From Roseibium salinum (lineage in GTDB: Bacteria > Pseudomonadota > Alphaproteobacteria > Rhizobiales > Stappiaceae), in the NCBI RefSeq assembly GCF_026240905.1, contig NZ_JAPEVI010000003.1:2480001-2544000 (forward strand): 64,000 bases of DNA, given 5' to 3'. Under the pieces are notes generated by a model that was not told the DNA's origin, did no database searches, and saw only the letters and a list, made by a program, of their open reading frames with translations. Of this stretch, positions 1 to 64,000 are shown piece after piece (positions within the stretch are counted from its first letter, which is position 1; each line of letters starts with the position of its first letter). A program made the translations under genes and the position numbers.

Positions 1-140
1 CGGGTCTGGCGGAAGGCCGGAAATGCGCCCGGTCCTGGAAGATCCTGCCGGAAGTCGGTTCGGATCCGGATTATCCGGACGTGACGTTGCGCGACGCGGA
101 AGCGCTGCGCGAATGGGATGCAGCTCACGCCGCGGCGTGA
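1..140 (+). CDS. ileS: Isoleucyl-tRNA synthetase, C-terminal end (partial)
   Basis: The left edge holds the last 45 or so codons of a gene ending in TGA at 138-140. The read frame begins at base 3 and contains [13 protein letters not shown] followed by [18 protein letters not shown]. This matches the C-terminal zinc-ribbon tail of alphaproteobacterial isoleucyl-tRNA synthetases, where the second cysteine of the KCxRCW motif is commonly serine. The enzyme charges tRNA-Ile with isoleucine in the cytoplasm. lspA begins 13 bases downstream, and ileS-lspA is a very common bacterial pair. The assignment rests on a short tail, so it is good but not certain. Confidence 0.75.
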
Positions 141-152
141 GCGGCCGGCCCA

Positions 153-689
153 ATGAGCGATCCGGATCAACACGCATCGACACAGGCAGGACGGCCCCTC
201 TTCTGGGGCCGTTACAGCGCGCTTGTCTTCCTGATCGCGCTCGCCGGCGTTATCCTGGATCAGGTGACGAAACTGTGGCTCGTCTACGGCTTCAAGCTCG
301 CGGTCAACGGACCGGTCGAGCTGTTGCCGGTTCTGGACCTCGTCCTTGTCTGGAACCGCGGCATTTCCTATGGATTGTTCGAGCAGAACAGCGACCTCGG
401 TCGCTGGCTTCTGGTCGTCCTGACAGGGGCCGTCACGATCGGCTTGTGGATCTGGTCAGCGCGCTGCCAGAGCAGGCTGGTGGCGCTCGCGCTGGCTCTG
501 GTGATCGGCGGTGCGATCGGCAACGGCATCGACCGGATGGCCTTTGGCGCCGTTGTCGACTTCGTGCATTTCCACGTCGGGACATTCTCCTGGTATGTCT
601 TCAACCTGGCAGACGTGTGGATCGTTGCGGGCGTGGCTGGTCTCCTGTATGACAGTTTCAGAAACGGTCCTAATTCAGCCGCAAAATAG
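153..689 (+). CDS. lspA: Lipoprotein signal peptidase (signal peptidase II)
   Basis: This 178-residue inner-membrane aspartyl protease removes the signal peptide of prolipoproteins after lipidation. Four hydrophobic segments are visible, at roughly residues 22-42, 55-67, 84-101 and 108-125/150-165. The family motifs are present: DQVTK near residue 36, NRGISYGLF near 68, GNGIDR with the catalytic Asp at about 127, and FNLADVW with the second catalytic Asp at about 154. Length is normal. It follows ileS closely and precedes a lipoprotein gene, so its product probably processes the next protein. The ATG at 153 is used because the hydrophobic first helix follows it at a normal distance. Confidence 0.95.
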   Translation: MSDPDQHASTQAGRPLFWGRYSALVFLIALAGVILDQVTKLWLVYGFKLAVNGPVELLPVLDLVLVWNRGISYGLFEQNSDLGRWLLVVLTGAVTIGLWIWSARCQSRLVALALALVIGGAIGNGIDRMAFGAVVDFVHFHVGTFSWYVFNLADVWIVAGVAGLLYDSFRNGPNSAAK

Positions 690-762
690 CGGTCTAACAC
701 GGGACAAACGGTCTGCTGGTGGGACGCTGCCGGCATTTTCATTGAGAATCGAGGAGTCTGCT

Positions 763-1473
763 GTGGCGCGGACCATAATTGCGTTGGTGAAGAATTCTGC
801 TGTGCTGGCCATACTGGCCGGGCTTGCCGCTTGTCAGGCTGCGGACGGCACCAGCCAGGCGCCGGATGTCGCCATTGTGAACTCGATGATGAAAGGCCTT
901 GGCGCCGTTGATCCGAACGAAAAGCCGATCGACTACAAGCCGCGCGGCCCCCTTGCAATGCCTGCCGAGGCGTCCAAGCTGCCGGAGCCCGAAACGAATG
1001 TCGCCGGGGTGAACTCCGCGGACTGGCCGAAGCAGGACGAGAGCCAGGAGCTGAACGATCTCAAGAAGATCTATGCCAGCTCGGGCAAGCGGGGCAGCAT
1101 GAACAGCGAACCGCTCAACCCCGAACAGATGCGCGGGTTCAAGATCACCGGAGTGACCGGCCAGAATCGCAATCTGGAACAGGAGCAGCGCGATGCGGAG
1201 CTTGGTCAGGGCGAATTGCTGACGCGCGAGGAGCAGCGCGCGGAATGGGAGCGCTTGCAGAAGCTGAAGGCGCAACAGGCCGGTCTCGACGAGAGCGGTC
1301 TGGCCAATCGCCGCTATCTGACCGAACCGCCGACGACCTACAGCACGCCTTCGCCGGATGCGCCGATGCCCGAGATCGTGAAGAACGACAAGAAGGCGGC
1401 CAATCGCGACATCTACGATTCCACACCGCTCCATCCGCGGTGTCTTGAAGGCGACTCGTCTTACTGTAACTGA
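763..1473 (+). CDS. DUF3035-family lipoprotein
   Basis: The product is a 236-residue predicted lipoprotein. The GTG at 763 is chosen over upstream starts in the same frame because GAGGAG lies 6 bases before it at 751-756 and because it gives a clean lipoprotein signal: a hydrophobic stretch ending LAILAGLAAC with the lipidated Cys at residue 24. The mature part is hydrophilic, rich in Glu/Gln/Pro, and carries the DPNEKPIDYKPRGPLAMP block typical of the alphaproteobacterial DUF3035 family. No function is established for the family. Its place after lspA and before two M16 peptidases is the usual alphaproteobacterial order, which suggests a role in the periplasm or outer membrane. Confidence 0.85.
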   Translation: MARTIIALVKNSAVLAILAGLAACQAADGTSQAPDVAIVNSMMKGLGAVDPNEKPIDYKPRGPLAMPAEASKLPEPETNVAGVNSADWPKQDESQELNDLKKIYASSGKRGSMNSEPLNPEQMRGFKITGVTGQNRNLEQEQRDAELGQGELLTREEQRAEWERLQKLKAQQAGLDESGLANRRYLTEPPTTYSTPSPDAPMPEIVKNDKKAANRDIYDSTPLHPRCLEGDSSYCN

Positions 1474-1875
1474 CAGTCCGGTGGCCCAACCGTCCATGAC
1501 GAAATTGTAACGAGACCTTCGGGCACCCCTTCCTGTATGGAAGGACAAGGTCCGGAGGTCTTCGTGCATTCAGACCAGCTTTTCCGCGTTCCGGAAGCGC
1601 GGGAGGCTTGAACAGCAATCGTCACTGAACCACGGCGCGGTTTCGCGCGTTGGAGTTTGTCCGCAGGTAACTTTGCGGCGGACAGTATTCCAGGGCCCTG
1701 GAACGCAAGGTTCAGCCGGTCACCCACGACGGACGGAAATTGCCGAGACCTTCCGGAGCATTTGGCTTCATGTTCGCAAGAACGCGGGCAGGATGCTCCA
1801 TCACATTGAAAGCGATCAACGTTCCGCATCCAGGCGAACCGCCCGGTTGCAGGTTGACCCAAACGGGAGTTGCAC
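1474..1875. other. Gene-free stretch between DUF3035 and M16 genes
   Basis: No convincing coding region is seen in about 400 bases. A nested stem lies at about 1515-1560: an outer GACCTT/AAGGTC pair encloses a perfect CCTTCC/GGAAGG hairpin. There is no T-run, so it is not a classic terminator. The rest presumably holds the promoter of the M16 pair. Confidence 0.4.
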
Positions 1876-3351
1876 GTGAACCCGCTCAGAAAAATGTATC
1901 GCCCATCGTCCCTCCAATTCCGTTTGCGGCAGTCGGCCTGCGTCCTGCTGCTGCCTGCGTTCCTGCTCGCAAGCGGTTCGATGCCCGGAGCGGGCCCGGT
2001 CCGCGCGGAAAGCGTTGCGGCGCAGGAAATGGTCATCGCGCCGAACCTGGAAAGCTTCACGCTGGACAACGGGCTTCGGGTCGTGGTCATTCCCGACCAC
2101 AGGGCGCCGGTCGCCACGCATATGATCTGGTACAAGGTGGGCTCGGCCGACGAGCCGGAAGGCCAGTCCGGTGTCGCCCATTTTCTGGAACACCTGATGT
2201 TCAAGGGCACCTCCGAACATCCGAATGGCGAGTTTTCGCAAATGGTGGCCGAACGCGGCGGCCAGGAAAACGCCTTTACCAGCTCGGACTACACAGCCTA
2301 TTTCCAGCGGGTCGCCAAGGAGCACCTGCCGTTGATGATGGAGATGGAAGCCGAGCGGATGGAAAACCTGGTCCTCAGCGAAGAGATCGTCGCTCCGGAG
2401 CGGGACGTGGTTCTGGAAGAACGGCGCATGCGGGTCGACAGCGAGCCCTCCTCCCGGCTGCGCGAGGCGATGGACGCCATCACCTTCGTCAACCACCCCT
2501 ACGGGTCGCCGGTTATCGGCTGGCAAAGCGAGATCGAGGCGTTGAACGACAAGTCGGCGATTGCCTTCTATGACCGCTTCTACACGCCCAACAATGCCGT
2601 GGTGGTCATTGCGGGCGATGTCAGCGCCGACGAGGTTCGCAAGTTCGCCGAAGAAACCTACGGCAAGGTTGCCAGAAGGGCGGAGCCGGGAGAGCGCGTG
2701 CGACCCGCGGAACCGCCGCTTGCCGGAGAGCGCCGTATTGCGGTCTCCGACCCGCGCGTGAAACAGGAGACCCTGTTTCAGACCTGGATCGTCCCCAGCC
2801 AGTCCACGGGCGAGGGCAGCACCCCGGAAGCGCTGGATGTGCTGTCCTATATCCTGGGCGAAGGGCCGACGAGCCGTTTGCACAAGTCTCTGGTTCTTGA
2901 CGAGAAAGCCGCCATCAGCGCCGGCGCCTACTACCGCGGCACCGCCCTGGATGACGGGCAGTTCGGGCTCTACGCCGCACCCCGTCCCGGCCGGACGCTG
3001 GAGGAGATGGAAGAGCTGATCAATGCCGAACTTCAAAAAATCCTGAAAGAAGGCGTCAGCGATGAGGACGTGGAACGCGCCAAGAACAGCCTGATTTCCA
3101 GCGCGATCTACGCCCAGGACAGCCAGACCGGACTCGCCCGCCTGTTCGGCAGTGCGCTCACGACCGGGCTGACGGTTGAAGACGTTCAAAGCTGGCCCGC
3201 CCAGGTCGAGGCCGTCACGCCTCAGGATGTCCTGGACGCCGCGCGCGCCTATCTCGCCTCGCCGCCGGTTGTCGGCGAACTGCGCGCAGAGCCCGCCCCG
3301 GACCCGGCAGCTTCCCTGACCGACCACAGCAATTCCAAGGACAAGTCCTGA
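1876..3351 (+). CDS. M16-family zinc metallopeptidase, catalytic member (periplasmic)
   Basis: This is a 491-residue protein. It starts with a signal peptide (hydrophobic residues about 20-35, then GPVRAES) followed by an M16 peptidase N domain. The inverted zinc motif HFLEH is at residues 102-106, with a candidate third zinc ligand in the VVLEERR segment around residue 182. A second M16 domain with the YILGEGPTSRLHKSL block follows from about residue 225. It is therefore the active subunit of an insulinase/processing-peptidase-like pair. The GTG at 1876 is preferred over a TTG at 1870 because CGGGAG lies 6 bases upstream of it. The next gene begins 3 bases after the stop and encodes an M16 protein without the zinc motif, the usual active/inactive arrangement. 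The substrate is unknown. Confidence 0.9.
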   Translation: MNPLRKMYRPSSLQFRLRQSACVLLLPAFLLASGSMPGAGPVRAESVAAQEMVIAPNLESFTLDNGLRVVVIPDHRAPVATHMIWYKVGSADEPEGQSGVAHFLEHLMFKGTSEHPNGEFSQMVAERGGQENAFTSSDYTAYFQRVAKEHLPLMMEMEAERMENLVLSEEIVAPERDVVLEERRMRVDSEPSSRLREAMDAITFVNHPYGSPVIGWQSEIEALNDKSAIAFYDRFYTPNNAVVVIAGDVSADEVRKFAEETYGKVARRAEPGERVRPAEPPLAGERRIAVSDPRVKQETLFQTWIVPSQSTGEGSTPEALDVLSYILGEGPTSRLHKSLVLDEKAAISAGAYYRGTALDDGQFGLYAAPRPGRTLEEMEELINAELQKILKEGVSDEDVERAKNSLISSAIYAQDSQTGLARLFGSALTTGLTVEDVQSWPAQVEAVTPQDVLDAARAYLASPPVVGELRAEPAPDPAASLTDHSNSKDKS

Positions 3352-3354
3352 CCC

Positions 3355-4680
3355 ATGGCTACAAAACTTTCCTTGCGGGAAGGATTTCCCGTTCTCGTGC
3401 TCGCCCTTTTCGCATCGCTGACGTTCGTCCTGCCCGCGCAGGCGGTGGAGATCCAGAGGGTCACCAGCCCCGGGGGCATCGAGGCATGGCTGGTCGAGGA
3501 CCACACCGTTCCCCTCGTCGCCATGAACTTTTCCTTTGAAGGCGGTTCCGTCCAGGATCCCGAGGCAAAGCAGGGACTGACGCGCCTGCTCGCGGCAACG
3601 ATGGATGAGGGAGCGGGCGACCTCACCTCGGAAGATTTCCAGGCCCGGATGGAAGAGCTGGCGATCAGCATCAGCTTCGAAACCGGCAAGGACAGGTTCT
3701 ACGGCAGCCTGCGCACCCTCACCTCGACCTTGCCGGAGGCAGCGGACCTGCTGACCCTCGCCGTGAACGAGCCCCGCTTCGACGCCGTCCCCGTCGAGCG
3801 GATGAAGGCGCAACTGTCCGCGCGGGCGCGGCGCAATCAAACCGACCCGGATGCGATCGCGGGCCGGGCTCTTGCCGATGCCATGTTCGACAGTCATCCC
3901 TACGCCCACGCGACCCTTGGAACCGTCGAGACGATCGAGGGCCTTACCCCTGAAGACCTTTCCGCGCACCACGGGAAGCTCATTTCCAAGAGCGCGCTTA
4001 CCGTCGGTGTCGTCGGCGCGATCGATGCGGAGACGCTCAAGCCCATCCTTGACAAGGTGTTTGCGTCCCTTCCCGAAAAGTCCGACCTCAAACCCGTCGC
4101 CGAGGTCGAGCCGGATCTGGGCGAGGAAGTGCACCGGGAACTCTCGGTTCCGCAGACAACCATCCTTGTCGGGCTGCCCGGCCTCAAGAGGAACGACCCG
4201 GACTATCAGGCCGCCTACGTGATGAACCACATTCTGGGCGGCGGCAGCTTCACTTCGTGGATGTATGAGGAAGTGCGGGAAAAGCGCGGGCTTTCCTACG
4301 GTGCCGGCACCTCCCTCTCCCCCTATGAACATTCGGCCCTGCTGATCGGATCGGCCGCGACGAAAGCGGAGCGGGCCGGAGAGACCGTCGAAGTGATGCT
4401 CGAGCAGTTCGAGCGTATGGCGACGGACGGCCCGAGCGAAGAAGAACTGCGCGCGGCCAAGCAATATATCACCGGCTCCTACCCCTTGCGCTTCGACAGT
4501 TCGGGCAAGATCGCCGGACAGCTCGTCGCCTTGCAGAATTCCGACCTCGGCATCGACTATTTCGAACGCCGCAACGCCGAGATCGAAGCGGTCACGCTGG
4601 AGGATGTCAGGCGGGTTGCCCGACGGCTGCTTACGGACAGGGAACCGACGATCGTCACTGTCGGTCCCGGACAGGGGTGA
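3355..4680 (+). CDS. M16-family peptidase homologue, non-catalytic partner
   Basis: This is a 441-residue exported M16 protein with a signal peptide at residues about 12-32 (LVLALFASLTFVLPAQA). In the region where the partner has HFLEH, this protein reads GLTRLLAATMDEG, so the zinc motif is absent. The C-terminal M16 domain keeps the substrate-closing Arg/Tyr element, EVREKRGLSYGAG. Such proteins pair with a catalytic M16 subunit to form a closed chamber, like the alpha and beta subunits of mitochondrial processing peptidase. It starts 3 bases after the preceding gene, so translation is probably coupled. It is very likely the structural partner of the upstream peptidase in the periplasm. Confidence 0.88.
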   Translation: MATKLSLREGFPVLVLALFASLTFVLPAQAVEIQRVTSPGGIEAWLVEDHTVPLVAMNFSFEGGSVQDPEAKQGLTRLLAATMDEGAGDLTSEDFQARMEELAISISFETGKDRFYGSLRTLTSTLPEAADLLTLAVNEPRFDAVPVERMKAQLSARARRNQTDPDAIAGRALADAMFDSHPYAHATLGTVETIEGLTPEDLSAHHGKLISKSALTVGVVGAIDAETLKPILDKVFASLPEKSDLKPVAEVEPDLGEEVHRELSVPQTTILVGLPGLKRNDPDYQAAYVMNHILGGGSFTSWMYEEVREKRGLSYGAGTSLSPYEHSALLIGSAATKAERAGETVEVMLEQFERMATDGPSEEELRAAKQYITGSYPLRFDSSGKIAGQLVALQNSDLGIDYFERRNAEIEAVTLEDVRRVARRLLTDREPTIVTVGPGQG

Positions 4681-4993
4681 CGACGGACTGAAAGCTTCCT
4701 CCGTCCAATATCCAACGGTCGTTGCAGCGGTCCGATCACTCCGTGCGTCGGGCTTCCTTCGACAGGAAATCTGCCCATAAGCCGCGCATCCCGCTTCCCC
4801 GTGCGGGGCAGAAGGATGACGGATGGATCATTCGGAAGACTTCCGATAGCGTGATTTCAGGTCGCCGGCACCTGGGAGCACCGTAAGCCCGGTGTTGGCG
4901 TCGACACGTCGAACCTGGGTCTGACAGGCCGGACGAGATCACAGCCCCCCGTTCCGGGTCTCGAAGCCACCAGACGAACCTGTGCGGCGGGTA
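4681..4993. other. Intergenic stretch with several stem-loops, no gene seen
   Basis: This is 313 bases between two convergent genes. I see no supported reading frame. It contains short stems, such as CACCG/CGGTG near 4888-4905, and an 8-bp GC-rich hairpin (GCGGCGGG / CCCGCCGC, around 4984-5005) that overlaps the stop codon of the minus-strand gene and may help end transcription, although no T-run follows. A small structured RNA is possible but not shown. Confidence 0.35.
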
Positions 4994-6598
4994 TCAGCCC
5001 GCCGCTGATTTTCTAGGGCCCGGTGCGGGCGCTCCTTGCAGGACTTCCGCCCTGACCGGCCGTGGGGGTGAGAAGAGATTGCCCTGGGCGAGCTTCACGT
5101 CGTAGTCGAGCAATTCCAGGACCTGGGATTCGGTTTCTACGTGGTCCGTGATCAGCTCCATGCCGTAGCGGTGCAAAAGATCGCCGAAATCCGACGGGTG
5201 GATGTGGCCGTGCTTGGCCTCCCGGCGGCCGATCAGGTAGTCCGCATGCAGCTTGCCGTATTTGAAGCCGCGTCCCGCCAGGGAATTGAAATCCATTTTC
5301 ATGTCGACGATCTGGTCGATGGAGAAGCGGAAGCCGACGTCGTAGAGGGCGCTCAGGCTTTCCAGTTCCATCGGCCCCATCTCGGCGACATCGGCCTGGG
5401 AGAATTCGAAGACCAGCACATCGGCAAAGTTCCGGTTGGCCTTCACGAATTCCAGGAAGCCGGGGAAGAAGGTTTCATCGCCCAGCGACAGCGAGGAGAT
5501 GTTGCAGAACAAAATCGCATTCCGGTTGCGCGACGTCAGCCGGCGGATGACCTGGATCGACCGGAACAGGAGCAGGTTGTCGATGCGGGCAATCTGGCCG
5601 GACAGCAATGCTTCGGGCAGGAACCTTGCCGCCTCGACCGAATTGCCGTTGGCGTCGCGCAGACGGGTGAAGGCTTCGTAGTATTTCACCTGGCGCTGCG
5701 GCAGGCTCACGATCGGCTGCAGATGCAATTCGACACGGTTTGCGTTGAGGGCCGAGGCGATCAGTTCACGCATGGCCATGTTCGGCTTCGGCTTTTCCGC
5801 TTGCATGCCCGCACGTTCGATGGAAGGCGGGTTCGCATCCGACATGTAGGCGTCGTGGTAGCCGCGGCCGTTGGTCTCATGCGGACCGCCGTAATGGGCC
5901 GCGGCATCCCCGGCCTGCGGCGCAAGCACACCATAACGCCGGTCCGCCATGTCATGGCGGCCGGACGGTGGCTCTTCCTGTTGCGCACCCTGCATTTCAT
6001 AAGGCTGCGGAAAGTGACCGTACAATTGATGCGCAGGCCCGGCCCGCTCACGGGCGGGAGCATCACGCAAGGGATGGGGCGCACGCTGTTCGGGCGGATC
6101 GTTGTGGAATGTCGGCGGCGCCTGCGGATAGCGCGGCAGGCTCTGCATCTGCGGGGGCGGGGCCAGGGCCTGCTGGTCTTCCACCTTCGCCTCCAGGTCG
6201 GACATGGCCTCGGCCATCTGCTTGACCAGAGTCCCCAGCACTTCCACTTCGGCGAACAGAGGATCGATTTCCGCCCGGGTGCGACGGGGCATCGTATGCT
6301 CCATGCCGGTCAGCCGCCCCTCAAGATTGCCGACATCCTCGTCGAGATCCGCCATGCGCTCTTCCAGCCGGTCAACGGCTTCGCTGACGGCCCCCCGGTC
6401 GCGGGCACGGCCGATCAGGAGATGGACGAGGATCATGGTGCACATGAGCGCAAGCGACAGGGAGACCGCCTCCGCGACGGGACGGCCAAACTGAAAGATC
6501 AGCACCGTCGCCGACGACAGTGCGATAACAGCCATGCAGATTGCTACAAATATGGTCCCTGTCCGGCCCATGCGCGTGATTGTTCCAAGTCGAATCAA
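4994..6598 (-). CDS. tipF: TipF-like membrane protein with degenerate EAL domain
   Basis: The product is about 525-534 residues: two N-terminal transmembrane helices (roughly residues 14-36 and 43-62), a coiled coil to about residue 140, a Pro/Gln-rich linker, and a C-terminal EAL domain from about residue 270. The signature reads YYEAFTRLR, so EAL is EAF. Other catalytic positions are altered: EFSQ where EITE is usual, and SIDQIV where DDFG-type residues are expected. This fits a c-di-GMP receptor rather than a phosphodiesterase. The layout of TM pair, coiled coil and inactive EAL is that of Caulobacter TipF, which positions flagellum assembly. The listed start is TTG. An ATG at 6571 (MGRTGTIF) is equally possible. 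A CtrA box lies just upstream. The ortholog call is inferred from architecture. Confidence 0.72.
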   Translation of the reverse strand: MIRLGTITRMGRTGTIFVAICMAVIALSSATVLIFQFGRPVAEAVSLSLALMCTMILVHLLIGRARDRGAVSEAVDRLEERMADLDEDVGNLEGRLTGMEHTMPRRTRAEIDPLFAEVEVLGTLVKQMAEAMSDLEAKVEDQQALAPPPQMQSLPRYPQAPPTFHNDPPEQRAPHPLRDAPARERAGPAHQLYGHFPQPYEMQGAQQEEPPSGRHDMADRRYGVLAPQAGDAAAHYGGPHETNGRGYHDAYMSDANPPSIERAGMQAEKPKPNMAMRELIASALNANRVELHLQPIVSLPQRQVKYYEAFTRLRDANGNSVEAARFLPEALLSGQIARIDNLLLFRSIQVIRRLTSRNRNAILFCNISSLSLGDETFFPGFLEFVKANRNFADVLVFEFSQADVAEMGPMELESLSALYDVGFRFSIDQIVDMKMDFNSLAGRGFKYGKLHADYLIGRREAKHGHIHPSDFGDLLHRYGMELITDHVETESQVLELLDYDVKLAQGNLFSPPRPVRAEVLQGAPAPGPRKSAAG

Positions 6599-6608
6599 AA
6601 GCTACTGG

Positions 6609-6623
6609 TTAATCATGCCTTAA
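6609..6623 (-). promoter_or_regulatory. CtrA binding box TTAA-N7-TTAA
   Basis: The sequence TTAA, seven bases, TTAA is a perfect full CtrA box. It lies 11 bases before the TTG and 38 bases before the ATG candidate of the TipF-like gene. CtrA is the alphaproteobacterial cell-cycle and motility master regulator, so control of a flagellar positioning gene by it is plausible. No binding has been shown here. Confidence 0.6.
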
Positions 6624-6879
6624 GAAGCATCCACCACCGAATCCGCAACCCGCTTTACGGTGTGGAATCCGTGACTTGTCCCCGACTATGCTCAATTTGT
6701 AATGGAAATCCGTCAATTCAAAGCACGCCGGATGCGCCCAGAATGTCTCAAAAAGGCTTGACAGACAACGTCCGCCCTCGTGACGCGGACCTCATTTAGC
6801 CTTTGCATTCGCACCGGACTTCGCTAAACTTCCGCTAGGGAAATACAGTGTTGCGGCACTGTGGCTTGAGGAGGCCGGT

Positions 6880-7653
6880 ATGCCTGCTGCCGGACAAACG
6901 TCCCGGCGTTCAGCACCACAGGCAGCATCGCGTGCCACGAGGGAGTTCCGTGCGTCCGTTCAGCAGAACGGCGTATCCAGGCGCGAAACGCGTCCGAATA
7001 CCGCCCCATTATCCGACGACCAGATCCGCACCGCGCTCGCCAGAACGCTGGAGAGCCCGGAGTTCCACTCCGTTCCCCAGCTTCGGGCGTTTCTGGATTA
7101 TGTGGTCAAGGCCACGCTCGACAACGACCGGGAGAAGATAAAGGGGTACACCATCGCCGTGGGAGCCCTTGGCCGCCCTGACGATTTCAACCCTGTCACG
7201 GACCCGATCGTTCGGGTGGAAGCCGCCCGTCTGCGCCGCAGGCTGACGAAATACTATGAAGGATCAGGCTCGTCGGACCCGATCCACATCACCATTCCCA
7301 AGGGCAGTTACGCGCCCGACTTCCATGCTGCGCCTGCCGGATCGTCCTGCGAGGAACCGCTCGCCGGACACACGGAAGATCACCCGGTTTCAGCCGGGCA
7401 GCCTCCTCCCCCGCCTCGCTCCACCGTCGCACCCGATGAAGCACCAGACGCCACCGGCGGCGTGAATATCGTGCCTGCGGCCGCTTCCGGCGCGGCTGAT
7501 CTGCCCGGCCTCCCGAGGCACTTCGTCAGGTTTCTCCCGACCATGCCGGCACTGCCGGTGCGCAACACGATGCGGCATCGCATCCCCCTACCCTTTGCCC
7601 TTGCGTTTGGCCTGGCCTGCTTTCTGGCCGGTTTCCTGGCTGCCTCACAGTAA
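6880..7653 (+). CDS. Membrane-anchored protein with the N-terminal domain of adenylate cyclase/TPR-type regulators
   Basis: The product is 257 residues. Residues about 47-145 match a domain I know from the N-terminus of large alphaproteobacterial adenylate cyclase or TPR proteins: LESPEFHSVPQLRAFLDYVV, then EKIKGYTIAVGALGRPDDF, DPIVRVEAARLRRRLTKYY and IPKGSYAPDF. Here the usual catalytic or TPR part is missing. A Pro-rich linker leads instead to one C-terminal transmembrane helix (about residues 233-255) and the protein ends. The ATG at 6880 has a strong TGAGGAGG site 6 bases upstream. The next gene is a sigma-54 type regulator. Function is unknown; it may be a tail-anchored partner or sensor. 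Confidence 0.75.
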   Translation: MPAAGQTSRRSAPQAASRATREFRASVQQNGVSRRETRPNTAPLSDDQIRTALARTLESPEFHSVPQLRAFLDYVVKATLDNDREKIKGYTIAVGALGRPDDFNPVTDPIVRVEAARLRRRLTKYYEGSGSSDPIHITIPKGSYAPDFHAAPAGSSCEEPLAGHTEDHPVSAGQPPPPPRSTVAPDEAPDATGGVNIVPAAASGAADLPGLPRHFVRFLPTMPALPVRNTMRHRIPLPFALAFGLACFLAGFLAASQ

Positions 7654-7825
7654 TTCTGTCCGGCGCTGCACATGACGCGGCGGTTCCTTCCATTCCGCCT
7701 CGCCAGCCAAAAATGCAAATTGCGCAATCTGACAACGCTTTGTTTACCCTGTTCGGAGAATTATCAGGTTGACGAATCTTTTGATTTCCGAATGACCCAG
7801 GTCAAACCATGGGAGTTGCCCAGCG

Positions 7826-9308
7826 ATGGGGAGTATTGAGGGCAAAGAACTGCCTGTAGTTGTACGCGTACTGGATGCATCGGCTTCCGAGGCCGCACGG
7901 ACATCCGCGGTTTGTGCAAAATTGCCTCAGTCCTGCACGGATCCGATCCTGTACACGGAATCCGCCTCCTGCCTGCAGGACCTTGCAGACAAATCAACCG
8001 ACATCCTCATCATTGACCTGGAAACCATCGGCGGCGACGAGGCCCTGGTCGCCTACGCTGTCAGATGCCCCAAGGCCGTTATCATCGCCGTCTCGGCGAT
8101 GGGGTCCGTGTCGCGGGCCGTCAGCGCGATGCGCGCCGGTGCGCATGATTTCCTCACCAAGCCGTTTTCCCTGGATGCGCTTGCCACGAAGATCGCCTTT
8201 CAACTCAAGCAGCGCCGGCCAACCCCGGCCGCGGTGGTTCCGAAGCCGCAGGAGATCCGTCCCGTTCAGGAGAGACGCGAGGCACTGCCCAGGAGCATTC
8301 CGGATGCTGCCGAGCCCGGCGGCCTTGACCGCCTGATCGGCCACTCCGCGCAAATGCGCGATGTCCATGACCAGATCAGGCGAATGGCCCCCTCGCAGGC
8401 CCCCGTCTTCATCACCGGCGAGATCCGGTACGGGCAAGGAGCTGTGCGCCAAAGCGGTGCACGACCTGTCGGACCGGCGTCCGAACCGGTTCGTCACGCT
8501 CAATTGTGCCGCCATTCCCCGCGACCTGATCGAAAGCGAGATCTTCGGCTATGTCCGGGGCGCCTTTACCGGGGCGACCGACAACCGGGCCGGGGCCGCG
8601 GAACAGGCAGATCGCGGAACGCTGTTTCTGGATGAGATCGGCGAAATGGACCTGTTGCTGCAAAGCAAGCTGCTGCGGTTCCTCCAGACAGGTACGTTCC
8701 AGCGCCTTGGCGACACGCAGACGCGGAAAGTGAATGCGCGCATCATCTGTGCGACGAATCGCAATCCGGTTGCCGAAATCTCGGCCGGCCGGTTCCGCGA
8801 GGATCTTTACTACCGCCTTCATGTCCTGCCGGTCCACCTGCCCCCGCTACGCGAACGCCGCGACGATATTCTGCCGCTCGCCAAGGCTTTCCTGGAGCGC
8901 TACTCCCACGAGGAGCGGCGCGGCTTCAGGGGGTTTGACGCGGACGCGGAATCCCGGGTCGTTTCCTATGCTTGGCCGGGCAACGTCAGGCAGCTTGAAA
9001 ACACCATCCGGCAGATCGTCGTCATGAACGATGGTGCCGCCGTTACCTTCGACATGCTGCCGATGGCCATTCGCGACCAGAGCAGCCGCCCGAACTCGAT
9101 TATCGACCTGTCCCGCGAACGCTCCCGCGCGGCAGCGCCGATCCGCGCCTTCGGCTCGATAGAGCCTCTCTGGGCACAGGAACGACGGATCATCGAGGAT
9201 GCCCTGGATGCCTTTGACGGCAACATCGCCATGGCAGCGGCGGCTCTCGAGATCAGTCCGTCCACCATCTACCGCAAACGCCAGTCGTGGCTGGCACGCA
9301 GCGGTTGA
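7826..9308 (+). pseudogene. Sigma-54-dependent response regulator (LuxO/NtrC type), broken by a +1 frameshift
   Basis: Two overlapping frames together encode one protein of about 493 residues. The first frame (from 7826) carries a receiver domain with Asp64 (IIDLE), Ser90 and Lys112 (LTKPF), and runs into the AAA+ domain as far as PVFITGE. The second frame continues with SGTGKELCAKAVHDLS, the GAFTGA sigma-54 contact loop, the Walker B element (TLFLDEIGEM), and a Fis-type helix-turn-helix ending IYRKRQSW. The frames meet at 8420-8424, where GAGATCC would need to be GAGTCC. One extra A (about 8423) therefore splits the Walker A motif GESGTGKE. Everything else is intact, so this is either a fresh mutation or a sequence error. 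No target genes can be named. Confidence 0.8.
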
Positions 9309-9481
9309 TCCGCATTTCTCACGCCAAGCAGAGGGCGCGGGAGATATGCGGTCTGGAATTTAGCATTTCCGGCTAACGTTTACTGCATTGCACACATTTC
9401 CTTGTCTTGCGCGGGAAGTCAGTCTATATCGATCGGCCAAATCGCTAATAAAAGACAAGACTTAAGGGCGTGCGGGGAAAT

Positions 9482-10054
9482 ATGGCTTTGCTGGCTGGAA
9501 CTACACATCGGCGGATTGCGTCCGCTGTTCTTATTGCGACTGCAACACTGACAGGCATTCTGTCCGCGCAGGCAACCACGGAGACCAGCACCGCCCCTTC
9601 CGAAGCATTCGCAGAGGCCCTGAACGCTTACGACCAGGCCTGGGAAGCAGCGGACCTTGCCTTCACGAAAACGACCTTCACGGAAGGCGCCAGTACCGGC
9701 TACGGACAGTACAGACCGCGTGAAAACGCGACTTTCTCCGATGGCGAGGCGCTTTTCATCTATGCCGAACCGGTCGGCTACGGCTTTCAGGAGAACGGCT
9801 CTGAATATGCGTATGAGCTGACGGCAAGCTACAAGCTCTTGAACCTTTCCGGTCAGGTTCTGGCCAAAGAGGACAATTTCGCGGTCTTCTCCGGCAACGG
9901 CCGTTCGAAGAAACGCGAAATCGCAGCCTCCCTGAATTTCCGGTTCAGCGGATTGCCAGCGGGCGAGTACAGGCTGGAAACGGACTTCACCGACACGGTC
10001 GGTGGCGGCCGGTCCGGCTTCGTTTTGCCCTTCACAATATCCGCGGCGGACTGA
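9482..10054 (+). CDS. Exported protein of unknown function
   Basis: I do not recognise this gene. It encodes about 190 residues beginning with a signal peptide (RIASAVLIATATLTGILSAQA), followed by a mature domain that looks all-beta, with alternating stretches such as YELTASYKLLNLSGQVLA and FRFSGLPAGEYRLETDF. No cysteines, transmembrane segments or enzyme motifs are seen. The ending GGRSGFVLPFTI suggests an immunoglobulin-like fold. The start could be ATG 9482, or GTG 9470 in the same frame. The GGGGAA before the ATG favours 9482. It stands alone between the regulator and groES, with about 160 bases upstream that may hold its promoter. Confidence 0.65.
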   Translation: MALLAGTTHRRIASAVLIATATLTGILSAQATTETSTAPSEAFAEALNAYDQAWEAADLAFTKTTFTEGASTGYGQYRPRENATFSDGEALFIYAEPVGYGFQENGSEYAYELTASYKLLNLSGQVLAKEDNFAVFSGNGRSKKREIAASLNFRFSGLPAGEYRLETDFTDTVGGGRSGFVLPFTISAAD

Positions 10055-10199
10055 CCGGGCTGGAACACGCGTCCGCTCGAAGCCGGCCTTGCCCAAAATC
10101 CTGCCACTATTCAAAGGCAGGGTCCGCCCATCGGCAGGCGTTCTGCATCGCCAGCCCCCGCCAAGGGGAGGCCGGCGCGGAAAATCTCCTCGCAAAGCA

Positions 10200-10227
10200 T
10201 TGACAACACCCTCTCAGCTACATAAAT
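10200..10227 (+). promoter_or_regulatory. groESL promoter
   Basis: TTGACA at 10200-10205 is followed after 16 bases by ATAAAT at 10222-10227, a good sigma-70-like promoter. Transcription would start just before the CIRCE operator, the usual arrangement for HrcA-repressed groE genes. Confidence 0.6.
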
Positions 10228-10238
10228 CGGAGACGCTG

Positions 10239-10265
10239 CTAGCACTCGCCATGTGGGAGTGCTAA
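10239..10265 (+). promoter_or_regulatory. CIRCE operator (HrcA site)
   Basis: The sequence is CTAGCACTC, nine bases, GAGTGCTAA. It matches the CIRCE consensus TTAGCACTC-N9-GAGTGCTAA at all but the first base and keeps the exact 9-base spacer. HrcA binds CIRCE and represses groESL until heat shock. hrcA itself is not in this window. Confidence 0.95.
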
Positions 10266-10367
10266 TAGCCGCGGGAGACCCAGCTTCTCCCGTGCGGTTC
10301 AAACCCAATGTTCATGTCTCGCGCGCTGCCTAAAGTGTGGGGCGCGCTCATGAGAGGAAACAGTCTT

Positions 10368-10655
10368 ATGGCATTTCGTCCACTGCACGACCGTGTCGTC
10401 GTCCGCCGCGTAGACTCTGAAGAGAAGACCGCCGGCGGCATCATCATTCCGGACACAGCAAAAGAAAAACCGCAGGAAGGCGAAGTCGTTGCCGTTGGCA
10501 CCGGCGCTCGCAAGGACAATGGCGATCTGATCCCGATCGACGTCAAGGAAGGCGATCGCGTTCTGTTCGGCAAGTGGTCCGGCACCGAAGTCAAGATCAA
10601 CGGTGAAGACCTCCTGATCATGAAGGAATCCGACATCATGGGCGTGATCGCGTAA
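10368..10655 (+). CDS. groES: Co-chaperonin GroES
   Basis: The product is 95 residues, the usual length. It starts [15 protein letters not shown] and has the mobile-loop segment [20 protein letters not shown] and the C-terminal beta-strands ending [12 protein letters not shown]. It forms the heptameric lid of the GroEL chamber in the cytoplasm. The ATG at 10368 is chosen over upstream in-frame starts because GAGAGGA lies 9 bases before it and the protein then aligns from its first residue. It is the first gene of the CIRCE-controlled groESL operon, with groEL starting 56 bases after its stop. Confidence 0.97.
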
Positions 10656-10702
10656 CCATCCGCGAACCGCTTCTGATTTCAACTCCATTCCAGAACAAGT
10701 GA

Positions 10703-12355
<1,653 letters not shown>

Positions 12356-12382
12356 GAAGCCCAAAGCTCAGAAGCTTTACGG

Positions 12383-12410
12383 AAAGGGCGGCTTTCGGGC
12401 CGCCCTTTTT
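12383..12410 (+). terminator. groESL terminator, copy 1
   Basis: A 10-bp stem AAAGGGCGGC / GCCGCCCTTT with a TTTCGG loop runs into a run of five T residues, 28 bases after the groEL stop. It is a strong rho-independent terminator. Confidence 0.92.
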
Positions 12411-12504
12411 GCGTTCAAGGTCGCCCATCATTGTCAGCTTGTGCCGCTGTGCGGCACGGGGACGACTGGCCTTCAAAGAAGCCCAAAGCCCAGAAACTTT
12501 ACGG

Positions 12505-12532
12505 AAAGGGCGGCTTTCGGGCCGCCCTTTTT
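12505..12532 (+). terminator. groESL terminator, copy 2
   Basis: An identical stem, loop and T-run lie exactly 122 bases after the first terminator, in the second copy of the duplicated unit. It would act as a back-up terminator. Confidence 0.88.
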
Positions 12533-12669
12533 GCGTTCAAGGCCGCCCATCATTGTCAGCTTGTGCCGCTGTGCGACACGCGGGACGGGCTTCCAAGGCG
12601 CCTTTCGGTTTGGGACCTCAGGGCGAGATCTTCCCGCGGCCGGTCGGAAAGTGCCCGTCCAGAAGCAAA

Positions 12670-13374
12670 TCAGTTGCGCTTCGGGATATTGACCGCGTTC
12701 TGGCTTGCCGGCCGGGCTTTGCACTCCTCAAGCCAGCGCACCACGTTCTCGAAGTTGGCGAACCCCACGGCCTCGCCTGCTTCGTAGAAGCCGTCGATCG
12801 TGCGGGCCCAGGGCCAGGTCGCGATATCGGCGATGGTGTATTCGCCGCCCATGATGAAGTCCCGCCCTTCCAGGCGTTTATCCAGGACCGCGAGCAGCCG
12901 CTTGACCTCGTCCCGGTAGCGCTCGAAGGGGCGCCGATCCTCATATTCGCGCCCGGCGAACTTGTGAAAGAAACCGAGCTGGCCCGTCATGGGGCCGAAG
13001 CCGCCCATCTGCCACATCAGCCACTGTATGGTCTCGTATTTCGCCGCCGGTTCCTGTGGCAGAAACTTGCCGGATTTCTCAGCAAGATAGTGCAATATGG
13101 CGCCCGATTCCCAAAGCTGGAGGGGCCTGCCGTCCGGGCCGTGCGGATCGATGATGGCCGGGATCTTGTTGTTCGGGTTCAGCGACAGAAACTCCGGGCT
13201 CATCTGATCGTTGGATCCGAAATTCACCACATGAGGTTCGTAGGGCAGCCCGGTTTCCTCAAGCATCGCCGAAATCTTGATCCCGTTCGGGGTCGGCAGG
13301 GAATAGAGCTGGATCCGTTCCGGATGCTTGGCGGGCCACCGCTGCGTGACCAGGAATTCGAACAGTGCAGACAT
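12670..13374 (-). CDS. Glutathione S-transferase, Nu/YfcG-like
   Basis: The product is 234 residues with a thioredoxin-like N-terminal domain and a helical C-terminal GST domain. The N-terminal part reads IQLYSLPTPNGIKISAMLEE, then NPNNKIPAIIDPHGPDG and LWESGAILHYLAEKSG. The TPNG.K pattern, with Thr/Asn in place of a catalytic Tyr/Ser, is typical of the Nu-class YfcG/YghU disulfide-bond reductases. The C-terminal domain includes YTIADIATWPWAR. It probably reduces disulfides or peroxides with glutathione in the cytoplasm. It lies alone, pointing toward the groEL terminators. Confidence 0.88.
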   Translation of the reverse strand: MSALFEFLVTQRWPAKHPERIQLYSLPTPNGIKISAMLEETGLPYEPHVVNFGSNDQMSPEFLSLNPNNKIPAIIDPHGPDGRPLQLWESGAILHYLAEKSGKFLPQEPAAKYETIQWLMWQMGGFGPMTGQLGFFHKFAGREYEDRRPFERYRDEVKRLLAVLDKRLEGRDFIMGGEYTIADIATWPWARTIDGFYEAGEAVGFANFENVVRWLEECKARPASQNAVNIPKRN

Positions 13375-13559
13375 ATGCTACTCACCATCAATCGTTGCGC
13401 CCCGGCCCCTGCCGGGATATCCGGTTCGGATATAGGTCGTTTTACGGAGCATTTAAACCCATCGTCTGTTGACGATGGATGAATTTGTCCTTTCGGGAAG
13501 ATAACTCTATAAGGTCGCCGGAAGTTTCGTGCCTTTGCCTTTTCGTCAGGAGACCGTTC

Positions 13560-13772
13560 ATGGCCGATGATCAAGAAGCCCGGCTGGAAAAGCTTGAGAT
13601 CGACCTTGCCCACGCCCTAAATACGATCGATGACCTTAACGGCGTCGTTATCCAGCAGGGCAGACAGATCGAGCGGATGACACGGCTTCTGTCCAACATG
13701 ACCGAACAGGTCGAGGAAATGATGGAAAGCTCCCATCCCGGTCACCGGATCGACAAGCCGCCCCACTACTAG
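13560..13772 (+). CDS. slyX: SlyX family protein
   Basis: The product is 70 residues. It begins MADDQEARLEKLEIDLAHAL, is almost all coiled coil with regular heptads to about residue 55, and ends with the family tail KPPHY. The ATG at 13560 is preferred over in-frame upstream starts because AGGAG lies 7 bases before it. SlyX proteins are small cytoplasmic coiled-coil proteins without an established biochemical role. It is divergent from the GST gene and about 160 bases before the ABC exporter. Confidence 0.9.
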   Translation: MADDQEARLEKLEIDLAHALNTIDDLNGVVIQQGRQIERMTRLLSNMTEQVEEMMESSHPGHRIDKPPHY

Positions 13773-13929
13773 CACTCATGCTGTTGACGCCGGATCATTT
13801 GATCCAGCGCATGGCAGCGCAGCACTGCAGGGTTAGGGTCTGCCGAGATTCCGGTCCGAGCCACGGGTGGCGGCATCCGTGACGAAAGTCTTTCAATCCG
13901 GCTAGACTGCAGATCTGCGAAGGTGCGAC

Positions 13930-14934
13930 ATGCGTTTTTTGCTTCTACTCCTCGTCCTGGGCTTCGCGGCTACCGGTGCCTACTGGTGGTCCAGCCGACC
14001 GGCGGAGGTTTATGTCACCACTCCTTACACGGGCCGCGCCGCCGACGTCGTCTACGCGACAGCCGTCGTGGAACCGGTGAGATGGGCCAAGGTGACCAGC
14101 ATCATCCGCGAGCGCATCATTTCGCTGTGCGGCTGCGAGGGCAAACGGGTGAGCCAGGGAGACGTGCTGGCGGTGCTCGACAGCGGCGATGCGCGCGCGA
14201 CGCTGGCCGAACTGGAGGCCCGGCAGGTTCTTGCGCAATCGGAAAGCGAGCGGGCCCTGCAGCTTCTGGAGCGGCGGGTGGGCAGCCAACAGGTTTACGA
14301 CAGGGCGCAAAGCGAACTGGCCCGGGTGAACGCCTTGATCGCCGCGCAGAAGGAACGGCTGAGCGACTACCAGATCACCGCCCCGATGGATGGCGTCGTA
14401 TTGCGCGAGGACGGTTCTGTCGGCGAAGTGGCGGAACCGGGGGACATTCTCTTCTGGATCGGGCAGCCCCGGCCCCTCCAGCTGGTTGCGGAAGTGAACG
14501 AGGAAGACATTCCCAAGGTGAGCGAGGGGCATATGGCGCTTATCCGTGCGGACGCCTTCCCGGACAAGGATCTGCGGGCGACCGTCTCACGGATCACGCC
14601 CAAGGGCGATCCGGTTCTGAAGAACTACCGCGTCTATCTCGACCTGCCCGAAGAGACGCCGCTGCGGATCGGCATGACCGCCGAGATCAACATCATCACC
14701 CGCGAGAAGGACGATGCGCTCCTGGTGTCGGCGGCTGCTTTCGACGGCTCGACCGTGCAGGTGGTCGGCGCGGAAGGCCGGATTGCACTGGCAACGGTCG
14801 AGACCGGTATCCGCGGCACGCGCGCCATAGAGATCCTCGAGGGGCTGGCCCCTGATGCACGCATCGTCATGCCGTTCAACGCGGAGCTCACCGAAGGGCA
14901 GAAGGTTCGTCCCAGAACCGGGGAGCCGCGGTGA
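13930..14934 (+). CDS. HlyD/MacA-type periplasmic adaptor of an ABC exporter
   Basis: The product is 334 residues, with an N-terminal signal anchor (FLLLLLVLGFAATGAYWW) and then a membrane-fusion protein. A lipoyl-like half (VTSIIRERIISL...GCEGKRVSQGDVLAVLDSGD) is followed by a helical hairpin (about residues 90-150), the second lipoyl half (ITAPMDGVVLREDGSVGEVAEPG) and beta-barrel domains. It bridges the inner-membrane ABC transporter to an outer-membrane channel. The ATG is preceded by GCGAAGGTGCGAC. Its stop overlaps the start of the permease gene by 4 bases, so the three genes are one operon. No outer-membrane channel is encoded here. Confidence 0.88.
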   Translation: MRFLLLLLVLGFAATGAYWWSSRPAEVYVTTPYTGRAADVVYATAVVEPVRWAKVTSIIRERIISLCGCEGKRVSQGDVLAVLDSGDARATLAELEARQVLAQSESERALQLLERRVGSQQVYDRAQSELARVNALIAAQKERLSDYQITAPMDGVVLREDGSVGEVAEPGDILFWIGQPRPLQLVAEVNEEDIPKVSEGHMALIRADAFPDKDLRATVSRITPKGDPVLKNYRVYLDLPEETPLRIGMTAEINIITREKDDALLVSAAAFDGSTVQVVGAEGRIALATVETGIRGTRAIEILEGLAPDARIVMPFNAELTEGQKVRPRTGEPR

Positions 14935-16169
14935 TGCTGCTCCTGCGGATTGCGACGACTCACATCCGAAGCCGCATGCGCCAGACGGTGGTCTCCATAT
15001 TCGGGGTTGCGCTTGGCGTCGGTTTCTCGATCGCCATGGCCAGCCTGATGGAAGGCTCGCAGCGGGACTTCACGGCAACCCTGATCGATGCCATCCCCCA
15101 TGTCGAAATTCTGGATGAACAGCGCGCCCCGGCCGAACAGCCCGCGAGCGTCGTCTACAACGCGGTCGCCTTTCACGGCCTGAGGCCGCGGGAAGACCTG
15201 CGCGGCATCCGCAACCCGACCGAGGCCCTGGCGTCGCTGCGGGACTGGGTGGACGGCAACATGGCGCAAAGGCTGAGCGGCCAGGCGGTGCTGCGCTACA
15301 GCGGCCAGGACATCGGCATGAACCTTGTCGGCGTCGTCCCCCGCCGCGAACTCAGCGTTTCGAAAATCAGGGAAGACATGCGTGAAGGCTCGTTTGACGA
15401 TCTGGATACCACGGCAAACGGGCTCGTCATCGGGGACCAGGCCGCCGAACGTCTGGGGGCGGGCGTCGGCGACACGGTTACACTCACATCGGCAAACGGG
15501 CTGGCCAAGCGGTTCAGGATCGTCGGGTTGTTCCATTCCGGCATTACCACGAAGGACGAGGGACTGGCCTATGCACCGCTCAAGGCGGTTCAGATCTTGC
15601 TGGAAAAGCCGGACATCATCAACAGCATCGCCATCCGCCTGACCGACATCAGGCAGGCGAACGACGTTGCCGCCCGTGCCGAGCGCCAACTGGGCTACAA
15701 GGCGATCTCATGGGAGGAAGCCAATGAAGGCCTGATGGAAGCCTTCTTCGTGCGCAACGTCATCATGTACACCGTGGTCGGCGCCATTCTGGTGGTGGCC
15801 GGGTTCGGCATCTTCAACATCGTCTCGACCATCGTGCACGAGAAGGCGCGGGATATCGCCATCCTCAAGTCGCTGGGATTTCCGGAAGGAGACATTCAGC
15901 AGATCTTCGTCCTGGAGGGCCTCGTCATCGGCGTGCTCGGCGCCATTGCCGGATGCGCCCTCGGCTTCGGGCTGTCGAGCTACCTCGCCACGATCAAGTT
16001 CGAATTCACCCAGGACGTGGAAATGACCCGCCTGCCGATCTACTTTTCCACGTTGCACTATGCCGTTTCCAGCGTGCTGGCCCTGTTTTCGGCGGGCATC
16101 GCCGGCTACATTCCCGCCCGCAAGGCGGCCCGGCTCAATCCGGTCGACATCATCAGAGGTGCGGCATGA
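14931..16169 (+). CDS. FtsX/MacB-type ABC transporter permease
   Basis: The product is 412 residues with one N-terminal transmembrane helix (about residues 20-40), a large MacB-PCD-like periplasmic domain (about 40-270) and three C-terminal helices. The conserved FtsX segment VGAILVVAGFGIFNIVSTIV is followed by the cytoplasmic coupling stretch EKARDIAILKSLGFPEGDIQQIF. This is the four-helix type VII ABC layout of MacB, LolC/E and DevC. Such permeases drive transport of lipids, lipoproteins or toxins by mechanotransmission rather than through a channel. The start overlaps the adaptor stop and the stop overlaps the ATPase start (ATGA). The substrate is unknown. Confidence 0.88.
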   Translation: MMLLLRIATTHIRSRMRQTVVSIFGVALGVGFSIAMASLMEGSQRDFTATLIDAIPHVEILDEQRAPAEQPASVVYNAVAFHGLRPREDLRGIRNPTEALASLRDWVDGNMAQRLSGQAVLRYSGQDIGMNLVGVVPRRELSVSKIREDMREGSFDDLDTTANGLVIGDQAAERLGAGVGDTVTLTSANGLAKRFRIVGLFHSGITTKDEGLAYAPLKAVQILLEKPDIINSIAIRLTDIRQANDVAARAERQLGYKAISWEEANEGLMEAFFVRNVIMYTVVGAILVVAGFGIFNIVSTIVHEKARDIAILKSLGFPEGDIQQIFVLEGLVIGVLGAIAGCALGFGLSSYLATIKFEFTQDVEMTRLPIYFSTLHYAVSSVLALFSAGIAGYIPARKAARLNPVDIIRGAA

Positions 16170-16888
16170 GCGCGGCCGCAGATACGGGCAGCCCTGCCCC
16201 GCTGCTGGAAGCAAGATCGCTCACGCGCATCCTGCCGGCCGTCGTTCCCGTGACCCTGGTGAAGGACGTCGATTTCAGGATCGGTGCGGCCGAATTCGTG
16301 GCGATTACCGGCCCCTCCGGATCGGGCAAATCCTCGCTCCTCTATCTGCTGGGCCTGCTTGACCGGCCGACGGAAGGACATGTGCTCATCGCGGGACAGG
16401 ACACGGGGGACATGAGCGCGAGTGAACTTGCCCGCATGCGCCTGGAAAAACTCGGTTTCGTGTTTCAGTTCCACTTCCTGCTGCCGGAGTTCTCCGCGCT
16501 TGAGAACGTGATGATCCCGATGCAGAAGCTCGGCAAGCTGGGCCCGGCGCGGCAGAAGGACCATGCCACTGACCTTCTCGCCAGTCTGGGTCTCGGGGAC
16601 TTTCTGCACCGCCGGCCCGACCAGCTTTCCGGGGGACAGCGCCAGCGTGTCGCGGTCGCCAGGGCGCTCGCCAATTCTCCGGATCTTATCCTGGCGGACG
16701 AGCCCACCGGCAGCCTTGATTCAGCCTCCACCGAGCAGGTGTTCGAGAGCCTGCAGAAAATCGTCGATACGCAGAAGACCACCGTGGTGGCGGTCACCCA
16801 TGACCTGGAACTGGCCGGGAGGATGGAACGGCGCATCCACCTTGTGGATGGCCGGATCGACTACGACCGTCAGCAAGGATCTTCATAG
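16166..16888 (+). CDS. ABC transporter ATP-binding protein (LolD/MacB/DevA type)
   Basis: The product is 240 residues with all ATPase motifs: Walker A GPSGSGKSS near residue 50, the Q-loop FVFQFHFLLPEFSALENV, the signature LSGGQRQRVAVARAL, Walker B DLILADEPTGSLD and the switch His in VVAVTHDLEL. The ATG at 16166 overlaps the permease stop and follows AGAGG, which decides the start. It powers the adaptor/permease pair. The three-gene order adaptor, permease, ATPase is that of DevBCA and MacA plus split MacB systems. Confidence 0.9.
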   Translation: MSAAADTGSPAPLLEARSLTRILPAVVPVTLVKDVDFRIGAAEFVAITGPSGSGKSSLLYLLGLLDRPTEGHVLIAGQDTGDMSASELARMRLEKLGFVFQFHFLLPEFSALENVMIPMQKLGKLGPARQKDHATDLLASLGLGDFLHRRPDQLSGGQRQRVAVARALANSPDLILADEPTGSLDSASTEQVFESLQKIVDTQKTTVVAVTHDLELAGRMERRIHLVDGRIDYDRQQGSS

Positions 16889-17274
16889 CCCTTCAGAGAG
16901 ACTGCCCTGTCCTTCATGCGCGGGCTGGACGGCGGCCAGAAGAAGCAGGATGCCGACCGGGATGAGCGGGCGGCTGCAGTGGAAATCAAATCTGTCCAAC
17001 ACCGGCTTTTCCCCGCCCCTGCGCGGAAACCGGCATTCGCTCAACAGCTTGCCACTTTTCCAGCAAAAACCTGTGCCATGCACGCAGCCGCTTGCCAAGT
17101 GCCTGATGTCATGGCATAAGCGCGCAATCATCAAGAGAAGGGCTGGCGCCCTCGCCAACCTGCCTGACCGGGCAAGGTGGTTTCCGCAACGGGATGCGGC
17201 TGGACAGAACCTCAAGAGAGGCTGATCGGCAACTAAGCGGTTGTTCTCATGCGCCAGTCCTCCTCGGGCAACCG
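16889..17274. other. Gene-free stretch after the ABC exporter
   Basis: I find no supported coding frame here on either strand. The open frames that exist have unbiased composition and no plausible start sites. The stretch probably holds the 3' end of the ABC mRNA and the promoter of the small broken ORF that follows. Confidence 0.35.
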
Positions 17275-17575
17275 ATGGAGGATTTTTTGTCTCAACAGCC
17301 TTTTGCCGGACGTGCGGCAGACCTGATCGATAATCAGCTCGCCGGAAATGCGGACATCGGCTCCGGTCCCTGGGAGCAGGCGGCCGAAGACTGCGTCCTG
17401 GCGCGAGATCAATTCCCTGCGCCTGATCGGCGGCGTGCCCCGGCACAAGGCGCCGCTCGATGGTCAGGCGCGTCTTGAACGTCTGCGGGGGTTGCTTCAG
17501 CTCTGGGCAAACGGCTGCACCTGCGCGGTCGACGAGGATCTTTTTGCCGATATCCTCAACCGCTACCGGCCGTGA
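17275..17575 (+). pseudogene. Small conserved-looking ORF split by an apparent +1 frameshift
   Basis: I do not recognise this gene. The frame from ATG 17275 reads MEDFLSQQPFAGRAADLIDN up to EDCV. The next frame then continues WREINSLRLIGGVPRHKAPL and ends LFADILNRYRP with TGA at 17573-17575. Both halves have protein-like composition, and dropping one C at about 17396-17398 joins them into a soluble protein of about 100 residues. The break is either a mutation or a sequence error. Two cysteines (ANGCTC) lie in the C-terminal half. Nothing around it suggests a function. Confidence 0.45.
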
Positions 17576-17672
17576 CCGAAGTGAGCTTTCAGTTGGCGGC
17601 CTTCGCCCCTCCCTGGCGTGAGGCTGGTCAAGCAGCGAGGGATAGGCATTCCGTGCTTCGTCCCAGGCGCCG

Positions 17673-18062
17673 CTAAACGACCCTCGGAACCGGGCGCGGC
17701 TTGCCGCTGTCGTCGACGGCCACCATGGTGAAGATCGCTTCGGTCACCTTTTCCCGGTGGCCATAGCGGTGCCGCAGAGCCCAGGCTGCCAGCTTGATTT
17801 CCATCGAGGACGTGCCGACGCGGACAATGTCGGCGTAGACGCACAGGACGTCGCCGACATGGACCGGACGGATGAACTTCATCTTGTCGACCGCGATCGT
17901 CACCACGCGGCCCTGAGCCCTTTGCCCGGCGGCAATGCCGCCGGCAAGATCCATCTGCGACAGCACCCAGCCGCCGAAAATGTCTCCGGAGGCATTGGTG
18001 TCGGCCGGCATGGCCATGGTTCGCAGTGTCAGATCGCCGCTTGGCTGCTCGTCATCATTCAC
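17673..18062 (-). CDS. Acyl-CoA thioesterase, YciA type
   Basis: The product is about 129 residues forming a single hotdog domain. It contains MPADTNASGDIFGGWVLSQMD, the catalytic Asn/Asp and helix segment of YciA/BACH thioesterases, and then VDKMKFIRPVHVGDVLCVYA. It hydrolyses acyl-CoA esters in the cytoplasm and is normally hexameric. The GTG at 18062 is favoured over an upstream start in the same frame because GGGGGG lies about 8 bases before it and homologues begin near this point. It is the last minus-strand gene before the small peptide genes of the globin operon, from which about 65 bases separate it. Confidence 0.87.
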   Translation of the reverse strand: MNDDEQPSGDLTLRTMAMPADTNASGDIFGGWVLSQMDLAGGIAAGQRAQGRVVTIAVDKMKFIRPVHVGDVLCVYADIVRVGTSSMEIKLAAWALRHRYGHREKVTEAIFTMVAVDDSGKPRPVPRVV

Positions 18063-18128
18063 GCCTGAGCCCCCCAAATCTTTCAGTCGCGAAAGACTAA
18101 CCGCCAGCGTGAAGATCACAATAGCCGT

Positions 18129-18236
18129 TTAACGCATCACCAGCAGCAGGATGGCCATGATCCACAGGGGAAGCGGTGCGGCGACCCAGATCAGCAGGAT
18201 CGGAAGGCTTCGATGCAGAAAGGTCGAGCGGGTCAT
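18129..18236 (-). CDS. Predicted 35-residue single-helix membrane peptide
   Basis: A short frame from ATG 18234-18236 to TAA 18129-18131 encodes MTRSTFLHRSLPILLIWVAA and then PLPLWIMAILLLVMR. It is one long hydrophobic helix with a basic N-terminus and a final Arg, typical of small membrane proteins. AGGAAGG lies about 10 bases before the ATG. It starts only 15 bases after the stop of a 73-residue membrane protein gene, which itself overlaps the globin gene, so it looks like the third gene of a nitric-oxide-response operon. It is too short for most gene finders. Function is unknown. Confidence 0.55.
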   Translation of the reverse strand: MTRSTFLHRSLPILLIWVAAPLPLWIMAILLLVMR

Positions 18237-18251
18237 TTGGAAAGATCCTTC

Positions 18252-18473
18252 CTATCCGATGGACGGGATTTCAAGCACGGTCAGAACCGCAAGGGCCGCC
18301 ATGCCGGTGACAAAGGCGAGTTTTGCGCTTCCCAGCAGCGTGCGGCCCGCCACATCGAGCTTCGGCAGGGGCAACTTGCGGGAGTCCAGATACATGGATG
18401 TCACCATGATCGAGAACCCGGCGAACCAGACCACCACGAGGGCCTCCGCCACAAGAACGACAGCCGTCAGCAT
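18252..18473 (-). CDS. Predicted 73-residue membrane protein of the globin operon
   Basis: The product has two hydrophobic helices: an N-terminal one (AVVLVAEALVVVWFAGFSIMV, about residues 4-24) and a second one near the end (LAFVTGMAALAVLTVLEI). A short loop with YLDSRKLPLPKLDVAGR lies between them. The ATG at 18471-18473 follows GAAGGG by about 8 bases and overlaps the last 7 bases of the globin gene, so the two are translationally linked. I cannot place it in a named family. It may anchor or assist the globin at the membrane, which is inference from position only. Confidence 0.65.
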   Translation of the reverse strand: MLTAVVLVAEALVVVWFAGFSIMVTSMYLDSRKLPLPKLDVAGRTLLGSAKLAFVTGMAALAVLTVLEIPSIG

Positions 18474-18985
18474 GATGCGTGCCCTTCGCGATGTTCGGTG
18501 GAAAGATTCTCCGGCGGGGTCGCCCCGGCAACTCCGAACGTGGCGAGCCAGAGGCTCTGCGCGATGCGCTCGGCCACCGCGATGATCTCGTCGGCGAGCT
18601 CGGGAACGTAAAGCTCCCGGACGACCGGACGGAACACGCTCAGCCACTCACCGTAATCGGAGCTCACCAGTTCCGTCTGCTTGACATGCGCCGGCACGGG
18701 CTTGCCACTGTAGGCGCCGTTCTTCAGGAGAACGGATTGCCAGAAAGCCTCCATCTTCGGCAGGTGCTCGTCCCACCTGCCGTCCAGGCGGCGGGAGAAG
18801 ATCTCGCCGAGCCGCGGATGCTCTCGGATGCAGCCGTAGAACGTGTGCACCATCACATGGATCGATTGCTCGCTCACGCTTTCATAGCGCCGCAGCCGGT
18901 CTTCCCCGTCTGCGCCGACGCTCCCCGGGAGAGCTTGCCCTGGAACGGAATTGCGGGCTTCCATCACCGTCTCCATAACATTCAT
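18467..18985 (-). CDS. Group III truncated haemoglobin
   Basis: The product is 172 residues with a globin core of the trHb-III (P) class. FYGCIREHPRLGEIF is followed by WDEHLPKMEAFWQSVLL and then GKPVPAHVKQTEL, whose His is the likely proximal haem ligand. The C-terminal helix includes DEIIAVAERIAQSLW. Group III globins are linked to nitric oxide and oxygen chemistry in the cytoplasm. The gene is divergent from an NsrR-type NO sensor, and candidate NsrR boxes overlap its start. The first ATG (18985) lies inside one of these boxes. A second ATG three codons on is an alternative start. Confidence 0.85.
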   Translation of the reverse strand: MNVMETVMEARNSVPGQALPGSVGADGEDRLRRYESVSEQSIHVMVHTFYGCIREHPRLGEIFSRRLDGRWDEHLPKMEAFWQSVLLKNGAYSGKPVPAHVKQTELVSSDYGEWLSVFRPVVRELYVPELADEIIAVAERIAQSLWLATFGVAGATPPENLSTEHREGHASC

Positions 18986-19046
18986 CTAATATGCATCTTT
19001 TAAATCTCACATCGTCGCGCTAAAATCAACATCTAAGATGAATGTT
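18977..19046. promoter_or_regulatory. Candidate NsrR operators between the globin and nsrR genes
   Basis: Two related sites face each other. On the minus strand, 18999-18977 reads AAGATGCATATTAGATGAATGTT in two 11-base halves, close to the known NsrR box of AAGATGCATTT-type half-sites. On the plus strand, 19028-19046 reads AACATCTAAGATGAATGTT. Both contain AGATGAATGTT. The placement over the divergent starts fits NO-relieved repression of both genes. Binding is inferred. Confidence 0.55.
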
Positions 19047-19052
19047 TAATGG

Positions 19053-19490
19053 ATGTCAGCCATGCGCCTCAGTCAGGCCAGCGATTTTGCCTTGAGAATT
19101 CTAATGGCGACCGGCCAGTCCGACGAGGCTCAAACGGTTGCCAAGCTGACCACGCAGCTGGGACTGGCTCAATCGCATGTCATGAAGATCGTCGCGCAAC
19201 TGGCAAGAGGCGGCTATCTGGAAACGACACGCGGGCGCGGCGGCGGCATCCGGCTGGCAACAGCGCCGGAAGCGATCAGGCTCGGCGACGTCGTGCGCCT
19301 GATGGAGCCTGACCTCGGCGTCGTCGCGTGCCTCAGGCCGCAACCGACCACCTGCGCCTTCCTGCCCCGCTGCGCGCTGAAAGGCGCCATGGCAAGAGCA
19401 TCCGAGGCTTTCCTGGACAGCCTCAATACCGAAACGCTGGCATCGATCCTGGTGGGCACGCAGATGGCGGAGCTGCAGAAAGAATACTGA
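19053..19490 (+). CDS. nsrR: Rrf2-family regulator, NsrR type (NO-sensing)
   Basis: The product is 145 residues with an N-terminal winged helix (MRLSQASDFALRILMATG, recognition region LGLAQSHVMKIVAQLARGGY, wing TTRGRGGGIRLA). A C-terminal cysteine cluster (VACLRPQPTTCAFLPRCALK) has the three-Cys spacing of NsrR, which holds a [4Fe-4S] or [2Fe-2S] cluster destroyed by nitric oxide. It probably represses the divergent globin operon and itself. The start may be ATG 19053 or ATG 19062. IscR and RirA are the main alternatives, but the Cys pattern and the globin neighbour favour NsrR. Confidence 0.82.
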   Translation: MSAMRLSQASDFALRILMATGQSDEAQTVAKLTTQLGLAQSHVMKIVAQLARGGYLETTRGRGGGIRLATAPEAIRLGDVVRLMEPDLGVVACLRPQPTTCAFLPRCALKGAMARASEAFLDSLNTETLASILVGTQMAELQKEY

Positions 19491-19572
19491 AGAACCTTCC
19501 CGCGGTCATTTCCGACTTGATCAGGCAGGCTTCGGGCCATGACGCCTTCCGCGCCACCGCTTCGGGCGTCCT

Positions 19573-19680
19573 CCCGGACGGAGCGCAGCGGAGATCCGGG
19601 ATCGCAGAGCCGCAGGCCTTCGTTCTTCGAACCGATACCACTCGGTTCCCCGATCCCGGCTCGCGCTGCGCCTGGCCGGG
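19573..19680. repeat. Palindromic intergenic repeat
   Basis: Between nsrR and the Crp-like gene, CCCGGACGGAGCGCAGC...GATCCGGGATCG is mirrored by CGATCCCGGCTCGCGCTGCGC...GGCCGGG, giving a long imperfect stem. This type of GC-rich palindrome is widespread between alphaproteobacterial genes. It may act as a bidirectional terminator or as an mRNA stabiliser for the two convergent genes. Confidence 0.6.
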
Positions 19681-19717
19681 ATGATGATGGAGACTGAAGA
19701 CAAGTGTGGGATGTTGC

Positions 19718-20410
19718 CTACAGCGTGGACGCCTGTTCCAGGAACGCGACCTGCTCCAGGCAATAGTAGCCGGAGATCCGGCTGATCGTGCCCGAGCGTT
19801 TCCAGTCGTTCAGGACACGGCTGACATTCTCACGGGCCGCGCCGGCCATGTTGGCGATGTCCGCCTGGCTGAGCTTGTAGTGGATCAGCACCCGGCCGTT
19901 GTCGAGCGGCTTGCCGAAGGTTTCCGAAAGCTGCAACAGGGTCTGCGCGACGCGGCCCGGCAGCGGCAGGAAGGAACGGGCGGCCAGCACGTCGTTGGCA
20001 TGGCGTAGGCGCTTGCCGACGATCGACAGCATGTGGCGGTAGACCGCCGGCTTCTCGTCGGCGAAGCGCTGGAACGCCGCCTTGTCGATGAAGGCAAGCT
20101 GGGCTTCCTTCAGGGCGATGACCGTCGCGGAGCGCGGGCGGCCGTCGAGCAATGCCAGTTCGCCGACAAGGTCGCCCGGGCCCAGAACCGCCAGGAGCTG
20201 TTCATCGCCGTCAATCGACATCAAGGACACCTTCAGCGACCCTTCAAGCACCGCATAGCAGCCGTTTCCAGGATCGCCGTTCTCGAAAAGAATTGTACCC
20301 GCCGGTATTTTCATCGGTCGTGCCAGACGCGACAAACCGACCGCCAGTTCGGGGTCGAGCCCCTCCAACGAAAAGCTATTTTTCAGAAAATCCTTTTTGA
20401 TTTCAGCCAC
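19718..20410 (-). CDS. Crp/Fnr-family transcription regulator, cAMP-binding type
   Basis: The product is 230 residues. The N-terminal cyclic-nucleotide domain (about residues 20-135) has GDLVGELALLDGRPRSATVIA, which keeps the Glu and the Arg-Ser pair used by E. coli CRP to hold cAMP. A long dimer helix is followed by a winged helix-turn-helix, LSQADIANMAGAARENVSRVLNDW. There are no FNR-type cysteines. The GTG start has AGGGGGA 7 bases upstream. A TGTGA-N6-TCACG site lies about 56-71 bases before the start, so autoregulation is likely. It probably acts as a cAMP-dependent global or local regulator. Confidence 0.87.
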   Translation of the reverse strand: MAEIKKDFLKNSFSLEGLDPELAVGLSRLARPMKIPAGTILFENGDPGNGCYAVLEGSLKVSLMSIDGDEQLLAVLGPGDLVGELALLDGRPRSATVIALKEAQLAFIDKAAFQRFADEKPAVYRHMLSIVGKRLRHANDVLAARSFLPLPGRVAQTLLQLSETFGKPLDNGRVLIHYKLSQADIANMAGAARENVSRVLNDWKRSGTISRISGYYCLEQVAFLEQASTL

Positions 20411-20465
20411 CTGGTCCCCCTGCCGTACGCTGCCACCATGAATTCACGAGGATCAAGCGCAATCC

Positions 20466-20481
20466 TGTGATTTCCATCACG
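20466..20481 (-). promoter_or_regulatory. Candidate CRP-type operator upstream of the Crp-like gene
   Basis: TGTGA, six bases, TCACG matches the CRP consensus TGTGA-N6-TCACA at nine of ten half-site positions. Its position about 60 bases before the GTG start fits autoregulation. This is an inference from the motif. Confidence 0.5.
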
Positions 20482-20557
20482 TGCAATCAAGCAAAATATC
20501 CCTATATCTCAAGTCATGGAAGCGGGGGCGCCCCTCCCCCTCTTCCTGGCCTCCACG

Positions 20558-20591
20558 AAAAACGGCTCTGTTCCCCACAGAGCCGTTTTTT
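20558..20591 (-). terminator. Terminator of the glycosylation operon
   Basis: A perfect 14-bp stem (AAAAACGGCTCTGT / ACAGAGCCGTTTTT, loop TCCCC) lies 5 bases after the stop of the YdjC-like gene. T-runs on both sides would let it stop transcription in either direction. Confidence 0.92.
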
Positions 20592-20595
20592 CGTT

Positions 20596-21393
20596 TCAGC
20601 TCAAGAAAACATCCTTCTTGTCCAGCGTTCGGAAAAAGCGGTCGCTGGCCAGGACTTCATACTGGCACTCGCGGATGGCGATTTTCCTGCGGGGTTCGTC
20701 CCGCCGCAGACGGTCGTCGGGGCGGCCTGGTATTGCGGCCACGAAGCTGCGGTCGGTCATGCCGTCGAAATGGTTGTGCAAGAGCCGGTGCAATTCTTCC
20801 CGGTTGGCGATTTCCGGCAGCGGGGCCGCCTTCTGCAGGATCTGCAGCCCGAAGGGCCTGGCAAGGCGGGCCAGCCGCGAGGCCTTGAACCCCGGCGACA
20901 CAGGCGAGATCAGCAGTGGCGGCACGTCGAAATCGGCATGCTCGATCGCCTTGAAGACGAGGCGCGCCAGGGCCGTTCTCTCCAGCAGCCCTTCGCGCAC
21001 GGCAACGAAATCGGGCTGGCGCTTCATCAGCACGCTGTAGCGGGCAAGCTGTGCCTTGGCTTCGTCAAGCAGAAGTTCGTCCGGAAGGAGCCTCAGGAGC
21101 GCGCGGCGCTGGAGCTTTTCGCGCCTGAACATGCGCTCGCCGTAGATCTCCTGCATGCGGGTGCTGACCGGAGACACCCGGTCGCCGCTGAAGGCCAGCG
21201 TCACGCCGAAGTGGACGGACTTGCCGACCATCTCCGCCGTTTCCTGAAGCGGACGGAACTCCCGTGGCCACAGCTCAGTCGCGACGATCGCGCCAACGGC
21301 GCTCAGGCGTCCGTGCTCGGCAAGCTGACGCAATGCGCGGTCGACCCCGAACGCGAGGCCGTAGTCCAATGCTCCAAGAGTAATTCGCTTCAT
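20596..21393 (-). CDS. YdjC/ChbG/HpnK-family protein with lost catalytic residues (pseudo-deacetylase)
   Basis: The product is 265 residues. It lines up end to end with YdjC-family carbohydrate deacetylases: ITLGALDYGLAFGVDRALR, GRLSAVGAIV, VHFGVTLAFSG, RQPDFVAVREGLL and AIPGRPDDRL. Every active-site motif I remember for the family is changed. The Asp pair in ADDYG is ALDYG, the metal His of GLHVTLT is Gly (FGVTLA), the DGHQHV block after PDFV is AVREGL, and HPG is IPG. The frame is intact and the codon use is normal, so this is a maintained protein, probably not an enzyme of the usual kind. ATG 21393 follows GGAAG. It is the last gene of the operon with two glycosyltransferases. A partner or scaffold role is inference. 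Confidence 0.72.
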   Translation of the reverse strand: MKRITLGALDYGLAFGVDRALRQLAEHGRLSAVGAIVATELWPREFRPLQETAEMVGKSVHFGVTLAFSGDRVSPVSTRMQEIYGERMFRREKLQRRALLRLLPDELLLDEAKAQLARYSVLMKRQPDFVAVREGLLERTALARLVFKAIEHADFDVPPLLISPVSPGFKASRLARLARPFGLQILQKAAPLPEIANREELHRLLHNHFDGMTDRSFVAAIPGRPDDRLRRDEPRRKIAIRECQYEVLASDRFFRTLDKKDVFLS

Positions 21394-21498
21394 GAACTTC
21401 CGCAGGCGGACCGGACGGTGGAAATGTCCTACTTCCCTGCGGCATTCATTGCTTGTTTGCAAGTCTCTTCTTGCGAGAGCCTTGAGCCTGTGGCCGGT

Positions 21499-22995
21499 TT
21501 ACCGGTACGAAAGCGGTTCGAGAACAGGGCCGATCCGTCCCTCGACCTTGTAGACGACAAGTTTTTCCAGTCCGATGCCTTTGACCTGACGCTCCAGTTC
21601 GGCGATTTCTTCGACGGTCCGGAAACTGCTGCTCAGTTGGTCCGCCCGGTCGCGGCGTCCTTCGGTGACATAAAGGCCCGGCCGGTCGAAGAGGTCCGGG
21701 ACCGGCTCCGGCTTCATCACATAGCGGATGCGCTCGTTGATCTGGATGACCGGCGCGGTGTCCTTGAGGAGAAAGTCGAGCTGGCCGTTGAGACCGTAGC
21801 TGGACGTCACGACGAAAGCGGCATTTTCCCGGGCCGCCATTTCCTTGATCCGCCCGCCGATCTCCGGCCAGCCGCGCAGCTGGAACGTCGGATCCTTGCG
21901 GGCAAACTGGCCGGTAAACGGGCGGACCGCGTGAAGCTGAACCAGCACGGCGACCAGAAGGCCAAGAACGACGCCCCCAGCCGCGAAGCGCCGCCAGAAC
22001 GTCCGGTCCGGACCAAGCCCGGCCACGAACACGGCGGCCATCAGCGCAAAGGCCGGAAAGAGCGGTGCCGGCCAATTCGCCTGCACACGCGCGTGCAGCG
22101 AGTGATAGAGCAGGTAGAGGAGAAACGGCAGCACGGTGAGGAGCAGCAGCGACGGCGCGATTTCCCGTGCCCGCAATCCCCAGAACAGTTTCACCGCGCC
22201 CAGGGCCGCCAGGATTGCGATCAGCGGATTGGCGAGGCCGATGAGGGCGCCCAGAAACTCGAAGATATATTTCGCCGTATAACCGCCGTTCGCGGCTCTT
22301 CCGAACTGCTTGTAGAAGCTCGCCCATTCGTGGGCGTGGTTCCAGTAAAGCACGGGGCTGAAGCACATAATGGCGATGGCGCCGCCCGCCCAGAGCTGCC
22401 AGGCACCCCACCAGCGGCGGGCTGCCGGCACCCAGGCGAGCCACAGCACGATTCCCGCGCCCAGAAAGAGCACGGAATATTTGGACAGGAGGCCGCAGCC
22501 CGCCATCAGGCCGACGAGCAGCCACCAGTTCGGGTTTTTCGAAACGGAGAGCTCGGCCAGCGCCCACAGGGTGAGCCCCCAGAAGAAGACGGACGGCGCG
22601 TCGGGCGTCGCCAGTATGCCGCCGATGCCGACGAGAAGGCTGGTATTGAGAAACAGCACCGCCCAACCTGCGACCTTTCGGTCGAACAGGATGGCGGAGG
22701 TGCGCCAGAGCGCGACGGTGCCGATCAGGCCGGAGACGATGACGAGCACCCGGACCGCGAACACCGTATCGCCGAAGGCCGCCTGCCCAGCGGCGATCCA
22801 CCAGCCGATCATCGGCGGATGGTCGTAGTAGCTGAGGGCCGGATAAAGACCCCAGAGGCGGTAATAGGCTTCGTCCTCGACGAAATGGGCGTTGGCGGAT
22901 GCAAAGAGCTTCAGGGCCGTCAGCAGGCCGACGACCACAACCAGCCCCGCCGGACGCAGGAAGAACGGCAGGTCGTCTGTCTTTTCAAGTGTCAT
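21499..22995 (-). CDS. ArnT/PMT (GT39/GT83)-like membrane glycosyltransferase
   Basis: The product is 498 residues with about ten to twelve transmembrane helices and a soluble C-terminal periplasmic domain (from about residue 375). The first periplasmic loop carries the hallmark acidic pair and ligand loop: FVEDEAYYRLW, then LSYYDHPPMIGWW. The family (ArnT, PMT, RgtA-type) transfers a sugar from a polyprenyl-phosphate donor to lipid A, core sugars or proteins on the periplasmic side. It starts 12 bases after the stop of the GT2-GtrA gene, which should make that donor. The sugar and the acceptor are unknown. Lipid A or LPS core is the best guess. Confidence 0.87.
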   Translation of the reverse strand: MTLEKTDDLPFFLRPAGLVVVVGLLTALKLFASANAHFVEDEAYYRLWGLYPALSYYDHPPMIGWWIAAGQAAFGDTVFAVRVLVIVSGLIGTVALWRTSAILFDRKVAGWAVLFLNTSLLVGIGGILATPDAPSVFFWGLTLWALAELSVSKNPNWWLLVGLMAGCGLLSKYSVLFLGAGIVLWLAWVPAARRWWGAWQLWAGGAIAIMCFSPVLYWNHAHEWASFYKQFGRAANGGYTAKYIFEFLGALIGLANPLIAILAALGAVKLFWGLRAREIAPSLLLLTVLPFLLYLLYHSLHARVQANWPAPLFPAFALMAAVFVAGLGPDRTFWRRFAAGGVVLGLLVAVLVQLHAVRPFTGQFARKDPTFQLRGWPEIGGRIKEMAARENAAFVVTSSYGLNGQLDFLLKDTAPVIQINERIRYVMKPEPVPDLFDRPGLYVTEGRRDRADQLSSSFRTVEEIAELERQVKGIGLEKLVVYKVEGRIGPVLEPLSYR

Positions 22996-23007
22996 CGGCG
23001 GGCGCTC

Positions 23008-24168
23008 TTACGATTTGCGCCAGGTGAGAGCCGAGCTGGCCGCATAGTTCCAGACCGCACCCATGATCGCGCCGGCCGTACCGGCGAACCACCAGTAGGA
23101 CGGGTCGGTATAGATCAGGTTGGCGACGCCGACATTGGCCAGCACGCCGACCGAGCAGACGGCATAAAATGTGAAGAGGCCGATCAGGGCCTGCATGCCG
23201 CGCAGGCGGCGGTCGCGGTAGGTCAGCTGGTTGTTGAGAAAGAAGTTCGACGTCATGGCCACGAAGGAGGCCCCGGTCTGGGCGAGATTGAATTCCACGT
23301 CGCCGAGCAGGAGCATCCTGAGGGCCACCAGATGAACGACGAGACCGCTGGCGCCGACAAGGCCGAACATCAGGAAACGGACGGAGACGACATTGCCGAA
23401 ATACTTGGCGAGCAGCAGGCCGAAATAGTCCAGCGTGACCAGCGTATCCAGCTTGCTTTCGCCGTGCTGGCGCTCGCGGAAGGTGAACGGAAGCTCCGTG
23501 ATCTTCAGGCTTCCCGCAGCGCTGGAGACGAGATCCAGCAGGATCTTGAACCCCTGCGGCGACAGTTTCGGCGCCAGCGCTTCGGCCTTTTCCCGGCGGA
23601 TCATGAAGAACCCGCTCATCGGGTCCGTCAAGGTTATGTTCAGGAGCTTCTGGGCCAGCGAGTTGGCAATGTTGGAGCCCCAGGCGCGGATCGACGAGAG
23701 CCCCTCGCCCGCGGTGCCGCCGTCGATCTTGCGGCTGGCAACCACGAGGTCGGTGTCCCCTGTCTTCAGTTCCGCCAGCATTTTCGGCAGCATCGTCTCG
23801 TCATGCTGCAGGTCGGCATCCATGACGGCGACATAGGGCGCCGAGGAGGCAAGGATGCCTTCGATGCAGGCGCCGGACAGCCCGCGCCGGCCGATGCGGC
23901 GGATCACCCGGATGCGGGCATCCGTCTGCGCAATGGCGCGTGCGACGCCCGCCGTGCCATCAGGCGAATTGTCGTCGACGACGATGGCTTCCCACGCAAT
24001 GCCCTCAAGGGCCGTGTCGAGCAGACCGACCAGGATCGGAATGTTGGCGGCTTCGTTGAAGCTGGGCAGGATAACGCTGAGTTCAGCAGGTTCTGCCGGC
24101 CGGACATGCCGGCTCTCCGACCCGCCGTTCAAGGCCTTGTCCTCTGCGATGCGCGCCGCACTGTCCAT
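23008..24168 (-). CDS. Polyprenyl-phosphate sugar synthase: GT2 domain fused to GtrA
   Basis: The product is 386 residues. Residues about 30-250 form a DPM1-like GT2 domain: LSVILPSFNEAANIPILV, VVDDNSPDGTAGVA, the DxD-type VMDADLQHDETMLPKML, and SGFFMIRR. The rest (about 260-385) is a four-helix GtrA domain beginning VRFLMFGLVGASGLVVHLVA, with the typical NFFLNNQLTYRDRR motif. The GT2 part loads a sugar onto undecaprenyl phosphate on the cytoplasmic side, and the GtrA part is thought to help flip it. It is the first gene of the operon with an ArnT-like transferase, so the two should form a donor-to-acceptor route. It is divergent from hisS across 371 bases. Confidence 0.88.
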   Translation of the reverse strand: MDSAARIAEDKALNGGSESRHVRPAEPAELSVILPSFNEAANIPILVGLLDTALEGIAWEAIVVDDNSPDGTAGVARAIAQTDARIRVIRRIGRRGLSGACIEGILASSAPYVAVMDADLQHDETMLPKMLAELKTGDTDLVVASRKIDGGTAGEGLSSIRAWGSNIANSLAQKLLNITLTDPMSGFFMIRREKAEALAPKLSPQGFKILLDLVSSAAGSLKITELPFTFRERQHGESKLDTLVTLDYFGLLLAKYFGNVVSVRFLMFGLVGASGLVVHLVALRMLLLGDVEFNLAQTGASFVAMTSNFFLNNQLTYRDRRLRGMQALIGLFTFYAVCSVGVLANVGVANLIYTDPSYWWFAGTAGAIMGAVWNYAASSALTWRKS

Positions 24169-24539
24169 TCTCGATCCTTGTCCGCCGGCCGGCGTCCTCT
24201 ACCGTAATTGCGCGCGGAACATAGCCTGCCAGAGATTAATTACAAGAAAAGACACGCATGACGGCCCGCCTGCGATGGCGCGCATTGTTTCCTGCGGCTG
24301 GCGGTATGCAGTATCCATCGCAGACCTTTTAGCCGCAACTGTGATACAAACAAGGCACGGGGCGGACTTTCCCCTTCCGCCGCAGCGCGCGCGCCGGTCG
24401 CACGCGCCCTTCCGGGCATCGGCCGCCTTGCTCTCGGGCCCTGTTTCGTCTAGGAAAACCGCAACATGCATAACGCCCGGTTGCCGGACCGTTTTTCGCC
24501 GCAACGGGTACGGAACCTGCCAGGACCCATTAAGACCTC
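24169..24539. other. Divergent promoter region between the glycosylation operon and hisS
   Basis: No coding frame is supported in these 371 bases. The stretch near 24230-24260 (GATTAATTACAAGAAAAGACA) is AT-richer than its surroundings and is a likely promoter region. I could not define clear -35/-10 pairs or a leader structure. Confidence 0.35.
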
Positions 24540-26153
24540 ATGGCCCAAAAACCGAATAAACTGAAAGCCCGCCTGCCGCGCGGCTTCGTTGACCGCTCTG
24601 CCGAAGACATCCGTGCGACCGACGAGATGCTGGCCAATATCCGCACGGTTTTCGAGCGCTACGGTTTCGACCCCGTCGAGACGCCCGCCTTCGAATATAC
24701 CGATTGCCTGGGCAAGTTCCTGCCGGACACCGACCGGCCGAATGCCGGCGTCTTTTCCGTGCAGGACGACGACGAGCAGTGGATGAGCCTGCGCTACGAC
24801 CTGACGGCGCCGCTTGCGCGTCATGTTTCTGAAAACATCAATGAAATCCAGATGCCCTACCGCACCTACCGTGCGGGCTGGGTGTTCCGCAACGAGAAGC
24901 CGGGCCCGGGCCGGTACCGCCAGTTCATGCAGTTCGACGCCGACACGGTCGGTGCGCCGGGCGTTCAGGCGGACGCGGAAATGTGCATGATGATGGCGGA
25001 TACGATGGAGGCCCTCGGCATCCCGCGCGGCGACTACGTCATCCGCGTCAACAACCGCAAGGTTCTGGACGGGCTGATGGAAGCTGTCGGTCTTGGCGGC
25101 GATGAAAATAGCCAAACCCGCCTCACGGTGCTTCGCGCACTCGACAAGCTTGATAAGTTTGACTGGGACGAAATCGCTAAGTTGTTGGGCGAAGGGCGGA
25201 AGGACGAAAGCGGCGATTTCACCTCCGGTGCCAATCTCTCCAGCACCCAAATAGATGTTATCAAAGGATACGTATTCGCTTCCGGCTATGGCACAGATTC
25301 AGGGATCGAGCATTTCCAGAAGCCTGCTGACGTTGAAGGGTATGTAGAAGGCGATGAGCAGGAATCATCACCGGGTTTGTACTACTCAAATCTAGCTACG
25401 ATATCCGGCCTCGAAGCAATTGTCGGAGATACCGCCAGCGGGCGCGCGGCACTGAACGAACTAAACGTTCTGTTCAAAGTTACGTCTTTGTCCGGATATG
25501 GTTCAAAGCGCATTAGATTTGACCCCTCCGTCGTCCGTGGTCTGGAGTATTACACCGGCCCCGTCTACGAAGCCGAGCTCCTGTTCGACGTTACCAACGA
25601 AAAGGGCGAAGTGGTCCAGTTCGGCTCGGTCGGCGGCGGCGGGCGGTATGACGGGCTCGTCAAGCGCTTCACCGGTCGCGACGTTCCGGCGACCGGCTTT
25701 TCCATCGGCGTTTCCCGGCTGATGACCGCCCTGAAAAACCTCGGCAAGCTGAGCGCGTCCGAGGTGGTGGCGCCGGTGCTCGTCACCGTGATGGACGGCG
25801 ATGTGGCGGCGCTTGGCCGCTATCAGAAAATGGTTCAGGATCTGCGCAATGCCGGGATCCGCGCGGAAATGTACCAGGGCAACTGGAAGAAGTTCGGCAA
25901 CCAGCTGAAATATGCCGACCGGCGCGGCTGTCCGGTCGCCATAATCCAGGGCTCCGACGAGCGCCAGGCCGGCGAGATCCAGGTCAAGGACCTGATCGAG
26001 GGCAAACGCCTGTCGGAGGAAATCACCGACAACATCACGTGGCGCGAAAGCCGCCCGGCGCAGGTCACCGTGAAGGAAACCGACCTGATCGAGACGATCC
26101 GCGGCATCCTGGACGGCCAGGCCGAGGACCGCAGACGGGCGAGCGAGGGTTGA
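24540..26153 (+). CDS. hisS: Histidyl-tRNA synthetase
   Basis: The product is 537 residues. The class II aaRS motifs are present: [20 protein letters not shown] at the N-terminus, motif 2 [19 protein letters not shown], the histidine-binding [18 protein letters not shown] and motif 3 near [13 protein letters not shown]. The anticodon-binding domain follows from about residue 415. It charges tRNA-His in the cytoplasm. The length fits the longer alphaproteobacterial form. The middle (about 25100-25545, residues 187-335) is clearly less GC-rich than the rest, although the frame is unbroken, which points to replacement by a diverged allele. hisZ follows after 4 bases, so the three his genes form an operon. 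Confidence 0.95.
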
Positions 26154-26157
26154 TTTG

Positions 26158-27312
26158 ATGAAAGCGGCGGCTGACACCATCGGACTGGACCCGGCCAAGA
26201 TCGATGCGGTTCTGGAGATGTTCAAGGCGGCCGGACACAGCCCGGTCAGCCCTCCGATCCTGCAGCCGGCCGACGTCTTTCTGGACCTGACAGGCGAGGA
26301 TATCCGCCGGCGCCTGTTCCTGACCAACGGCACGGACGGCGTCGACCTGTGCCTGCGGCCCGACTTTACCATTCCGGTCTGCCGTCATCACCTGGCACGG
26401 AAAAACGCCAGGCTGCCGGCTGCCTATTGCTACAGCGGCCCGGTCTTCCGCCAGCGCGCCGATGGCCTGGGCGAGATTGCGCAGCTTGGCGCGGAAAGCC
26501 TGGGACGGAGCGACATCGCGGAAGCCGATGCGGATCTGCTTGCCCTCTCCGTCAAGGCGCTCGAAACCTTCGGCCTGAAAAACAGTTCGATCCGGATCGG
26601 TGACGAAACCCTGTTCGCCGCGGTTCTGGATGACCTCGACCTGCCTGCCGTCTGGCGCCGCCGCCTGCGGGACCTGTTTGGCGAAACCGACAAGCTGTCC
26701 GCCGCAATCGGGCGCATGGCCGGCGGCGCAGCGTCGGACGACGAGAGCCGCGACGTCCGGCTCGGCTTCCTGTCGGCGCTCGAGGGCGCGGATCCGGCAG
26801 CGGCCCACGCGGTCGTCGAAGACCTTCTCTCGATCGCCGGCATTTCCGCCGTGGGCGGGCGGACGCCGAGCGAAATCGCCGACCGGTTCCTGGAGCAGGC
26901 GGCGCTGGCAACCGGTGCGCGCGGCCATGACAAGGCCGCGGAAACGCTGACGGCGTATCTGTCCCTGAAAGCGGACGGTTCCAAGGCCGGCAGTGCGCTG
27001 CGCGAGTTCGCCAGGAAATCCGGCCTTGCCCTCGATGCGCCGCTGGCCGCCTTCGAGCAGCGCCTGGCCGCCTTGCAGGCCAAGGGCATCGATCCGGACC
27101 GGCTGACCTTTGCCGCAGAATTCGGCCGCCGTCTCGACTATTACTCCGGCTTCGTCTTCGAAATTCACGCCGCTGCGGGCGCCGTGGAGGGGCCGCTTGT
27201 CGGCGGTGGCCGCTACGACAAGCTGGTGACGCTTCTGGGAGCCGAGCGCGACGTTCCGGCCATCGGGTTTTCCATGTGGCTCGACCGGATTGCCGCGAGC
27301 GTGAAGGGATAA
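26158..27312 (+). CDS. hisZ: ATP phosphoribosyltransferase regulatory subunit HisZ
   Basis: The product is 384 residues, a HisRS-like protein that lacks the anticodon domain. It has a motif-2-like AYCYSGPVFRQRADGLGEIAQ and the histidine-sensing DYYSGFVFEIHAAAG near residue 323. HisZ forms a hetero-octamer with short HisG and makes it feedback-sensitive to histidine. ATG 26158 is preferred over the adjacent TTG 26155; GAGCGAGGG lies about 8 bases upstream. It starts 4 bases after hisS, and hisG begins 3 bases after its stop. The order hisS-hisZ-hisG is normal for this group of alphaproteobacteria. Confidence 0.93.
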   Translation: MKAAADTIGLDPAKIDAVLEMFKAAGHSPVSPPILQPADVFLDLTGEDIRRRLFLTNGTDGVDLCLRPDFTIPVCRHHLARKNARLPAAYCYSGPVFRQRADGLGEIAQLGAESLGRSDIAEADADLLALSVKALETFGLKNSSIRIGDETLFAAVLDDLDLPAVWRRRLRDLFGETDKLSAAIGRMAGGAASDDESRDVRLGFLSALEGADPAAAHAVVEDLLSIAGISAVGGRTPSEIADRFLEQAALATGARGHDKAAETLTAYLSLKADGSKAGSALREFARKSGLALDAPLAAFEQRLAALQAKGIDPDRLTFAAEFGRRLDYYSGFVFEIHAAAGAVEGPLVGGGRYDKLVTLLGAERDVPAIGFSMWLDRIAASVKG

Positions 27313-27315
27313 GCC

Positions 27316-28284
27316 ATGAGCAAGCTGATCATCGCCATCCCGTCCAAGGGGCGCCTGCAGGAAAACACCCACGACTTCTTCGGCCGCGCGGGCCTGAAGG
27401 TCGAGCAGCCGGGCGGCGCGCGCAATTATCGCGGCGCCATCAAGGGGCTCGACAACGTGGAGATCGCCTTCCTGTCTGCCTCGGAAATCGCCCGCTCGCT
27501 TGCCGACGGCTCGGTCCATTTCGGCATCACCGGGCTCGATCTGGTGCATGAGAACATCACCGATCCGCAGAACACCGTGCATATCGTCACCCCGCTCGGC
27601 TTCGGCTCGGCGGATGTGGTCGTTGCCGTGCCGAAGGCGTGGATCGATGTGGAAACCATGGCGGATCTTTCCGACGTCGCCTCCGATTTCCGCAACCGTC
27701 ACGGCCGCCGCCTGCGCGTCGCCACCAAATACGTGAACCTTACCCGCTCGTTCTTTGCGCGCTACGGCATTGCCGATTACCGGATCGTGGAGAGCGCGGG
27801 GGCAACGGAGGGGGCGCCGGCGGCCGGATCCGCGGAACTGATCGTCGACATCACCACGACCGGCTCGACGCTGCACGCCAACAATCTCAAGATCCTTTCC
27901 GACGGGGTGATGCTGAAGAGCCAGGCCAATCTCGTCGCCTCGCTGAGCGCCGACTGGTCGGCAACCGCGCTCGCCGCCGCACGGTCGATCCTCGACCGGG
28001 TGGCCGCGGAAGAAACGGCCCGGGGCGTCAAGCTCGTCAAGGCCGTCGTCCACGACCGCACCCAGGCGCTGCGGGCCGTCAGCCAGATCGGAGCCATTCA
28101 GCGCTTCTCCGACATCAACGACGCACACCATGTCAGCGTGCTCTGCCCGAAGGACGCCGTTGCCGATTGTGCCGAGCTTCTGATCGGCGAAGGCGCGGAG
28201 ACGGTGACGGTCGAGACGCTGGACTATGTGTTCACGAAGGAAAACCGCCTGTTCACGCCGTTGAAGGAAAAAGTCGGCGGGTAA
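27316..28284 (+). CDS. hisG: ATP phosphoribosyltransferase catalytic subunit HisG
   Basis: The product is 322 residues catalysing the first step of histidine biosynthesis, ATP plus PRPP. It starts [20 protein letters not shown], has [12 protein letters not shown], and the PRPP-binding loop is in [19 protein letters not shown] near residue 180. It is longer than the 210-230 residue HisZ-dependent form. The extra C-terminal part (after about residue 235) is the extension seen in related rhizobial proteins rather than an obvious ACT-like regulatory domain. The upstream hisZ gene shows that regulation is through HisZ. Confidence 0.93.
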
Positions 28285-28299
28285 AGGAACGGCTTCGCC

Positions 28300-28600
28300 G
28301 TGTACCCCCATCCCTAACCCTTCCCCACAAGGGGGAAGGGGATCGCGCGGTGCCGTAGCGCAGGGCTGGTGCTCAATTCGCAACGATTCCTCGGCCGGGA
28401 TGGTGGTGCTTGCAAATCGCCGCTCCCGAAATCGCGGTTTCCGACTTTACCTCCAGCGCCTGCGGCGTAGCTCCCCTCCCCCTTGAGGGGAGGGGTCGGG
28501 GGTGGGGGTATTGCAGCACCTCTGCAGAACGCGGCTTCGCTGTTTCCCCAACCCTTTCCCCGCACGGGGAAGGGAATCGCGCCGTGCCGCAAGGCTCGCG
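28300..28600. repeat. Cluster of GC-rich palindromic repeats
   Basis: Three imperfect palindromes fill the gap between hisG and tag: CCTTCCCCACAAGGGGGAAGG near 28319, CCCTCCCCCTTGAGGGGAGGG near 28471, and CCTTTCCCCGCACGGGGAAGG near 28553. The first and third are followed by almost the same text (GGGATCGCGC.GTGCCG), so they are copies of one element. No gene is seen. Such elements are common, multi-copy intergenic repeats in alphaproteobacteria. Confidence 0.7.
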
Positions 28601-28601
28601 T

Positions 28602-29276
28602 TCAGCCCTTTACCGGCCTGACAAAGGCTTGCCGCGCCTTTTCGACATTCTCCCGGCAGCAGCAGCCTTCAAGATGGTCGTTGACCATGCCCATCGACTG
28701 CATGAAGGCGTAGACCGTGGTCGGGCCGACGAAGCTCCAGCCGCGCTTCTTGAGATCCTTTGACAGGGCCGTGCTTTCCGCCGTCTTGCCGAGTGTTCGG
28801 GCGGTCGCGAAATCAAGCCTTTGCGGCCGGTTCTGCGGTTCCGGCTCGTACGACCAGAAATAGGCCGCGAGCGTGCCGAACTCGGCCTTCAGCTCCAGCG
28901 CCCGCCTGGCGTTGTTGATGGTCGATTCGATCTTGCCCCGGTGTCGGACAATGCCGCTGTCGTTCAGGCAGCGCTCGACATCCGCGTACGCGAACCGGGC
29001 GACCTCTTCGAACTCGAAATTGGCGAACGCCGCGCGAAAGGCATCGCGCTTGCGAAGGATCGTCAGCCAGGACAGGCCCGACTGGAAGCCTTCCAGGCAG
29101 ACCTTCTCGAAAAGGCGCCGGTCCTCATCGACCGGCCAGCCCCATTCCGTGTCGTGATAGAGCTGATAGTCGTCCAGCCCGCCGTGCCACCAGCACCGCT
29201 CCCGCCCGTCGTTTCCGGTCAGCAGCCCGGTGACCGGATCCCTTTCAGCTTTTGCGCCAGTGTTCTGTTCGGCCAT
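28602..29276 (-). CDS. tag: DNA-3-methyladenine glycosylase I
   Basis: The product is 224 residues. Motifs are RCWWHGGLDDYQLYHDTEWG (first zinc Cys and His), FEKVCLEGFQSGLSWLTILRKR (HhH core), NDSGIVRHRGKIESTINNAR, and WSFVGPTTVYAFMQSMGMVNDH with the C-terminal Cys-rich zinc tail. It excises 3-methyladenine from alkylated DNA. ATG 29276 has GAGGTG 7 bases upstream. It is a stand-alone gene running toward the repeat cluster. Confidence 0.95.
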   Translation of the reverse strand: MAEQNTGAKAERDPVTGLLTGNDGRERCWWHGGLDDYQLYHDTEWGWPVDEDRRLFEKVCLEGFQSGLSWLTILRKRDAFRAAFANFEFEEVARFAYADVERCLNDSGIVRHRGKIESTINNARRALELKAEFGTLAAYFWSYEPEPQNRPQRLDFATARTLGKTAESTALSKDLKKRGWSFVGPTTVYAFMQSMGMVNDHLEGCCCRENVEKARQAFVRPVKG

Positions 29277-29468
29277 GACGACACCTCATATTCACTCTTT
29301 GTTCTCACCTGCCTAAAGCCGAACAACCTGAAGTGCAAGGGGATGACCATCCGAATGTGGAATTGGGGATCAATACCCCCGGACTGCGTCGACGGAAGCA
29401 AATGATCCCATGCAGACAGGCTGAACCCGGCGCGAGGCCGGGCTGGTGCTCAGATGAAAGTCGGAATA

Positions 29469-30263
29469 TCAGGCGAACAGGGCGTCGATATCGTCCTGCG
29501 TGGCAACGTCCACGTCTGTCTCCAAAGCGGGGCCGTTGAGCAGGGCCGCGTCGCCGTCCTTGCGCTCGCGCTGATCGACCTCGATGTCCTTGAAGCTTTC
29601 GATGCCGCCCCAGATATCCATCATCTGCATGATGCGGTCTTCCACGAAGCGCAGGGTGTTCACCACCTTGGTGATGCGCTGGCCGGTCAGGTCCTGGAAG
29701 TTGCAGGCTTCGAAAATCTGGACCACCTTGTCCTGAATATCGCCGGCGAGTTCCGCGTCCTGACCCTTCATCCGTGCGGAAAGGGTGTTGGCGGTTTCGT
29801 CGATGAATTCCGCCGCGGACAGGATTGTTTCCGTCGCCCCTTCGGTGCCGATCACCACGGCGTCCAGTTCATTGGTGACGCGGGTCATTTCCTCGCCCTT
29901 GGCACCGGTGGTGTGGTGCAGGGTCGCGATTTCCTTCTTGGTCTGGGCAATCGCTTCATAGATGGCGTCCAGCTCGACCTTCAGCTTGCCTGCCTCGGAC
30001 AGTTCCTTGCGGAACTCGGCCATGAACTTTTCGCTGACGGCCTGCGGATCGATCGCAGACTGCTTGGCCTCCCCCTTCTGAAGCAGGGATTTCAGCCCGG
30101 CGATTTCCGCCATGAGTTCCTGGTGACGGCGGTCTTCTGCAAAGCTGGTGCTGTCATTCCCCCGGAATTCATACGTATCAAGCTTTCCGCTCGAAAGGAC
30201 CTCTTTACCGCGGCCATGCCTTCTCCCGTCCCCTGTGCCCCTGCAGGTGCCTTCAGTTCCCAA
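29469..30263 (-). CDS. cheZ: CheZ-family chemotaxis protein phosphatase; N-terminus uncertain (possible frameshift)
   Basis: About 250 residues are in this frame. The long helical hairpin includes FEACNFQDLTGQRITKVVNTL, where the Asp/Gln of QDLTGQR are the CheZ catalytic residues. The acidic tail ends QDDIDALFA, the CheY-P docking peptide. CheZ dephosphorylates CheY-P. The frame has only a weak TTG start at 30263. A better start, ATG 30217 after GGGAGAAGG, is in another frame that reads MAAVKRSFRAE. Adding one A to the run at 30184-30186 would join it to KLDTYEFRGND of this frame. A one-base deletion or sequence error near 30185 is therefore likely, and the true start is probably 30217. Confidence 0.82.
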   Translation of the reverse strand: MGTEGTCRGTGDGRRHGRGKEVLSSGKLDTYEFRGNDSTSFAEDRRHQELMAEIAGLKSLLQKGEAKQSAIDPQAVSEKFMAEFRKELSEAGKLKVELDAIYEAIAQTKKEIATLHHTTGAKGEEMTRVTNELDAVVIGTEGATETILSAAEFIDETANTLSARMKGQDAELAGDIQDKVVQIFEACNFQDLTGQRITKVVNTLRFVEDRIMQMMDIWGGIESFKDIEVDQRERKDGDAALLNGPALETDVDVATQDDIDALFA

Positions 30264-30451
30264 CAGGGCCGCTTATAGCTTGGGAAGCTTAAGGAATTGT
30301 TTTTCCAACGCTTGCTGGAGTCGGGGACGGGATTCGGTCTTTGGTAACTGTTTCCCGCTTTCCACCGCCCGGACCTTTGGTTATCCTCCGCAGACACTTT
30401 CAAGGACAGCGCATGAATAAGCTATTCACCAGCGATTCGATCTAAAGAGCC

Positions 30452-31168
30452 ATGCGTTTCCTGCAGACTGTTTTCCTGTTGTCCGGACTGTTGATTGCCG
30501 CACCTGCCGCACACGGCGGCAACAATACCTTCACGACCGAGGAGCTTCTGGACGGATTTGAAAAGACCGTCTTCGGGCTGGAATACCGCAGCTGGAGCTG
30601 GCGGCCCTACCTGGTGAAGAAATTCACCGGGCCGGTGCTGTTTTATGTTCACAACCTGTCGGCAACCGACCGGAAGCCGATCGTCCACCGCTTCCTGAGG
30701 GAAATCGGCAGCCGGGTGAACGGGCTGACGGTCGCCATTGCGGACGATCCCGCAAACGCCAATTTCGAGATCTATGTGGTCGACCGCCAGCAATATGCAC
30801 CGGTGGTGAAAAAGGACGTCTACAAAAGCGATCATGCCAGCGTCCCGGGGCGGTGCCTGGTGCGGGTGGTATCGGGCGGGAACGGCATCAAGCGGTCCTC
30901 GGCAGTGATCGTCTCGGACGAGGGCGAGTTTCTGTTCAAGCGCTGCCTTGTCGAGGAAGTCCTTCAGGGCCTCGGTCCGATGAACGACGACGAATCGCTC
31001 ACCCACTCGGTCTTTAACGATTCCTCGCGCCACAGCCGGTTCACGGTTTTCGACCAGCTGATCTTGAACATGCTCTATGATCCTCGCATCAAACCGGGCA
31101 TGTCGATCGAGCAGGTCAAGCCGATCCTGCCCCTGGTGGTGCGCGACGCCCGTAACCGGGTGCGTTAA
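30452..31168 (+). CDS. DUF2927-family exported protein
   Basis: The product is 238 residues with a signal peptide (VFLLSGLLIAAPAAHG). The mature part has the DUF2927 pattern: RWRPY-like WSWRPYLVKKFTGPV, GRCLVRVV, CLVEEVLQGLGPMNDDE, then SVFNDSSRHSRFTVFDQLIL and MLYDPRIKPGMS. The CLxEExxQ and YDPRxxxGM segments recall zinc-peptidase-like folds, but an HExxH motif is not present. The function of the family is not established. It is divergent from cheZ and stands before an L,D-transpeptidase, so a cell-envelope role is likely. Confidence 0.85.
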   Translation: MRFLQTVFLLSGLLIAAPAAHGGNNTFTTEELLDGFEKTVFGLEYRSWSWRPYLVKKFTGPVLFYVHNLSATDRKPIVHRFLREIGSRVNGLTVAIADDPANANFEIYVVDRQQYAPVVKKDVYKSDHASVPGRCLVRVVSGGNGIKRSSAVIVSDEGEFLFKRCLVEEVLQGLGPMNDDESLTHSVFNDSSRHSRFTVFDQLILNMLYDPRIKPGMSIEQVKPILPLVVRDARNRVR

Positions 31169-31448
31169 CCAAGGATTTGCGGAAAGTTCAAGGTTTTCAA
31201 TCGGGCCTTCCGCACGATCGCGGCAGTCATCCCCCAGAGTGGCAATTGATTAAGCCTGTTCTTCAAGAAACGGCTAACCATAAGAAAGAATTGCCGGATT
31301 TCTGCGTGCCGGATTCATCTTTGGCTGATCGCTCGCCCCTATCCTTCTTGTCAATCCATTAACCGGCGGCTCAAGGGTCCGGGCGCATCCCGCTCAGATC
31401 CTGGCAGACCGCTGCACGTGATTGATGAGGGGATTCAAGGGGACCGCA

Positions 31449-32198
31449 ATGTTCTTTATGCGTAATGCGTCTTCCAGGATTGTGCTGTTCACCGGCGCAT
31501 TGCTGATCGGAGCCGGCTTGGCCGGGTCTCAGGCGAGCGCCGGACAGGTCGCTCCGCCGCCGCTCGTTCTCAGCCCGAACCTCACGGAACCCTGGACCAT
31601 GCAGTTGCAGCCGCGCGTGAACAGGCGTGCCGTTGCCCCGGCTCAGCGGCGGCAGGTCGAGCAGCCCCAGGTTCGCCGCGCCAACTGGTGGTCGCCGCGC
31701 CAGCAGCCCGTGCGCCAGCAGCCGCAGGCCCGCACCACGCAGTCACGCCAGATCGCTCCGCAATTCCTGCCGACGATCGTCAAGTATGACGGCAAGTACA
31801 AGCCGGGCACGATCGTGATCGATACCAACGCCCGTTATCTCTATCTGGTGCAGAAGGACGGCACGGCCCGGCGCTACGGCGTTGGGGTCGGCAAGCCGGG
31901 CTTCGAATGGGCCGGTAGGCACAGGATCTCCCGCAAGGCCGAATGGCCGGACTGGCGCCCGCCGGCGGAAATGCGCAAGCGCCGCCCCGATCTGCCGACC
32001 TTCATGGCCGGCGGTCCGGAAAACCCGCTCGGCGCCCGCGCTCTCTATCTCGGATCGACGCTTTACCGCATTCACGGCTCCAACCAGCCCTGGACCATCG
32101 GCCATGCGGTCTCCTCGGGCTGTATCCGCATGCGCAACGAGGACGTGACCGATCTTTACGAGCGTGTCGGCGTCGGCACCACCGTGATTGTGATCTGA
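31449..32198 (+). CDS. L,D-transpeptidase (YkuD domain)
   Basis: The product is 249 residues with a signal peptide (residues about 10-31), a Pro/Gln/Arg-rich linker (about 33-105) and a C-terminal YkuD domain. The catalytic signature is IHGSNQPWTIGHAVSSGCIRM, with His209 and the nucleophile Cys225. It crosslinks peptidoglycan 3-3 or attaches proteins to peptidoglycan in the periplasm. ATG 31449 follows AAGGGGA at a 6-base spacing and is preferred over starts 24-27 bases upstream. A terminator follows the gene. Confidence 0.92.
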   Translation: MFFMRNASSRIVLFTGALLIGAGLAGSQASAGQVAPPPLVLSPNLTEPWTMQLQPRVNRRAVAPAQRRQVEQPQVRRANWWSPRQQPVRQQPQARTTQSRQIAPQFLPTIVKYDGKYKPGTIVIDTNARYLYLVQKDGTARRYGVGVGKPGFEWAGRHRISRKAEWPDWRPPAEMRKRRPDLPTFMAGGPENPLGARALYLGSTLYRIHGSNQPWTIGHAVSSGCIRMRNEDVTDLYERVGVGTTVIVI

Positions 32199-32253
32199 CC
32201 GGAAGGCCCAACAGACAAGGGCCGGTCAAAGCAAAACACGCTCTCAGCTATCG

Positions 32254-32280
32254 AACGCGCGGCCTCCGCGCGTTTTATTT
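32254..32280 (+). terminator. Terminator after the L,D-transpeptidase gene
   Basis: The stem AACGCGCGG / CCGCGCGTT with a 3-base loop (CCT) runs into TTATTTT. This is a good rho-independent terminator 55 bases after the stop. Confidence 0.85.
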
Positions 32281-32407
32281 TGCCCAAAATTCACCCTGTC
32301 ACCTGTCATTACTTGCAAGAGCGAGTCTTTACCTGCAGTTTGACTTGGACAAGGACCGAATCGGCGGTCGCAAACCTGGGGCTCCGACCCGAAACAGCCG
32401 GCATGGC

Positions 32408-33763
32408 ATGACAAAACGCACAAAACCCTTTTCTGCCGGATCGGATGCGGCCTATTTCCTGAAGGCCGCCCTGACCGGTCTGCTGGTCGGCGGCCTCGCC
32501 ACAGGTTTCCATTCGGGCCTCAATTCCGTGATTGCCTATTACGCCGCCCTCAGGGCCACACTCGGCACAGGCCTCCTGCCCTATGCGGTCTCGATCGGCG
32601 TGTCCGCTGTCTGCGTCACCGCCGCCTTTCTGCTCGTGCGGCGCGTTGCGCCCGAGGCGGCGGGCAGCGGCATTCAGGAAATCGAAGGCGCCATGGAGGA
32701 CAAGCGGCCGCTCAACTGGGCCAGTGTCCTGGTTGCCAAGTTCTTCGGCGGCCTGCTTGCCCTTGGCTCGGGGCTCGTGCTCGGCCGGGAAGGGCCGACC
32801 ATCCACATGGGCGCGATGACGGCCGAAGCGCTGTCCAGATCCCACGACATCAGCGCGTCCGACCACAAGGGCTTGCTGGCGGCCGGGGCTGCCGCCGGTC
32901 TCGCCGCCGCTTTCAATGCGCCGCTTGCGGCGATCCTGTTCATCGTGGAGGAAACCCGGCGGCAGTTTCCCTTCGGCTACCGCACCTATATGGCCGTCAT
33001 CATCGCCTCCCTGCTCAGCGCCGCGGTGACCGAGCAGCTCACCCACATCGGTCCGCCGCTGCTGGTGGAGGTTTCCTACGTTCCGGTCTGGAGTTTTCTG
33101 CTGCTCGGGCTGCTCGGCATGCTCCTCGGCGCGCTCGGCGTCTTGTTCAACCGGGCGCTGATCGGGGTCATGGATCTGTTTCAGAAGATCCCTTCCGGTC
33201 TGCGCTGGCTTCCCGCATTGGCCATCGGCGCCGCAACGGGCGGGCTCCTCATTGCCTTTCCGGAAGCGACCGGAGGCGGCGAGGATCTGGTGCCAAACCT
33301 GATTTCCGCAGAATTCGGTATCCTGGCGCTTCTGGTCCTCACGCTCCTGCGCTTTTCAGGCGTCCTGTTTTCCTACGCCTCCGGCGTGCCGGGCGGCATC
33401 TTCGCACCGATGCTTTCCATCGCAACCTGTGCCGGGCTGGCTTTTGGCGTGGCGGCAATCGAGCTTCTGCCGCTGGAAGACGATTTCCGCTCGGCCTGCG
33501 CGGTGGCGGCCATGGGCGGTTTCTTTGCGGCCTCCGTGCGCGCGCCGCTTGTCGGCGTCGTGCTGGTCATGGAACTGACCGGCGCCTATGCCCTGATCAT
33601 GCCGGTCCTCGTCACCTGCACCACGGCCTCCCTCACCGCCCATCACCTGGGCGGCCGGCCGATCTACGAGCAGCTTCTGGAACGCACATTGCGGCTGGCA
33701 GGCCAGCCCGCCGATACGGAAACCGAGAAGACGCCGGTTCTGCTGGGGACCCGGGACGCCTAG
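32408..33763 (+). CDS. CLC-family chloride/proton antiporter
   Basis: The product is 451 residues with about ten or more membrane helices. The selectivity motifs are AAGSGIQEIEGAM (GSGIP-like), LGREGPTIHMGA with the gating Glu, and PGGIFAPMLSIA (GxFxP). FIVEETRRQFPF keeps the internal proton Glu of E. coli ClcA, so it is likely an exchanger and not a channel. No CBS domains are present. The ATG at 32408 is chosen because homologues start near this point and the first helix follows. It converges on glcF with only 44 bases between stops. Confidence 0.92.
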   Translation: MTKRTKPFSAGSDAAYFLKAALTGLLVGGLATGFHSGLNSVIAYYAALRATLGTGLLPYAVSIGVSAVCVTAAFLLVRRVAPEAAGSGIQEIEGAMEDKRPLNWASVLVAKFFGGLLALGSGLVLGREGPTIHMGAMTAEALSRSHDISASDHKGLLAAGAAAGLAAAFNAPLAAILFIVEETRRQFPFGYRTYMAVIIASLLSAAVTEQLTHIGPPLLVEVSYVPVWSFLLLGLLGMLLGALGVLFNRALIGVMDLFQKIPSGLRWLPALAIGAATGGLLIAFPEATGGGEDLVPNLISAEFGILALLVLTLLRFSGVLFSYASGVPGGIFAPMLSIATCAGLAFGVAAIELLPLEDDFRSACAVAAMGGFFAASVRAPLVGVVLVMELTGAYALIMPVLVTCTTASLTAHHLGGRPIYEQLLERTLRLAGQPADTETEKTPVLLGTRDA

Positions 33764-33807
33764 CGGCTTCTCCCGTATCCTGGCCGGCGGGCTGCCGGGC
33801 CATTCCG

Positions 33808-35145
33808 TTACTCCGCCGCCTCCAGGCGCCGCAGCACGGGGGACAGGCTTTCCGGTTGCGGGCCGCCATAGACCCAGTCCAGCAGCTCCGCCGTGTGCAG
33901 GATCGGCGTCGCGGTGCCGAGGCCGATCTGGGTCATGCAGCCGATATTGCCGGTGGCGATGACATCGGGCTGCGTCTTGGCGATGTTGGCAACCTTCCGG
34001 TCGCGCAGTTGCCGGGCGATCTCGGGCTGGAGAATGTTGTAGGTGCCCGCCGAACCGCAGCACAGGTGCCCTTCCGGAACATCCTTCACGGTAAAGCCGG
34101 CCGCCTTCAGAAGATCTTTCGGCTGCCTCGTGATCTTCTGGCCGTGCTGCATGGAACAGGCGGAGTGATAGGCAACGGTCAGCTTCGGCTGAACCACGGG
34201 CCCGCCGAGCTCGATGCCGGTCAGGAACTCAGTCACGTCCTTTGCCAGCGCGGAGACCCTGGCGGCCTTTTCCGCATAGGCCGGATCTTCCCTCAGCATG
34301 TAGCCGTAGTCTTTGATCGTCGTACCGCAGCCGGAGGCGGTGATCACGATTGCGTCCAACCCCTCGCCTTCCAGCTCGCGCGTCCAGACATCGACATTGC
34401 GGCGGGCGTTTTCCAGCGAAGCGTCTTCCTTGCCCATGTGATGCACGAGCGCGCCGCAGCAGACTTCCCCCTCCGGCAGAACGAGATCGTAGCCCGCCCG
34501 CCGCAGGAGGCGGATGGTGGCGTCGTTGATGCCGGGATTGAGGACCGGTTGGGCGCAGCCGCTCAACAGGGCGACCCGGCCCTTGCGTGCGGGAGCTTCG
34601 GCCTTGAATACGCCCGGCCCTTCCAGTTGGCCGCGCCCCGGCGCACGGGCCGGCGCAAGCTCGAGCATCGCGCCGACCTTTGCCAGCGGGCCGCCAAGGG
34701 CCTTGAGCGGACGGGCAAAGGGCCGGCCGAAAAACGCGCCGATCAGGGCGAGGCGGAACCGCCGGGGATAGGGCAGCACGAAGGCCAGAAGGGATCGCAT
34801 CAGCCGGTCTGAAAGCGGCCGCTTGTAGGTCTTTTCGATGTGAACGCGGGCATGGTCGACTAGGTGCATGTAGTGCACGCCCGAGGGACAGGTCGTCATG
34901 CAGGCAAGGCAGGAAAGGCACCGGTCGATATGCTTGACGACCTTTTCGTCCGCCGGGCGGTCGTTTTCCAGCATGTCCTTGATCAGGTAGATCCGGCCAC
35001 GCGGACTGTCGAGCTCATCGCCCAGGAGCGCGAAGGTCGGACAGGTTGCGGTGCAGAAGCCGCAATGCACGCATTTGCGCAGGATCTTTTCCGATTCCGC
35101 GACAGGGCTGTCTTTCAACTGCTCGGCTGTGAAATTGGTCTGCAT
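33808..35145 (-). CDS. glcF: Glycolate oxidase iron-sulfur subunit
   Basis: The product is 445 residues. Two 4Fe-4S ferredoxin motifs (CVHCGFCTATCPTF near residue 25, and CLSCLACMTTCPSG near 75) are followed by two CCG domains (CCGALVHHMG and CCGSAGTYNIL), as in GlcF and heterodisulfide-reductase-like subunits. It passes electrons from GlcD/GlcE flavins during oxidation of glycolate to glyoxylate, probably to the membrane quinone pool. It is the last gene of glcD-glcE-DUF4870-glcF, with 175 bases separating it from the DUF4870 gene. Confidence 0.95.
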   Translation of the reverse strand: MQTNFTAEQLKDSPVAESEKILRKCVHCGFCTATCPTFALLGDELDSPRGRIYLIKDMLENDRPADEKVVKHIDRCLSCLACMTTCPSGVHYMHLVDHARVHIEKTYKRPLSDRLMRSLLAFVLPYPRRFRLALIGAFFGRPFARPLKALGGPLAKVGAMLELAPARAPGRGQLEGPGVFKAEAPARKGRVALLSGCAQPVLNPGINDATIRLLRRAGYDLVLPEGEVCCGALVHHMGKEDASLENARRNVDVWTRELEGEGLDAIVITASGCGTTIKDYGYMLREDPAYAEKAARVSALAKDVTEFLTGIELGGPVVQPKLTVAYHSACSMQHGQKITRQPKDLLKAAGFTVKDVPEGHLCCGSAGTYNILQPEIARQLRDRKVANIAKTQPDVIATGNIGCMTQIGLGTATPILHTAELLDWVYGGPQPESLSPVLRRLEAAE

Positions 35146-35320
35146 CTGTCAGGCGTTCCTCAATGCCCGCGCGCCACGGGCCTCTCCATACCGGGCGGCA
35201 CCCTACGGGCCGGCGGCAGCCCGCACAAGACGCCATTCGGGTAGAAGCGTTTCGCCGCCAGGGACAATCTGTCCCGTCTTGAACATCCGTCACCGGCCGC
35301 CGTGTTTGTTGTTGACCGGA

Positions 35321-35680
35321 TCAGAACATCCAGGTTTCAGGGTTGGGGACCGGCTCGCCGCGCGAGGCCAGTTGCAGGCCCTTTATGCAGCGGACGATCG
35401 CCCACACCGCCACTGCGATCAGCATCAGGACGCCGATGAAGACAAACATCAGCAGTACACTGATGAGGCTGTACAGCATGCCGATCCAGAAGGTGCGGAT
35501 CTGGTAGGTGTAGTGGCTGTCGGCCCAGGTGACGCCCTTGCCCCGGTTGATATAGGCAAACACGACACCGATGAGAGCCGTCAAACCGACCAGCAGACTG
35601 ACGAGATAGAGGATATAGATCAGCGTGACGTTCTTGCCGCCGGGATCCATATAGCCTGAGATTTCGGACTGTCGTTCCAT
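35321..35680 (-). CDS. Small DUF4870-like membrane protein within the glc operon
   Basis: The product is 119 residues with about three transmembrane helices (NVTLIYILYLVSLLVGLTAL, TFWIGMLYSLISVLLMFVFI and a following helix). The segment GVTWADSHYTYQIRTFWIGM and the tail VRCIKGLQLASRGEPVPNPE are typical of this family of small membrane proteins (DUF4870/YidH-like). ATG 35680 is preferred over a TTG 30 bases upstream because GAAGAGGAG precedes it. It sits between glcE and glcF on the same strand. Whether it contributes to glycolate oxidation, for example as a membrane anchor, is not known. Confidence 0.8.
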   Translation of the reverse strand: MERQSEISGYMDPGGKNVTLIYILYLVSLLVGLTALIGVVFAYINRGKGVTWADSHYTYQIRTFWIGMLYSLISVLLMFVFIGVLMLIAVAVWAIVRCIKGLQLASRGEPVPNPETWMF

Positions 35681-35727
35681 ACTCCTCTTCCCCTCAAAGT
35701 CTTTGCGCAAAACAGTGCGGCGACAGA

Positions 35728-36918
35728 CTACACGCCGCTGACCATTCGTCCAGGATTGAGAATGCCCTTCGGATCGAACTGCTCCTTGAGGCGGCGGGAC
35801 AATGCGGCAAGCGGTCCGGGCTGGGGCTGAAAGACGGCGGCATTCGAGCGCACCGACGGTCCGGCGCGCACAAGTGTTGCATGTCCGCCGCCAACCTCGC
35901 CGACAGCGGCGCGGATGTCCGCGTCATGAATTTCCCCGTCCGCGCTGGAGAGCCAGACAAGTCCGCCGCTCCAGTCGAAATAGGCCTGCGCCGACATCCT
36001 GTTCTGCAGAATCCTCAACAGCTGCGGCCCCGCCGTCGGGGCCACGGATACCCGCCAGACCGGCGCATCCGATCCGGCAAACGGCTCCACGTCGCGGATG
36101 GAGCGCCACAGCACTTTCGAGCCGTCTTCGTCAAGGCGGGTTGCCGATCCGAAATCGCGCAGAAGGCTCTGCAGCGTGTTGAACCGGTAGTCGACCGACG
36201 CCGCGAAGCCCTCCAGGCGAAGCACGGTGTTGCTGGTACCGCCATTCACTCCGGCCGGCAGATGCGCGGCACCGGAGACTTCCGCCGACGAGCCCATCGC
36301 CGCGCACAGCGCCTTGATGCCGTCGTCCTCGCTCAGGCCGGAGAGCATGAACGTCGCGGAGCTTTCCGGCCTGGGATTGACCTTGACGGTCACCGTGGTG
36401 GTGACGGCCAGCGTGCCGTAGGACCCGCAGAGCGCCCGTGGAAGATCGTAGCCGGTCACGTTCTTGACCACCTTGCCGCCGGAATTGAAGATCTCGCCGC
36501 GGCCGGAAACGGCTTCCATCCCCAGAACATGGTCCCGCGCGGCCCCCGCCTTGATGCGGCGGGGACCGGAGAGGTTTGCCGCCAGCACGCCGCCGATCGT
36601 TCCCCGGCCGGAGCTCTCTCCGAAAAGCGGGCCATAGTCCATCGGTTCGAAGGACAACTCCTGGCCATTGTCCTCGACCAGCTTCTCGACCTCGGCAATG
36701 GGGGTGCCCGCCTTCACTGTCAGGATCAGTTCCGCCGGTTCGTAGTTCTCCACGCCTGACAGATCCGACAGGTCCAGGAAACGGGCGGCCTGGACCGGAC
36801 GGCCGAGCGCCCGCTTGGAACCCTGCCCGATAATCTCCAGCGGCTGGTCCTCGCCGGCGGCCCATTTCACCGCTTCTTCTACCTGCCGCGCATCCCGCGG
36901 TTTGAAATTGGCGTCCAT
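35728..36918 (-). CDS. glcE: Glycolate oxidase FAD-binding subunit
   Basis: The product is 396 residues with a PCMH-type FAD domain: LEIIGQGSKRALGRPV, then RGTIGGVLAANLSGPRRIKAG, and GKVVKNVTGYDLPRALCGS. It lacks the long substrate domain of GlcD and has the shorter C-terminus of GlcE. ATG 36918 is taken because it follows GAGGG and lies 10 bases after glcD ends, and homologues begin here. It forms the GlcDEF complex. Confidence 0.94.
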   Translation of the reverse strand: MDANFKPRDARQVEEAVKWAAGEDQPLEIIGQGSKRALGRPVQAARFLDLSDLSGVENYEPAELILTVKAGTPIAEVEKLVEDNGQELSFEPMDYGPLFGESSGRGTIGGVLAANLSGPRRIKAGAARDHVLGMEAVSGRGEIFNSGGKVVKNVTGYDLPRALCGSYGTLAVTTTVTVKVNPRPESSATFMLSGLSEDDGIKALCAAMGSSAEVSGAAHLPAGVNGGTSNTVLRLEGFAASVDYRFNTLQSLLRDFGSATRLDEDGSKVLWRSIRDVEPFAGSDAPVWRVSVAPTAGPQLLRILQNRMSAQAYFDWSGGLVWLSSADGEIHDADIRAAVGEVGGGHATLVRAGPSVRSNAAVFQPQPGPLAALSRRLKEQFDPKGILNPGRMVSGV

Positions 36919-36928
36919 ATGCTGGCCC

Positions 36929-38425
36929 TCAGAACCGTGGAATGTCGGGAAACGGCAGCTTTCCCTTGTGTACATGCATCTTGCCGAGCTCGGCGCAACT
37001 GTTGAGCACGGGGAACACCTTGCCGGGATTGAGCAGGTGCTTTTCATCGAAGGCGCATTTCACCCGCTGCTGCTGCTTCAGGTCCTCCTCGGTGAACATC
37101 TCGCTCATCAGGTCACGCTTTTCGATGCCGACCCCGTGTTCACCGGTCAGCACTCCGCCGACCTCGACGCACAGCTTGAGAATATCCGCTCCGAACGCCT
37201 CGGCGGCGTCCAGTTCGCCGGGCTTGTTGGCATCGTAGAGGATCAGGGGGTGCAGATTGCCGTCGCCGGCATGAAAGACATTGGCCACGGCAAGGCCGTG
37301 TTTGACGGACAGCTCCCGCATGCGGGCGAGAACCCTGGGCAGCTCCCGGCGCGGGATCGTGCCGTCCATGCAAAGGTAGTCCGGCGAGATACGGCCGACC
37401 GCCGGAAACGCCGCCTTGCGGCCGGCCCAGAAGGTCATGCGCTCCTCCTCGCTTTCGGAGACGCGCAGATGGCTGGCCTGGTTGGTCCTGGCGATTTCCT
37501 CGACACGGCCGATCAGGAGATCCACTTCGCCTTCCGGCCCGTCCAGCTCGACGATCAACAGAGCCTCGACGTCCCGCGGGTAGCCGGCGTGGACAAAATC
37601 CTCCGCCGCGTGAATGGCGAGCTTGTCCATCATCTCCATGCCGCCGGGAATGATGCCCGCACCGATGATGTCGGCGACACAGCGCCCGCCGTCCTCGCTG
37701 GTCGGAAAACCGATCAGCAGGGCCCGCGCGGTTTCCGGTTTCTGCAGGATGCGCACGGTCACCTCCGTCACCACGCCGAGCAGGCCCTCCGAGCCGGTCA
37801 TCAGCGCCAGCAAGTCATAGCCTTCGCTGTCCAGATGCTTGCCGCCGAGCCGGACCACCTCGCCGTTGATCAGCACCATTTCCAGGCCGAGCACGTTGTT
37901 GGTGGTCAGGCCGTATTTCAGGCAGTGCACGCCGCCGGAGTTTTCCGCGATGTTGCCGCCAATGGAACAGGCAATCTGCGAGGACGGATCCGGCGCGTAG
38001 TAGAAGCCCTCGTGTTCGACCGCCCGGGTAATGCCGAGATTGGTCACCCCCGGCTGGACGACCGCCGCCCGGTTGGCGAAATCCACATCCAGTACCTGGT
38101 TGAACTTCATCATCGACAGCAACACGCCGTCCGCCAGCGGCAGGGCGCCGCCGGAAAGCGAGGTTCCCGCACCGCGCGGGACCACCTTGACGTTGTTGTC
38201 GTAGCAGTATTTGAGAACCCTGGAGACCTGGTCGACGGTTTGCGGCAGCACCACGATCAGCGGCAATTGGCGATAGGCGGTCAGCGCATCGGTTTCATAG
38301 GCGCGCATCTCCCGCTCGTCGTGGATCACGCCCTCTCCCGGGACGATCGCCTGAAGCGCTCTGAGGATTTCCTGGCGGCGGGCAATAACGTCCTTGTCCG
38401 GGGCGGGCATCGCAATCGCGGTCAC
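36929..38425 (-). CDS. glcD: Glycolate oxidase catalytic subunit
   Basis: The product is about 498 residues. The FAD-binding region reads VVPRGAGTSLSGGALPLADG and NIAENSGGVHCLKYGLTTNN. The C-terminal oxidase domain has FHAGDGNLHPLILYD and the GEHGVGIEK metal/flavin motif. It oxidises glycolate (or D-lactate) with FAD. The start is not certain: GTG 38425 has AAGGA 8 bases upstream and is preferred over a longer frame beginning at 38476 and over ATG 38407. It is the first gene of the operon and is divergent from a LysR regulator. Confidence 0.94.
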   Translation of the reverse strand: MTAIAMPAPDKDVIARRQEILRALQAIVPGEGVIHDEREMRAYETDALTAYRQLPLIVVLPQTVDQVSRVLKYCYDNNVKVVPRGAGTSLSGGALPLADGVLLSMMKFNQVLDVDFANRAAVVQPGVTNLGITRAVEHEGFYYAPDPSSQIACSIGGNIAENSGGVHCLKYGLTTNNVLGLEMVLINGEVVRLGGKHLDSEGYDLLALMTGSEGLLGVVTEVTVRILQKPETARALLIGFPTSEDGGRCVADIIGAGIIPGGMEMMDKLAIHAAEDFVHAGYPRDVEALLIVELDGPEGEVDLLIGRVEEIARTNQASHLRVSESEEERMTFWAGRKAAFPAVGRISPDYLCMDGTIPRRELPRVLARMRELSVKHGLAVANVFHAGDGNLHPLILYDANKPGELDAAEAFGADILKLCVEVGGVLTGEHGVGIEKRDLMSEMFTEEDLKQQQRVKCAFDEKHLLNPGKVFPVLNSCAELGKMHVHKGKLPFPDIPRF

Positions 38426-38578
38426 AGAGGGCACTCCTTTCGATTTGCGTTTTCTGATCCACACATTTGCTCTCATGTGATCGAAGCTGGTAGATCAACG
38501 GCTTCGCCGAATTCTTGCAAGTCCCGGCAATCGGAAAAACGTTCGGCGAATTGTAATTGTCTTTCTGAGAGATTGAAA

Positions 38579-39520
38579 ATGAGCAATCTGACCGACATGG
38601 AGATTTTCGCACGGGTCGTGAGCGCCGGCAGCATGTCGGCGGCCGGTCGCGAAATGAACCTGTCACCTGCCGTTGTCTCCAAACGCATTCGGCGGCTGGA
38701 GGAAAAGCTCGGGACACGGCTCCTGCAGAGGACGACCCGGCAGATTGCCATGACGGAGGCCGGGCAAGGCTTCTACGAACGGGTGATTGCCATCCTGGCC
38801 TCGGTGGAAGAAGCCGAGTCCTTCGTCGCCCGAGGCTCCGCCAAAGCCCGCGGCAACCTGAAGGTCGCCGTGCCGACCTCTTTCGGCCGGCTGCACATCG
38901 CCCCGCACCTGGGCAAGTTTCTTGCCGAGAACTCCGATCTGACCATCAATCTCGATCTCTCCGACGATTTTGTCGACATTGTCGGCGAAGGCTATGACCT
39001 GGCGATCCGTATCGCCGAACTTTCCGATTCCAGCCTCGTTGCCCGGCGCCTGGCGCCGGTCCACCGGATCCTGTGCGCCAGCCCCGACTATGTGAACAAG
39101 CACGGCGAGCCGCTTAGCATTGGGGACCTGGCCAATCACGTCACCATCGCCGCAACCAATCAGGATCCCTGGCGGCTGTCCGGCCCCGACGGCATCGAAA
39201 CCATCCGCACCCATGCACCGATCAAGACCAATTCCAACGAGGTCGTGCGTGAGTGTCTTCTTGCCGGGGTCGGCGTCGCGCTCCGCTCGACCTGGGATGT
39301 CGGGCCTGAACTTCGTGCGGGCAAGCTGCAGGTCCTGTTGCCGCAATACAGGGCCCTGAAGGACGTCGGGATCTACGCGGTCTATCCGAGCCGGCAGTTC
39401 CTTCCGGCAAAGGTCCGCGTCTTCATCGACTTTCTGGCAAACCTTTATGGCTCTTCGCCCTACTGGGACGAAGGGCTGGACGACTGGCTACGCCTGCCGG
39501 GCGATGCGCTGGCAGACTGA
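38579..39520 (+). CDS. LysR-family regulator, probably of the glc operon
   Basis: The product is 313 residues. The winged HTH (MEIFARVVSAGSMSAAGREM, LSPAVVSKRIRRLEEKLG) is followed by a LysR substrate-binding domain of the DsdC/PA-type small group (GNLKVAVPTSFGRLHIAPHL, GYDLAIRIAELSDSSLVARR). The ATG 38579 follows GAGAG and lies 150 bases from the glcD start on the other strand. Divergent orientation suggests it controls the glc genes in response to glycolate, which is an inference. Confidence 0.88.
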   Translation: MSNLTDMEIFARVVSAGSMSAAGREMNLSPAVVSKRIRRLEEKLGTRLLQRTTRQIAMTEAGQGFYERVIAILASVEEAESFVARGSAKARGNLKVAVPTSFGRLHIAPHLGKFLAENSDLTINLDLSDDFVDIVGEGYDLAIRIAELSDSSLVARRLAPVHRILCASPDYVNKHGEPLSIGDLANHVTIAATNQDPWRLSGPDGIETIRTHAPIKTNSNEVVRECLLAGVGVALRSTWDVGPELRAGKLQVLLPQYRALKDVGIYAVYPSRQFLPAKVRVFIDFLANLYGSSPYWDEGLDDWLRLPGDALAD

Positions 39521-39687
39521 GCGCGCTTGCCGGCAAACCAGGTGACGAACCATCGGCGTCGTCTCGGCCTGGTGACCTCCGCAAACCGGCCGCCATGTCC
39601 ATGCGACCGTGCGCCGCTTGCATCCTTCGCTCACATCCTGTTCATTTGGTCCCGGGGTTACTACGCCCAAACTGAGGGAGAGAACAT

Positions 39688-40083
39688 ATGCAGCGACTGC
39701 TGATGATCGCCGGAACAGCGCTTCTGGCCATGACCGTTCAGGCCAGCGCCCAGGGTGATGCTGAAAAAGGTGAAAAAGTCTTCAGGAAATGCGGCGCCTG
39801 CCATGCCGTCGGTCCTGACGCCAAAAACAAGGTGGGTCCGCAGCTCAATGGCGTCGTTGGCCGCCAGTGGGGCACGGTGGAAGACTACAAGTATTCAAAG
39901 GCGCTCCTGGAGCTGGGTGAAGGCAAGGTGTGGGACGAAGAGACCCTCAGCGCCTATCTGGAAAAGCCGAAGGATGTCATCCCCGGCGGCAAGATGGCGT
40001 TTGCGGGCCTGAGGAAGGAAGAGGACCGCGCCGACGTCATTGCCTATCTGGCGCAGTTCAACGAAGACGGCACGACCAAATAA
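39688..40083 (+). CDS. Class I c-type cytochrome (cytochrome c2-like)
   Basis: The product is 131 residues with a signal peptide ending around ASAQG and a haem site CGACH (Cys35, Cys38, His39) in a KCGACHAVGPDAKNKVGPQL context. The sixth ligand is the Met of GGKMAFAG near residue 103. It is a small soluble periplasmic electron carrier of the mitochondrial-type family. GAGGGAGAG lies just before the ATG. It is monocistronic and could serve respiratory or dehydrogenase electron transfer. Confidence 0.93.
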   Translation: MQRLLMIAGTALLAMTVQASAQGDAEKGEKVFRKCGACHAVGPDAKNKVGPQLNGVVGRQWGTVEDYKYSKALLELGEGKVWDEETLSAYLEKPKDVIPGGKMAFAGLRKEEDRADVIAYLAQFNEDGTTK

Positions 40084-40110
40084 GGCCGGTCTTCCTGTGA
40101 AGAGCTCGGA

Positions 40111-40132
40111 TGGGCCGGGAAAACCCGGCCCA
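40111..40132. terminator. GC-rich hairpin between cytochrome c and DUF3422 genes
   Basis: A perfect 9-bp stem, TGGGCCGGG / CCCGGCCCA with an AAAA loop, lies between the two convergent genes. No T-run follows on either side, so its terminator strength is uncertain. Confidence 0.5.
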
Positions 40133-40229
40133 GAGAAATGACCAATACGCTGGTTCCCGGGTGCAGTGCGCGCCGGGACGGCAGCGCAGCGGTTTTGCCG
40201 GAAGTCCGGAGGCGGTTCCCCCGGTCTTG

Positions 40230-41549
40230 TCAATGTTCGCCGTGATGCTTGCGGATCCGCCGGACGAGCCACCAGACGAGAAGCACAACGAGCGGAACGG
40301 CAAGGCCCGTTGTCACGTTCGCGTTGGGAACCGGCAATCCGGATTCCTTCGCCGCTTTTGCCAGATACGAAATCAGCCCGACCACATAATAACTCACCGC
40401 GGCCACCGACAGTCCTTCAACCGTCTGCTGGAGCCGTAATTGCAGACGTGCGCGGCGGTTCATGGATTGCAGCAGGATGCGGTTCTGCTCCTCCAGTTCG
40501 ACGTCCACGCTCGTGCGCAACAGCGTCGTGGCGCGGGCGAGCTTGCGGGAGAGCATGGCCTGACGGTCCTCGATCGCCTGGCATGTGCGCATGGCGGGCG
40601 CAAGGCGCCGTGTCAGGAAGGCCGCCATCGAAAGGTCCCCGGGTGCCGCCTCCTCTCTCAACGCGCTCAGTCTCGCTTTGACGATTTCATCATAGGCCCG
40701 GCTGGCGCCGAAGCGGAACGTGCTCGCCGTCGCTCCGGCTTCCAGCGCGGCTGCCAGCGTGGTCAGCTTGTCGAGCAATTCCTGGTTGGTGCCAAGCGCG
40801 GAGGCGTCCTTCATCTGGCCGGTTAGGTCCGCCAGCTCGATTTCAAACCGCCTGATGTCCGGCTGAAGGCCCGTTGCCTCGAACAGCCCGAGCATGGCAA
40901 GGGTCCGGTAGGTCTCTACCTCCAGGAGGCGCTGGACGACCGCCCCCGCCTGAACGTCGTTGAGGGAATGGTTGAAGACCAGGAACCGGGTGAGCCCGTC
41001 GCCGTCCTGGCGGAAATCGGTCGCCACCACCGCGGCCCCGCCCTCCAATGTCGAAACAGTCAGGCTGCTGCCGTCGAAGTGGTGCCGCCACTGGTCGCCC
41101 TCGTGCGGGGCCCGCAACTCCAGGCGGACGGCCACCAGCAGATCGCCGGGCGCGCGGAAGGCGGCCCCGAAGGGATGCGTCGCCGGAACCTTCCCGAAAA
41201 TCGTATCAGGGCTGGCGGCACCGTCCCAGGTGTAGGTGGTGAATTCCGCGTGCTGTTCCCAGCTCAGCGTGCCGCCGCCGAAGGCAAGCGTATGGTGGCG
41301 CGCTCCCTGGGCCGGGACGTGCCCGCCGTGGGAGACGCAGAAGTCCGCGAGCCAGGCGTGATCCTGCGCTGCCTCGTCCCCGTGGGTCAGGAAGGCGTAG
41401 TGCAGAACGGTCCGCGGGCTCGTGATCGGCCGGAAAGGACGCGCGTGCACCTCCCCCACGACCTTTTCCCGCAGCGGCGAGGTCCGGAATGAGGGAAAGG
41501 ACGATCCGTTTTCTGAAGCCTGATCCACGGAACCAACTCCGACCTGCAT
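40230..41549 (-). CDS. DUF3422-family membrane protein
   Basis: The product is 439 residues, the family's normal length. The start region has REKVVGEVHARPFRPITSPR, then a long cytoplasmic part with helical segments, and the C-terminus has two transmembrane helices (about residues 375-395 and 408-428). Motifs known for the family are FVFNHSLNDVQAGAVVQRLLEVETYR and AIEDRQAMLSRKLARATTLLRTSVDV. The function is unknown; it is found across alphaproteobacteria. It is divergent from the LldR-like regulator, and the operator at 41650 could affect it too. Confidence 0.92.
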   Translation of the reverse strand: MQVGVGSVDQASENGSSFPSFRTSPLREKVVGEVHARPFRPITSPRTVLHYAFLTHGDEAAQDHAWLADFCVSHGGHVPAQGARHHTLAFGGGTLSWEQHAEFTTYTWDGAASPDTIFGKVPATHPFGAAFRAPGDLLVAVRLELRAPHEGDQWRHHFDGSSLTVSTLEGGAAVVATDFRQDGDGLTRFLVFNHSLNDVQAGAVVQRLLEVETYRTLAMLGLFEATGLQPDIRRFEIELADLTGQMKDASALGTNQELLDKLTTLAAALEAGATASTFRFGASRAYDEIVKARLSALREEAAPGDLSMAAFLTRRLAPAMRTCQAIEDRQAMLSRKLARATTLLRTSVDVELEEQNRILLQSMNRRARLQLRLQQTVEGLSVAAVSYYVVGLISYLAKAAKESGLPVPNANVTTGLAVPLVVLLVWWLVRRIRKHHGEH

Positions 41550-41649
41550 GTTTTTCGGCGTCAGCTTGCCCTCAAGACCCGCAGGAAACCATCGGATTCT
41601 CGCCCCGGCGACGATTGGTCGCCGGGGCGCGGCATTTGAGCAACAAGAT

Positions 41650-41672
41650 ATTGGACAAATAAATTGACCAAT
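41650..41672 (+). promoter_or_regulatory. Candidate operator for the LldR-like GntR regulator
   Basis: ATTGGACAA, five bases, TTGACCAAT is a 23-base dyad with one mismatch per arm of nine. FadR/LldR-type GntR proteins bind TTGG/CCAA dyads of this kind. It lies 48 bases before the regulator's ATG, so autoregulation and lldD control are plausible. Confidence 0.6.
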
Positions 41673-41719
41673 TGCGAATTAGCCGCTATTTTCCCCCGCA
41701 AGCAGAGGAAGCCGTCCGC

Positions 41720-42495
41720 ATGTTTCAACCCGTCGATCATCAGAAAACGGCTGCCGCCGTGGTGGAGCAGATCGAAGATCTGATCCTGAAAGGCGTGCTG
41801 CAATCCGGCGACAAGCTGCCTGCCGAGCGGGATCTCGCGGAACAGCTGGCGGTATCACGGCCGGTGCTGCGGGATGCCTTGAAAATTCTGGAAGACAGGA
41901 AGCTGATCGAGGCCCGCCGCGGCGGGGAACCTTCGTCGCGGACCTGATCGGACCGATCTTCTCCGAAGCCATCGTTCAGCTGATCGCCCGCCATCCAACC
42001 GCCGTGAACGACTATTTCGAATTCCGGCGCGGCATCGAAAGCCAGGCCGCCGCACAGGCCGCCGGGCGCGCGGCGCCCTCCGACATTGCGCGGCTCGACG
42101 AGATCATCCGCGAGATGCAAGCAGCGCACGACAGTGCAGATCTGGCGGCGGAAAGCCGGCTGGATGTCGCCTTCCACCACGCCGTTGGCGAGGCTGCCCA
42201 CAACGTCGTGATGCTGCACACCTTGCGGTCCTGCTACAGGCTGCTTGAAAACGGCGTTTTCTATAATCGCGGACGGCTCTACGACCACCCGACCGCACGG
42301 ATCGAGCTCCTGCAGCAGCACAAGGCGATCGCCGATGCCATCCGGCAGGCAGATCCCGACAGGGCGCGCAAGGCCTCTGAAGACCATATCGACTATGTGC
42401 GTGGCACGCTCGACGACACCAGGGAAATGGACCGGCGGGAACAACTTGCCGGCCTGAGACGATTGAAAAAACCCAAAACTCCGGCTCGCACCTGA
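41720..42495 (+). pseudogene. GntR/FCD-family regulator (LldR-like), broken by a -1 frameshift
   Basis: The first frame gives the winged helix: EQIEDLILKGVLQSGDKLPAERDL, SRPVLRDALKILEDRKLIEARRGG. It then leaves the frame at a run of four G's (41924-41927). Adding one G makes RRGGGTFVADLIGPIF and joins the second frame, an intact FCD ligand domain with YFEFRRGIESQAAAQAAG and the metal His residues in VAFHHAVGEAA and RKASEDHIDYV. The full protein would be about 258 residues. Loss of one G in a G-run is a common sequencing or slippage error. It lies 20 bases before lldD, so it should be the lactate-responsive regulator. If the break is real, lldD control is lost. Confidence 0.8.
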
Positions 42496-42515
42496 GCTCA
42501 CCGGGAGGAAATACC

Positions 42516-43733
42516 ATGACAGTTGTGACCGATACTGCGGACATGCAGGCCCTGGCGAAGCGCCGGGTACCGAAAATGTTCTACGATTATGCCGATACCG
42601 GCTCCTGGACACAGAGCACCTACCGGGAGAACGAAGCCGCCCTTCAGCGCCAGAAGCTGCGCCAGCGGGTCGCCCGCAACATCGACAACCGGTCCGTCAA
42701 GACCACGATGATCGGCCAGGAGGTCTCCATGCCGGTCGCCCTGGCGCCGGTGGGCATCACCGGCATGCAGCATGCCGACGGGGAAATCCTCGCCGCGCAG
42801 GCCGCGGAAGAATTCGGCGTGCCCTTCACGCTCTCCACCATGAGCGTCTGCTCCATCGAGGACGTCGCGGAGCACACGAAAAATCCGTTCTGGTTCCAGC
42901 TCTATGTCATGCGCGACCGCGGCTTTTCCGAAAGCCTCATGCAGCGGGCGCTGGCTGCGAACTGTTCGGCCCTGGTACTCACTCTCGATCTGCAGGTTCT
43001 CGGCCAGCGCCATCAGGACATCAAGAACGGCCTTTCCACGCCGCCGAACCCCAAGGCACGCGTGCTGCTCGACCTTGCGCTCAAGCCGCGCTGGTGCTGG
43101 AACATGCTGCTCACCAAACGGCGCCAGTTCGGCAACATCCACGGCCACGTTACCGGCGTCCATGACATGACCTCGCTATCGGAATGGACCGCCAGCCAGT
43201 TCGATCCGACGCTTGACTGGTCATCCGTCGAATGGGTGAAAAAGCACTGGAACCGCAAGCTGATCCTCAAGGGCATCAACGACGTCGAAGACGCGAAGAT
43301 CGCCGCGGATCTGGGCGCGGATGCCATCGTGGTTTCCAATCACGGCGGACGTCAGCTCGACGGAGCTCTTGCCTCCTACGAGGTCTTGGGAGACATCGTC
43401 GATGCGGTGGGCGACAAGGTCGAAGTTCATTTCGACGGCGGCATCCGCTCCGGCCAGGACGTTTTCAAAGCCGTCGCCATGGGCGCGCGCAGCACCTATA
43501 TCGGCCGGGCCTTCGTTTACGGTCTCGGCGCAATGGGCAAGCCGGGCGTAACCAGGGTGCTGGAGATCATCCACAAGGAACTGGACGTGACCATGGGCCT
43601 TTGCGGGGAAACCGACATTGCAAATGTCGGCCGGCACAATCTGGTTCTCAAGGACGGGCAGGCAAGGGACGCAAGGTCCCTCACACAGGGCGGCCGCCCG
43701 CAACCGGTCGCCGGATCTGCCGCGGCCTCGTGA
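42516..43733 (+). CDS. lldD: L-lactate dehydrogenase (FMN-dependent, cytochrome type)
   Basis: The product is 405 residues of the alpha-hydroxyacid oxidase family. It has RRVPKMFYDYADTGSWTQ at the N-terminus, the FMN sites LSTMSVCSIEDVA and VLTLDLQVLGQRHQD, the active-site ADAIVVSNHGGRQLDGA with the catalytic His, and the phosphate loop VHFDGGIRSGQDVFKAV. It oxidises L-lactate to pyruvate and feeds electrons to the membrane. GGGAGGA lies before the ATG. The LldR-like regulator just upstream supports lactate over glycolate as substrate. Its 3' end overlaps the convergent AraC gene by 53 bases. Confidence 0.9.
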   Translation: MTVVTDTADMQALAKRRVPKMFYDYADTGSWTQSTYRENEAALQRQKLRQRVARNIDNRSVKTTMIGQEVSMPVALAPVGITGMQHADGEILAAQAAEEFGVPFTLSTMSVCSIEDVAEHTKNPFWFQLYVMRDRGFSESLMQRALAANCSALVLTLDLQVLGQRHQDIKNGLSTPPNPKARVLLDLALKPRWCWNMLLTKRRQFGNIHGHVTGVHDMTSLSEWTASQFDPTLDWSSVEWVKKHWNRKLILKGINDVEDAKIAADLGADAIVVSNHGGRQLDGALASYEVLGDIVDAVGDKVEVHFDGGIRSGQDVFKAVAMGARSTYIGRAFVYGLGAMGKPGVTRVLEIIHKELDVTMGLCGETDIANVGRHNLVLKDGQARDARSLTQGGRPQPVAGSAAAS

Positions 43734-44514
43734 TCGTCGACGGACGCAGACCCAGCCGGGCCTTCATGCTTGCCGTCATATGGCTTTGCGAGGAGAAGCC
43801 GGCCTGAAGCGCAATCTCCGGCAGGGGACAGTCCGTCGTGGCGATCAGGCGCCGGGCGCGCTGGACCCTGCGGGTCAGGATGAAGTCGTAAGGCGTCTGG
43901 CCGCAGAAGGCGGAAAACGCCCGGCTCAGGAAACTGGCGGATACGCCGATTTCCCGGCCAAGGCGCGCCACCGTCAGGCCCGAGCCGAGATTTTCCTCGA
44001 TCAGCTCCGTCAGGCGCCGGAAACGTCCCGAAGTCATCCATCTGGACGCCTTGCGGGGATTTCCTCCGCCCTGCGCGGCCGCGCTGAAGGCCCGCAGGCA
44101 CTCTTCCAGGTCGAGCTGCCCGGGGCAGCTGCCGGCGAGCAGCCATTTCCTCAGCCTAGCCGCCGCGGGCAAGGCATCGGCGCCGCCGATATTGGTCCGG
44201 TAGGCATGCGCCCTCACCTCGATCGAGGCGCCGCTGACGACAAGATACTCCCCGCCTGCCGCCGAGGCGGAGCGGATGTCGCAGCCGTGCGGCGTGAGCG
44301 CCAGCGTGTTCGGCAGGCGGAAAAACGGCCCGACCCTATCCGACCCGACCGCATGACGTCCCGTCTGGGCATCGAAGGCAAAGCCGAGGCTGTCGGCCGG
44401 CGCGGTAAAGCCGACATCGTAGCCGGCAGCGGGCAGGAGGGACAGCTGGTGACCTGCCAGCGACAGAGATATCGGCCCGCTTGCCGCACCTGGGTGATCT
44501 GATAAAGGATACAT
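43681..44514 (-). CDS. AraC-family regulator
   Basis: The product is 277 residues with a C-terminal double HTH (LTVARLGREIGVSASFLSRAFS, then LPEIALQAGFSSQSHMTASMK). The N-terminal part looks like a cupin-type sensing domain of the AraC_binding_2 kind (PISLSLAGHQLSLLPAAGYDV). It is divergent from the threonine dehydratase-like gene, with the starts 130 bases apart, and is likely its regulator. Its last 17 codons overlap the end of lldD on the other strand. Confidence 0.87.
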   Translation of the reverse strand: MYPLSDHPGAASGPISLSLAGHQLSLLPAAGYDVGFTAPADSLGFAFDAQTGRHAVGSDRVGPFFRLPNTLALTPHGCDIRSASAAGGEYLVVSGASIEVRAHAYRTNIGGADALPAAARLRKWLLAGSCPGQLDLEECLRAFSAAAQGGGNPRKASRWMTSGRFRRLTELIEENLGSGLTVARLGREIGVSASFLSRAFSAFCGQTPYDFILTRRVQRARRLIATTDCPLPEIALQAGFSSQSHMTASMKARLGLRPSTITRPRQIRRPVAGGRPV

Positions 44515-44643
44515 GGCCGGGTGAATTTAACTGCCGCGGGTGAACGTACAAGCCTCTTTTGGTTCAGGATCCTGAAAGACGCGCTTCTTCGCGACGGATT
44601 ACAAGAAGAGCCTGACATCAAGGTTTTCAGCAAGAGACGCCCC

Positions 44644-45621
44644 ATGACACCGATTTTTTCAATGGATGAGCTTGAAGCCGTTTTTCCGGTTGTCCGGCGG
44701 CTCGTGCCCGAAACGCCGGCCTATAGCTGGCCGTTGCTGCAGGAGCGCTTCGGGTTCGAGGTTGCCGTCAAGCACGAGAACCACACACAGATCGGCGCCT
44801 TCAAGGCGCGCAGTTCGATCGTCTTCATCCAGAAGCATATCGACGCGCACGGACGGCCGAGCGGCGTCGTATCCGCAACGCGGGGCAATCACGGGCAATC
44901 AATGGCTCTCGCCGCGCGCAGCCTCGGCATTCCCGCAAGGATCGTCGTCCCCGAAGGCAACGCGGAAGGCAAGAACCGGGCAATGAGGGCCTTCGGCGCC
45001 GAACTTGTCATCGACGGCCGCGATTTCGATATCGCCAAGCGCACGGCGGAACGGATTTCCAAGGAAAGCGGGTTCCTGATGATCCCGTCCTTTCACAAGA
45101 ACATCGTCATGGGCGTTGCGACCTATGCGCTGGAATTCTTCCGCACCCATCCGGACCTCGATGTTGTCTACGTGCCGGTCGGCATGGGCTCGGGCGCCTG
45201 CGGGCTGATCACCGTGCGCAATCTTCTCGGCCTCAAAACGGAAATCGTTCCTGTTGTCACCGAAAAGGCCCCGGCCTACGGGCTCTCCTTTGAAGCGGAC
45301 AGGATCGTGACCACGGAGACCGCCGGAACATTCGCGGACGGCATGGCGTGCCGGGAGCCCGTTCAGGAGGCGCTGGACATTCTCAAGTCCGGCGCAGAAC
45401 GCATGATCACGGTGAGCGACGACGAAATCGCCGAAGCCATCCGCATTCTTTACGCAGATACGCACAACCTGGCCGAAGGTGCCGGCGCCGCCGCGCTGGC
45501 CGCCCTGCGCCAGGACGCGGCGAGGCTCAAGGGCCGGAAGGCCGGCGTCATCCTCTCGGGTGGCAACCTCGACGAGGCGGCCATGCGCACCGTCCTGGCC
45601 GGCGGGACGCCATCGGTCTGA
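44644..45621 (+). CDS. Threonine dehydratase-like PLP enzyme
   Basis: The product is 325 residues, a fold-type II PLP enzyme without a regulatory ACT domain. The Lys is in TQIGAFKARSS (Lys54), the PLP-phosphate Gly-loop is in PVGMGSGACGLI, and SATRGNHGQSMALAAR matches the substrate loop. It is catabolic-type threonine/serine ammonia-lyase-like, giving 2-oxobutyrate or pyruvate. Hydroxyaspartate or related substrates are alternatives. ATG 44644 is chosen over a longer frame from 44521 because it follows AAGAGACG and homologues start here. It converges on a glutamine amidotransferase with 4 bases between stops. Confidence 0.85.
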   Translation: MTPIFSMDELEAVFPVVRRLVPETPAYSWPLLQERFGFEVAVKHENHTQIGAFKARSSIVFIQKHIDAHGRPSGVVSATRGNHGQSMALAARSLGIPARIVVPEGNAEGKNRAMRAFGAELVIDGRDFDIAKRTAERISKESGFLMIPSFHKNIVMGVATYALEFFRTHPDLDVVYVPVGMGSGACGLITVRNLLGLKTEIVPVVTEKAPAYGLSFEADRIVTTETAGTFADGMACREPVQEALDILKSGAERMITVSDDEIAEAIRILYADTHNLAEGAGAAALAALRQDAARLKGRKAGVILSGGNLDEAAMRTVLAGGTPSV

Positions 45622-45625
45622 ACGT

Positions 45626-46324
45626 CTAGAGCAGCGCCAGCCAGGCTCCGGAGATGGCTGCCCCGATCGCATCCGCTCTTGCCGCGTGACGCTCCGCGTC
45701 GGTCTCGAAGCGCTGGTCCCAGTCGGGCGTATGGGCGCGGATATCATCGGCGAAAACATCGGACCACGCACGGGCGTCCTCCAGTCCCGTTTCGAAGTGG
45801 AACTGGACCGCGTAGGTGGCCCGGCCCACGCGGAAGGCCCGGACGGGCGTCATGGCGCTTGTCGCCAGATGCACCGCCTCCCGGGGCAGGCTCACCGTAT
45901 CGCTGTGCCAGTGAAACTGCGGTCCCCCGGCGCCCAACTCCTTGAGCACGGGATCGGCGGCCCCTTCGGCGGTCGGGAGAACCTCGTGCCAGCCGAATTC
46001 GACGGGACGGCCGAGAATGTTGCCGCCGCCGAACGCCCGGGCGATCAGCTGCGATCCGAGGCATATGCCGAGAACCGGCTTGCCTTGCCGGTGAAACGTC
46101 CTGATCAGTTCGCACACGCCGGGCATGTGCGGATAGGCGTCATCCGCCAGGGCGTCCTGCGCTCCCCCAAGCACCACGACGCCGCTGTACTCACCGGCTT
46201 CCTGCGGCAGGGGCTCGCCAAGATAAGCCTGGACGGTGGTCCAGTCGTGCCCGGCCGTACGGGCGGTTCGTCCCAGCAGGCCGAGCCGGGTGTTCTGGTA
46301 ATTCTCAATGACGAGAAAGGTCAT
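45626..46324 (-). CDS. Class I glutamine amidotransferase-like protein
   Basis: The product is 232 residues with the nucleophile elbow VLGICLGSQLIARAFGG (Cys88) and the His/Glu pair in YAVQFHFETG (His176, Glu178), so the Cys-His-Glu triad is complete. It resembles the stand-alone GATase1 proteins (YfeJ/GuaA-like domain) that act on small gamma-glutamyl compounds. ATG 46324 follows AGGGGG at a 6-base gap and is preferred to a start 63 bases upstream. The neighbouring EamA exporter is divergent. The substrate is not known. Confidence 0.85.
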   Translation of the reverse strand: MTFLVIENYQNTRLGLLGRTARTAGHDWTTVQAYLGEPLPQEAGEYSGVVVLGGAQDALADDAYPHMPGVCELIRTFHRQGKPVLGICLGSQLIARAFGGGNILGRPVEFGWHEVLPTAEGAADPVLKELGAGGPQFHWHSDTVSLPREAVHLATSAMTPVRAFRVGRATYAVQFHFETGLEDARAWSDVFADDIRAHTPDWDQRFETDAERHAARADAIGAAISGAWLALL

Positions 46325-46482
46325 CGTGCCCCCTGCCCGGTGCAAAAGCGGATGTTCAGAATCGCGGTTCGGCACGAAACTACTCATCTGCCCCGGTTAT
46401 GGGAACATCAAAAACAATCATTTGTCTTGAAGTGTTGGCGGTTCCAGACTGGCTTATCATTCCCCATTCGGATGACACCGCC

Positions 46483-47400
46483 ATGAGCGTTGCCGCACCT
46501 GCCTTTCGCAATCAATCGTCTGCATTCACGCCCGCCGATTACGGGCTTTACGCCATCACGGTGCTTGCCTGGGGCTTCAGCTGGATTGCCATGAAGGGAC
46601 AGGTTGCGACGGTCGCGCCGGAAGTGTCGGTCTTCTGGCGGTTCGTCCTGGCGGCCGCGATCATGATGGCCTGGGCGAGATACCGCGGGCACAGAATGAC
46701 GTTCCGGCTGCAGGACCATTTACGCTTCGCAGGGCTCGGCGCGCTGTTGTTTTCGACCAATTTTACGCTGTTCTACTATGGCGCCTCGCATCTGCCATCG
46801 GGCCTGCTCGCGGTGATCTTCTCCACCACGTCCATCTTCAACCTGTTTCTGGGGCTGATCCTCTTCGGCCAGCGGCCGAACATGCTGGCACTGGCGGCCG
46901 GTCTCCTCGGGATTACCGGCATAGGGCTGATGTTCTGGCCGCAGCTTGCAGGCGCCGAATTCAACGACGGCGGCGCTTTCGGCCTTGCCATGTGTATCGG
47001 CGGCACGCTGTCCTTCTGCCTGGGCAATATGCTGTCCGCCGATACCCAGCGGCGCGGCATCGCCGTGACGCCCGCAACCGCCTGGGGCATGGTCTACGGC
47101 ATGGTGTTTCTGGGGGTCGTTTCGGCGCTGAGGGGACAGAGCTTTGCGATCGAATGGTCGGCCAGCTATCTCGGCAGCCTCGTCTACCTGGCCGTCATCG
47201 CCTCGGTGATCGCCTTTGCCTCGTACCTGACGCTGCTGGGCCGCATCGGTTCGGCGCGGGCCGGTTACGCCACCGTTCTCTTCCCCCTTGTCGCGCTGAC
47301 CTTGTCGACCCTATTCGAAGGCTATCAATGGACGCCGCTCGCCGCCGCCGGAGTGCTCTGCGTCCTGGGCGGCAACCTGATGATGCTGCGCGCCAGGTGA
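46483..47400 (+). CDS. EamA/DMT-family transporter
   Basis: The product is about 305 residues with ten predicted helices in two EamA repeats (YAITVLAWGFSWIAMKGQVA..., LAVIFSTTSIFNLFLGLILF..., then AVIASVIAFASYLTLLGRIG and AGYATVLFPLVALTLSTLFE). DMT proteins export amino acids or other small metabolites across the inner membrane. An in-frame ATG at 46399 would add 28 hydrophilic residues before the first helix, so 46483 is preferred, although no strong ribosome site is visible for either. It nearly abuts the convergent LysR gene (1 base between stops). Confidence 0.88.
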   Translation: MSVAAPAFRNQSSAFTPADYGLYAITVLAWGFSWIAMKGQVATVAPEVSVFWRFVLAAAIMMAWARYRGHRMTFRLQDHLRFAGLGALLFSTNFTLFYYGASHLPSGLLAVIFSTTSIFNLFLGLILFGQRPNMLALAAGLLGITGIGLMFWPQLAGAEFNDGGAFGLAMCIGGTLSFCLGNMLSADTQRRGIAVTPATAWGMVYGMVFLGVVSALRGQSFAIEWSASYLGSLVYLAVIASVIAFASYLTLLGRIGSARAGYATVLFPLVALTLSTLFEGYQWTPLAAAGVLCVLGGNLMMLRAR

Positions 47401-47401
47401 C

Positions 47402-48292
47402 CTATTCCGCGGCCAGCTGGCCTGCGCCATTGCCGACATTGCCGATCGCGGCGATCAGGTGATTGCAGAGCTTGTCGTGCATGTTCTCCCGGGCCGAATC
47501 CGACCGCAGCAGCGCAATGTCGCAGAACGGCAGGGACGGGAAACCGTCCCGCTCGTCCAGGATGCGCATGCCCTCGCGGATGGCGCTTTCGGGGAACACG
47601 GTGACGGCAAGGCCCGCCTGCACGGCGCCGACAAGAGCTGCCGCGCTCGAGCTGGTATAGGACACCCGGTACGGCCGCCCGGCCCGGTCCAGCGCGTCCA
47701 TGGAGATGCGCCGCCAGCAGCAGGTCGCCGGTCCGAGCGCGAGCCGAATGACGTCCTGGGTGTGGGCGGAATGCTGGTTGGACGTAACCCAGTAGAGCTG
47801 TTCGCGCCGGATGATTTCACCGCGGATGTTCAACGTGTCGCCGGACGTGGTGATGGCAACGTCCAGCGCCCCGTCGCGGATCGCTTCGGTAAGCTTGGCG
47901 CTCGACGAACACTCGACGAGAACCTCGATCGACGGATTGAGCCGGTTGAATGCCGCCAGAACCTGAGGCAGCAGCCGGTCGGTGTAATCGTCCGGCACGC
48001 CGAGCTTCACATGGCCGACTTCCTTCTGGCCGTTGAAGGCCGACAGGGTCTCGTCGTTCAGAAGGATCATGCGCCGGGCGAATTCGACCAGGCGCAGGCC
48101 GTCCTCGGTCAATCTGGACTGACGGCCATCCTTGATGAAGATCGGCTGTCCGACCCGCTCTTCCAGCCGGCGCATCTGCATGGAGACCGCAGACTGCGTC
48201 TTGTGAACCGCCTCACCGGCCTTGGTAAAACTTCCCAGCTCAGCTATCGCCAAAAACGTACGCAACTGATCAATATCTAGTGCGTGATTCAT
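47402..48292 (-). CDS. LysR-family regulator, LrhA-like, paralogue 1
   Basis: The product is about 296 residues. The wHTH is IDQLRTFLAIAELGSFTKAG and HKTQSAVSMQMRRLEERVGQ, and the substrate domain has GHVKLGVPDDYTDRLLPQVL. It is very close to the next LysR gene over the first 85 residues, and the two lie in tandem on the same strand. An ATG 12 bases upstream (48304) is also possible; GGGG precedes 48292. The conserved KTQSAVSMQMRRLE block and the GxPDDYxxRxLP motif are typical of the LrhA/HexA-like group. Confidence 0.88.
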   Translation of the reverse strand: MNHALDIDQLRTFLAIAELGSFTKAGEAVHKTQSAVSMQMRRLEERVGQPIFIKDGRQSRLTEDGLRLVEFARRMILLNDETLSAFNGQKEVGHVKLGVPDDYTDRLLPQVLAAFNRLNPSIEVLVECSSSAKLTEAIRDGALDVAITTSGDTLNIRGEIIRREQLYWVTSNQHSAHTQDVIRLALGPATCCWRRISMDALDRAGRPYRVSYTSSSAAALVGAVQAGLAVTVFPESAIREGMRILDERDGFPSLPFCDIALLRSDSARENMHDKLCNHLIAAIGNVGNGAGQLAAE

Positions 48293-48461
48293 GCAAGACC
48301 CCATAAATGATCCACAGATCAGCCGGCAATTTGAGAATCGAATTGATCATGGAACGATATATCACATTTATTCACGTTTCAACGGCAAATTGCCTGCGAT
48401 ACCTCAACGCAACGCAGTGCAACTCATTGAAATGCGAGGTGTAATCCGCCTTCTCCGAGAA

Positions 48462-49337
48462 TCACTCGGCCGCTTGCGGGACAGAAAGGTTATCGAGTGA
48501 AGAAACGATATGTTCCACCAGAGCGTCGGTGACCCTGGAGCTGTTATGCCAGGAGCGCATGATGCCGATTTCGCATTCGGGAAGGCGCGGAAAGCCGTCG
48601 GACTCCGTCAGCACCCGCATGCCCGACCTCAGGGCGGATTCCGGCAGCACGGAAATCGCAAGCCCGGCGAGCACGGCGGCACCGACCGCAGTGGAGTTCC
48701 AGCTCGAATAAAGCAGCCGGTGTTCGCGCATCTGGTCGCTCAGCGCGTTGATGGCCGCCTTGCGCCAGTCGCAGGTTGCGCGCCCGAGCGCGAGCGGAAG
48801 CGGCGACTCGTTCTCCACCGCGTGGCGGGCAGAGGCGACCCACAAAAGCGGTTCCCGGCGAACCAGATCGACGTTCTTGCGGCCCTTCCTCTGAACGTGC
48901 GTGATGATGGCGACATCCAGCTCGCCTTCGGCGATCATGTCCGCAAGGTTCGGGGTCGGTGCGCACACGACGCTCACCTCCGCCTTGGGATTTGATCTGG
49001 AGAACCTCGCCAGGATTTCAGGCAGGAAACGGTCGGCATAGTCGTCCGGCGTGCCGAGCCGCACGAGACCGGCCAGTTCCGTATCGTCGAAGGCGGCCAG
49101 GGTCTCGTCATTCAGCTGAACCAGGCGGCGCGCATAGTGGAGCAGCCGCTCGCCATGTTCGGTCAGCCGGGATTGACGGCCGACCCGTACGAACAGCGGT
49201 TTCCCGATCCGCTCTTCCAGGCGGCGCATCTGCATGGAGACGGCGGATTGGGTTTTGTGCACGTTGTCCGCAGCCCGCGTGAAGCTGCCGCCCTCGGCAA
49301 TGGCGACGAAGGTTCTGAGCTGGTCCAGGTCGAGCAT
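48462..49337 (-). CDS. LysR-family regulator, LrhA-like, paralogue 2
   Basis: The product is 291 residues. The N-terminal LDQLRTFVAIAEGGSFTRAA and HKTQSAVSMQMRRLEERIGK are nearly the same as in paralogue 1. The substrate domain has VRLGTPDDYADRFLPEILAR. ATG 49337 is preferred over 49352 because GAGGTG lies 4-9 bases before it. It is divergent from the DUF1127 gene with about 265 bases between starts, an arrangement seen in related bacteria. It most likely controls that gene or itself. Confidence 0.9.
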   Translation of the reverse strand: MLDLDQLRTFVAIAEGGSFTRAADNVHKTQSAVSMQMRRLEERIGKPLFVRVGRQSRLTEHGERLLHYARRLVQLNDETLAAFDDTELAGLVRLGTPDDYADRFLPEILARFSRSNPKAEVSVVCAPTPNLADMIAEGELDVAIITHVQRKGRKNVDLVRREPLLWVASARHAVENESPLPLALGRATCDWRKAAINALSDQMREHRLLYSSWNSTAVGAAVLAGLAISVLPESALRSGMRVLTESDGFPRLPECEIGIMRSWHNSSRVTDALVEHIVSSLDNLSVPQAAE

Positions 49338-49603
49338 AAGCACCTCAAACATAAGCGAAGCTCATACTTAGCATAGAACACATTCACATATGAAATGTTT
49401 TATTCCACGACCCGCAGACCGGGCCGGCGAGATACGGCGCGCCCTTCAACATCACAAGTTATGATCAATGTCATCACAAACATTCGTTGGATTAATGTTT
49501 TGAGAATGTCCATTTAGAGAGTGTTCCAAAGACGAGGATAGCCACAACTGGCGCGGAACAGGCTGCCGGAAATTTCTCCGGCCGCTCACAGGAGACCTAT
49601 GCC

Positions 49604-49921
49604 ATGACACATTCTGCAAGCACCCCCTTCTTCGCTCTTCTCGGGCAGGCGGCTGTCCGTGCATGGCGCGTATATAGCAACCGCCGCCAGATCGCAGAGC
49701 TCAAACACTGGACCGATGATCAGTTGAAGGACATCGGACTGACGCGGAGCGATGTTCGACGAGCCTTGGCTCAGCCTTTCTACTCGGACCCGACATCTGT
49801 TCTGAACGCCTCCCCGGCGCTCCGCCAGGCCCCGAATTACAGCGCAGCCAACGCCCCCACCGACAAGCCGGAACTCACGCTTGTCGAGACCCGCAAGAGC
49901 GACGGGAAGCTGGCCGCCTGA
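49604..49921 (+). CDS. DUF1127-family small protein
   Basis: The product is 105 residues. The DUF1127 core is RVYSNRRQIAELKHWTDDQL then KDIGLTRSDVRRALAQPFYS, an Arg-rich motif. The rest is a longer than usual, Pro/Ala-rich tail. Small DUF1127 proteins are implicated in RNA turnover and phosphate or stress responses in several alphaproteobacteria. The ATG follows CAGGAGACC at good spacing. A strong terminator follows 43 bases after the stop. The gene is divergent from the LysR pair. Confidence 0.9.
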   Translation: MTHSASTPFFALLGQAAVRAWRVYSNRRQIAELKHWTDDQLKDIGLTRSDVRRALAQPFYSDPTSVLNASPALRQAPNYSAANAPTDKPELTLVETRKSDGKLAA

Positions 49922-49964
49922 CCTCTACATGCAGCCCCTGTCGGCAAGCCTTGCTGACACAACT

Positions 49965-49990
49965 GACCCGCCTTCCGGCGGGTCTTTTTT
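49965..49990 (+). terminator. Terminator after the DUF1127 gene
   Basis: An 8-bp stem GACCCGCC / GGCGGGTC with loop TTCC is followed by six T's. This is a textbook rho-independent terminator. Confidence 0.95.
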
Positions 49991-50034
49991 GACCGTTGAA
50001 CAGGCAGACAAGCGTCGTTTTCTAGGGTGCGTAC

Positions 50035-50305
50035 CCTAGGGTACGGATCCATAAAATTGAATGCACTGGTCTCTCTGGAGCGGACCGTATCCAAGGCGCG
50101 AAGGCGCGGGAAACCCGGCCGGTTTTCAAGACTTCGCAACGCAGGAGACAGTCCGCTCCAGAGAGATCCGACGGACGCCAAAACGGCTGCGAGCAGCAGC
50201 GTCAAAGCCCTTGGCCGATGCACAAGCATCGACCTGCGGACTTTTCCTCCCTGCTCCATGCCGTTTTGACGCCAGTGCGTTCAATTTTATGGATCCGTAC
50301 CCTAA
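50035..50305. mobile_element. MITE-like element with 35-bp terminal inverted repeats and nested stems
   Basis: The ends 50035-50069 and 50272-50305 are inverted copies of one 35-base sequence (GTACGGATCCATAAAATTGA core) with one or two differences. Inside are two more inverted pairs: TCTCTCTGGAGCGGAC (from about 50070) against GTCCGCTCCAGAGAGA (about 50150-50165), and GGACGCCAAAACGGC (about 50172) against GCCGTTTTGACGCC (about 50260). There is no transposase frame. The terminal repeats are AT-richer than the host DNA. The right end coincides with the stop codon of the gene on the minus strand. This is the signature of a non-autonomous, miniature inverted-repeat element or a large folded RNA/DNA structure. 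The class is unknown. Confidence 0.7.
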
Positions 50306-51093
50306 GGATTGCGGTAATCCCGGGCCGCCCGTTCGAAGAAGCTGTCGAAGGCCTTGAACTGGCTGGACTGGAAATCCCGGCCGGCCTCCATCCAGCCCGA
50401 GACCATCTCGTCGAATTCGGACGTCTTGTCGCCGGCCGCTTGCTCGGCCGGGGGAAGTTCGTCTTCCTCGGGGGTCACTTTCACTTCCGGCTCGGGCCCG
50501 GGCTCTTCCTCAGGCTCGGCGCTGTCGGGAACGATGCTCGCCGGTTGCAGGAAAGCGCCCCAGAAGGACTGCATGGCGTCCGCATAGCCCTGCAGATAGT
50601 CCACGGGCGTCGGTTGCGGCTTCGGCCGGCCACGGGCAAAGCCGCGCAGGTAGGCGTCCAGGAGGTTGCGCGCCTCGCCATGCACGAAGGGCCGGGCGAT
50701 CTGCCCCATGGCGAGGGTGGCAGCCACGGGCATCATTTCCTGAATGGCGTCGCGCTGCAGGCCGGTGAACGCCGAGACCTGCGCGGCCACTGCCTGCTGC
50801 ACCGCCTCAGGACCGAAGAACGGGGTAAGCGCCGCGTCTGACGGGCTCTGGAACAGGCGCGTATAGCCAGCAAACGGATTTTGCTCGGCCGCCGCCTGCG
50901 GCGAGGACTGGCTCAGGAATTCGTTGAAGCCGGGGATCGCACCGCCGAAATGACGAAAGCCGTTGAAGGCAGCCGGCATCAGCTGTTCCATCACGCGGCT
51001 CAAATCCGTATCGGACCAGCCAAACCGTTCTCGTACATCTTCCATGACGGTGAAGATGTCGAATGGAGGAGCTGCCTTATCGTTGCCTGTCAT
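50302..51093 (-). CDS. Protein of unknown function, acidic linker, C-terminus at the repeat element
   Basis: I do not recognise this family with certainty. The product is 263 residues: a mainly helical N-terminal half with VMEQLMPAAFNGFRHFGGAI and DAIQEMMPVAATLAMGQIAR (a phasin-like or DUF937-like look), then an acidic Pro/Glu-rich linker (AEPEEEPGPEPEVKVTPEED) and a last helix with WMEAGRDFQSSQFKAFDSFF. It has no signal peptide and no transmembrane helix. The final codons and TAG stop are at the edge of the inverted-repeat element, so the native 3' end may have been altered by insertion. Cytoplasmic granule or carbon-storage association is possible, but not shown. Confidence 0.72.
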   Translation of the reverse strand: MTGNDKAAPPFDIFTVMEDVRERFGWSDTDLSRVMEQLMPAAFNGFRHFGGAIPGFNEFLSQSSPQAAAEQNPFAGYTRLFQSPSDAALTPFFGPEAVQQAVAAQVSAFTGLQRDAIQEMMPVAATLAMGQIARPFVHGEARNLLDAYLRGFARGRPKPQPTPVDYLQGYADAMQSFWGAFLQPASIVPDSAEPEEEPGPEPEVKVTPEEDELPPAEQAAGDKTSEFDEMVSGWMEAGRDFQSSQFKAFDSFFERAARDYRNP

Positions 51094-51258
51094 TGCACTG
51101 CTCCGGTCCTGCCCTGTGTCCGATCACCTGTCCGCCTCCCTGCGAGCGCAAGGGAACGGGGTGGTCGGGAACAGAGTGAACCCTTGTGCACGCAAGGTCA
51201 ATTCGTTGACCAAAAAGGGCGTAGTCTTCACGTCAGCGCCCGTCAGGATAAAGGGCGC

Positions 51259-52632
51259 TCAATAGGCGTATTCGCGGAAGACCTGTGAGATATCGCCCTT
51301 CCAGGATCCGTGGTAACGCTGCAGAAGAACGTCTGCCGGACACATGCCCGAGGCCAGGCCCTCCTCGACGGGCGCGAGATGAACCCGCTCGTCCAGATCG
51401 CCGTCGCTCAGCCGGTTCCGGCGTTTGAGGCCTTCCTGCGCCAGCGCCAGAACGTCCTTCGCGACGTCCAGCACGGTGCCGCTGCGGAACGGTGTCTGCA
51501 GGGCATGCCGCGGAACGTCGCGGCGCAGCGCCGCCCGCTCTTCCTGTGTCCAGTCCCGGACCAGTTCATAGGCCTGGTCCAGAATCCCCTTGTCGTAGAG
51601 CAGCCCGACCCAAAGCGCCGGCAGCGCACAGATGCGCCGCCAGGGGCCGCCGTCGGCGCCGCGCATTTCGATGTATTTCTTCAGCCGCACATCGGGGAAA
51701 AGGGTCGACAGGTGATTGTTCCAGTCGCCGATGCTCGGGGTCGCGTCCGGTATCCTGCCCTTCAGGGCGCCGTTCATGAACTGGCGGAAGGTGGTATCGG
51801 TGACGTCGTAATAGGTCGTGCCCCGCTTGACGAAATACATCGGCACGTCCAACGCCCATTCCACATAGCGTTCGAAGCCGAAGCCGTCCTCGAAAGCGAA
51901 CGGCATGTCACCGGTGCGGTCGCCATCGGTATCGGTCCAGATCTGGGCGCGGAAGGACTTGAAGCCGTTCGGCTTTCCCTCCGTGAACGGAGAATTGGCG
52001 AAGATGGCGGTTGCGACCGGCTGGAGCGCGAGGCCGACACGCATTTTCCTGACCATGTCGGCTTCGCTGGAAAAATCGAGATTCACCTGAATGGTGGAGG
52101 TGCGGTACATCATGTCGAGGCCCAACGAGCCGACCTTCGGCATGTAGTTGGTCATGATCTCGTAGCGGGATTTCGGCATGCGGGGCATGTCCGCGCGCGA
52201 CCAGGTCGGCGCCATGCCGATGCCGAGGAAGCCGATGCCCAGGGGTTCGGCGACCTGACGCACCTGGGCCAGATGCTGGTTGGCTTCCCGGCAGGTCTCG
52301 TGCAGGTTATCGAGCGGCGCGCCCGACAGCTCGAACTGGCCGCCCGGCTCGATGGAAATCGCTCCGCCGCCGAGGTCGTCCGCAAGACCGATGATCTTGC
52401 CCGCGTCTTCGATCCGCTCCCAGCCGATGAGACCTTCCATACCCGCGAGCACCGCCTCGACGCCGTTGGACCCTTCATAGGGGATCGGGGTCAGTTCCTT
52501 CAGGCAAAAGCCGAATTTCTCGTGTTCGGTGCCGATCCGGAACCGGTCTTCCGGCTTGCTGCCCTCGTCGAGGGTCGCGGCCAGGTCCGCAACAGTTTCA
52601 ATCGGTGTGGAGTCGACCGTATCGCGGGCCAT
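51259..52632 (-). CDS. gshA: Glutamate-cysteine ligase
   Basis: The product is 457 residues of the plant/alphaproteobacterial GCL type: RIGTEHEKFGFCLKELTPIPY, GGGAISIEPGGQFELSGAPL, YRTSTIQVNLDFSSEADMVR and EMRGADGGPWRRICALPALW. The enzyme makes gamma-glutamylcysteine in the first step of glutathione synthesis. Length fits. ATG 52632 is used. In many relatives rsmE is directly before gshA, whereas here a cyclase gene lies between them. Glutathione connects with the GST at 12670. Confidence 0.95.
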   Translation of the reverse strand: MARDTVDSTPIETVADLAATLDEGSKPEDRFRIGTEHEKFGFCLKELTPIPYEGSNGVEAVLAGMEGLIGWERIEDAGKIIGLADDLGGGAISIEPGGQFELSGAPLDNLHETCREANQHLAQVRQVAEPLGIGFLGIGMAPTWSRADMPRMPKSRYEIMTNYMPKVGSLGLDMMYRTSTIQVNLDFSSEADMVRKMRVGLALQPVATAIFANSPFTEGKPNGFKSFRAQIWTDTDGDRTGDMPFAFEDGFGFERYVEWALDVPMYFVKRGTTYYDVTDTTFRQFMNGALKGRIPDATPSIGDWNNHLSTLFPDVRLKKYIEMRGADGGPWRRICALPALWVGLLYDKGILDQAYELVRDWTQEERAALRRDVPRHALQTPFRSGTVLDVAKDVLALAQEGLKRRNRLSDGDLDERVHLAPVEEGLASGMCPADVLLQRYHGSWKGDISQVFREYAY

Positions 52633-52753
52633 GAAACCGTCCTAGTTGATGCGCGGCCCGTCGGGCTGCCGTGATCACAAGCGCTTATTGAGCTTGCGTG
52701 ATTTAGGTTTCCTGAAAGGAGAATGCAAGCTGGGAATACCGGCTTGGTGAAGC

Positions 52754-54514
52754 TCACGCGATTCTGAAGACCTGTAAAGGCTCCGTGCGCCCGCGCAAGC
52801 TGACCGGGCCAAGGCTTACGGCCCCTGCTCCTGCCGGCAGCCCGGCCATCGTCTCGCCGCTGGCGAGGGCGATGACCTTGGCATCCGGGTCCACCTGCTT
52901 TCCGTATTCCTGCAGCCGGGCAGCGACATTCACCGCGTCCCCGATGACGGTGTAGTTCATGCGCGCCGAGGAGCCGATGTCGCCGACGACCACCTTTCCG
53001 GTGTGAACCCCTATGCGCACGCGCATGGCCGCGGACGGCGACTGCTCTATTGTCTCGGCAAGCGCCTTGACGGCCGCGATCGCCAGAGCGGCATGGTCCG
53101 GCTGATCTGACGGGGCGCCCCAGAAGGCCATGACCCCGTCGCCGAGAAACTTGTCGATCGTGCCGTGTCGCTCGACGATCGCGCCGGAGACCGTTTCGAA
53201 ATAGCCGTTGAGATAAGCGGCCGTCTCCTCGGCCGACATCTGCGAGGCCATGGTCGTGAAGCCCGCGAGATCGGCGAAGACGATCGTCATCTCCTTGATT
53301 TCGACATTGCGGGCATCGGTCATGCCCTCCTCGACGAGGCGGGACACCAGCTGGCGCGGAACGTATTTGGCAAAGGCATTCAGCGCTCCGATGGAGCCGT
53401 TGAAAGCCTGGTTGACGTCGTCCAACTCGGCCAGCCGCGAGCGCGGCAGGCGCACGGCGCCGTCGAAATCGAGCTGGCGGAGCCCGGCCGCCGTGTGCGC
53501 CAGTCGGCTCAGCGGGCGGCCCAGCATCCGGCCGACCGAAAAGGACAGAACCGCCCCCACGAACAGCGCCATGAGCGCGGCATAGAGGACGATCTTGGTC
53601 TGGTCGAGCGCGGCACCGAATTTTTCGGCCCGGTAAAGCACACCGAGGACCCAGCCGTCCGCCGGTCCGGCGGGCATCTCGGCGTAGATTGCGGTGAACA
53701 TCCCGTTCTCGGCCGGGAACACCCGGCCGCTGATCTGCCCGCCCATATCGTGGCCGCGCTGCTGTTCAGCCCATATCCGGTGCAGCGGGGAGCCGGTCAG
53801 GCCGGCAAGATCCGGAAGCGGCCGTTCCGGCGTGGCGGCGAAATCCTCCGGGGGAAGGCCATCCACCACGATCGCCTTGTCGCGTCCGGAGAGAATGAAC
53901 ACCTGCTGGCGTTCCTCCCAGGTCATGGTGCCTGCAAGCCGCGCGAAGACCGGCTGAGGGTAATAGGCGGCCAGGGTTTGGCCGTTGCGAAGATCGATCT
54001 CGGCGACCTTTACAGCGGTCTCGAAGCCGGGAACGTGGCGGAACCTCGACCAGGCGACCTGGGGCATCTCGTCTGCGGGCTCCTCGCTCAGCACCGCGCG
54101 GCCAAGTTCGAGTGTCACGCCTTCAGGCGCAAGCCTCCGGTAGGGCGCAAGATCCGCCTCGCTGAGCGGGGCTCCGGTTTCAAGGGTGCGGGCGGCAATG
54201 GACCGCAAAAGCAGATCCTGCTCCTGGAAAAAACCGGTCAGTACGGCCTGGTTGGCCTTGAGGACGGCCAAGCCCTGTTCGTCCAGAAGCCTGCCGGCGA
54301 TCCGGCGGTCCGCGGCGGCCATATAGGCGATGATGATGCCGCAGATGATGACAAGAAGGACCGAAAACACCAGGCCCAGGGCCACACCGACCGGCAGGCG
54401 GAACCGCCGGTGGCCCGCGTCGTGTTCCCGGGAGCGGCGGCTCCCCTCCAATGCGGCGGGGCTTGAACTGCCTTCACCGCCCACCTCGCCGGGAATAACG
54501 ATGTCTCCTGCCAT
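52754..54514 (-). CDS. Membrane-bound class III adenylate/guanylate cyclase with HAMP
   Basis: The product is 586 residues: a transmembrane helix (GVALGLVFSVLLVIICGIII, about 42-64), a periplasmic sensor domain (about 70-310, possibly a dCache or related fold), a second helix (about 312-332), a HAMP (GRMLGRPLSRLAHTAAGLRQ), then the cyclase catalytic domain from about 405: FADLAGFTTMASQMS with the metal Asp, IDKFLGDGVMAFWGAP, and GDIGSSARMNYTVIGDAVNVAARLQ. It should make cAMP in response to a periplasmic signal. It begins 4 bases after rsmE and is 121 bases before gshA. The Crp-like protein at 19718 could be its reader. Confidence 0.92.
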   Translation of the reverse strand: MAGDIVIPGEVGGEGSSSPAALEGSRRSREHDAGHRRFRLPVGVALGLVFSVLLVIICGIIIAYMAAADRRIAGRLLDEQGLAVLKANQAVLTGFFQEQDLLLRSIAARTLETGAPLSEADLAPYRRLAPEGVTLELGRAVLSEEPADEMPQVAWSRFRHVPGFETAVKVAEIDLRNGQTLAAYYPQPVFARLAGTMTWEERQQVFILSGRDKAIVVDGLPPEDFAATPERPLPDLAGLTGSPLHRIWAEQQRGHDMGGQISGRVFPAENGMFTAIYAEMPAGPADGWVLGVLYRAEKFGAALDQTKIVLYAALMALFVGAVLSFSVGRMLGRPLSRLAHTAAGLRQLDFDGAVRLPRSRLAELDDVNQAFNGSIGALNAFAKYVPRQLVSRLVEEGMTDARNVEIKEMTIVFADLAGFTTMASQMSAEETAAYLNGYFETVSGAIVERHGTIDKFLGDGVMAFWGAPSDQPDHAALAIAAVKALAETIEQSPSAAMRVRIGVHTGKVVVGDIGSSARMNYTVIGDAVNVAARLQEYGKQVDPDAKVIALASGETMAGLPAGAGAVSLGPVSLRGRTEPLQVFRIA

Positions 54515-54518
54515 CAGC

Positions 54519-55277
54519 TCACTTCCAGTCGCCCAGAGCGGCCTGGATGACCGTGAGTGCGGCGACCGCGGCAGTGTCGGCCCTGAGGATGCGCGGCCCG
54601 AGCGGGATCGGCGTGACGAAATCCAGGCCGCGCAACTGCTCGCGCTCCTCGTCCGAGAACCCGCCTTCCGGGCCGATCAGCACGGCAAGCGGCTGGGGGC
54701 CGGTCTCCTTGATCTGGGCAAGGGTCAGAAGCGGATTGTTGGTGCCCTCGCCCTCGTCGCAAAAGAGCAGGCGCCGCCCGGGTTGGGAATCGGGCCAGAC
54801 GGCCAGCACTTCGCTCAAGGGCTGGGGTGCCAGAACTTCGGGAACGGACAGGACGCCACATTGCTCGGCCGCCTCGATCACGTTCGCTTCCATGCGTTCC
54901 AGGTTGACGCGGCTTGCCTGAGTATGCTGGGTCATGACCGGTTTCAGGCTGCCCGCTCCCATTTCCACCGCCTTCTGCACCATATAGTCGAGGCGCGCAT
55001 GCTTGAGCGGGGCGAACATGTACATCAGGTCGTTGGGCCGGGTCTGCTCGCGGGTGCGCTCGATCAACTGCAATGCGCATTCCCGGCGCCCGTTGCTGGA
55101 AATCTTCGCAAGCCACTCGCCGTCGCTGCCGTTGAACACAAGCACGTAGTCCCCGTCGTTCATGCGCAGGACATTCAACAGGTAGTTCGACTGGCCGCGG
55201 TCCGCTTCTATCCGCGCGCCGTCCGCGAGAATGTGTCGGAGAAATAGACGCTGCATTTTGAACTCGTATTTTGCCAT
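54519..55277 (-). CDS. rsmE: 16S rRNA (uracil1498-N3)-methyltransferase
   Basis: The product is 252 residues with an N-terminal PUA-like part ([12 protein letters not shown]) and a C-terminal SPOUT methyltransferase. Motifs are [38 protein letters not shown] and [16 protein letters not shown], where the knot that binds S-adenosylmethionine forms. It methylates U1498 of 16S rRNA. ATG 55277 is used; ATG 55256 (MQRLF) is an alternative. It is the first gene of the rsmE-cyclase-gshA cluster and divergent from xseA. Confidence 0.95.
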
Positions 55278-55522
55278 GATTTTAGAAGTAGGCGCTCGAT
55301 TATGTGGGTTTCAAGGCGGACCGGGTCCGTATCGCATCCATTCACAGTATTCGATTATGCGAGTCGGACCCACCCCCTTGTCGTTTCCTTGCAAATCGAC
55401 GGCCGCGACCCGGATGCAGCGATGCCCGCGGCACCAACGGATTGCCGCCGGCCCTTTCATCCTGCGCACTTGACCCTTTGCCGCTTAACGGCCAGTTTTC
55501 ACTTCTCAAGAGGGAATCATCC

Positions 55523-57085
55523 GTGTCCGAGCAAGCCACCAACGCCGCCGAATTCACCGTTTCCGAGATCTCCTTTTCCATCAAACGCACGATGGAGGAC
55601 ACTTTCGGCTACGTGCGGGTGCGCGGCGAGCTGGGGCGGATATCGCGGCCCGGGTCCGGCCACATCTATCTTGACCTGAAGGATGACCGCGCCGTGCTTT
55701 CCGGCGTCATCTGGCGCGGGGTCGCGTCCAAGCTGAAGATCCAGCCGGAACAGGGGCTGGAGGTGATCGCGACCGGCAAGATCACCACTTTCCCCGGCCA
55801 ATCCAAATACCAGATGGTGATCGAGGCGCTGGAACCGGCCGGGGCCGGCGCGCTGATGGCGCTGCTGGAAGAGCGCAAGAAGAAGCTGGCCGCCGAGGGC
55901 CTGTTTGCCGAAGAACGCAAGCAGCCGCTGCCGCCCCTGCCGAAGGTCATCGGCGTCGTGACCTCGCCCACCGGCGCCGTCATCCGCGATATTCTTCACC
56001 GCATCGCCGACCGTTTTCCCCTGCATGTCCTGGTCTGGCCCGTACGGGTGCAGGGTGAGACGTGCGGCGCGGAAGTGGCGAACGGCATCAAGGGATTCAA
56101 TGCTCTCGCCCCGGACGGCCCGATCCCGCGCCCGGATCTGCTGATCGTCGCCCGCGGCGGCGGCAGCATCGAAGATCTTTGGGGCTTCAACGAAGAAGCG
56201 GTCGTGCGCGCAGCCGCCGAAAGCGCGATCCCGCTGATATCGGCCGTCGGTCACGAGACCGACTGGACGCTGATCGATCTTGCCGCCGACCGCAGGGCGC
56301 CGACCCCCACGGGCGCGGCGGAGATGGCCGTGCCGGTGAAATCTGAATTGATGTCGATGATCGACGACCGGTCCCGCCGGCTCAATTCGGGCCTGGTCCG
56401 CTTCGTCAGCTCGCGGCGCACGGAACTGCGCGCGGCCAGTGCCGCCCTGCCCGCACCGCAGGACCTTCTGGCCCTGCCGCGCCAGCGGTTCGACACGCTG
56501 GCGAGCAGTCTTGAGCGGGCGCTGATCGTCAGCACGAAAACCCACCGCACCCACCATCAGAATTTCGCCGGCCGTCTGTCGCCGATCCTGCTGACCCGGC
56601 TCACTTCCAAGGCGCGCCAGGATCTCGTTGCCACCAGCGAGCGGCAGCAGCGGGCCCTGCGCGTCGCGGTCTCCCAGAAGCGCCAGGCGTTCGAGGCCTG
56701 CGCCATACGGCTGACACCCGGCCGTCTCCGGCAGCAGACGACGCTGTGCAGCGAACGGCTCTCGGGACTGGCCGAGCGGCTCGACCGCTCTTATCTCGCG
56801 CGCGTCAACCAGGAAAAGGCGCGGCTCGACGGTCTGCAGAAGCTGTTGAAATCGCTTTCCTACAAGGACGTTCTCGCGCGTGGATATGCGGTCGTGCGTG
56901 ATGACGGCGGCCAGCCGGTGCGCTCGGCCGAAACCGTTTCCTCCGGAGCGGCGCTGTCAATCGAGTTTGCCGACGGCACGGTCGACGCGGTCGCAATGAG
57001 CGGCAGCGCCCCATCCAAGCCGGCAAAGCCGAAGAAAAGCGGCTCAGGCAAGGCGGCGCCGGTCAAGCAGGGCAGTCTGTTCTGA
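55523..57085 (+). CDS. xseA: Exodeoxyribonuclease VII large subunit
   Basis: The product is 520 residues. It has an N-terminal OB fold ([21 protein letters not shown]), the conserved catalytic segment [40 protein letters not shown], and then [20 protein letters not shown], followed by long coiled coils. The partner is XseB, which is not in the window. It degrades single-stranded DNA. The frame is open for 219 bases before GTG 55523, but AAGAGGGA lies 7 bases upstream of this GTG and homologues begin here, so the start is chosen on that basis. Confidence 0.95.
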
Positions 57086-57231
57086 TTGTCGCCGCGCGCG
57101 CTGCGGAAACCGCCTTTCCCGGCGCCGGTCATTTCATCAGATTTTAGCCAATTCCTTTACGCCAATTTCAAAACATGGCGCCTATCAATGGTTGCATAAT
57201 TGATTTTTTGTGAATTGGGGGCACCTGGACA

Positions 57232-57789
57232 ATGCAAAGGAAAGAGTTTGGAAAGCGTGGCGCGAGCGCGCATTCAACACCTCAGTGGACTACAACCACA
57301 CCGCAACGGTCTCTTCCGGACGTTCGATCGTTCACGCCGGGCACAGTGACATTTGACGACGGTACGCGTTTTTCCGCAGGCACCATGATCTGGGGCATGT
57401 TCAGCACCATGTTCAGCTTTCAGGGCCGCGTCGGCAGACTGACCTTTTTCGGCATGACCACGCTCAATTTCATCCTCATGATAATGTTGTGCAGCCTTAT
57501 TCTCGCAAGCTACGGTTTCTCGTTGGAGAACGCCCAATCGCCATTAATCTTCGACGCCCTGTGGCCCATGTTCATTGTGTTTGCCTTCTTTAGCGGCAGC
57601 AATCTGTCCTATCAGGTAAGACGATTTCACGACCGGAACGTTTCGGGGTGGTGGATGCTCGCCTGGTTCATCCCGGTGGTCGGATCGTTCCTGAGCCTGT
57701 ATCAGAGTTTCGCCAACCTGTTTTTCCGCGGCACGCCCGGGCCGAACCGCTTCGATACAGTGCAGAGCCAAGCCTACGTCTTTGACTGA
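57232..57789 (+). CDS. DUF805-family membrane protein
   Basis: The product is 185 residues. After a hydrophilic N-terminal region of about 55 residues comes the DUF805 start MFSFQGRVGRLTFFGMTTLN, several transmembrane helices, and the signature LSYQVRRFHDRNVSGWWML. The function of DUF805 proteins is unknown. The gene seems slightly less GC-rich than its neighbours. A strong terminator follows, shared with the convergent TRAP operon. Confidence 0.87.
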   Translation: MQRKEFGKRGASAHSTPQWTTTTPQRSLPDVRSFTPGTVTFDDGTRFSAGTMIWGMFSTMFSFQGRVGRLTFFGMTTLNFILMIMLCSLILASYGFSLENAQSPLIFDALWPMFIVFAFFSGSNLSYQVRRFHDRNVSGWWMLAWFIPVVGSFLSLYQSFANLFFRGTPGPNRFDTVQSQAYVFD

Positions 57790-57826
57790 TACGGCTTCCT
57801 TTTCCTTGGCAACACAGCCCTCAAAC

Positions 57827-57862
57827 AAGAACGCCACCGGAGCATCATCCGGTGGCGTTCTT
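57827..57862. terminator. Bidirectional terminator between the DUF805 and TRAP genes
   Basis: A perfect 14-bp stem (AAGAACGCCACCGG / CCGGTGGCGTTCTT, loop of 8) is followed by T-rich sequence on the plus strand. It lies between two convergent transcription units. Confidence 0.9.
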
Positions 57863-57890
57863 TCGTTTCACTGGGTGAACCCGCAAAGCG

Positions 57891-59261
57891 TCAGCCCATC
57901 AGCTCCGGCAGGATGGTGATGATCGACGGGAAGGCCAGCAGACCTGCGATCGTCAGCACGTCGGCGATGAAGAACGGGACACAGCCGCGGAAGACCTCCT
58001 GGACCGGGATATCGGGTCTGACACCCGAGACCACGAAGCAGTTGAGGCCGATGGGCGGTGTGATCAGGCAAAGCTCGGCCATCTTGACGACCAGAATGCC
58101 GAACCAGATGGCGCAGGCTTCGCCCGACATGCCGAAAGCGCTGTCGGCCGCCGAAACGGTCTCGCCGCCATTGAGCGCCATCACCGCCGGATAGACCACC
58201 GGCAGGGTCAGGATGAGCATGCCGATCGCATCCATGAACATGCCGAGGACGGCATAGCACAGCAGGATGCAGACCATCACGATCCACGGTGAGAATTCCA
58301 GGCTGACGATGAACTCCTCGAACGCATCGGGCAGGCCGGCAAAGCCCAGAAAGCGCACATAGAGCAGCACGCCCCAGATGAGCGTGAAGATCATCACCGT
58401 GAGCTTCGCGGTTTCATGCAGGGCCTGGCCGAGCTGCTTCAATCTCATGCCCTTGACGATGGCAACCATCAGCACGACGAAAGCACCGAGGGAGCCGGCC
58501 TCTGTCGGCGTTGCCAGGCCGAAGAAGAAGGCGCAGAAGATGATCGCCACCACGGCTATGATCGGCAGGGTTCCAGGCAGGCTTTCAAAGCGCTGCCCCC
58601 ACGAAAAGCCCCGCACCGGCGGTGCGTCCCCGCGCCAGGCGGAAATCCCCACGATGATGCCGACATAGATGAAGGCGGAAAAGACGCCGGGCAGGAAACC
58701 CGCGATCAGCAGCTTGCCGACCGACTGTTCCACCAGGATGGCGTAGATCACCAGGATCGCCGACGGCGGGATGAGCGATGCCAGCGTGCCACCGGCGGCA
58801 ACGACGGCCGCCGACAGGCGCTTGGAATATCCGGCCTGCAGCATTTCGGGAATGGCCACACGAGCGAAGACGGCAGCCGTGGCGACCGATGCACCGGAGA
58901 CGGCGGCAAAGCCCGCCGTCGCAAAGACCGTCCCCACCGCCATGCCGCCAGGCAGCCAGCCGAGCCAGCGTTTTGCCGCCTCGAACAGTTGCTGGGTGAA
59001 GCCGGCGTAGAAGGCCAGAAACCCGATCAGGATAAAGGTCGGAAGCACCGACAGGGCGTAGGTGACGGATTTGGAATGCGGTATCGTACCGGCCATCTTC
59101 AGGGCGACGAAAAATCCGCGCTCAAAGCCCATCTGCATCGAAAAATGGACGATCAGGCCGACAAGGCCGGTAAAAGCGGCCGCAAAGGCCACGCGCACAC
59201 CCAGGATGACAAGCAGCAGCAAGACGCCCGTCATCATGAGGCCAACTTCAAACGGCGTCAT
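57891..59261 (-). CDS. dctM: TRAP transporter large permease, DctM type
   Basis: The product is 456 residues with about twelve transmembrane helices. Motifs include FVALKMAGTIPHSKSVTYAL, ATAGFAAVSGASVATAAVFA, GTLASLIPPSAILVIYAILV and the end ADVLTIAGLLAFPSIITILP. With DctQ it forms the Na+-driven membrane part of the TRAP transporter. It is the third gene of dctP-dctQ-dctM; its ATG overlaps the end of dctQ by 4 bases. Confidence 0.94.
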   Translation of the reverse strand: MTPFEVGLMMTGVLLLLVILGVRVAFAAAFTGLVGLIVHFSMQMGFERGFFVALKMAGTIPHSKSVTYALSVLPTFILIGFLAFYAGFTQQLFEAAKRWLGWLPGGMAVGTVFATAGFAAVSGASVATAAVFARVAIPEMLQAGYSKRLSAAVVAAGGTLASLIPPSAILVIYAILVEQSVGKLLIAGFLPGVFSAFIYVGIIVGISAWRGDAPPVRGFSWGQRFESLPGTLPIIAVVAIIFCAFFFGLATPTEAGSLGAFVVLMVAIVKGMRLKQLGQALHETAKLTVMIFTLIWGVLLYVRFLGFAGLPDAFEEFIVSLEFSPWIVMVCILLCYAVLGMFMDAIGMLILTLPVVYPAVMALNGGETVSAADSAFGMSGEACAIWFGILVVKMAELCLITPPIGLNCFVVSGVRPDIPVQEVFRGCVPFFIADVLTIAGLLAFPSIITILPELMG

Positions 59262-59902
59262 TTGTCATCCCCTGCAATATGCTCGTCACCGAAGACCTCT
59301 TCGATTTCGTGCTTGGCGACTTCTTCGACTTTCTCGATCACCGGCACGGCGAGAGGTTCGCGGGCGGGATCGGCGATCAGGCGGGCATAGCCGTAAGCCT
59401 GCAGGACAAGGCGGAGCAGGAGAACGCCGAGGGCAACCGGCACAACCAGCTTGGACGGCCAGGTGGGCAGGCGGATGTCCATGGTGCTGTCGCCGATCGT
59501 CCAGGAGCGGTCGAAATGGTACCAGGACCCCCAGATCAGCAAGGCAACCGTGAAGGCGATCAGGATCACGCCGAGCAACTCGCAGATATAGAGCGTCCGG
59601 CCGCGCAACGTGCCGAGCACGATCTCCATGCGGATGTGACCACCGACGCGTTGGCAATAGGCGACGCCCGCAAAGGCGAAGATCGCCATGGCCTGTTCGG
59701 TGATGTCGATGAAGCCGGGAACCGGCATGTTGAAGGCCAGGCGGCCGACCACCTGGACAACGGCCAGCAGCATCAATGACAGGATGGCGAACGCGGCGAC
59801 CAGGTTGAAGGCGTTCTCGACGTGTCCGAGCCAGCCGTCGAAGCGGATATAGGCGACCGGGCGTTCCGGATCGGAACGTCCACCGGGATCGGTAATGTTC
59901 AT
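59258..59902 (-). CDS. dctQ: TRAP transporter small permease, DctQ type
   Basis: The product is 214 residues with four transmembrane helices (AFNLVAAFAILSLMLLAVVQ, then ISEQ-like FIDITEQAMAIFAFAGVAYC, and two more) and the tail typical of DctQ. The long hydrophilic N-terminus (about 28 residues) and the C-terminus (about 45, acidic) are longer than usual. It links the substrate-binding protein to the large permease. A hairpin (59928-59948) lies between dctP and this gene and may reduce its expression relative to dctP. Confidence 0.9.
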   Translation of the reverse strand: MNITDPGGRSDPERPVAYIRFDGWLGHVENAFNLVAAFAILSLMLLAVVQVVGRLAFNMPVPGFIDITEQAMAIFAFAGVAYCQRVGGHIRMEIVLGTLRGRTLYICELLGVILIAFTVALLIWGSWYHFDRSWTIGDSTMDIRLPTWPSKLVVPVALGVLLLRLVLQAYGYARLIADPAREPLAVPVIEKVEEVAKHEIEEVFGDEHIAGDDK

Positions 59903-59927
59903 GATTGTCAGCCCCGAGCGATGGCTC

Positions 59928-59948
59928 CCCGGCGCGGGATGCGCCGGG
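59928..59948 (-). promoter_or_regulatory. Intercistronic hairpin between dctP and dctQ
   Basis: The stem CCCGGCGC / GCGCCGGG with a 5-base loop (GGGAT as written on the plus strand) lies in the 77-base gap. It may stabilise the dctP mRNA or partly terminate transcription, as often found after binding-protein genes. Confidence 0.55.
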
Positions 59949-59979
59949 AAGCGTTCAAATCAAGCCAGGTTATGCGGGC

Positions 59980-60996
59980 CTATTCGGCGATGGTCGACTT
60001 GACCATGTCCAGGATTTCCTGAGCCGGAAGGCCATTCGCGGACTGCTCTTCCACCCAGGCCTTGTGGATCGGGCCGGCCTTTTCGGAAAAGGCAGCCAGT
60101 TCCTGCTCGGAGAACTCGACCTGCGTGACGTCACGCTTTTCCAGTTCCGGCCACCACTTCTCATAGACCTTGTCGTAGGTCGCCATGTAGTGAGCAAGGG
60201 CTGGCTGGACGGAGCTGTCGAGGGCGGCCTTGAAGTCGTCCGGAAGCGCTTCATAGGCGTCGATATTGACCACCACCGGGCACTGGACGGTGCCGGGATT
60301 GAGGTTCTTGGTCCACCAGTCGGCAACTTCCACCACCTTGAAGGACAGGTGGGCATGAGGGGCGAAGCTGGCGGCACGAACGGTGCCCGAGTCGATCGCC
60401 TGGTAGGTTTCCGATGCCGTCACGGATGTCGGCACGGCGCCGACGGCTTCCATCAGCTGGCCGATACCGCCGAGCGCACGCACGCGCATGCCCTCGAAGT
60501 CGGAGATGGCCTCCGGCGCTTCACCCTTGCCGGCGAAGTTGTATTGCGGCATCGGCGAGGGCATCAGGGCCATGGCGTTCCAGCGGCCGAGATCCTCTTT
60601 CACCGCCGGATGCTCATAGAGCTTCATGGAGACCTTGGTCTCTTCACTGAGATCCTCGACACCCAGGAACGGCAGTTCCAGAACGGTCAGGCTCGGGTTC
60701 TTGTCCGGATGGTAGGAAGCACAGATCTGCGCCATTTCAAAAGCACCGAAGGAAATGCCGTCGAGATTCTCGCGGGATTTCGACAGGGCTTCGCCGTAGT
60801 GCAGATTCAACTCGAACTTGCCGTCCGTCTTTGCGGAGACCTCTTCGGCGAGTTTCTCGACATGTTCGGTAAAGGCGCGCCGCTTGCCCCAGAGCGAAAC
60901 GTTCCAGGTGACGTCGGCCGCGAATGTTTCTGTCGCAAATACAAGAGAAAGCGCAGCCGCGGACACCGCGGTTGCGGACTTAATTGAAAAGAGCAT
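59980..60996 (-). CDS. dctP: TRAP transporter substrate-binding protein, DctP type
   Basis: The product is 338 residues with a signal peptide (SATAVSAAALSLVFATETFA) and a DctP fold: VTWNVSLWGKRRAFTEHVEK, SFGAFEMAQICASYHPDK, the substrate Arg in FEGMRVRALGGIGQL and WWTKNLNPGTVQCP. The ligand cannot be read from the sequence. Organic acids or solutes such as lactate, ectoine or taurine are all possible. The ATG is preceded by a strong GGGAGGA. It is the first gene of the operon, read from a sigma-54 promoter about 85-100 bases upstream. Confidence 0.92.
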   Translation of the reverse strand: MLFSIKSATAVSAAALSLVFATETFAADVTWNVSLWGKRRAFTEHVEKLAEEVSAKTDGKFELNLHYGEALSKSRENLDGISFGAFEMAQICASYHPDKNPSLTVLELPFLGVEDLSEETKVSMKLYEHPAVKEDLGRWNAMALMPSPMPQYNFAGKGEAPEAISDFEGMRVRALGGIGQLMEAVGAVPTSVTASETYQAIDSGTVRAASFAPHAHLSFKVVEVADWWTKNLNPGTVQCPVVVNIDAYEALPDDFKAALDSSVQPALAHYMATYDKVYEKWWPELEKRDVTQVEFSEQELAAFSEKAGPIHKAWVEEQSANGLPAQEILDMVKSTIAE

Positions 60997-61085
60997 GAAA
61001 TCCTCCCAGATCAGTTGGCTCAGTTCCTTGGCCCCTCGGCCTGGCCGTTCATGACGAAACAGACCGTACCAAGTTGCCTGTCCCT

Positions 61086-61101
61086 AGCATGACCCGTGCC
61101 A
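61086..61101 (-). promoter_or_regulatory. Sigma-54 promoter of dctPQM
   Basis: Read on the minus strand this is TGGCACGGGTCATGCT. The invariant GG and GC doublets are exactly 10 bases apart (-24/-12), and the TGGCAC block is perfect. It lies about 90 bases before dctP, which agrees with the neighbouring sigma-54-type regulator. Confidence 0.78.
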
Positions 61102-61207
61102 GTCCGGCTTGACAACACTCCGCCAAGCGAAAACAGCGCTTTTGGCGGGCCTGCCTGTCCAATGCTGCGATGCAGCTCGGCAAGATCTTGCCTATGCCCG
61201 GGAGTTT

Positions 61208-61225
61208 TCGGCGAAATTCCGCCGA
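61208..61225. promoter_or_regulatory. Candidate DctD upstream activator site
   Basis: TCGGCG, six bases, CGCCGA is a perfect dyad about 110 bases upstream of the -24 element, between dctD and dctP. It resembles the GCGGAAAT-type DctD sites of rhizobia. A second dyad (CGCCAA/TTGGCG, about 61121-61147) lies nearer. Either could bind the DctD-like protein. This is inference. Confidence 0.4.
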
Positions 61226-61230
61226 TGGCA

Positions 61231-62628
61231 TTACGTTTCGGCGAGATCCGCAACGCCGGACTGCTCGCGATTGAGGCCCAGGCGGGCCATCTTTTCGTTC
61301 AGGGTCCGGCGGGGCAGATTGAGCTCGCTCATGACATCTGCCATGCGTCCGCCGTGGCGACGCAGTGCACCTTCGATCAGATTGCGCTCGTAGGCGTCCA
61401 TCAGCTCTTTCAGGCCGCCTTCCGCGGGGATCGGTCCGGTGTCCCGGCGCCCGGTGACCAGTGCCTCCAGCGGCTGCGGTCCGACACCGGCATTGAGCAC
61501 GAAGCGTTCGGCCGCGTTGCGCAGTTCACGCACGTTGCCGGGCCAGGAATAGGTCTGCAGGAAGGCCTCGTCCCGGGCGCTCGGTGCCGGCACGTCCTGG
61601 CCGTATTGTGCGGCAAACCTGTTCAGGAACGTATCGAACAGCAGAAGGCTGTCGCGGCCGCGCTCGCGCAAGGGCGGGACCATGAGTTCGATCGTGTTCA
61701 GCCGGAAGAGCAGGTCCTCGCGCAGACGCCCCGCGACGACCGCTTCCTTCGGATCCATATTGGCAGCGCTCACCAGCCGGATATCGACGTCGACCGGCCT
61801 TGTCCCGCCGATGCGGTCGACCTGCTTTTCCTGCAGGACCCTAAGAAGCTTCGGCTGCAGGCCGAGCGGCATGGAAACGATCTCGTCCAGAAACAAGACG
61901 CCGCCGCTGGCCGCTTCGATCCGGCCGGTCCGCTGGCGGTTCGCACCGGTAAAGGCCCCCGCCTCATGTCCGAACAGTTCCGCCTCCACCATGCTTTCCG
62001 GCAGGGCCGCGGCGTTGATCGCGATGAACGGTCCGTCCTGGCGCGGGCTGAAGTCATGCAGCGCCTGGGCAATCACTTCCTTGCCCGTGCCCGTCTCGCC
62101 CGTGATCAGGACCGCGGCGTCCGTACGGGCAAAATGCAGGATCTGCTGGCGCAGCGTCTGCATGGCCGGACTGTTGCCGATCAGGCGGCTTTCAAGGCCG
62201 GCACTGCCGGCCAGCTGGCCTTTCAAAGCCCGGTTTTCCAGGACAAGGGCACGCTTGTCGCAGGCCCGGCGCACCACTTCGGCGATGTGGTCCGGGTCGA
62301 AGGGTTTTTCGACGAAGTCGTAGGCTCCGGCCCGCATGGCTTCGACGGCCATCGGCACGTCTCCGTGGCCGGTGATCAGCACGACGGGCAGCTCAGCATC
62401 GATATCGCCGGTCCGGCGGAGCAGAGACACGCCGTCTTCTCCCTCCAGCATCACGTCGGAAACCACGCAGCCGCCGAACTCCGGCGTGAGCTTCGAGACA
62501 GCCTGATCCGCGGTGGCCACTTCCAGCGTGCTGAATCCGGCCAGTCTGATCCATTGGCGCAAGGCGGCACGCATGGACGGGTCGTCATCGACGATCAGAA
62601 CGGGTGTTTTGTCCGGTTGGTCTGTCAT
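61231..62628 (-). CDS. dctD: Sigma-54-dependent response regulator, DctD type
   Basis: The product is 465 residues. The receiver domain has VLIVDDDPSMRAAL, the phosphorylated Asp in CVVSDVMLEGEDG and the Lys in YDFVEKPFD. The AAA+ domain has Walker A GETGTGKEV, GAFTGA in FGHEAGAFTGANRQ, and GGVLFLDEIVSMPL. A Fis-type HTH follows near the end (GGRMADVMSELNLPRRTLNEKMARLG). Phosphorylated by the DctB-like kinase encoded just upstream, it should activate dctPQM from the sigma-54 promoter. Its start overlaps the end of dctB by 4 bases. Confidence 0.94.
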   Translation of the reverse strand: MTDQPDKTPVLIVDDDPSMRAALRQWIRLAGFSTLEVATADQAVSKLTPEFGGCVVSDVMLEGEDGVSLLRRTGDIDAELPVVLITGHGDVPMAVEAMRAGAYDFVEKPFDPDHIAEVVRRACDKRALVLENRALKGQLAGSAGLESRLIGNSPAMQTLRQQILHFARTDAAVLITGETGTGKEVIAQALHDFSPRQDGPFIAINAAALPESMVEAELFGHEAGAFTGANRQRTGRIEAASGGVLFLDEIVSMPLGLQPKLLRVLQEKQVDRIGGTRPVDVDIRLVSAANMDPKEAVVAGRLREDLLFRLNTIELMVPPLRERGRDSLLLFDTFLNRFAAQYGQDVPAPSARDEAFLQTYSWPGNVRELRNAAERFVLNAGVGPQPLEALVTGRRDTGPIPAEGGLKELMDAYERNLIEGALRRHGGRMADVMSELNLPRRTLNEKMARLGLNREQSGVADLAET

Positions 62629-64000
62629 TGGGCGGCTTCGGTCTCCAGTTTGCCGGAAGGGCTGCTTGCGGGCGTCATACCGGCAACGCCCGGAAGACTG
62701 AGCTCGAATTGCGCACCTTTAGGTATATTGGCGGAGACTGACAAGGTGCCGCCCAGATCCTCGGCGAGCCGCATGGAGATGGCCAGGCCCAGTCCCATGC
62801 CGCCCGAACTGCTCTTTGTGGAGAAGAACGGATCGAAGATCCGCTCCCGAAGATCCTCCGGAATGCCAGGGCCGTTGTCGGAGATCGTCAGGACAACGTG
62901 ACCGTCCTGGAGGCCCGCCCGCAGGGAAACGATCCCTTCGTCTTCGGACGCAGCCGCGTCCGCGCCGTTGCGCAACAGATTGACCAGGATCTGCTCGATG
63001 CGCAGCGGCGCGGTTTCCGCTTCCAGCGGCTCCTCGGGCAGGTCCAGCCTGAGGGCAACTCCGGTTTCCTCGAAACGGGGCCGCACGATCTTCTCCGCCG
63101 TCCGCACGCTTTCCCGCAGGTCGATCTTCTCGATCCGGCTTTCCCCCGGACGCGCGAAGCGTTTCAGTTCCTGCGTGAGGCTGGCCATCCGCAACTGCAG
63201 GGAATCGATCTCGTCGAGGTTCTCGGCCGCCGTCTGCGTGTCGCCCTTGTCGAGAAACTTGCGCGTGCCGGCGACGAACATCCTGAGCGCGGACAGCGGC
63301 TGGCTCAGTTCATGCACCACGGCCGCCGACATTTCGCCGACCGCGGCCAGGCGACTGGAGCGGGCGAGCGCGCGCTCGATGCGCCGGCGTTCCTGGATTT
63401 CCTCCACCAGGCGGGTGTTGAGTTCCTTGAGCTCCGCGGATTCCCGGCGCAGCAGCAGCGAAGCCTTGCGCAGGCGCCTTCCGCGCAGCACCAGCACGAT
63501 GACCGCATAGACAAGGCAAAGCGTGATCGTCGCCGTCCAGATCGGCAGCACGCTCTTGCGGGTTTCTTCAACCGGGACCAGGAAATGCAATGTCCAGCCG
63601 AGCAGGCCGACATCCGCCGAATTGTGCCGGTAGACATTGCCGTCGATGGTCAAGAGATCCTTGGACTGGACGGGCTGATCGCCAACCGGCTCCAGGCTCT
63701 GGCCCGCATATTGTTTTGTGGCCTCGATCATCTGCCGGATGTCGCCCGGCAGAGCCGACATGCTGCGATAGCGCCATTCCGGCCGGCTGGAGAGAAAGAT
63801 CACGCCATTGGCGTCGGAAGCGAAAACCGTCTCGCCGCCTTCCGCCCAGGCTTCTTCCAGCGGCCGCATATCGACCTTGACCACCGCCACGCCCAGGGGT
63901 TCGCCGGAGACCGGGGTCGGCCGGGAAAGGAAGAGCCCCGGCTCGCCGAGCGTTGCCCCGATGGCAAAGAACTGGCCTTCCTCGCCATTGATCGCGGCTT
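62625..64000 (-). CDS. dctB: Sensor histidine kinase, DctB type (partial at right edge)
   Basis: The frame is open to the edge, so the start is outside the window. The visible part of about 459 residues has the C-terminal half of a periplasmic Cache sensor (LGVAVVKVDMRPLEEAW, NSADVGLLGWTLHFLVPVEE), a transmembrane helix (TATITLCLVYAVIVLVLRG), a coiled coil, the H-box AAVVHELSQPLSALRMFV, and the ATPase motifs ILVNLLRNGADAA, ISDNGPGIPE and GGMGLGLAISMRLAEDLG. It is the kinase for DctD; together they likely sense the TRAP substrate or a related C4 acid. An ATG near 63890 exists in frame but lies inside the Cache domain. Confidence 0.93.
   Translation of the reverse strand, partial: AAINGEEGQFFAIGATLGEPGLFLSRPTPVSGEPLGVAVVKVDMRPLEEAWAEGGETVFASDANGVIFLSSRPEWRYRSMSALPGDIRQMIEATKQYAGQSLEPVGDQPVQSKDLLTIDGNVYRHNSADVGLLGWTLHFLVPVEETRKSVLPIWTATITLCLVYAVIVLVLRGRRLRKASLLLRRESAELKELNTRLVEEIQERRRIERALARSSRLAAVGEMSAAVVHELSQPLSALRMFVAGTRKFLDKGDTQTAAENLDEIDSLQLRMASLTQELKRFARPGESRIEKIDLRESVRTAEKIVRPRFEETGVALRLDLPEEPLEAETAPLRIEQILVNLLRNGADAAASEDEGIVSLRAGLQDGHVVLTISDNGPGIPEDLRERIFDPFFSTKSSSGGMGLGLAISMRLAEDLGGTLSVSANIPKGAQFELSLPGVAGMTPASSPSGKLETEAAQ

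Follow-up and report, generated by a model that had tools for sequence, protein, structure and literature searches.

A YdjC/ChbG-fold protein encoded beside two glycosyltransferases in Stappiaceae lacks most deacetylase site residues and appears to be retained by selection

What does a deacetylase-family protein contribute to a glycosyltransferase operon once its catalytic residues have been replaced? The question is raised by a locus in the window, the 64,000-nucleotide stretch of Roseibium salinum DNA analyzed here, in which the original prediction described a three-gene glycosylation operon with a degenerate YdjC/ChbG-family member. The three genes sit on the minus strand where they had been placed, and Pfam supports each family call: a GT2-GtrA gene (23008..24168, 386 aa; PF00535 and PF04138, both over the cut-off), a GT39/PMT_2-type membrane glycosyltransferase (21499..22995, 498 aa; PF13231, 113 bits) and a degenerate YdjC/ChbG-fold protein, a putative pseudo-deacetylase (20596..21393, 265 aa). 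The intergenic gaps are 12 bases (23007-22996) and 105 bases (21498-21394), as described, with the YdjC gene opening at an ATG at 21393. A TTG at 21462 had been listed as its start, but this is probably wrong, because an ATG (MKRIT) opens most relatives. The strong terminator proposed for the operon end corresponds to an intrinsic stem-loop at 20558..20591 (minus strand); the surrounding 20545-20612 (minus strand) folds at -33.3 kcal/mol with a z-score of -6.56. This stem was not among the matches of a simple terminator scan.

Judged from its domains, the first gene's product is of the polyprenyl-phosphate sugar synthase type with a C-terminal GtrA/DPMS membrane domain, and its best PDB match is a dolichol monophosphate mannose synthase (5mlz, E 7e-46). 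For the GT39 protein, a sequence search of the PDB found no credible relative. The third protein belongs to the YdjC/ChbG family by its PF04794 score of 48.8 bits against a curated cut-off of 29.7, and modeling predicts that it retains the ChbG fold; a phmmer search of the PDB with the single sequence returned no match. We mapped its site positions by profile alignment to kpChbG (7vi8) and EF3048. The alignment behind the profile comprised 54 sequences, the window's own and 53 of 96 found, and included a site-intact relative (P0096), so that the profile was not built purely from degenerate proteins.

According to the original prediction, every active-site residue had apparently been lost, and most of this claim stands. 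The general base (D10 of kpChbG) is replaced by L9. Both Zn-ligand histidines are gone, with T65 (codon 21199..21201, minus strand) at the position of H61 and R133 (20995..20997, minus strand) at that of H125, and A131 takes the place of the DxH Asp. I221 (20731..20733, minus strand) occupies the position of the general acid, the HPG His (H206 of kpChbG), which aligns with the CHP-motif His of EF3048. The YVR Arg of ChbG/YdjC deacetylases is missing as well. Total loss is nevertheless rejected, since the site still has an Asp among its former Zn ligands and an Arg that is conserved. The Asp pair was said to be replaced as a whole, yet its second member remains as D10, adjacent to L9 (both codons at 21364..21369, minus strand) and equivalent to D11, a Zn ligand of kpChbG according to PMC9402603. 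R241 (20671..20673, minus strand), an Arg kept from normal YdjC proteins, aligns with an Arg of EF3048 and is presumed to correspond to R223 of the kpChbG groove, the step from EF3048 to kpChbG being our own.

These substitutions extend across the family. In all 87 Stappiaceae genomes the general base is lost (the position is now L, V, A, P or S), as are the residue at the D123 position (kpChbG numbering) and H61, which has become T in 82, N in three and S in two. H125 is lost in 84 of the 87 (R in 49, H in three) and H206 in 85 (I in 40, H in two). An acidic residue (Asp or Glu) occupies position 10, the old D11 ligand, in 86 of 87 sequences, and Arg241 is kept in just as many, vs 58 of 61 near comparison sequences. 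The D, D, H, H, H site is intact in all 90 comparison YdjC rows, which are mostly best-scoring matches and in which at least three genes are present twice; the near comparison kept 61 of these. In one comparison the 61 were thinned to 42 and the 87 Stappiaceae rows to 29, and in another, group A consisted of the window's protein plus 95 from the database (96 rows), P0001 being excluded. Degeneracy confined to this one sequence is thus rejected: orthologs with the same operon are consistently substituted, and alignment did not reveal an intact Asp/His ligand set.

On these sequence grounds, loss of deacetylase activity in the Stappiaceae protein is near certain. That it remains an active deacetylase through an unrecognized metal site strikes us as highly improbable. 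In its favor, a Zn-ligand Asp persists together with the conserved Arg, and the Pfam score stays above its cut-off, but the base, both Zn-ligand His and the general acid are gone in nearly all 87 sequences, and the single changes H61A and H206A already stop product formation by kpChbG in the assays described in PMC9402603. A Zn-His site re-formed elsewhere in the chain is rejected as well: no position in the 87 sequences carries a His or Cys conserved at 80% or more, and the commonest His at any one position reaches at most 57%.

The original prediction also stated that the gene shows no decay, and this was borne out. The match is free of stop codons in all 87 genomes, the protein is 265 aa long in 61 of them, and the median omega of 0.094, vs 0.155 for GT39, indicates purifying selection. 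These values come from 24 disjoint pairs drawn from 70 genomes with all five compared genes, at Crp dS of 0.05-1.2; five of the 24 YdjC pairs, the window in one of them, have omega of 0.31-0.56, all at dS of at least 0.9. A pseudogene in decay would be compatible with the protein tree length of 16.8, which is about that of GT39 (16.3) and above those of the other compared genes (5.4-12.4), but against the intact frames, nearly fixed length and low omega we regard decay as the least probable reading of all and reject it. The constraint is unevenly distributed: D10, T65 and R241 are slow sites (rate percentiles 0.15, 0.16 and 0.07), and the old base, H125 and H206 positions evolve at mid-range rates (0.42, 0.53 and 0.55).

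This pattern of conservation could instead reflect a rebuilt enzyme, in which carboxylates and an Arg (Asp/Glu10, Glu45, Asp226 and Arg241) replace the Zn-His site, perhaps with a polyprenyl-phosphate sugar as substrate. In addition to residue 10 and Arg241, Stappiaceae keep Glu45 in 85 of 87 sequences, Trp42 in 87 and Thr65 in 82, and the kept Asp/Glu10, Glu111 and Arg241 together with conserved Trp42 and Glu45 could make a new active site. Moreover, the Glu beside Arg241, present in 60 of 61 near comparison rows, has become Gln in 79 of 87, as if re-tuned. However, Glu111 (59 of 61), Gln115 (61 of 61) and Arg241 show about the same conservation in normal YdjC proteins and may be structural; Glu45 and Trp42 are often shared by those proteins too (25 and 37 of 61); three old catalytic positions are now free to vary; and four of five Cohaesibacter rows are without Glu45. 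We know of no catalytic pattern that matches these residues, and on balance consider a rebuilt enzyme unlikely.

When was the site lost? The degenerate proteins, including those of Cohaesibacter, fall on one side of a branch with support of 98/97 in a tree of 72 rows (30 of the 87 Stappiaceae were chosen, L115 and L197 were taken out of 74, and 12 site columns were removed). Because they form one clade, the Zn site was most simply lost once, before the Stappiaceae-Cohaesibacter split. In Cohaesibacter the C-terminal end of the protein is gone and the branch is long (2.35 changes per site); one of the five copies (L112) retains His at the first Zn position, and the predicted model is poor (pLDDT 70). 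The degenerate YdjC L115, from a 2.3-Mb genome (family code f8), was a candidate for membership but was rejected, since in a quick tree it lies outside the clade on a long branch (2.84); it may be an independent case.

Whether the retained protein is a partner of the transferases, as the original prediction suggested, is only partly supported, by gene order. The trio is ordered in 86 of 87 Stappiaceae genomes (85 of 86 fetched loci and the window; the exception lies at a contig end), and 84 of the 85 ordered fetched loci have a GT39-to-YdjC gap of between 49 and at most 250 bases. The gaps in locus L223 deviate, at 764 and 383 bases, which suggests that its GT39 match is short or broken. A retained protein with a job unrelated to the transferases, the Stappiaceae operon being a historical accident, would account for several observations. 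Cohaesibacter keeps the degenerate YdjC, and recognizable orthologs of GT2-GtrA and GT39 were not found there; its closest YdjC pair has an omega of 0.095, though at a dS of 1.68 and with seven of ten pairs saturated. Outside Stappiaceae, no YdjC gene lies within 1.5 kb of GT39 at any of 23 loci, the best-scoring ones among 30 listed, and a GT2-GtrA homolog lies beside the GT39 homolog in 21 of them. In 62 genomes (60 branches), the rate covariation of YdjC with the transferases was not clearly above that with control genes (residual rho: GT39 0.41, GT2 0.49, Crp 0.45, HisS 0.37, thioesterase 0.36; log-ratio: 0.32, 0.41, 0.44, 0.22 and 0.33). Against this, gene order is conserved despite YdjC identity that drops to about 36%, and the truncated, long-branched Cohaesibacter proteins may differ in role. 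We think an unrelated job rather improbable.

We return to a retained pseudoenzyme, the possibility raised in the original prediction and well supported by the consistent substitutions and by purifying selection. A catalytically dead YdjC/ChbG-fold protein, kept by selection for a non-catalytic accessory or regulatory role, is the explanation we favor, with about even confidence. We envision a scenario in which a single loss of the Zn site preceded the divergence of Stappiaceae and Cohaesibacter, after which selection maintained the protein. It would act as a soluble, cytosolic, non-catalytic subunit whose old groove, lined by the conserved Asp/Glu10, Arg241 and Thr65, could hold a sugar-type or phosphate ligand, and in Stappiaceae it may tune or scaffold the GT2-GtrA/GT39 polyprenyl-phosphate sugar pathway, leaving the chemistry unchanged. 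That the protein takes part in glycosylation is our inference. More tentatively, the Stappiaceae could have turned a YdjC sugar deacetylase into a protein that senses or chaperones polyprenyl-phosphate sugars without hydrolysis, or into a carboxylate-based new enzyme, in either case serving the transferases as an operon-mate.

It seems that an old enzyme shape has taken up a new job beside sugar transferases. If the protein is a pseudoenzyme, these bacteria offer a natural experiment, with one likely loss followed through 87 genomes in which the partner operon is fixed, and with contrasts in families that have the transferases without a neighboring YdjC and in a genus that has the dead protein without recognizable transferase orthologs. 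Non-catalytic subunits in polyprenyl-phosphate glycosylation would then become testable in ordinary marine bacteria. Sources that name the protein usually call it a "ChbG/HpnK family deacetylase", and for the loci examined, 87 in Stappiaceae and five in Cohaesibacter, this name is very probably wrong. We found no report of a YdjC-family pseudoenzyme in the open-licence literature, and a search there for inactive HpnK/deacetylase pseudoenzymes gave no title on this family among the matches listed.

In the amino-sugar lipid A pathway of Francisella (FlmF2-NaxD-FlmK), and in an equivalent system of Bordetella, the genes for the polyprenyl-phosphate sugar synthase and the GT39-type transferase are joined by one for a YdjC-family protein. 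The analogy that the original prediction drew with these systems holds for the linkage of the three genes, common to FlmF2-NaxD-FlmK and 86 of 87 Stappiaceae genomes, and is otherwise weak: the catalytic residues are lost, the synthase is nearest to 5mlz, and, unlike in FlmF2-NaxD-FlmK, GT39 homologs at the 23 outside loci have no neighboring YdjC. NaxD is described as an active deacetylase of undecaprenyl-phosphate GalNAc in PMC11279074. In contrast, the site of the Stappiaceae protein is gone, no functional YdjC deacetylase was recognized in the trio, and it is very unlikely that the third gene serves in deacetylation here. The ChbG/YdjC deacetylases (kpChbG, 7vi8; EF3048, 2i5i; TTHB029, 2e67) have the base, two Zn His, the general-acid His and the YVR Arg that Stappiaceae proteins are without. 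A parallel lies in the CE4 family, where BA0150 (4m1b), termed a pseudoenzyme in PMC10967932, and BA3943 (6hpa), so named by its PDB title, are also cases of a deacetylase fold that has survived the loss of catalysis.

The three genes lie on the minus strand, supported by gene calls and Pfam, and comprise a GT2-GtrA synthase (24168-23008), a GT39/PMT_2 transferase (22995-21499) and a YdjC-family protein of 265 aa (21393-20596). The gaps between them are 12 and then 105 bases, and a hairpin terminator closes the set. hisS (start 24540, named by eye) is divergent from the trio, and a Crp-family gene (19718-20410, minus strand; Pfam) follows downstream. The YdjC protein is the only YdjC match found by search in its genome, and its closest named relatives, from Roseibium/Labrenzia (Stappiaceae, the name used here for the window's family), reach at most 82% identity. 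Its database copy, P0001 (266 aa), departs from the window translation (20596-20640) over the last dozen residues in a manner resembling a frame change; the family consensus agrees with the window version of the C-terminus rather than with P0001. The window also carries a SAM-I/IV riboswitch (17123-17246, plus strand, 58.7 bits), present at the equivalent place in 7/7 related loci tested. Only small reading frames follow it on the same strand, up to an opposed thioesterase gene; in one compared locus (L013) the riboswitch precedes a 98-aa frame, and the similar window stretch is divided over two frames.

In the solved deacetylase kpChbG (PMC9402603), D11, H61 and H125 are the zinc ligands, D10 is the general base and H206 the general acid, the groove contains R223, and H61A and H206A yield no product. 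A profile of 54 homologues, aligned to kpChbG through residue 149 and to a second solved deacetylase, EF3048, over its whole length, pairs window residues L9, D10, T65, A131 and R133 with kpChbG D10, D11, H61, D123 and H125; through EF3048, the HPG-type His is matched by I221, and R241 matches a C-terminal Arg taken to be the equivalent of R223. The original prediction held that every active-site residue was gone: five losses were called correctly, but the second Asp is retained, as D10 in the profile alignment. In one alignment (group A, 96 degenerate rows: the window and 95 database proteins) nothing in the degenerate proteins matches the Arg of the "YVR" motif, and in a second a hydrophobic residue stands opposite it; its loss is firm, and whether it was deleted depends on the alignment.

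The idea that the window sequence alone is degenerate fails, as the group A rows are likewise degenerate and all site residues are retained in 32/32 related proteins. In group A the base is never Asp (93 readable rows of 96) and the first zinc position never His (94 of 96); His occurs at the second zinc position in 1/96 and at the general acid in 2/95. A YdjC match is present in all 87 family genomes searched. Taking the low-scoring locus of each of the 86 others plus the window, the rows carry L63 V9 A7 P7 S1 at the base, D68 E18 S1 at the zinc Asp, T82 N3 S2 at the first zinc His, A60 H14 T9 F2 L1 S1 at D123, R49 Q14 A13 H3 and eight others at the second zinc His, and I40 R20 Q10 L5 S3 H2 and seven others at the general acid. 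The 102 rows beyond this set are 90 comparison proteins, every one retaining D, D, H, H and H, five from Cohaesibacter, five family-row repeats, locus L115 and one fragment. With these losses, Zn-dependent deacetylation by the degenerate protein is very unlikely. An extra, site-intact YdjC lies elsewhere in 25/87 Stappiaceae genomes (L150-L174), two of which (L153, L154) have an in-frame TAA within the matched stretch of that second gene, and one further genome (G229) has a short additional fragment.

Across 24 disjoint genome pairs, median omega was 0.094 for YdjC, 0.155 for GT39, 0.071 for GT2, 0.024 for Crp and 0.077 for HisS; YdjC reached 0.31-0.56 in five distant pairs (dS 0.9-1.7), the top value belonging to the pair with the window. 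Rates at the sites of the former base, H125 and H206 are now unremarkable, slow sites include D10, T65, R241, Trp42, Glu45, Glu111 and Gln115, and Thr65, Pro193, Pro159, Asp261 and others are conserved residues novel to the degenerate clade. A Glu near Arg241 is replaced by Gln in the clade, and a conservation count found no conserved His in the degenerate family proteins. This pattern fits a retained fold with an altered job. A rebuilt, carboxylate-based active site is a reading we regard as unlikely.

GT2, GT39 and YdjC follow in this order on one strand in 85/86 fetched family loci, with none of the other sought genes intervening; the lone exception begins at a contig end. In 84 of these 85 loci, between 49 and at most 250 bases separate the GT39 stop from the YdjC match (median of the 85, 98); L223 is the one outside. 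The trio is likewise seen in 47/48 loci of named genomes, a set overlapping the family loci, and the remaining one is at a contig end. Because the operon is so strict, we favor a model in which the degenerate YdjC would be a non-catalytic accessory in a polyprenyl-phosphate sugar pathway, the best reading, with about even chances of being right. It is limited by Cohaesibacter and by transferase pairs elsewhere that have no neighboring YdjC. Among the 23 best-scoring GT39 loci in other families of the order, GT2-GtrA adjoins GT39 in 21 and YdjC lies within 1.5 kb of GT39 in none, being located elsewhere in several of those genomes. The accessory reading is limited, too, by a rate covariation test, which did not separate the transferases from control genes. 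A YdjC role unrelated to the transferases, against which the strict order has to be set, seems to us rather improbable.

In a tree built with 12 site columns removed, a branch at 98/97 sets the degenerate proteins, 30 from Stappiaceae and 7 Cohaesibacter-type, apart from the rest, which makes a single loss of the site the simplest reading; the gene may have been transferred between the two groups. All five Cohaesibacter rows lack the base, second zinc His and general acid; L112 is the one among them with His at the first zinc position. The Cohaesibacter copies lack the C-terminal end. As in Roseibium, hisG/hisZ and an Rrf2 gene are close by in 5/5 loci and a globin gene in 3/5. A GT39 search came up empty in three of the five genomes and gave only weak hits in the other two (E about 1e-11 to 1e-10), and the top GT2-GtrA matches have 32-35% identity. 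From these genomes and the 23 GT39 loci it follows that either of the two, transferase pair or degenerate YdjC, can be present without the other, and that Stappiaceae are the only sampled group with both. At the Cohaesibacter locus L111, a glycosyl hydrolase family 3 protein (7176-8306, minus strand; Pfam 162 bits) sits between hisG and the degenerate YdjC. A YdjC without site residues also occurs at L115 (G007:C142, 4755-5513, minus strand), in a 2.3-Mb genome of another family of the order, near dnaN/recF/gyrB-like genes identified by eye; its branch is very long, and it is perhaps a second, independent site loss.

Searches of an open-licence library turned up no paper describing an inactive branch of YdjC. 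The degenerate YdjC proteins have a counterpart in CE4, where inactive deacetylase folds are already known.
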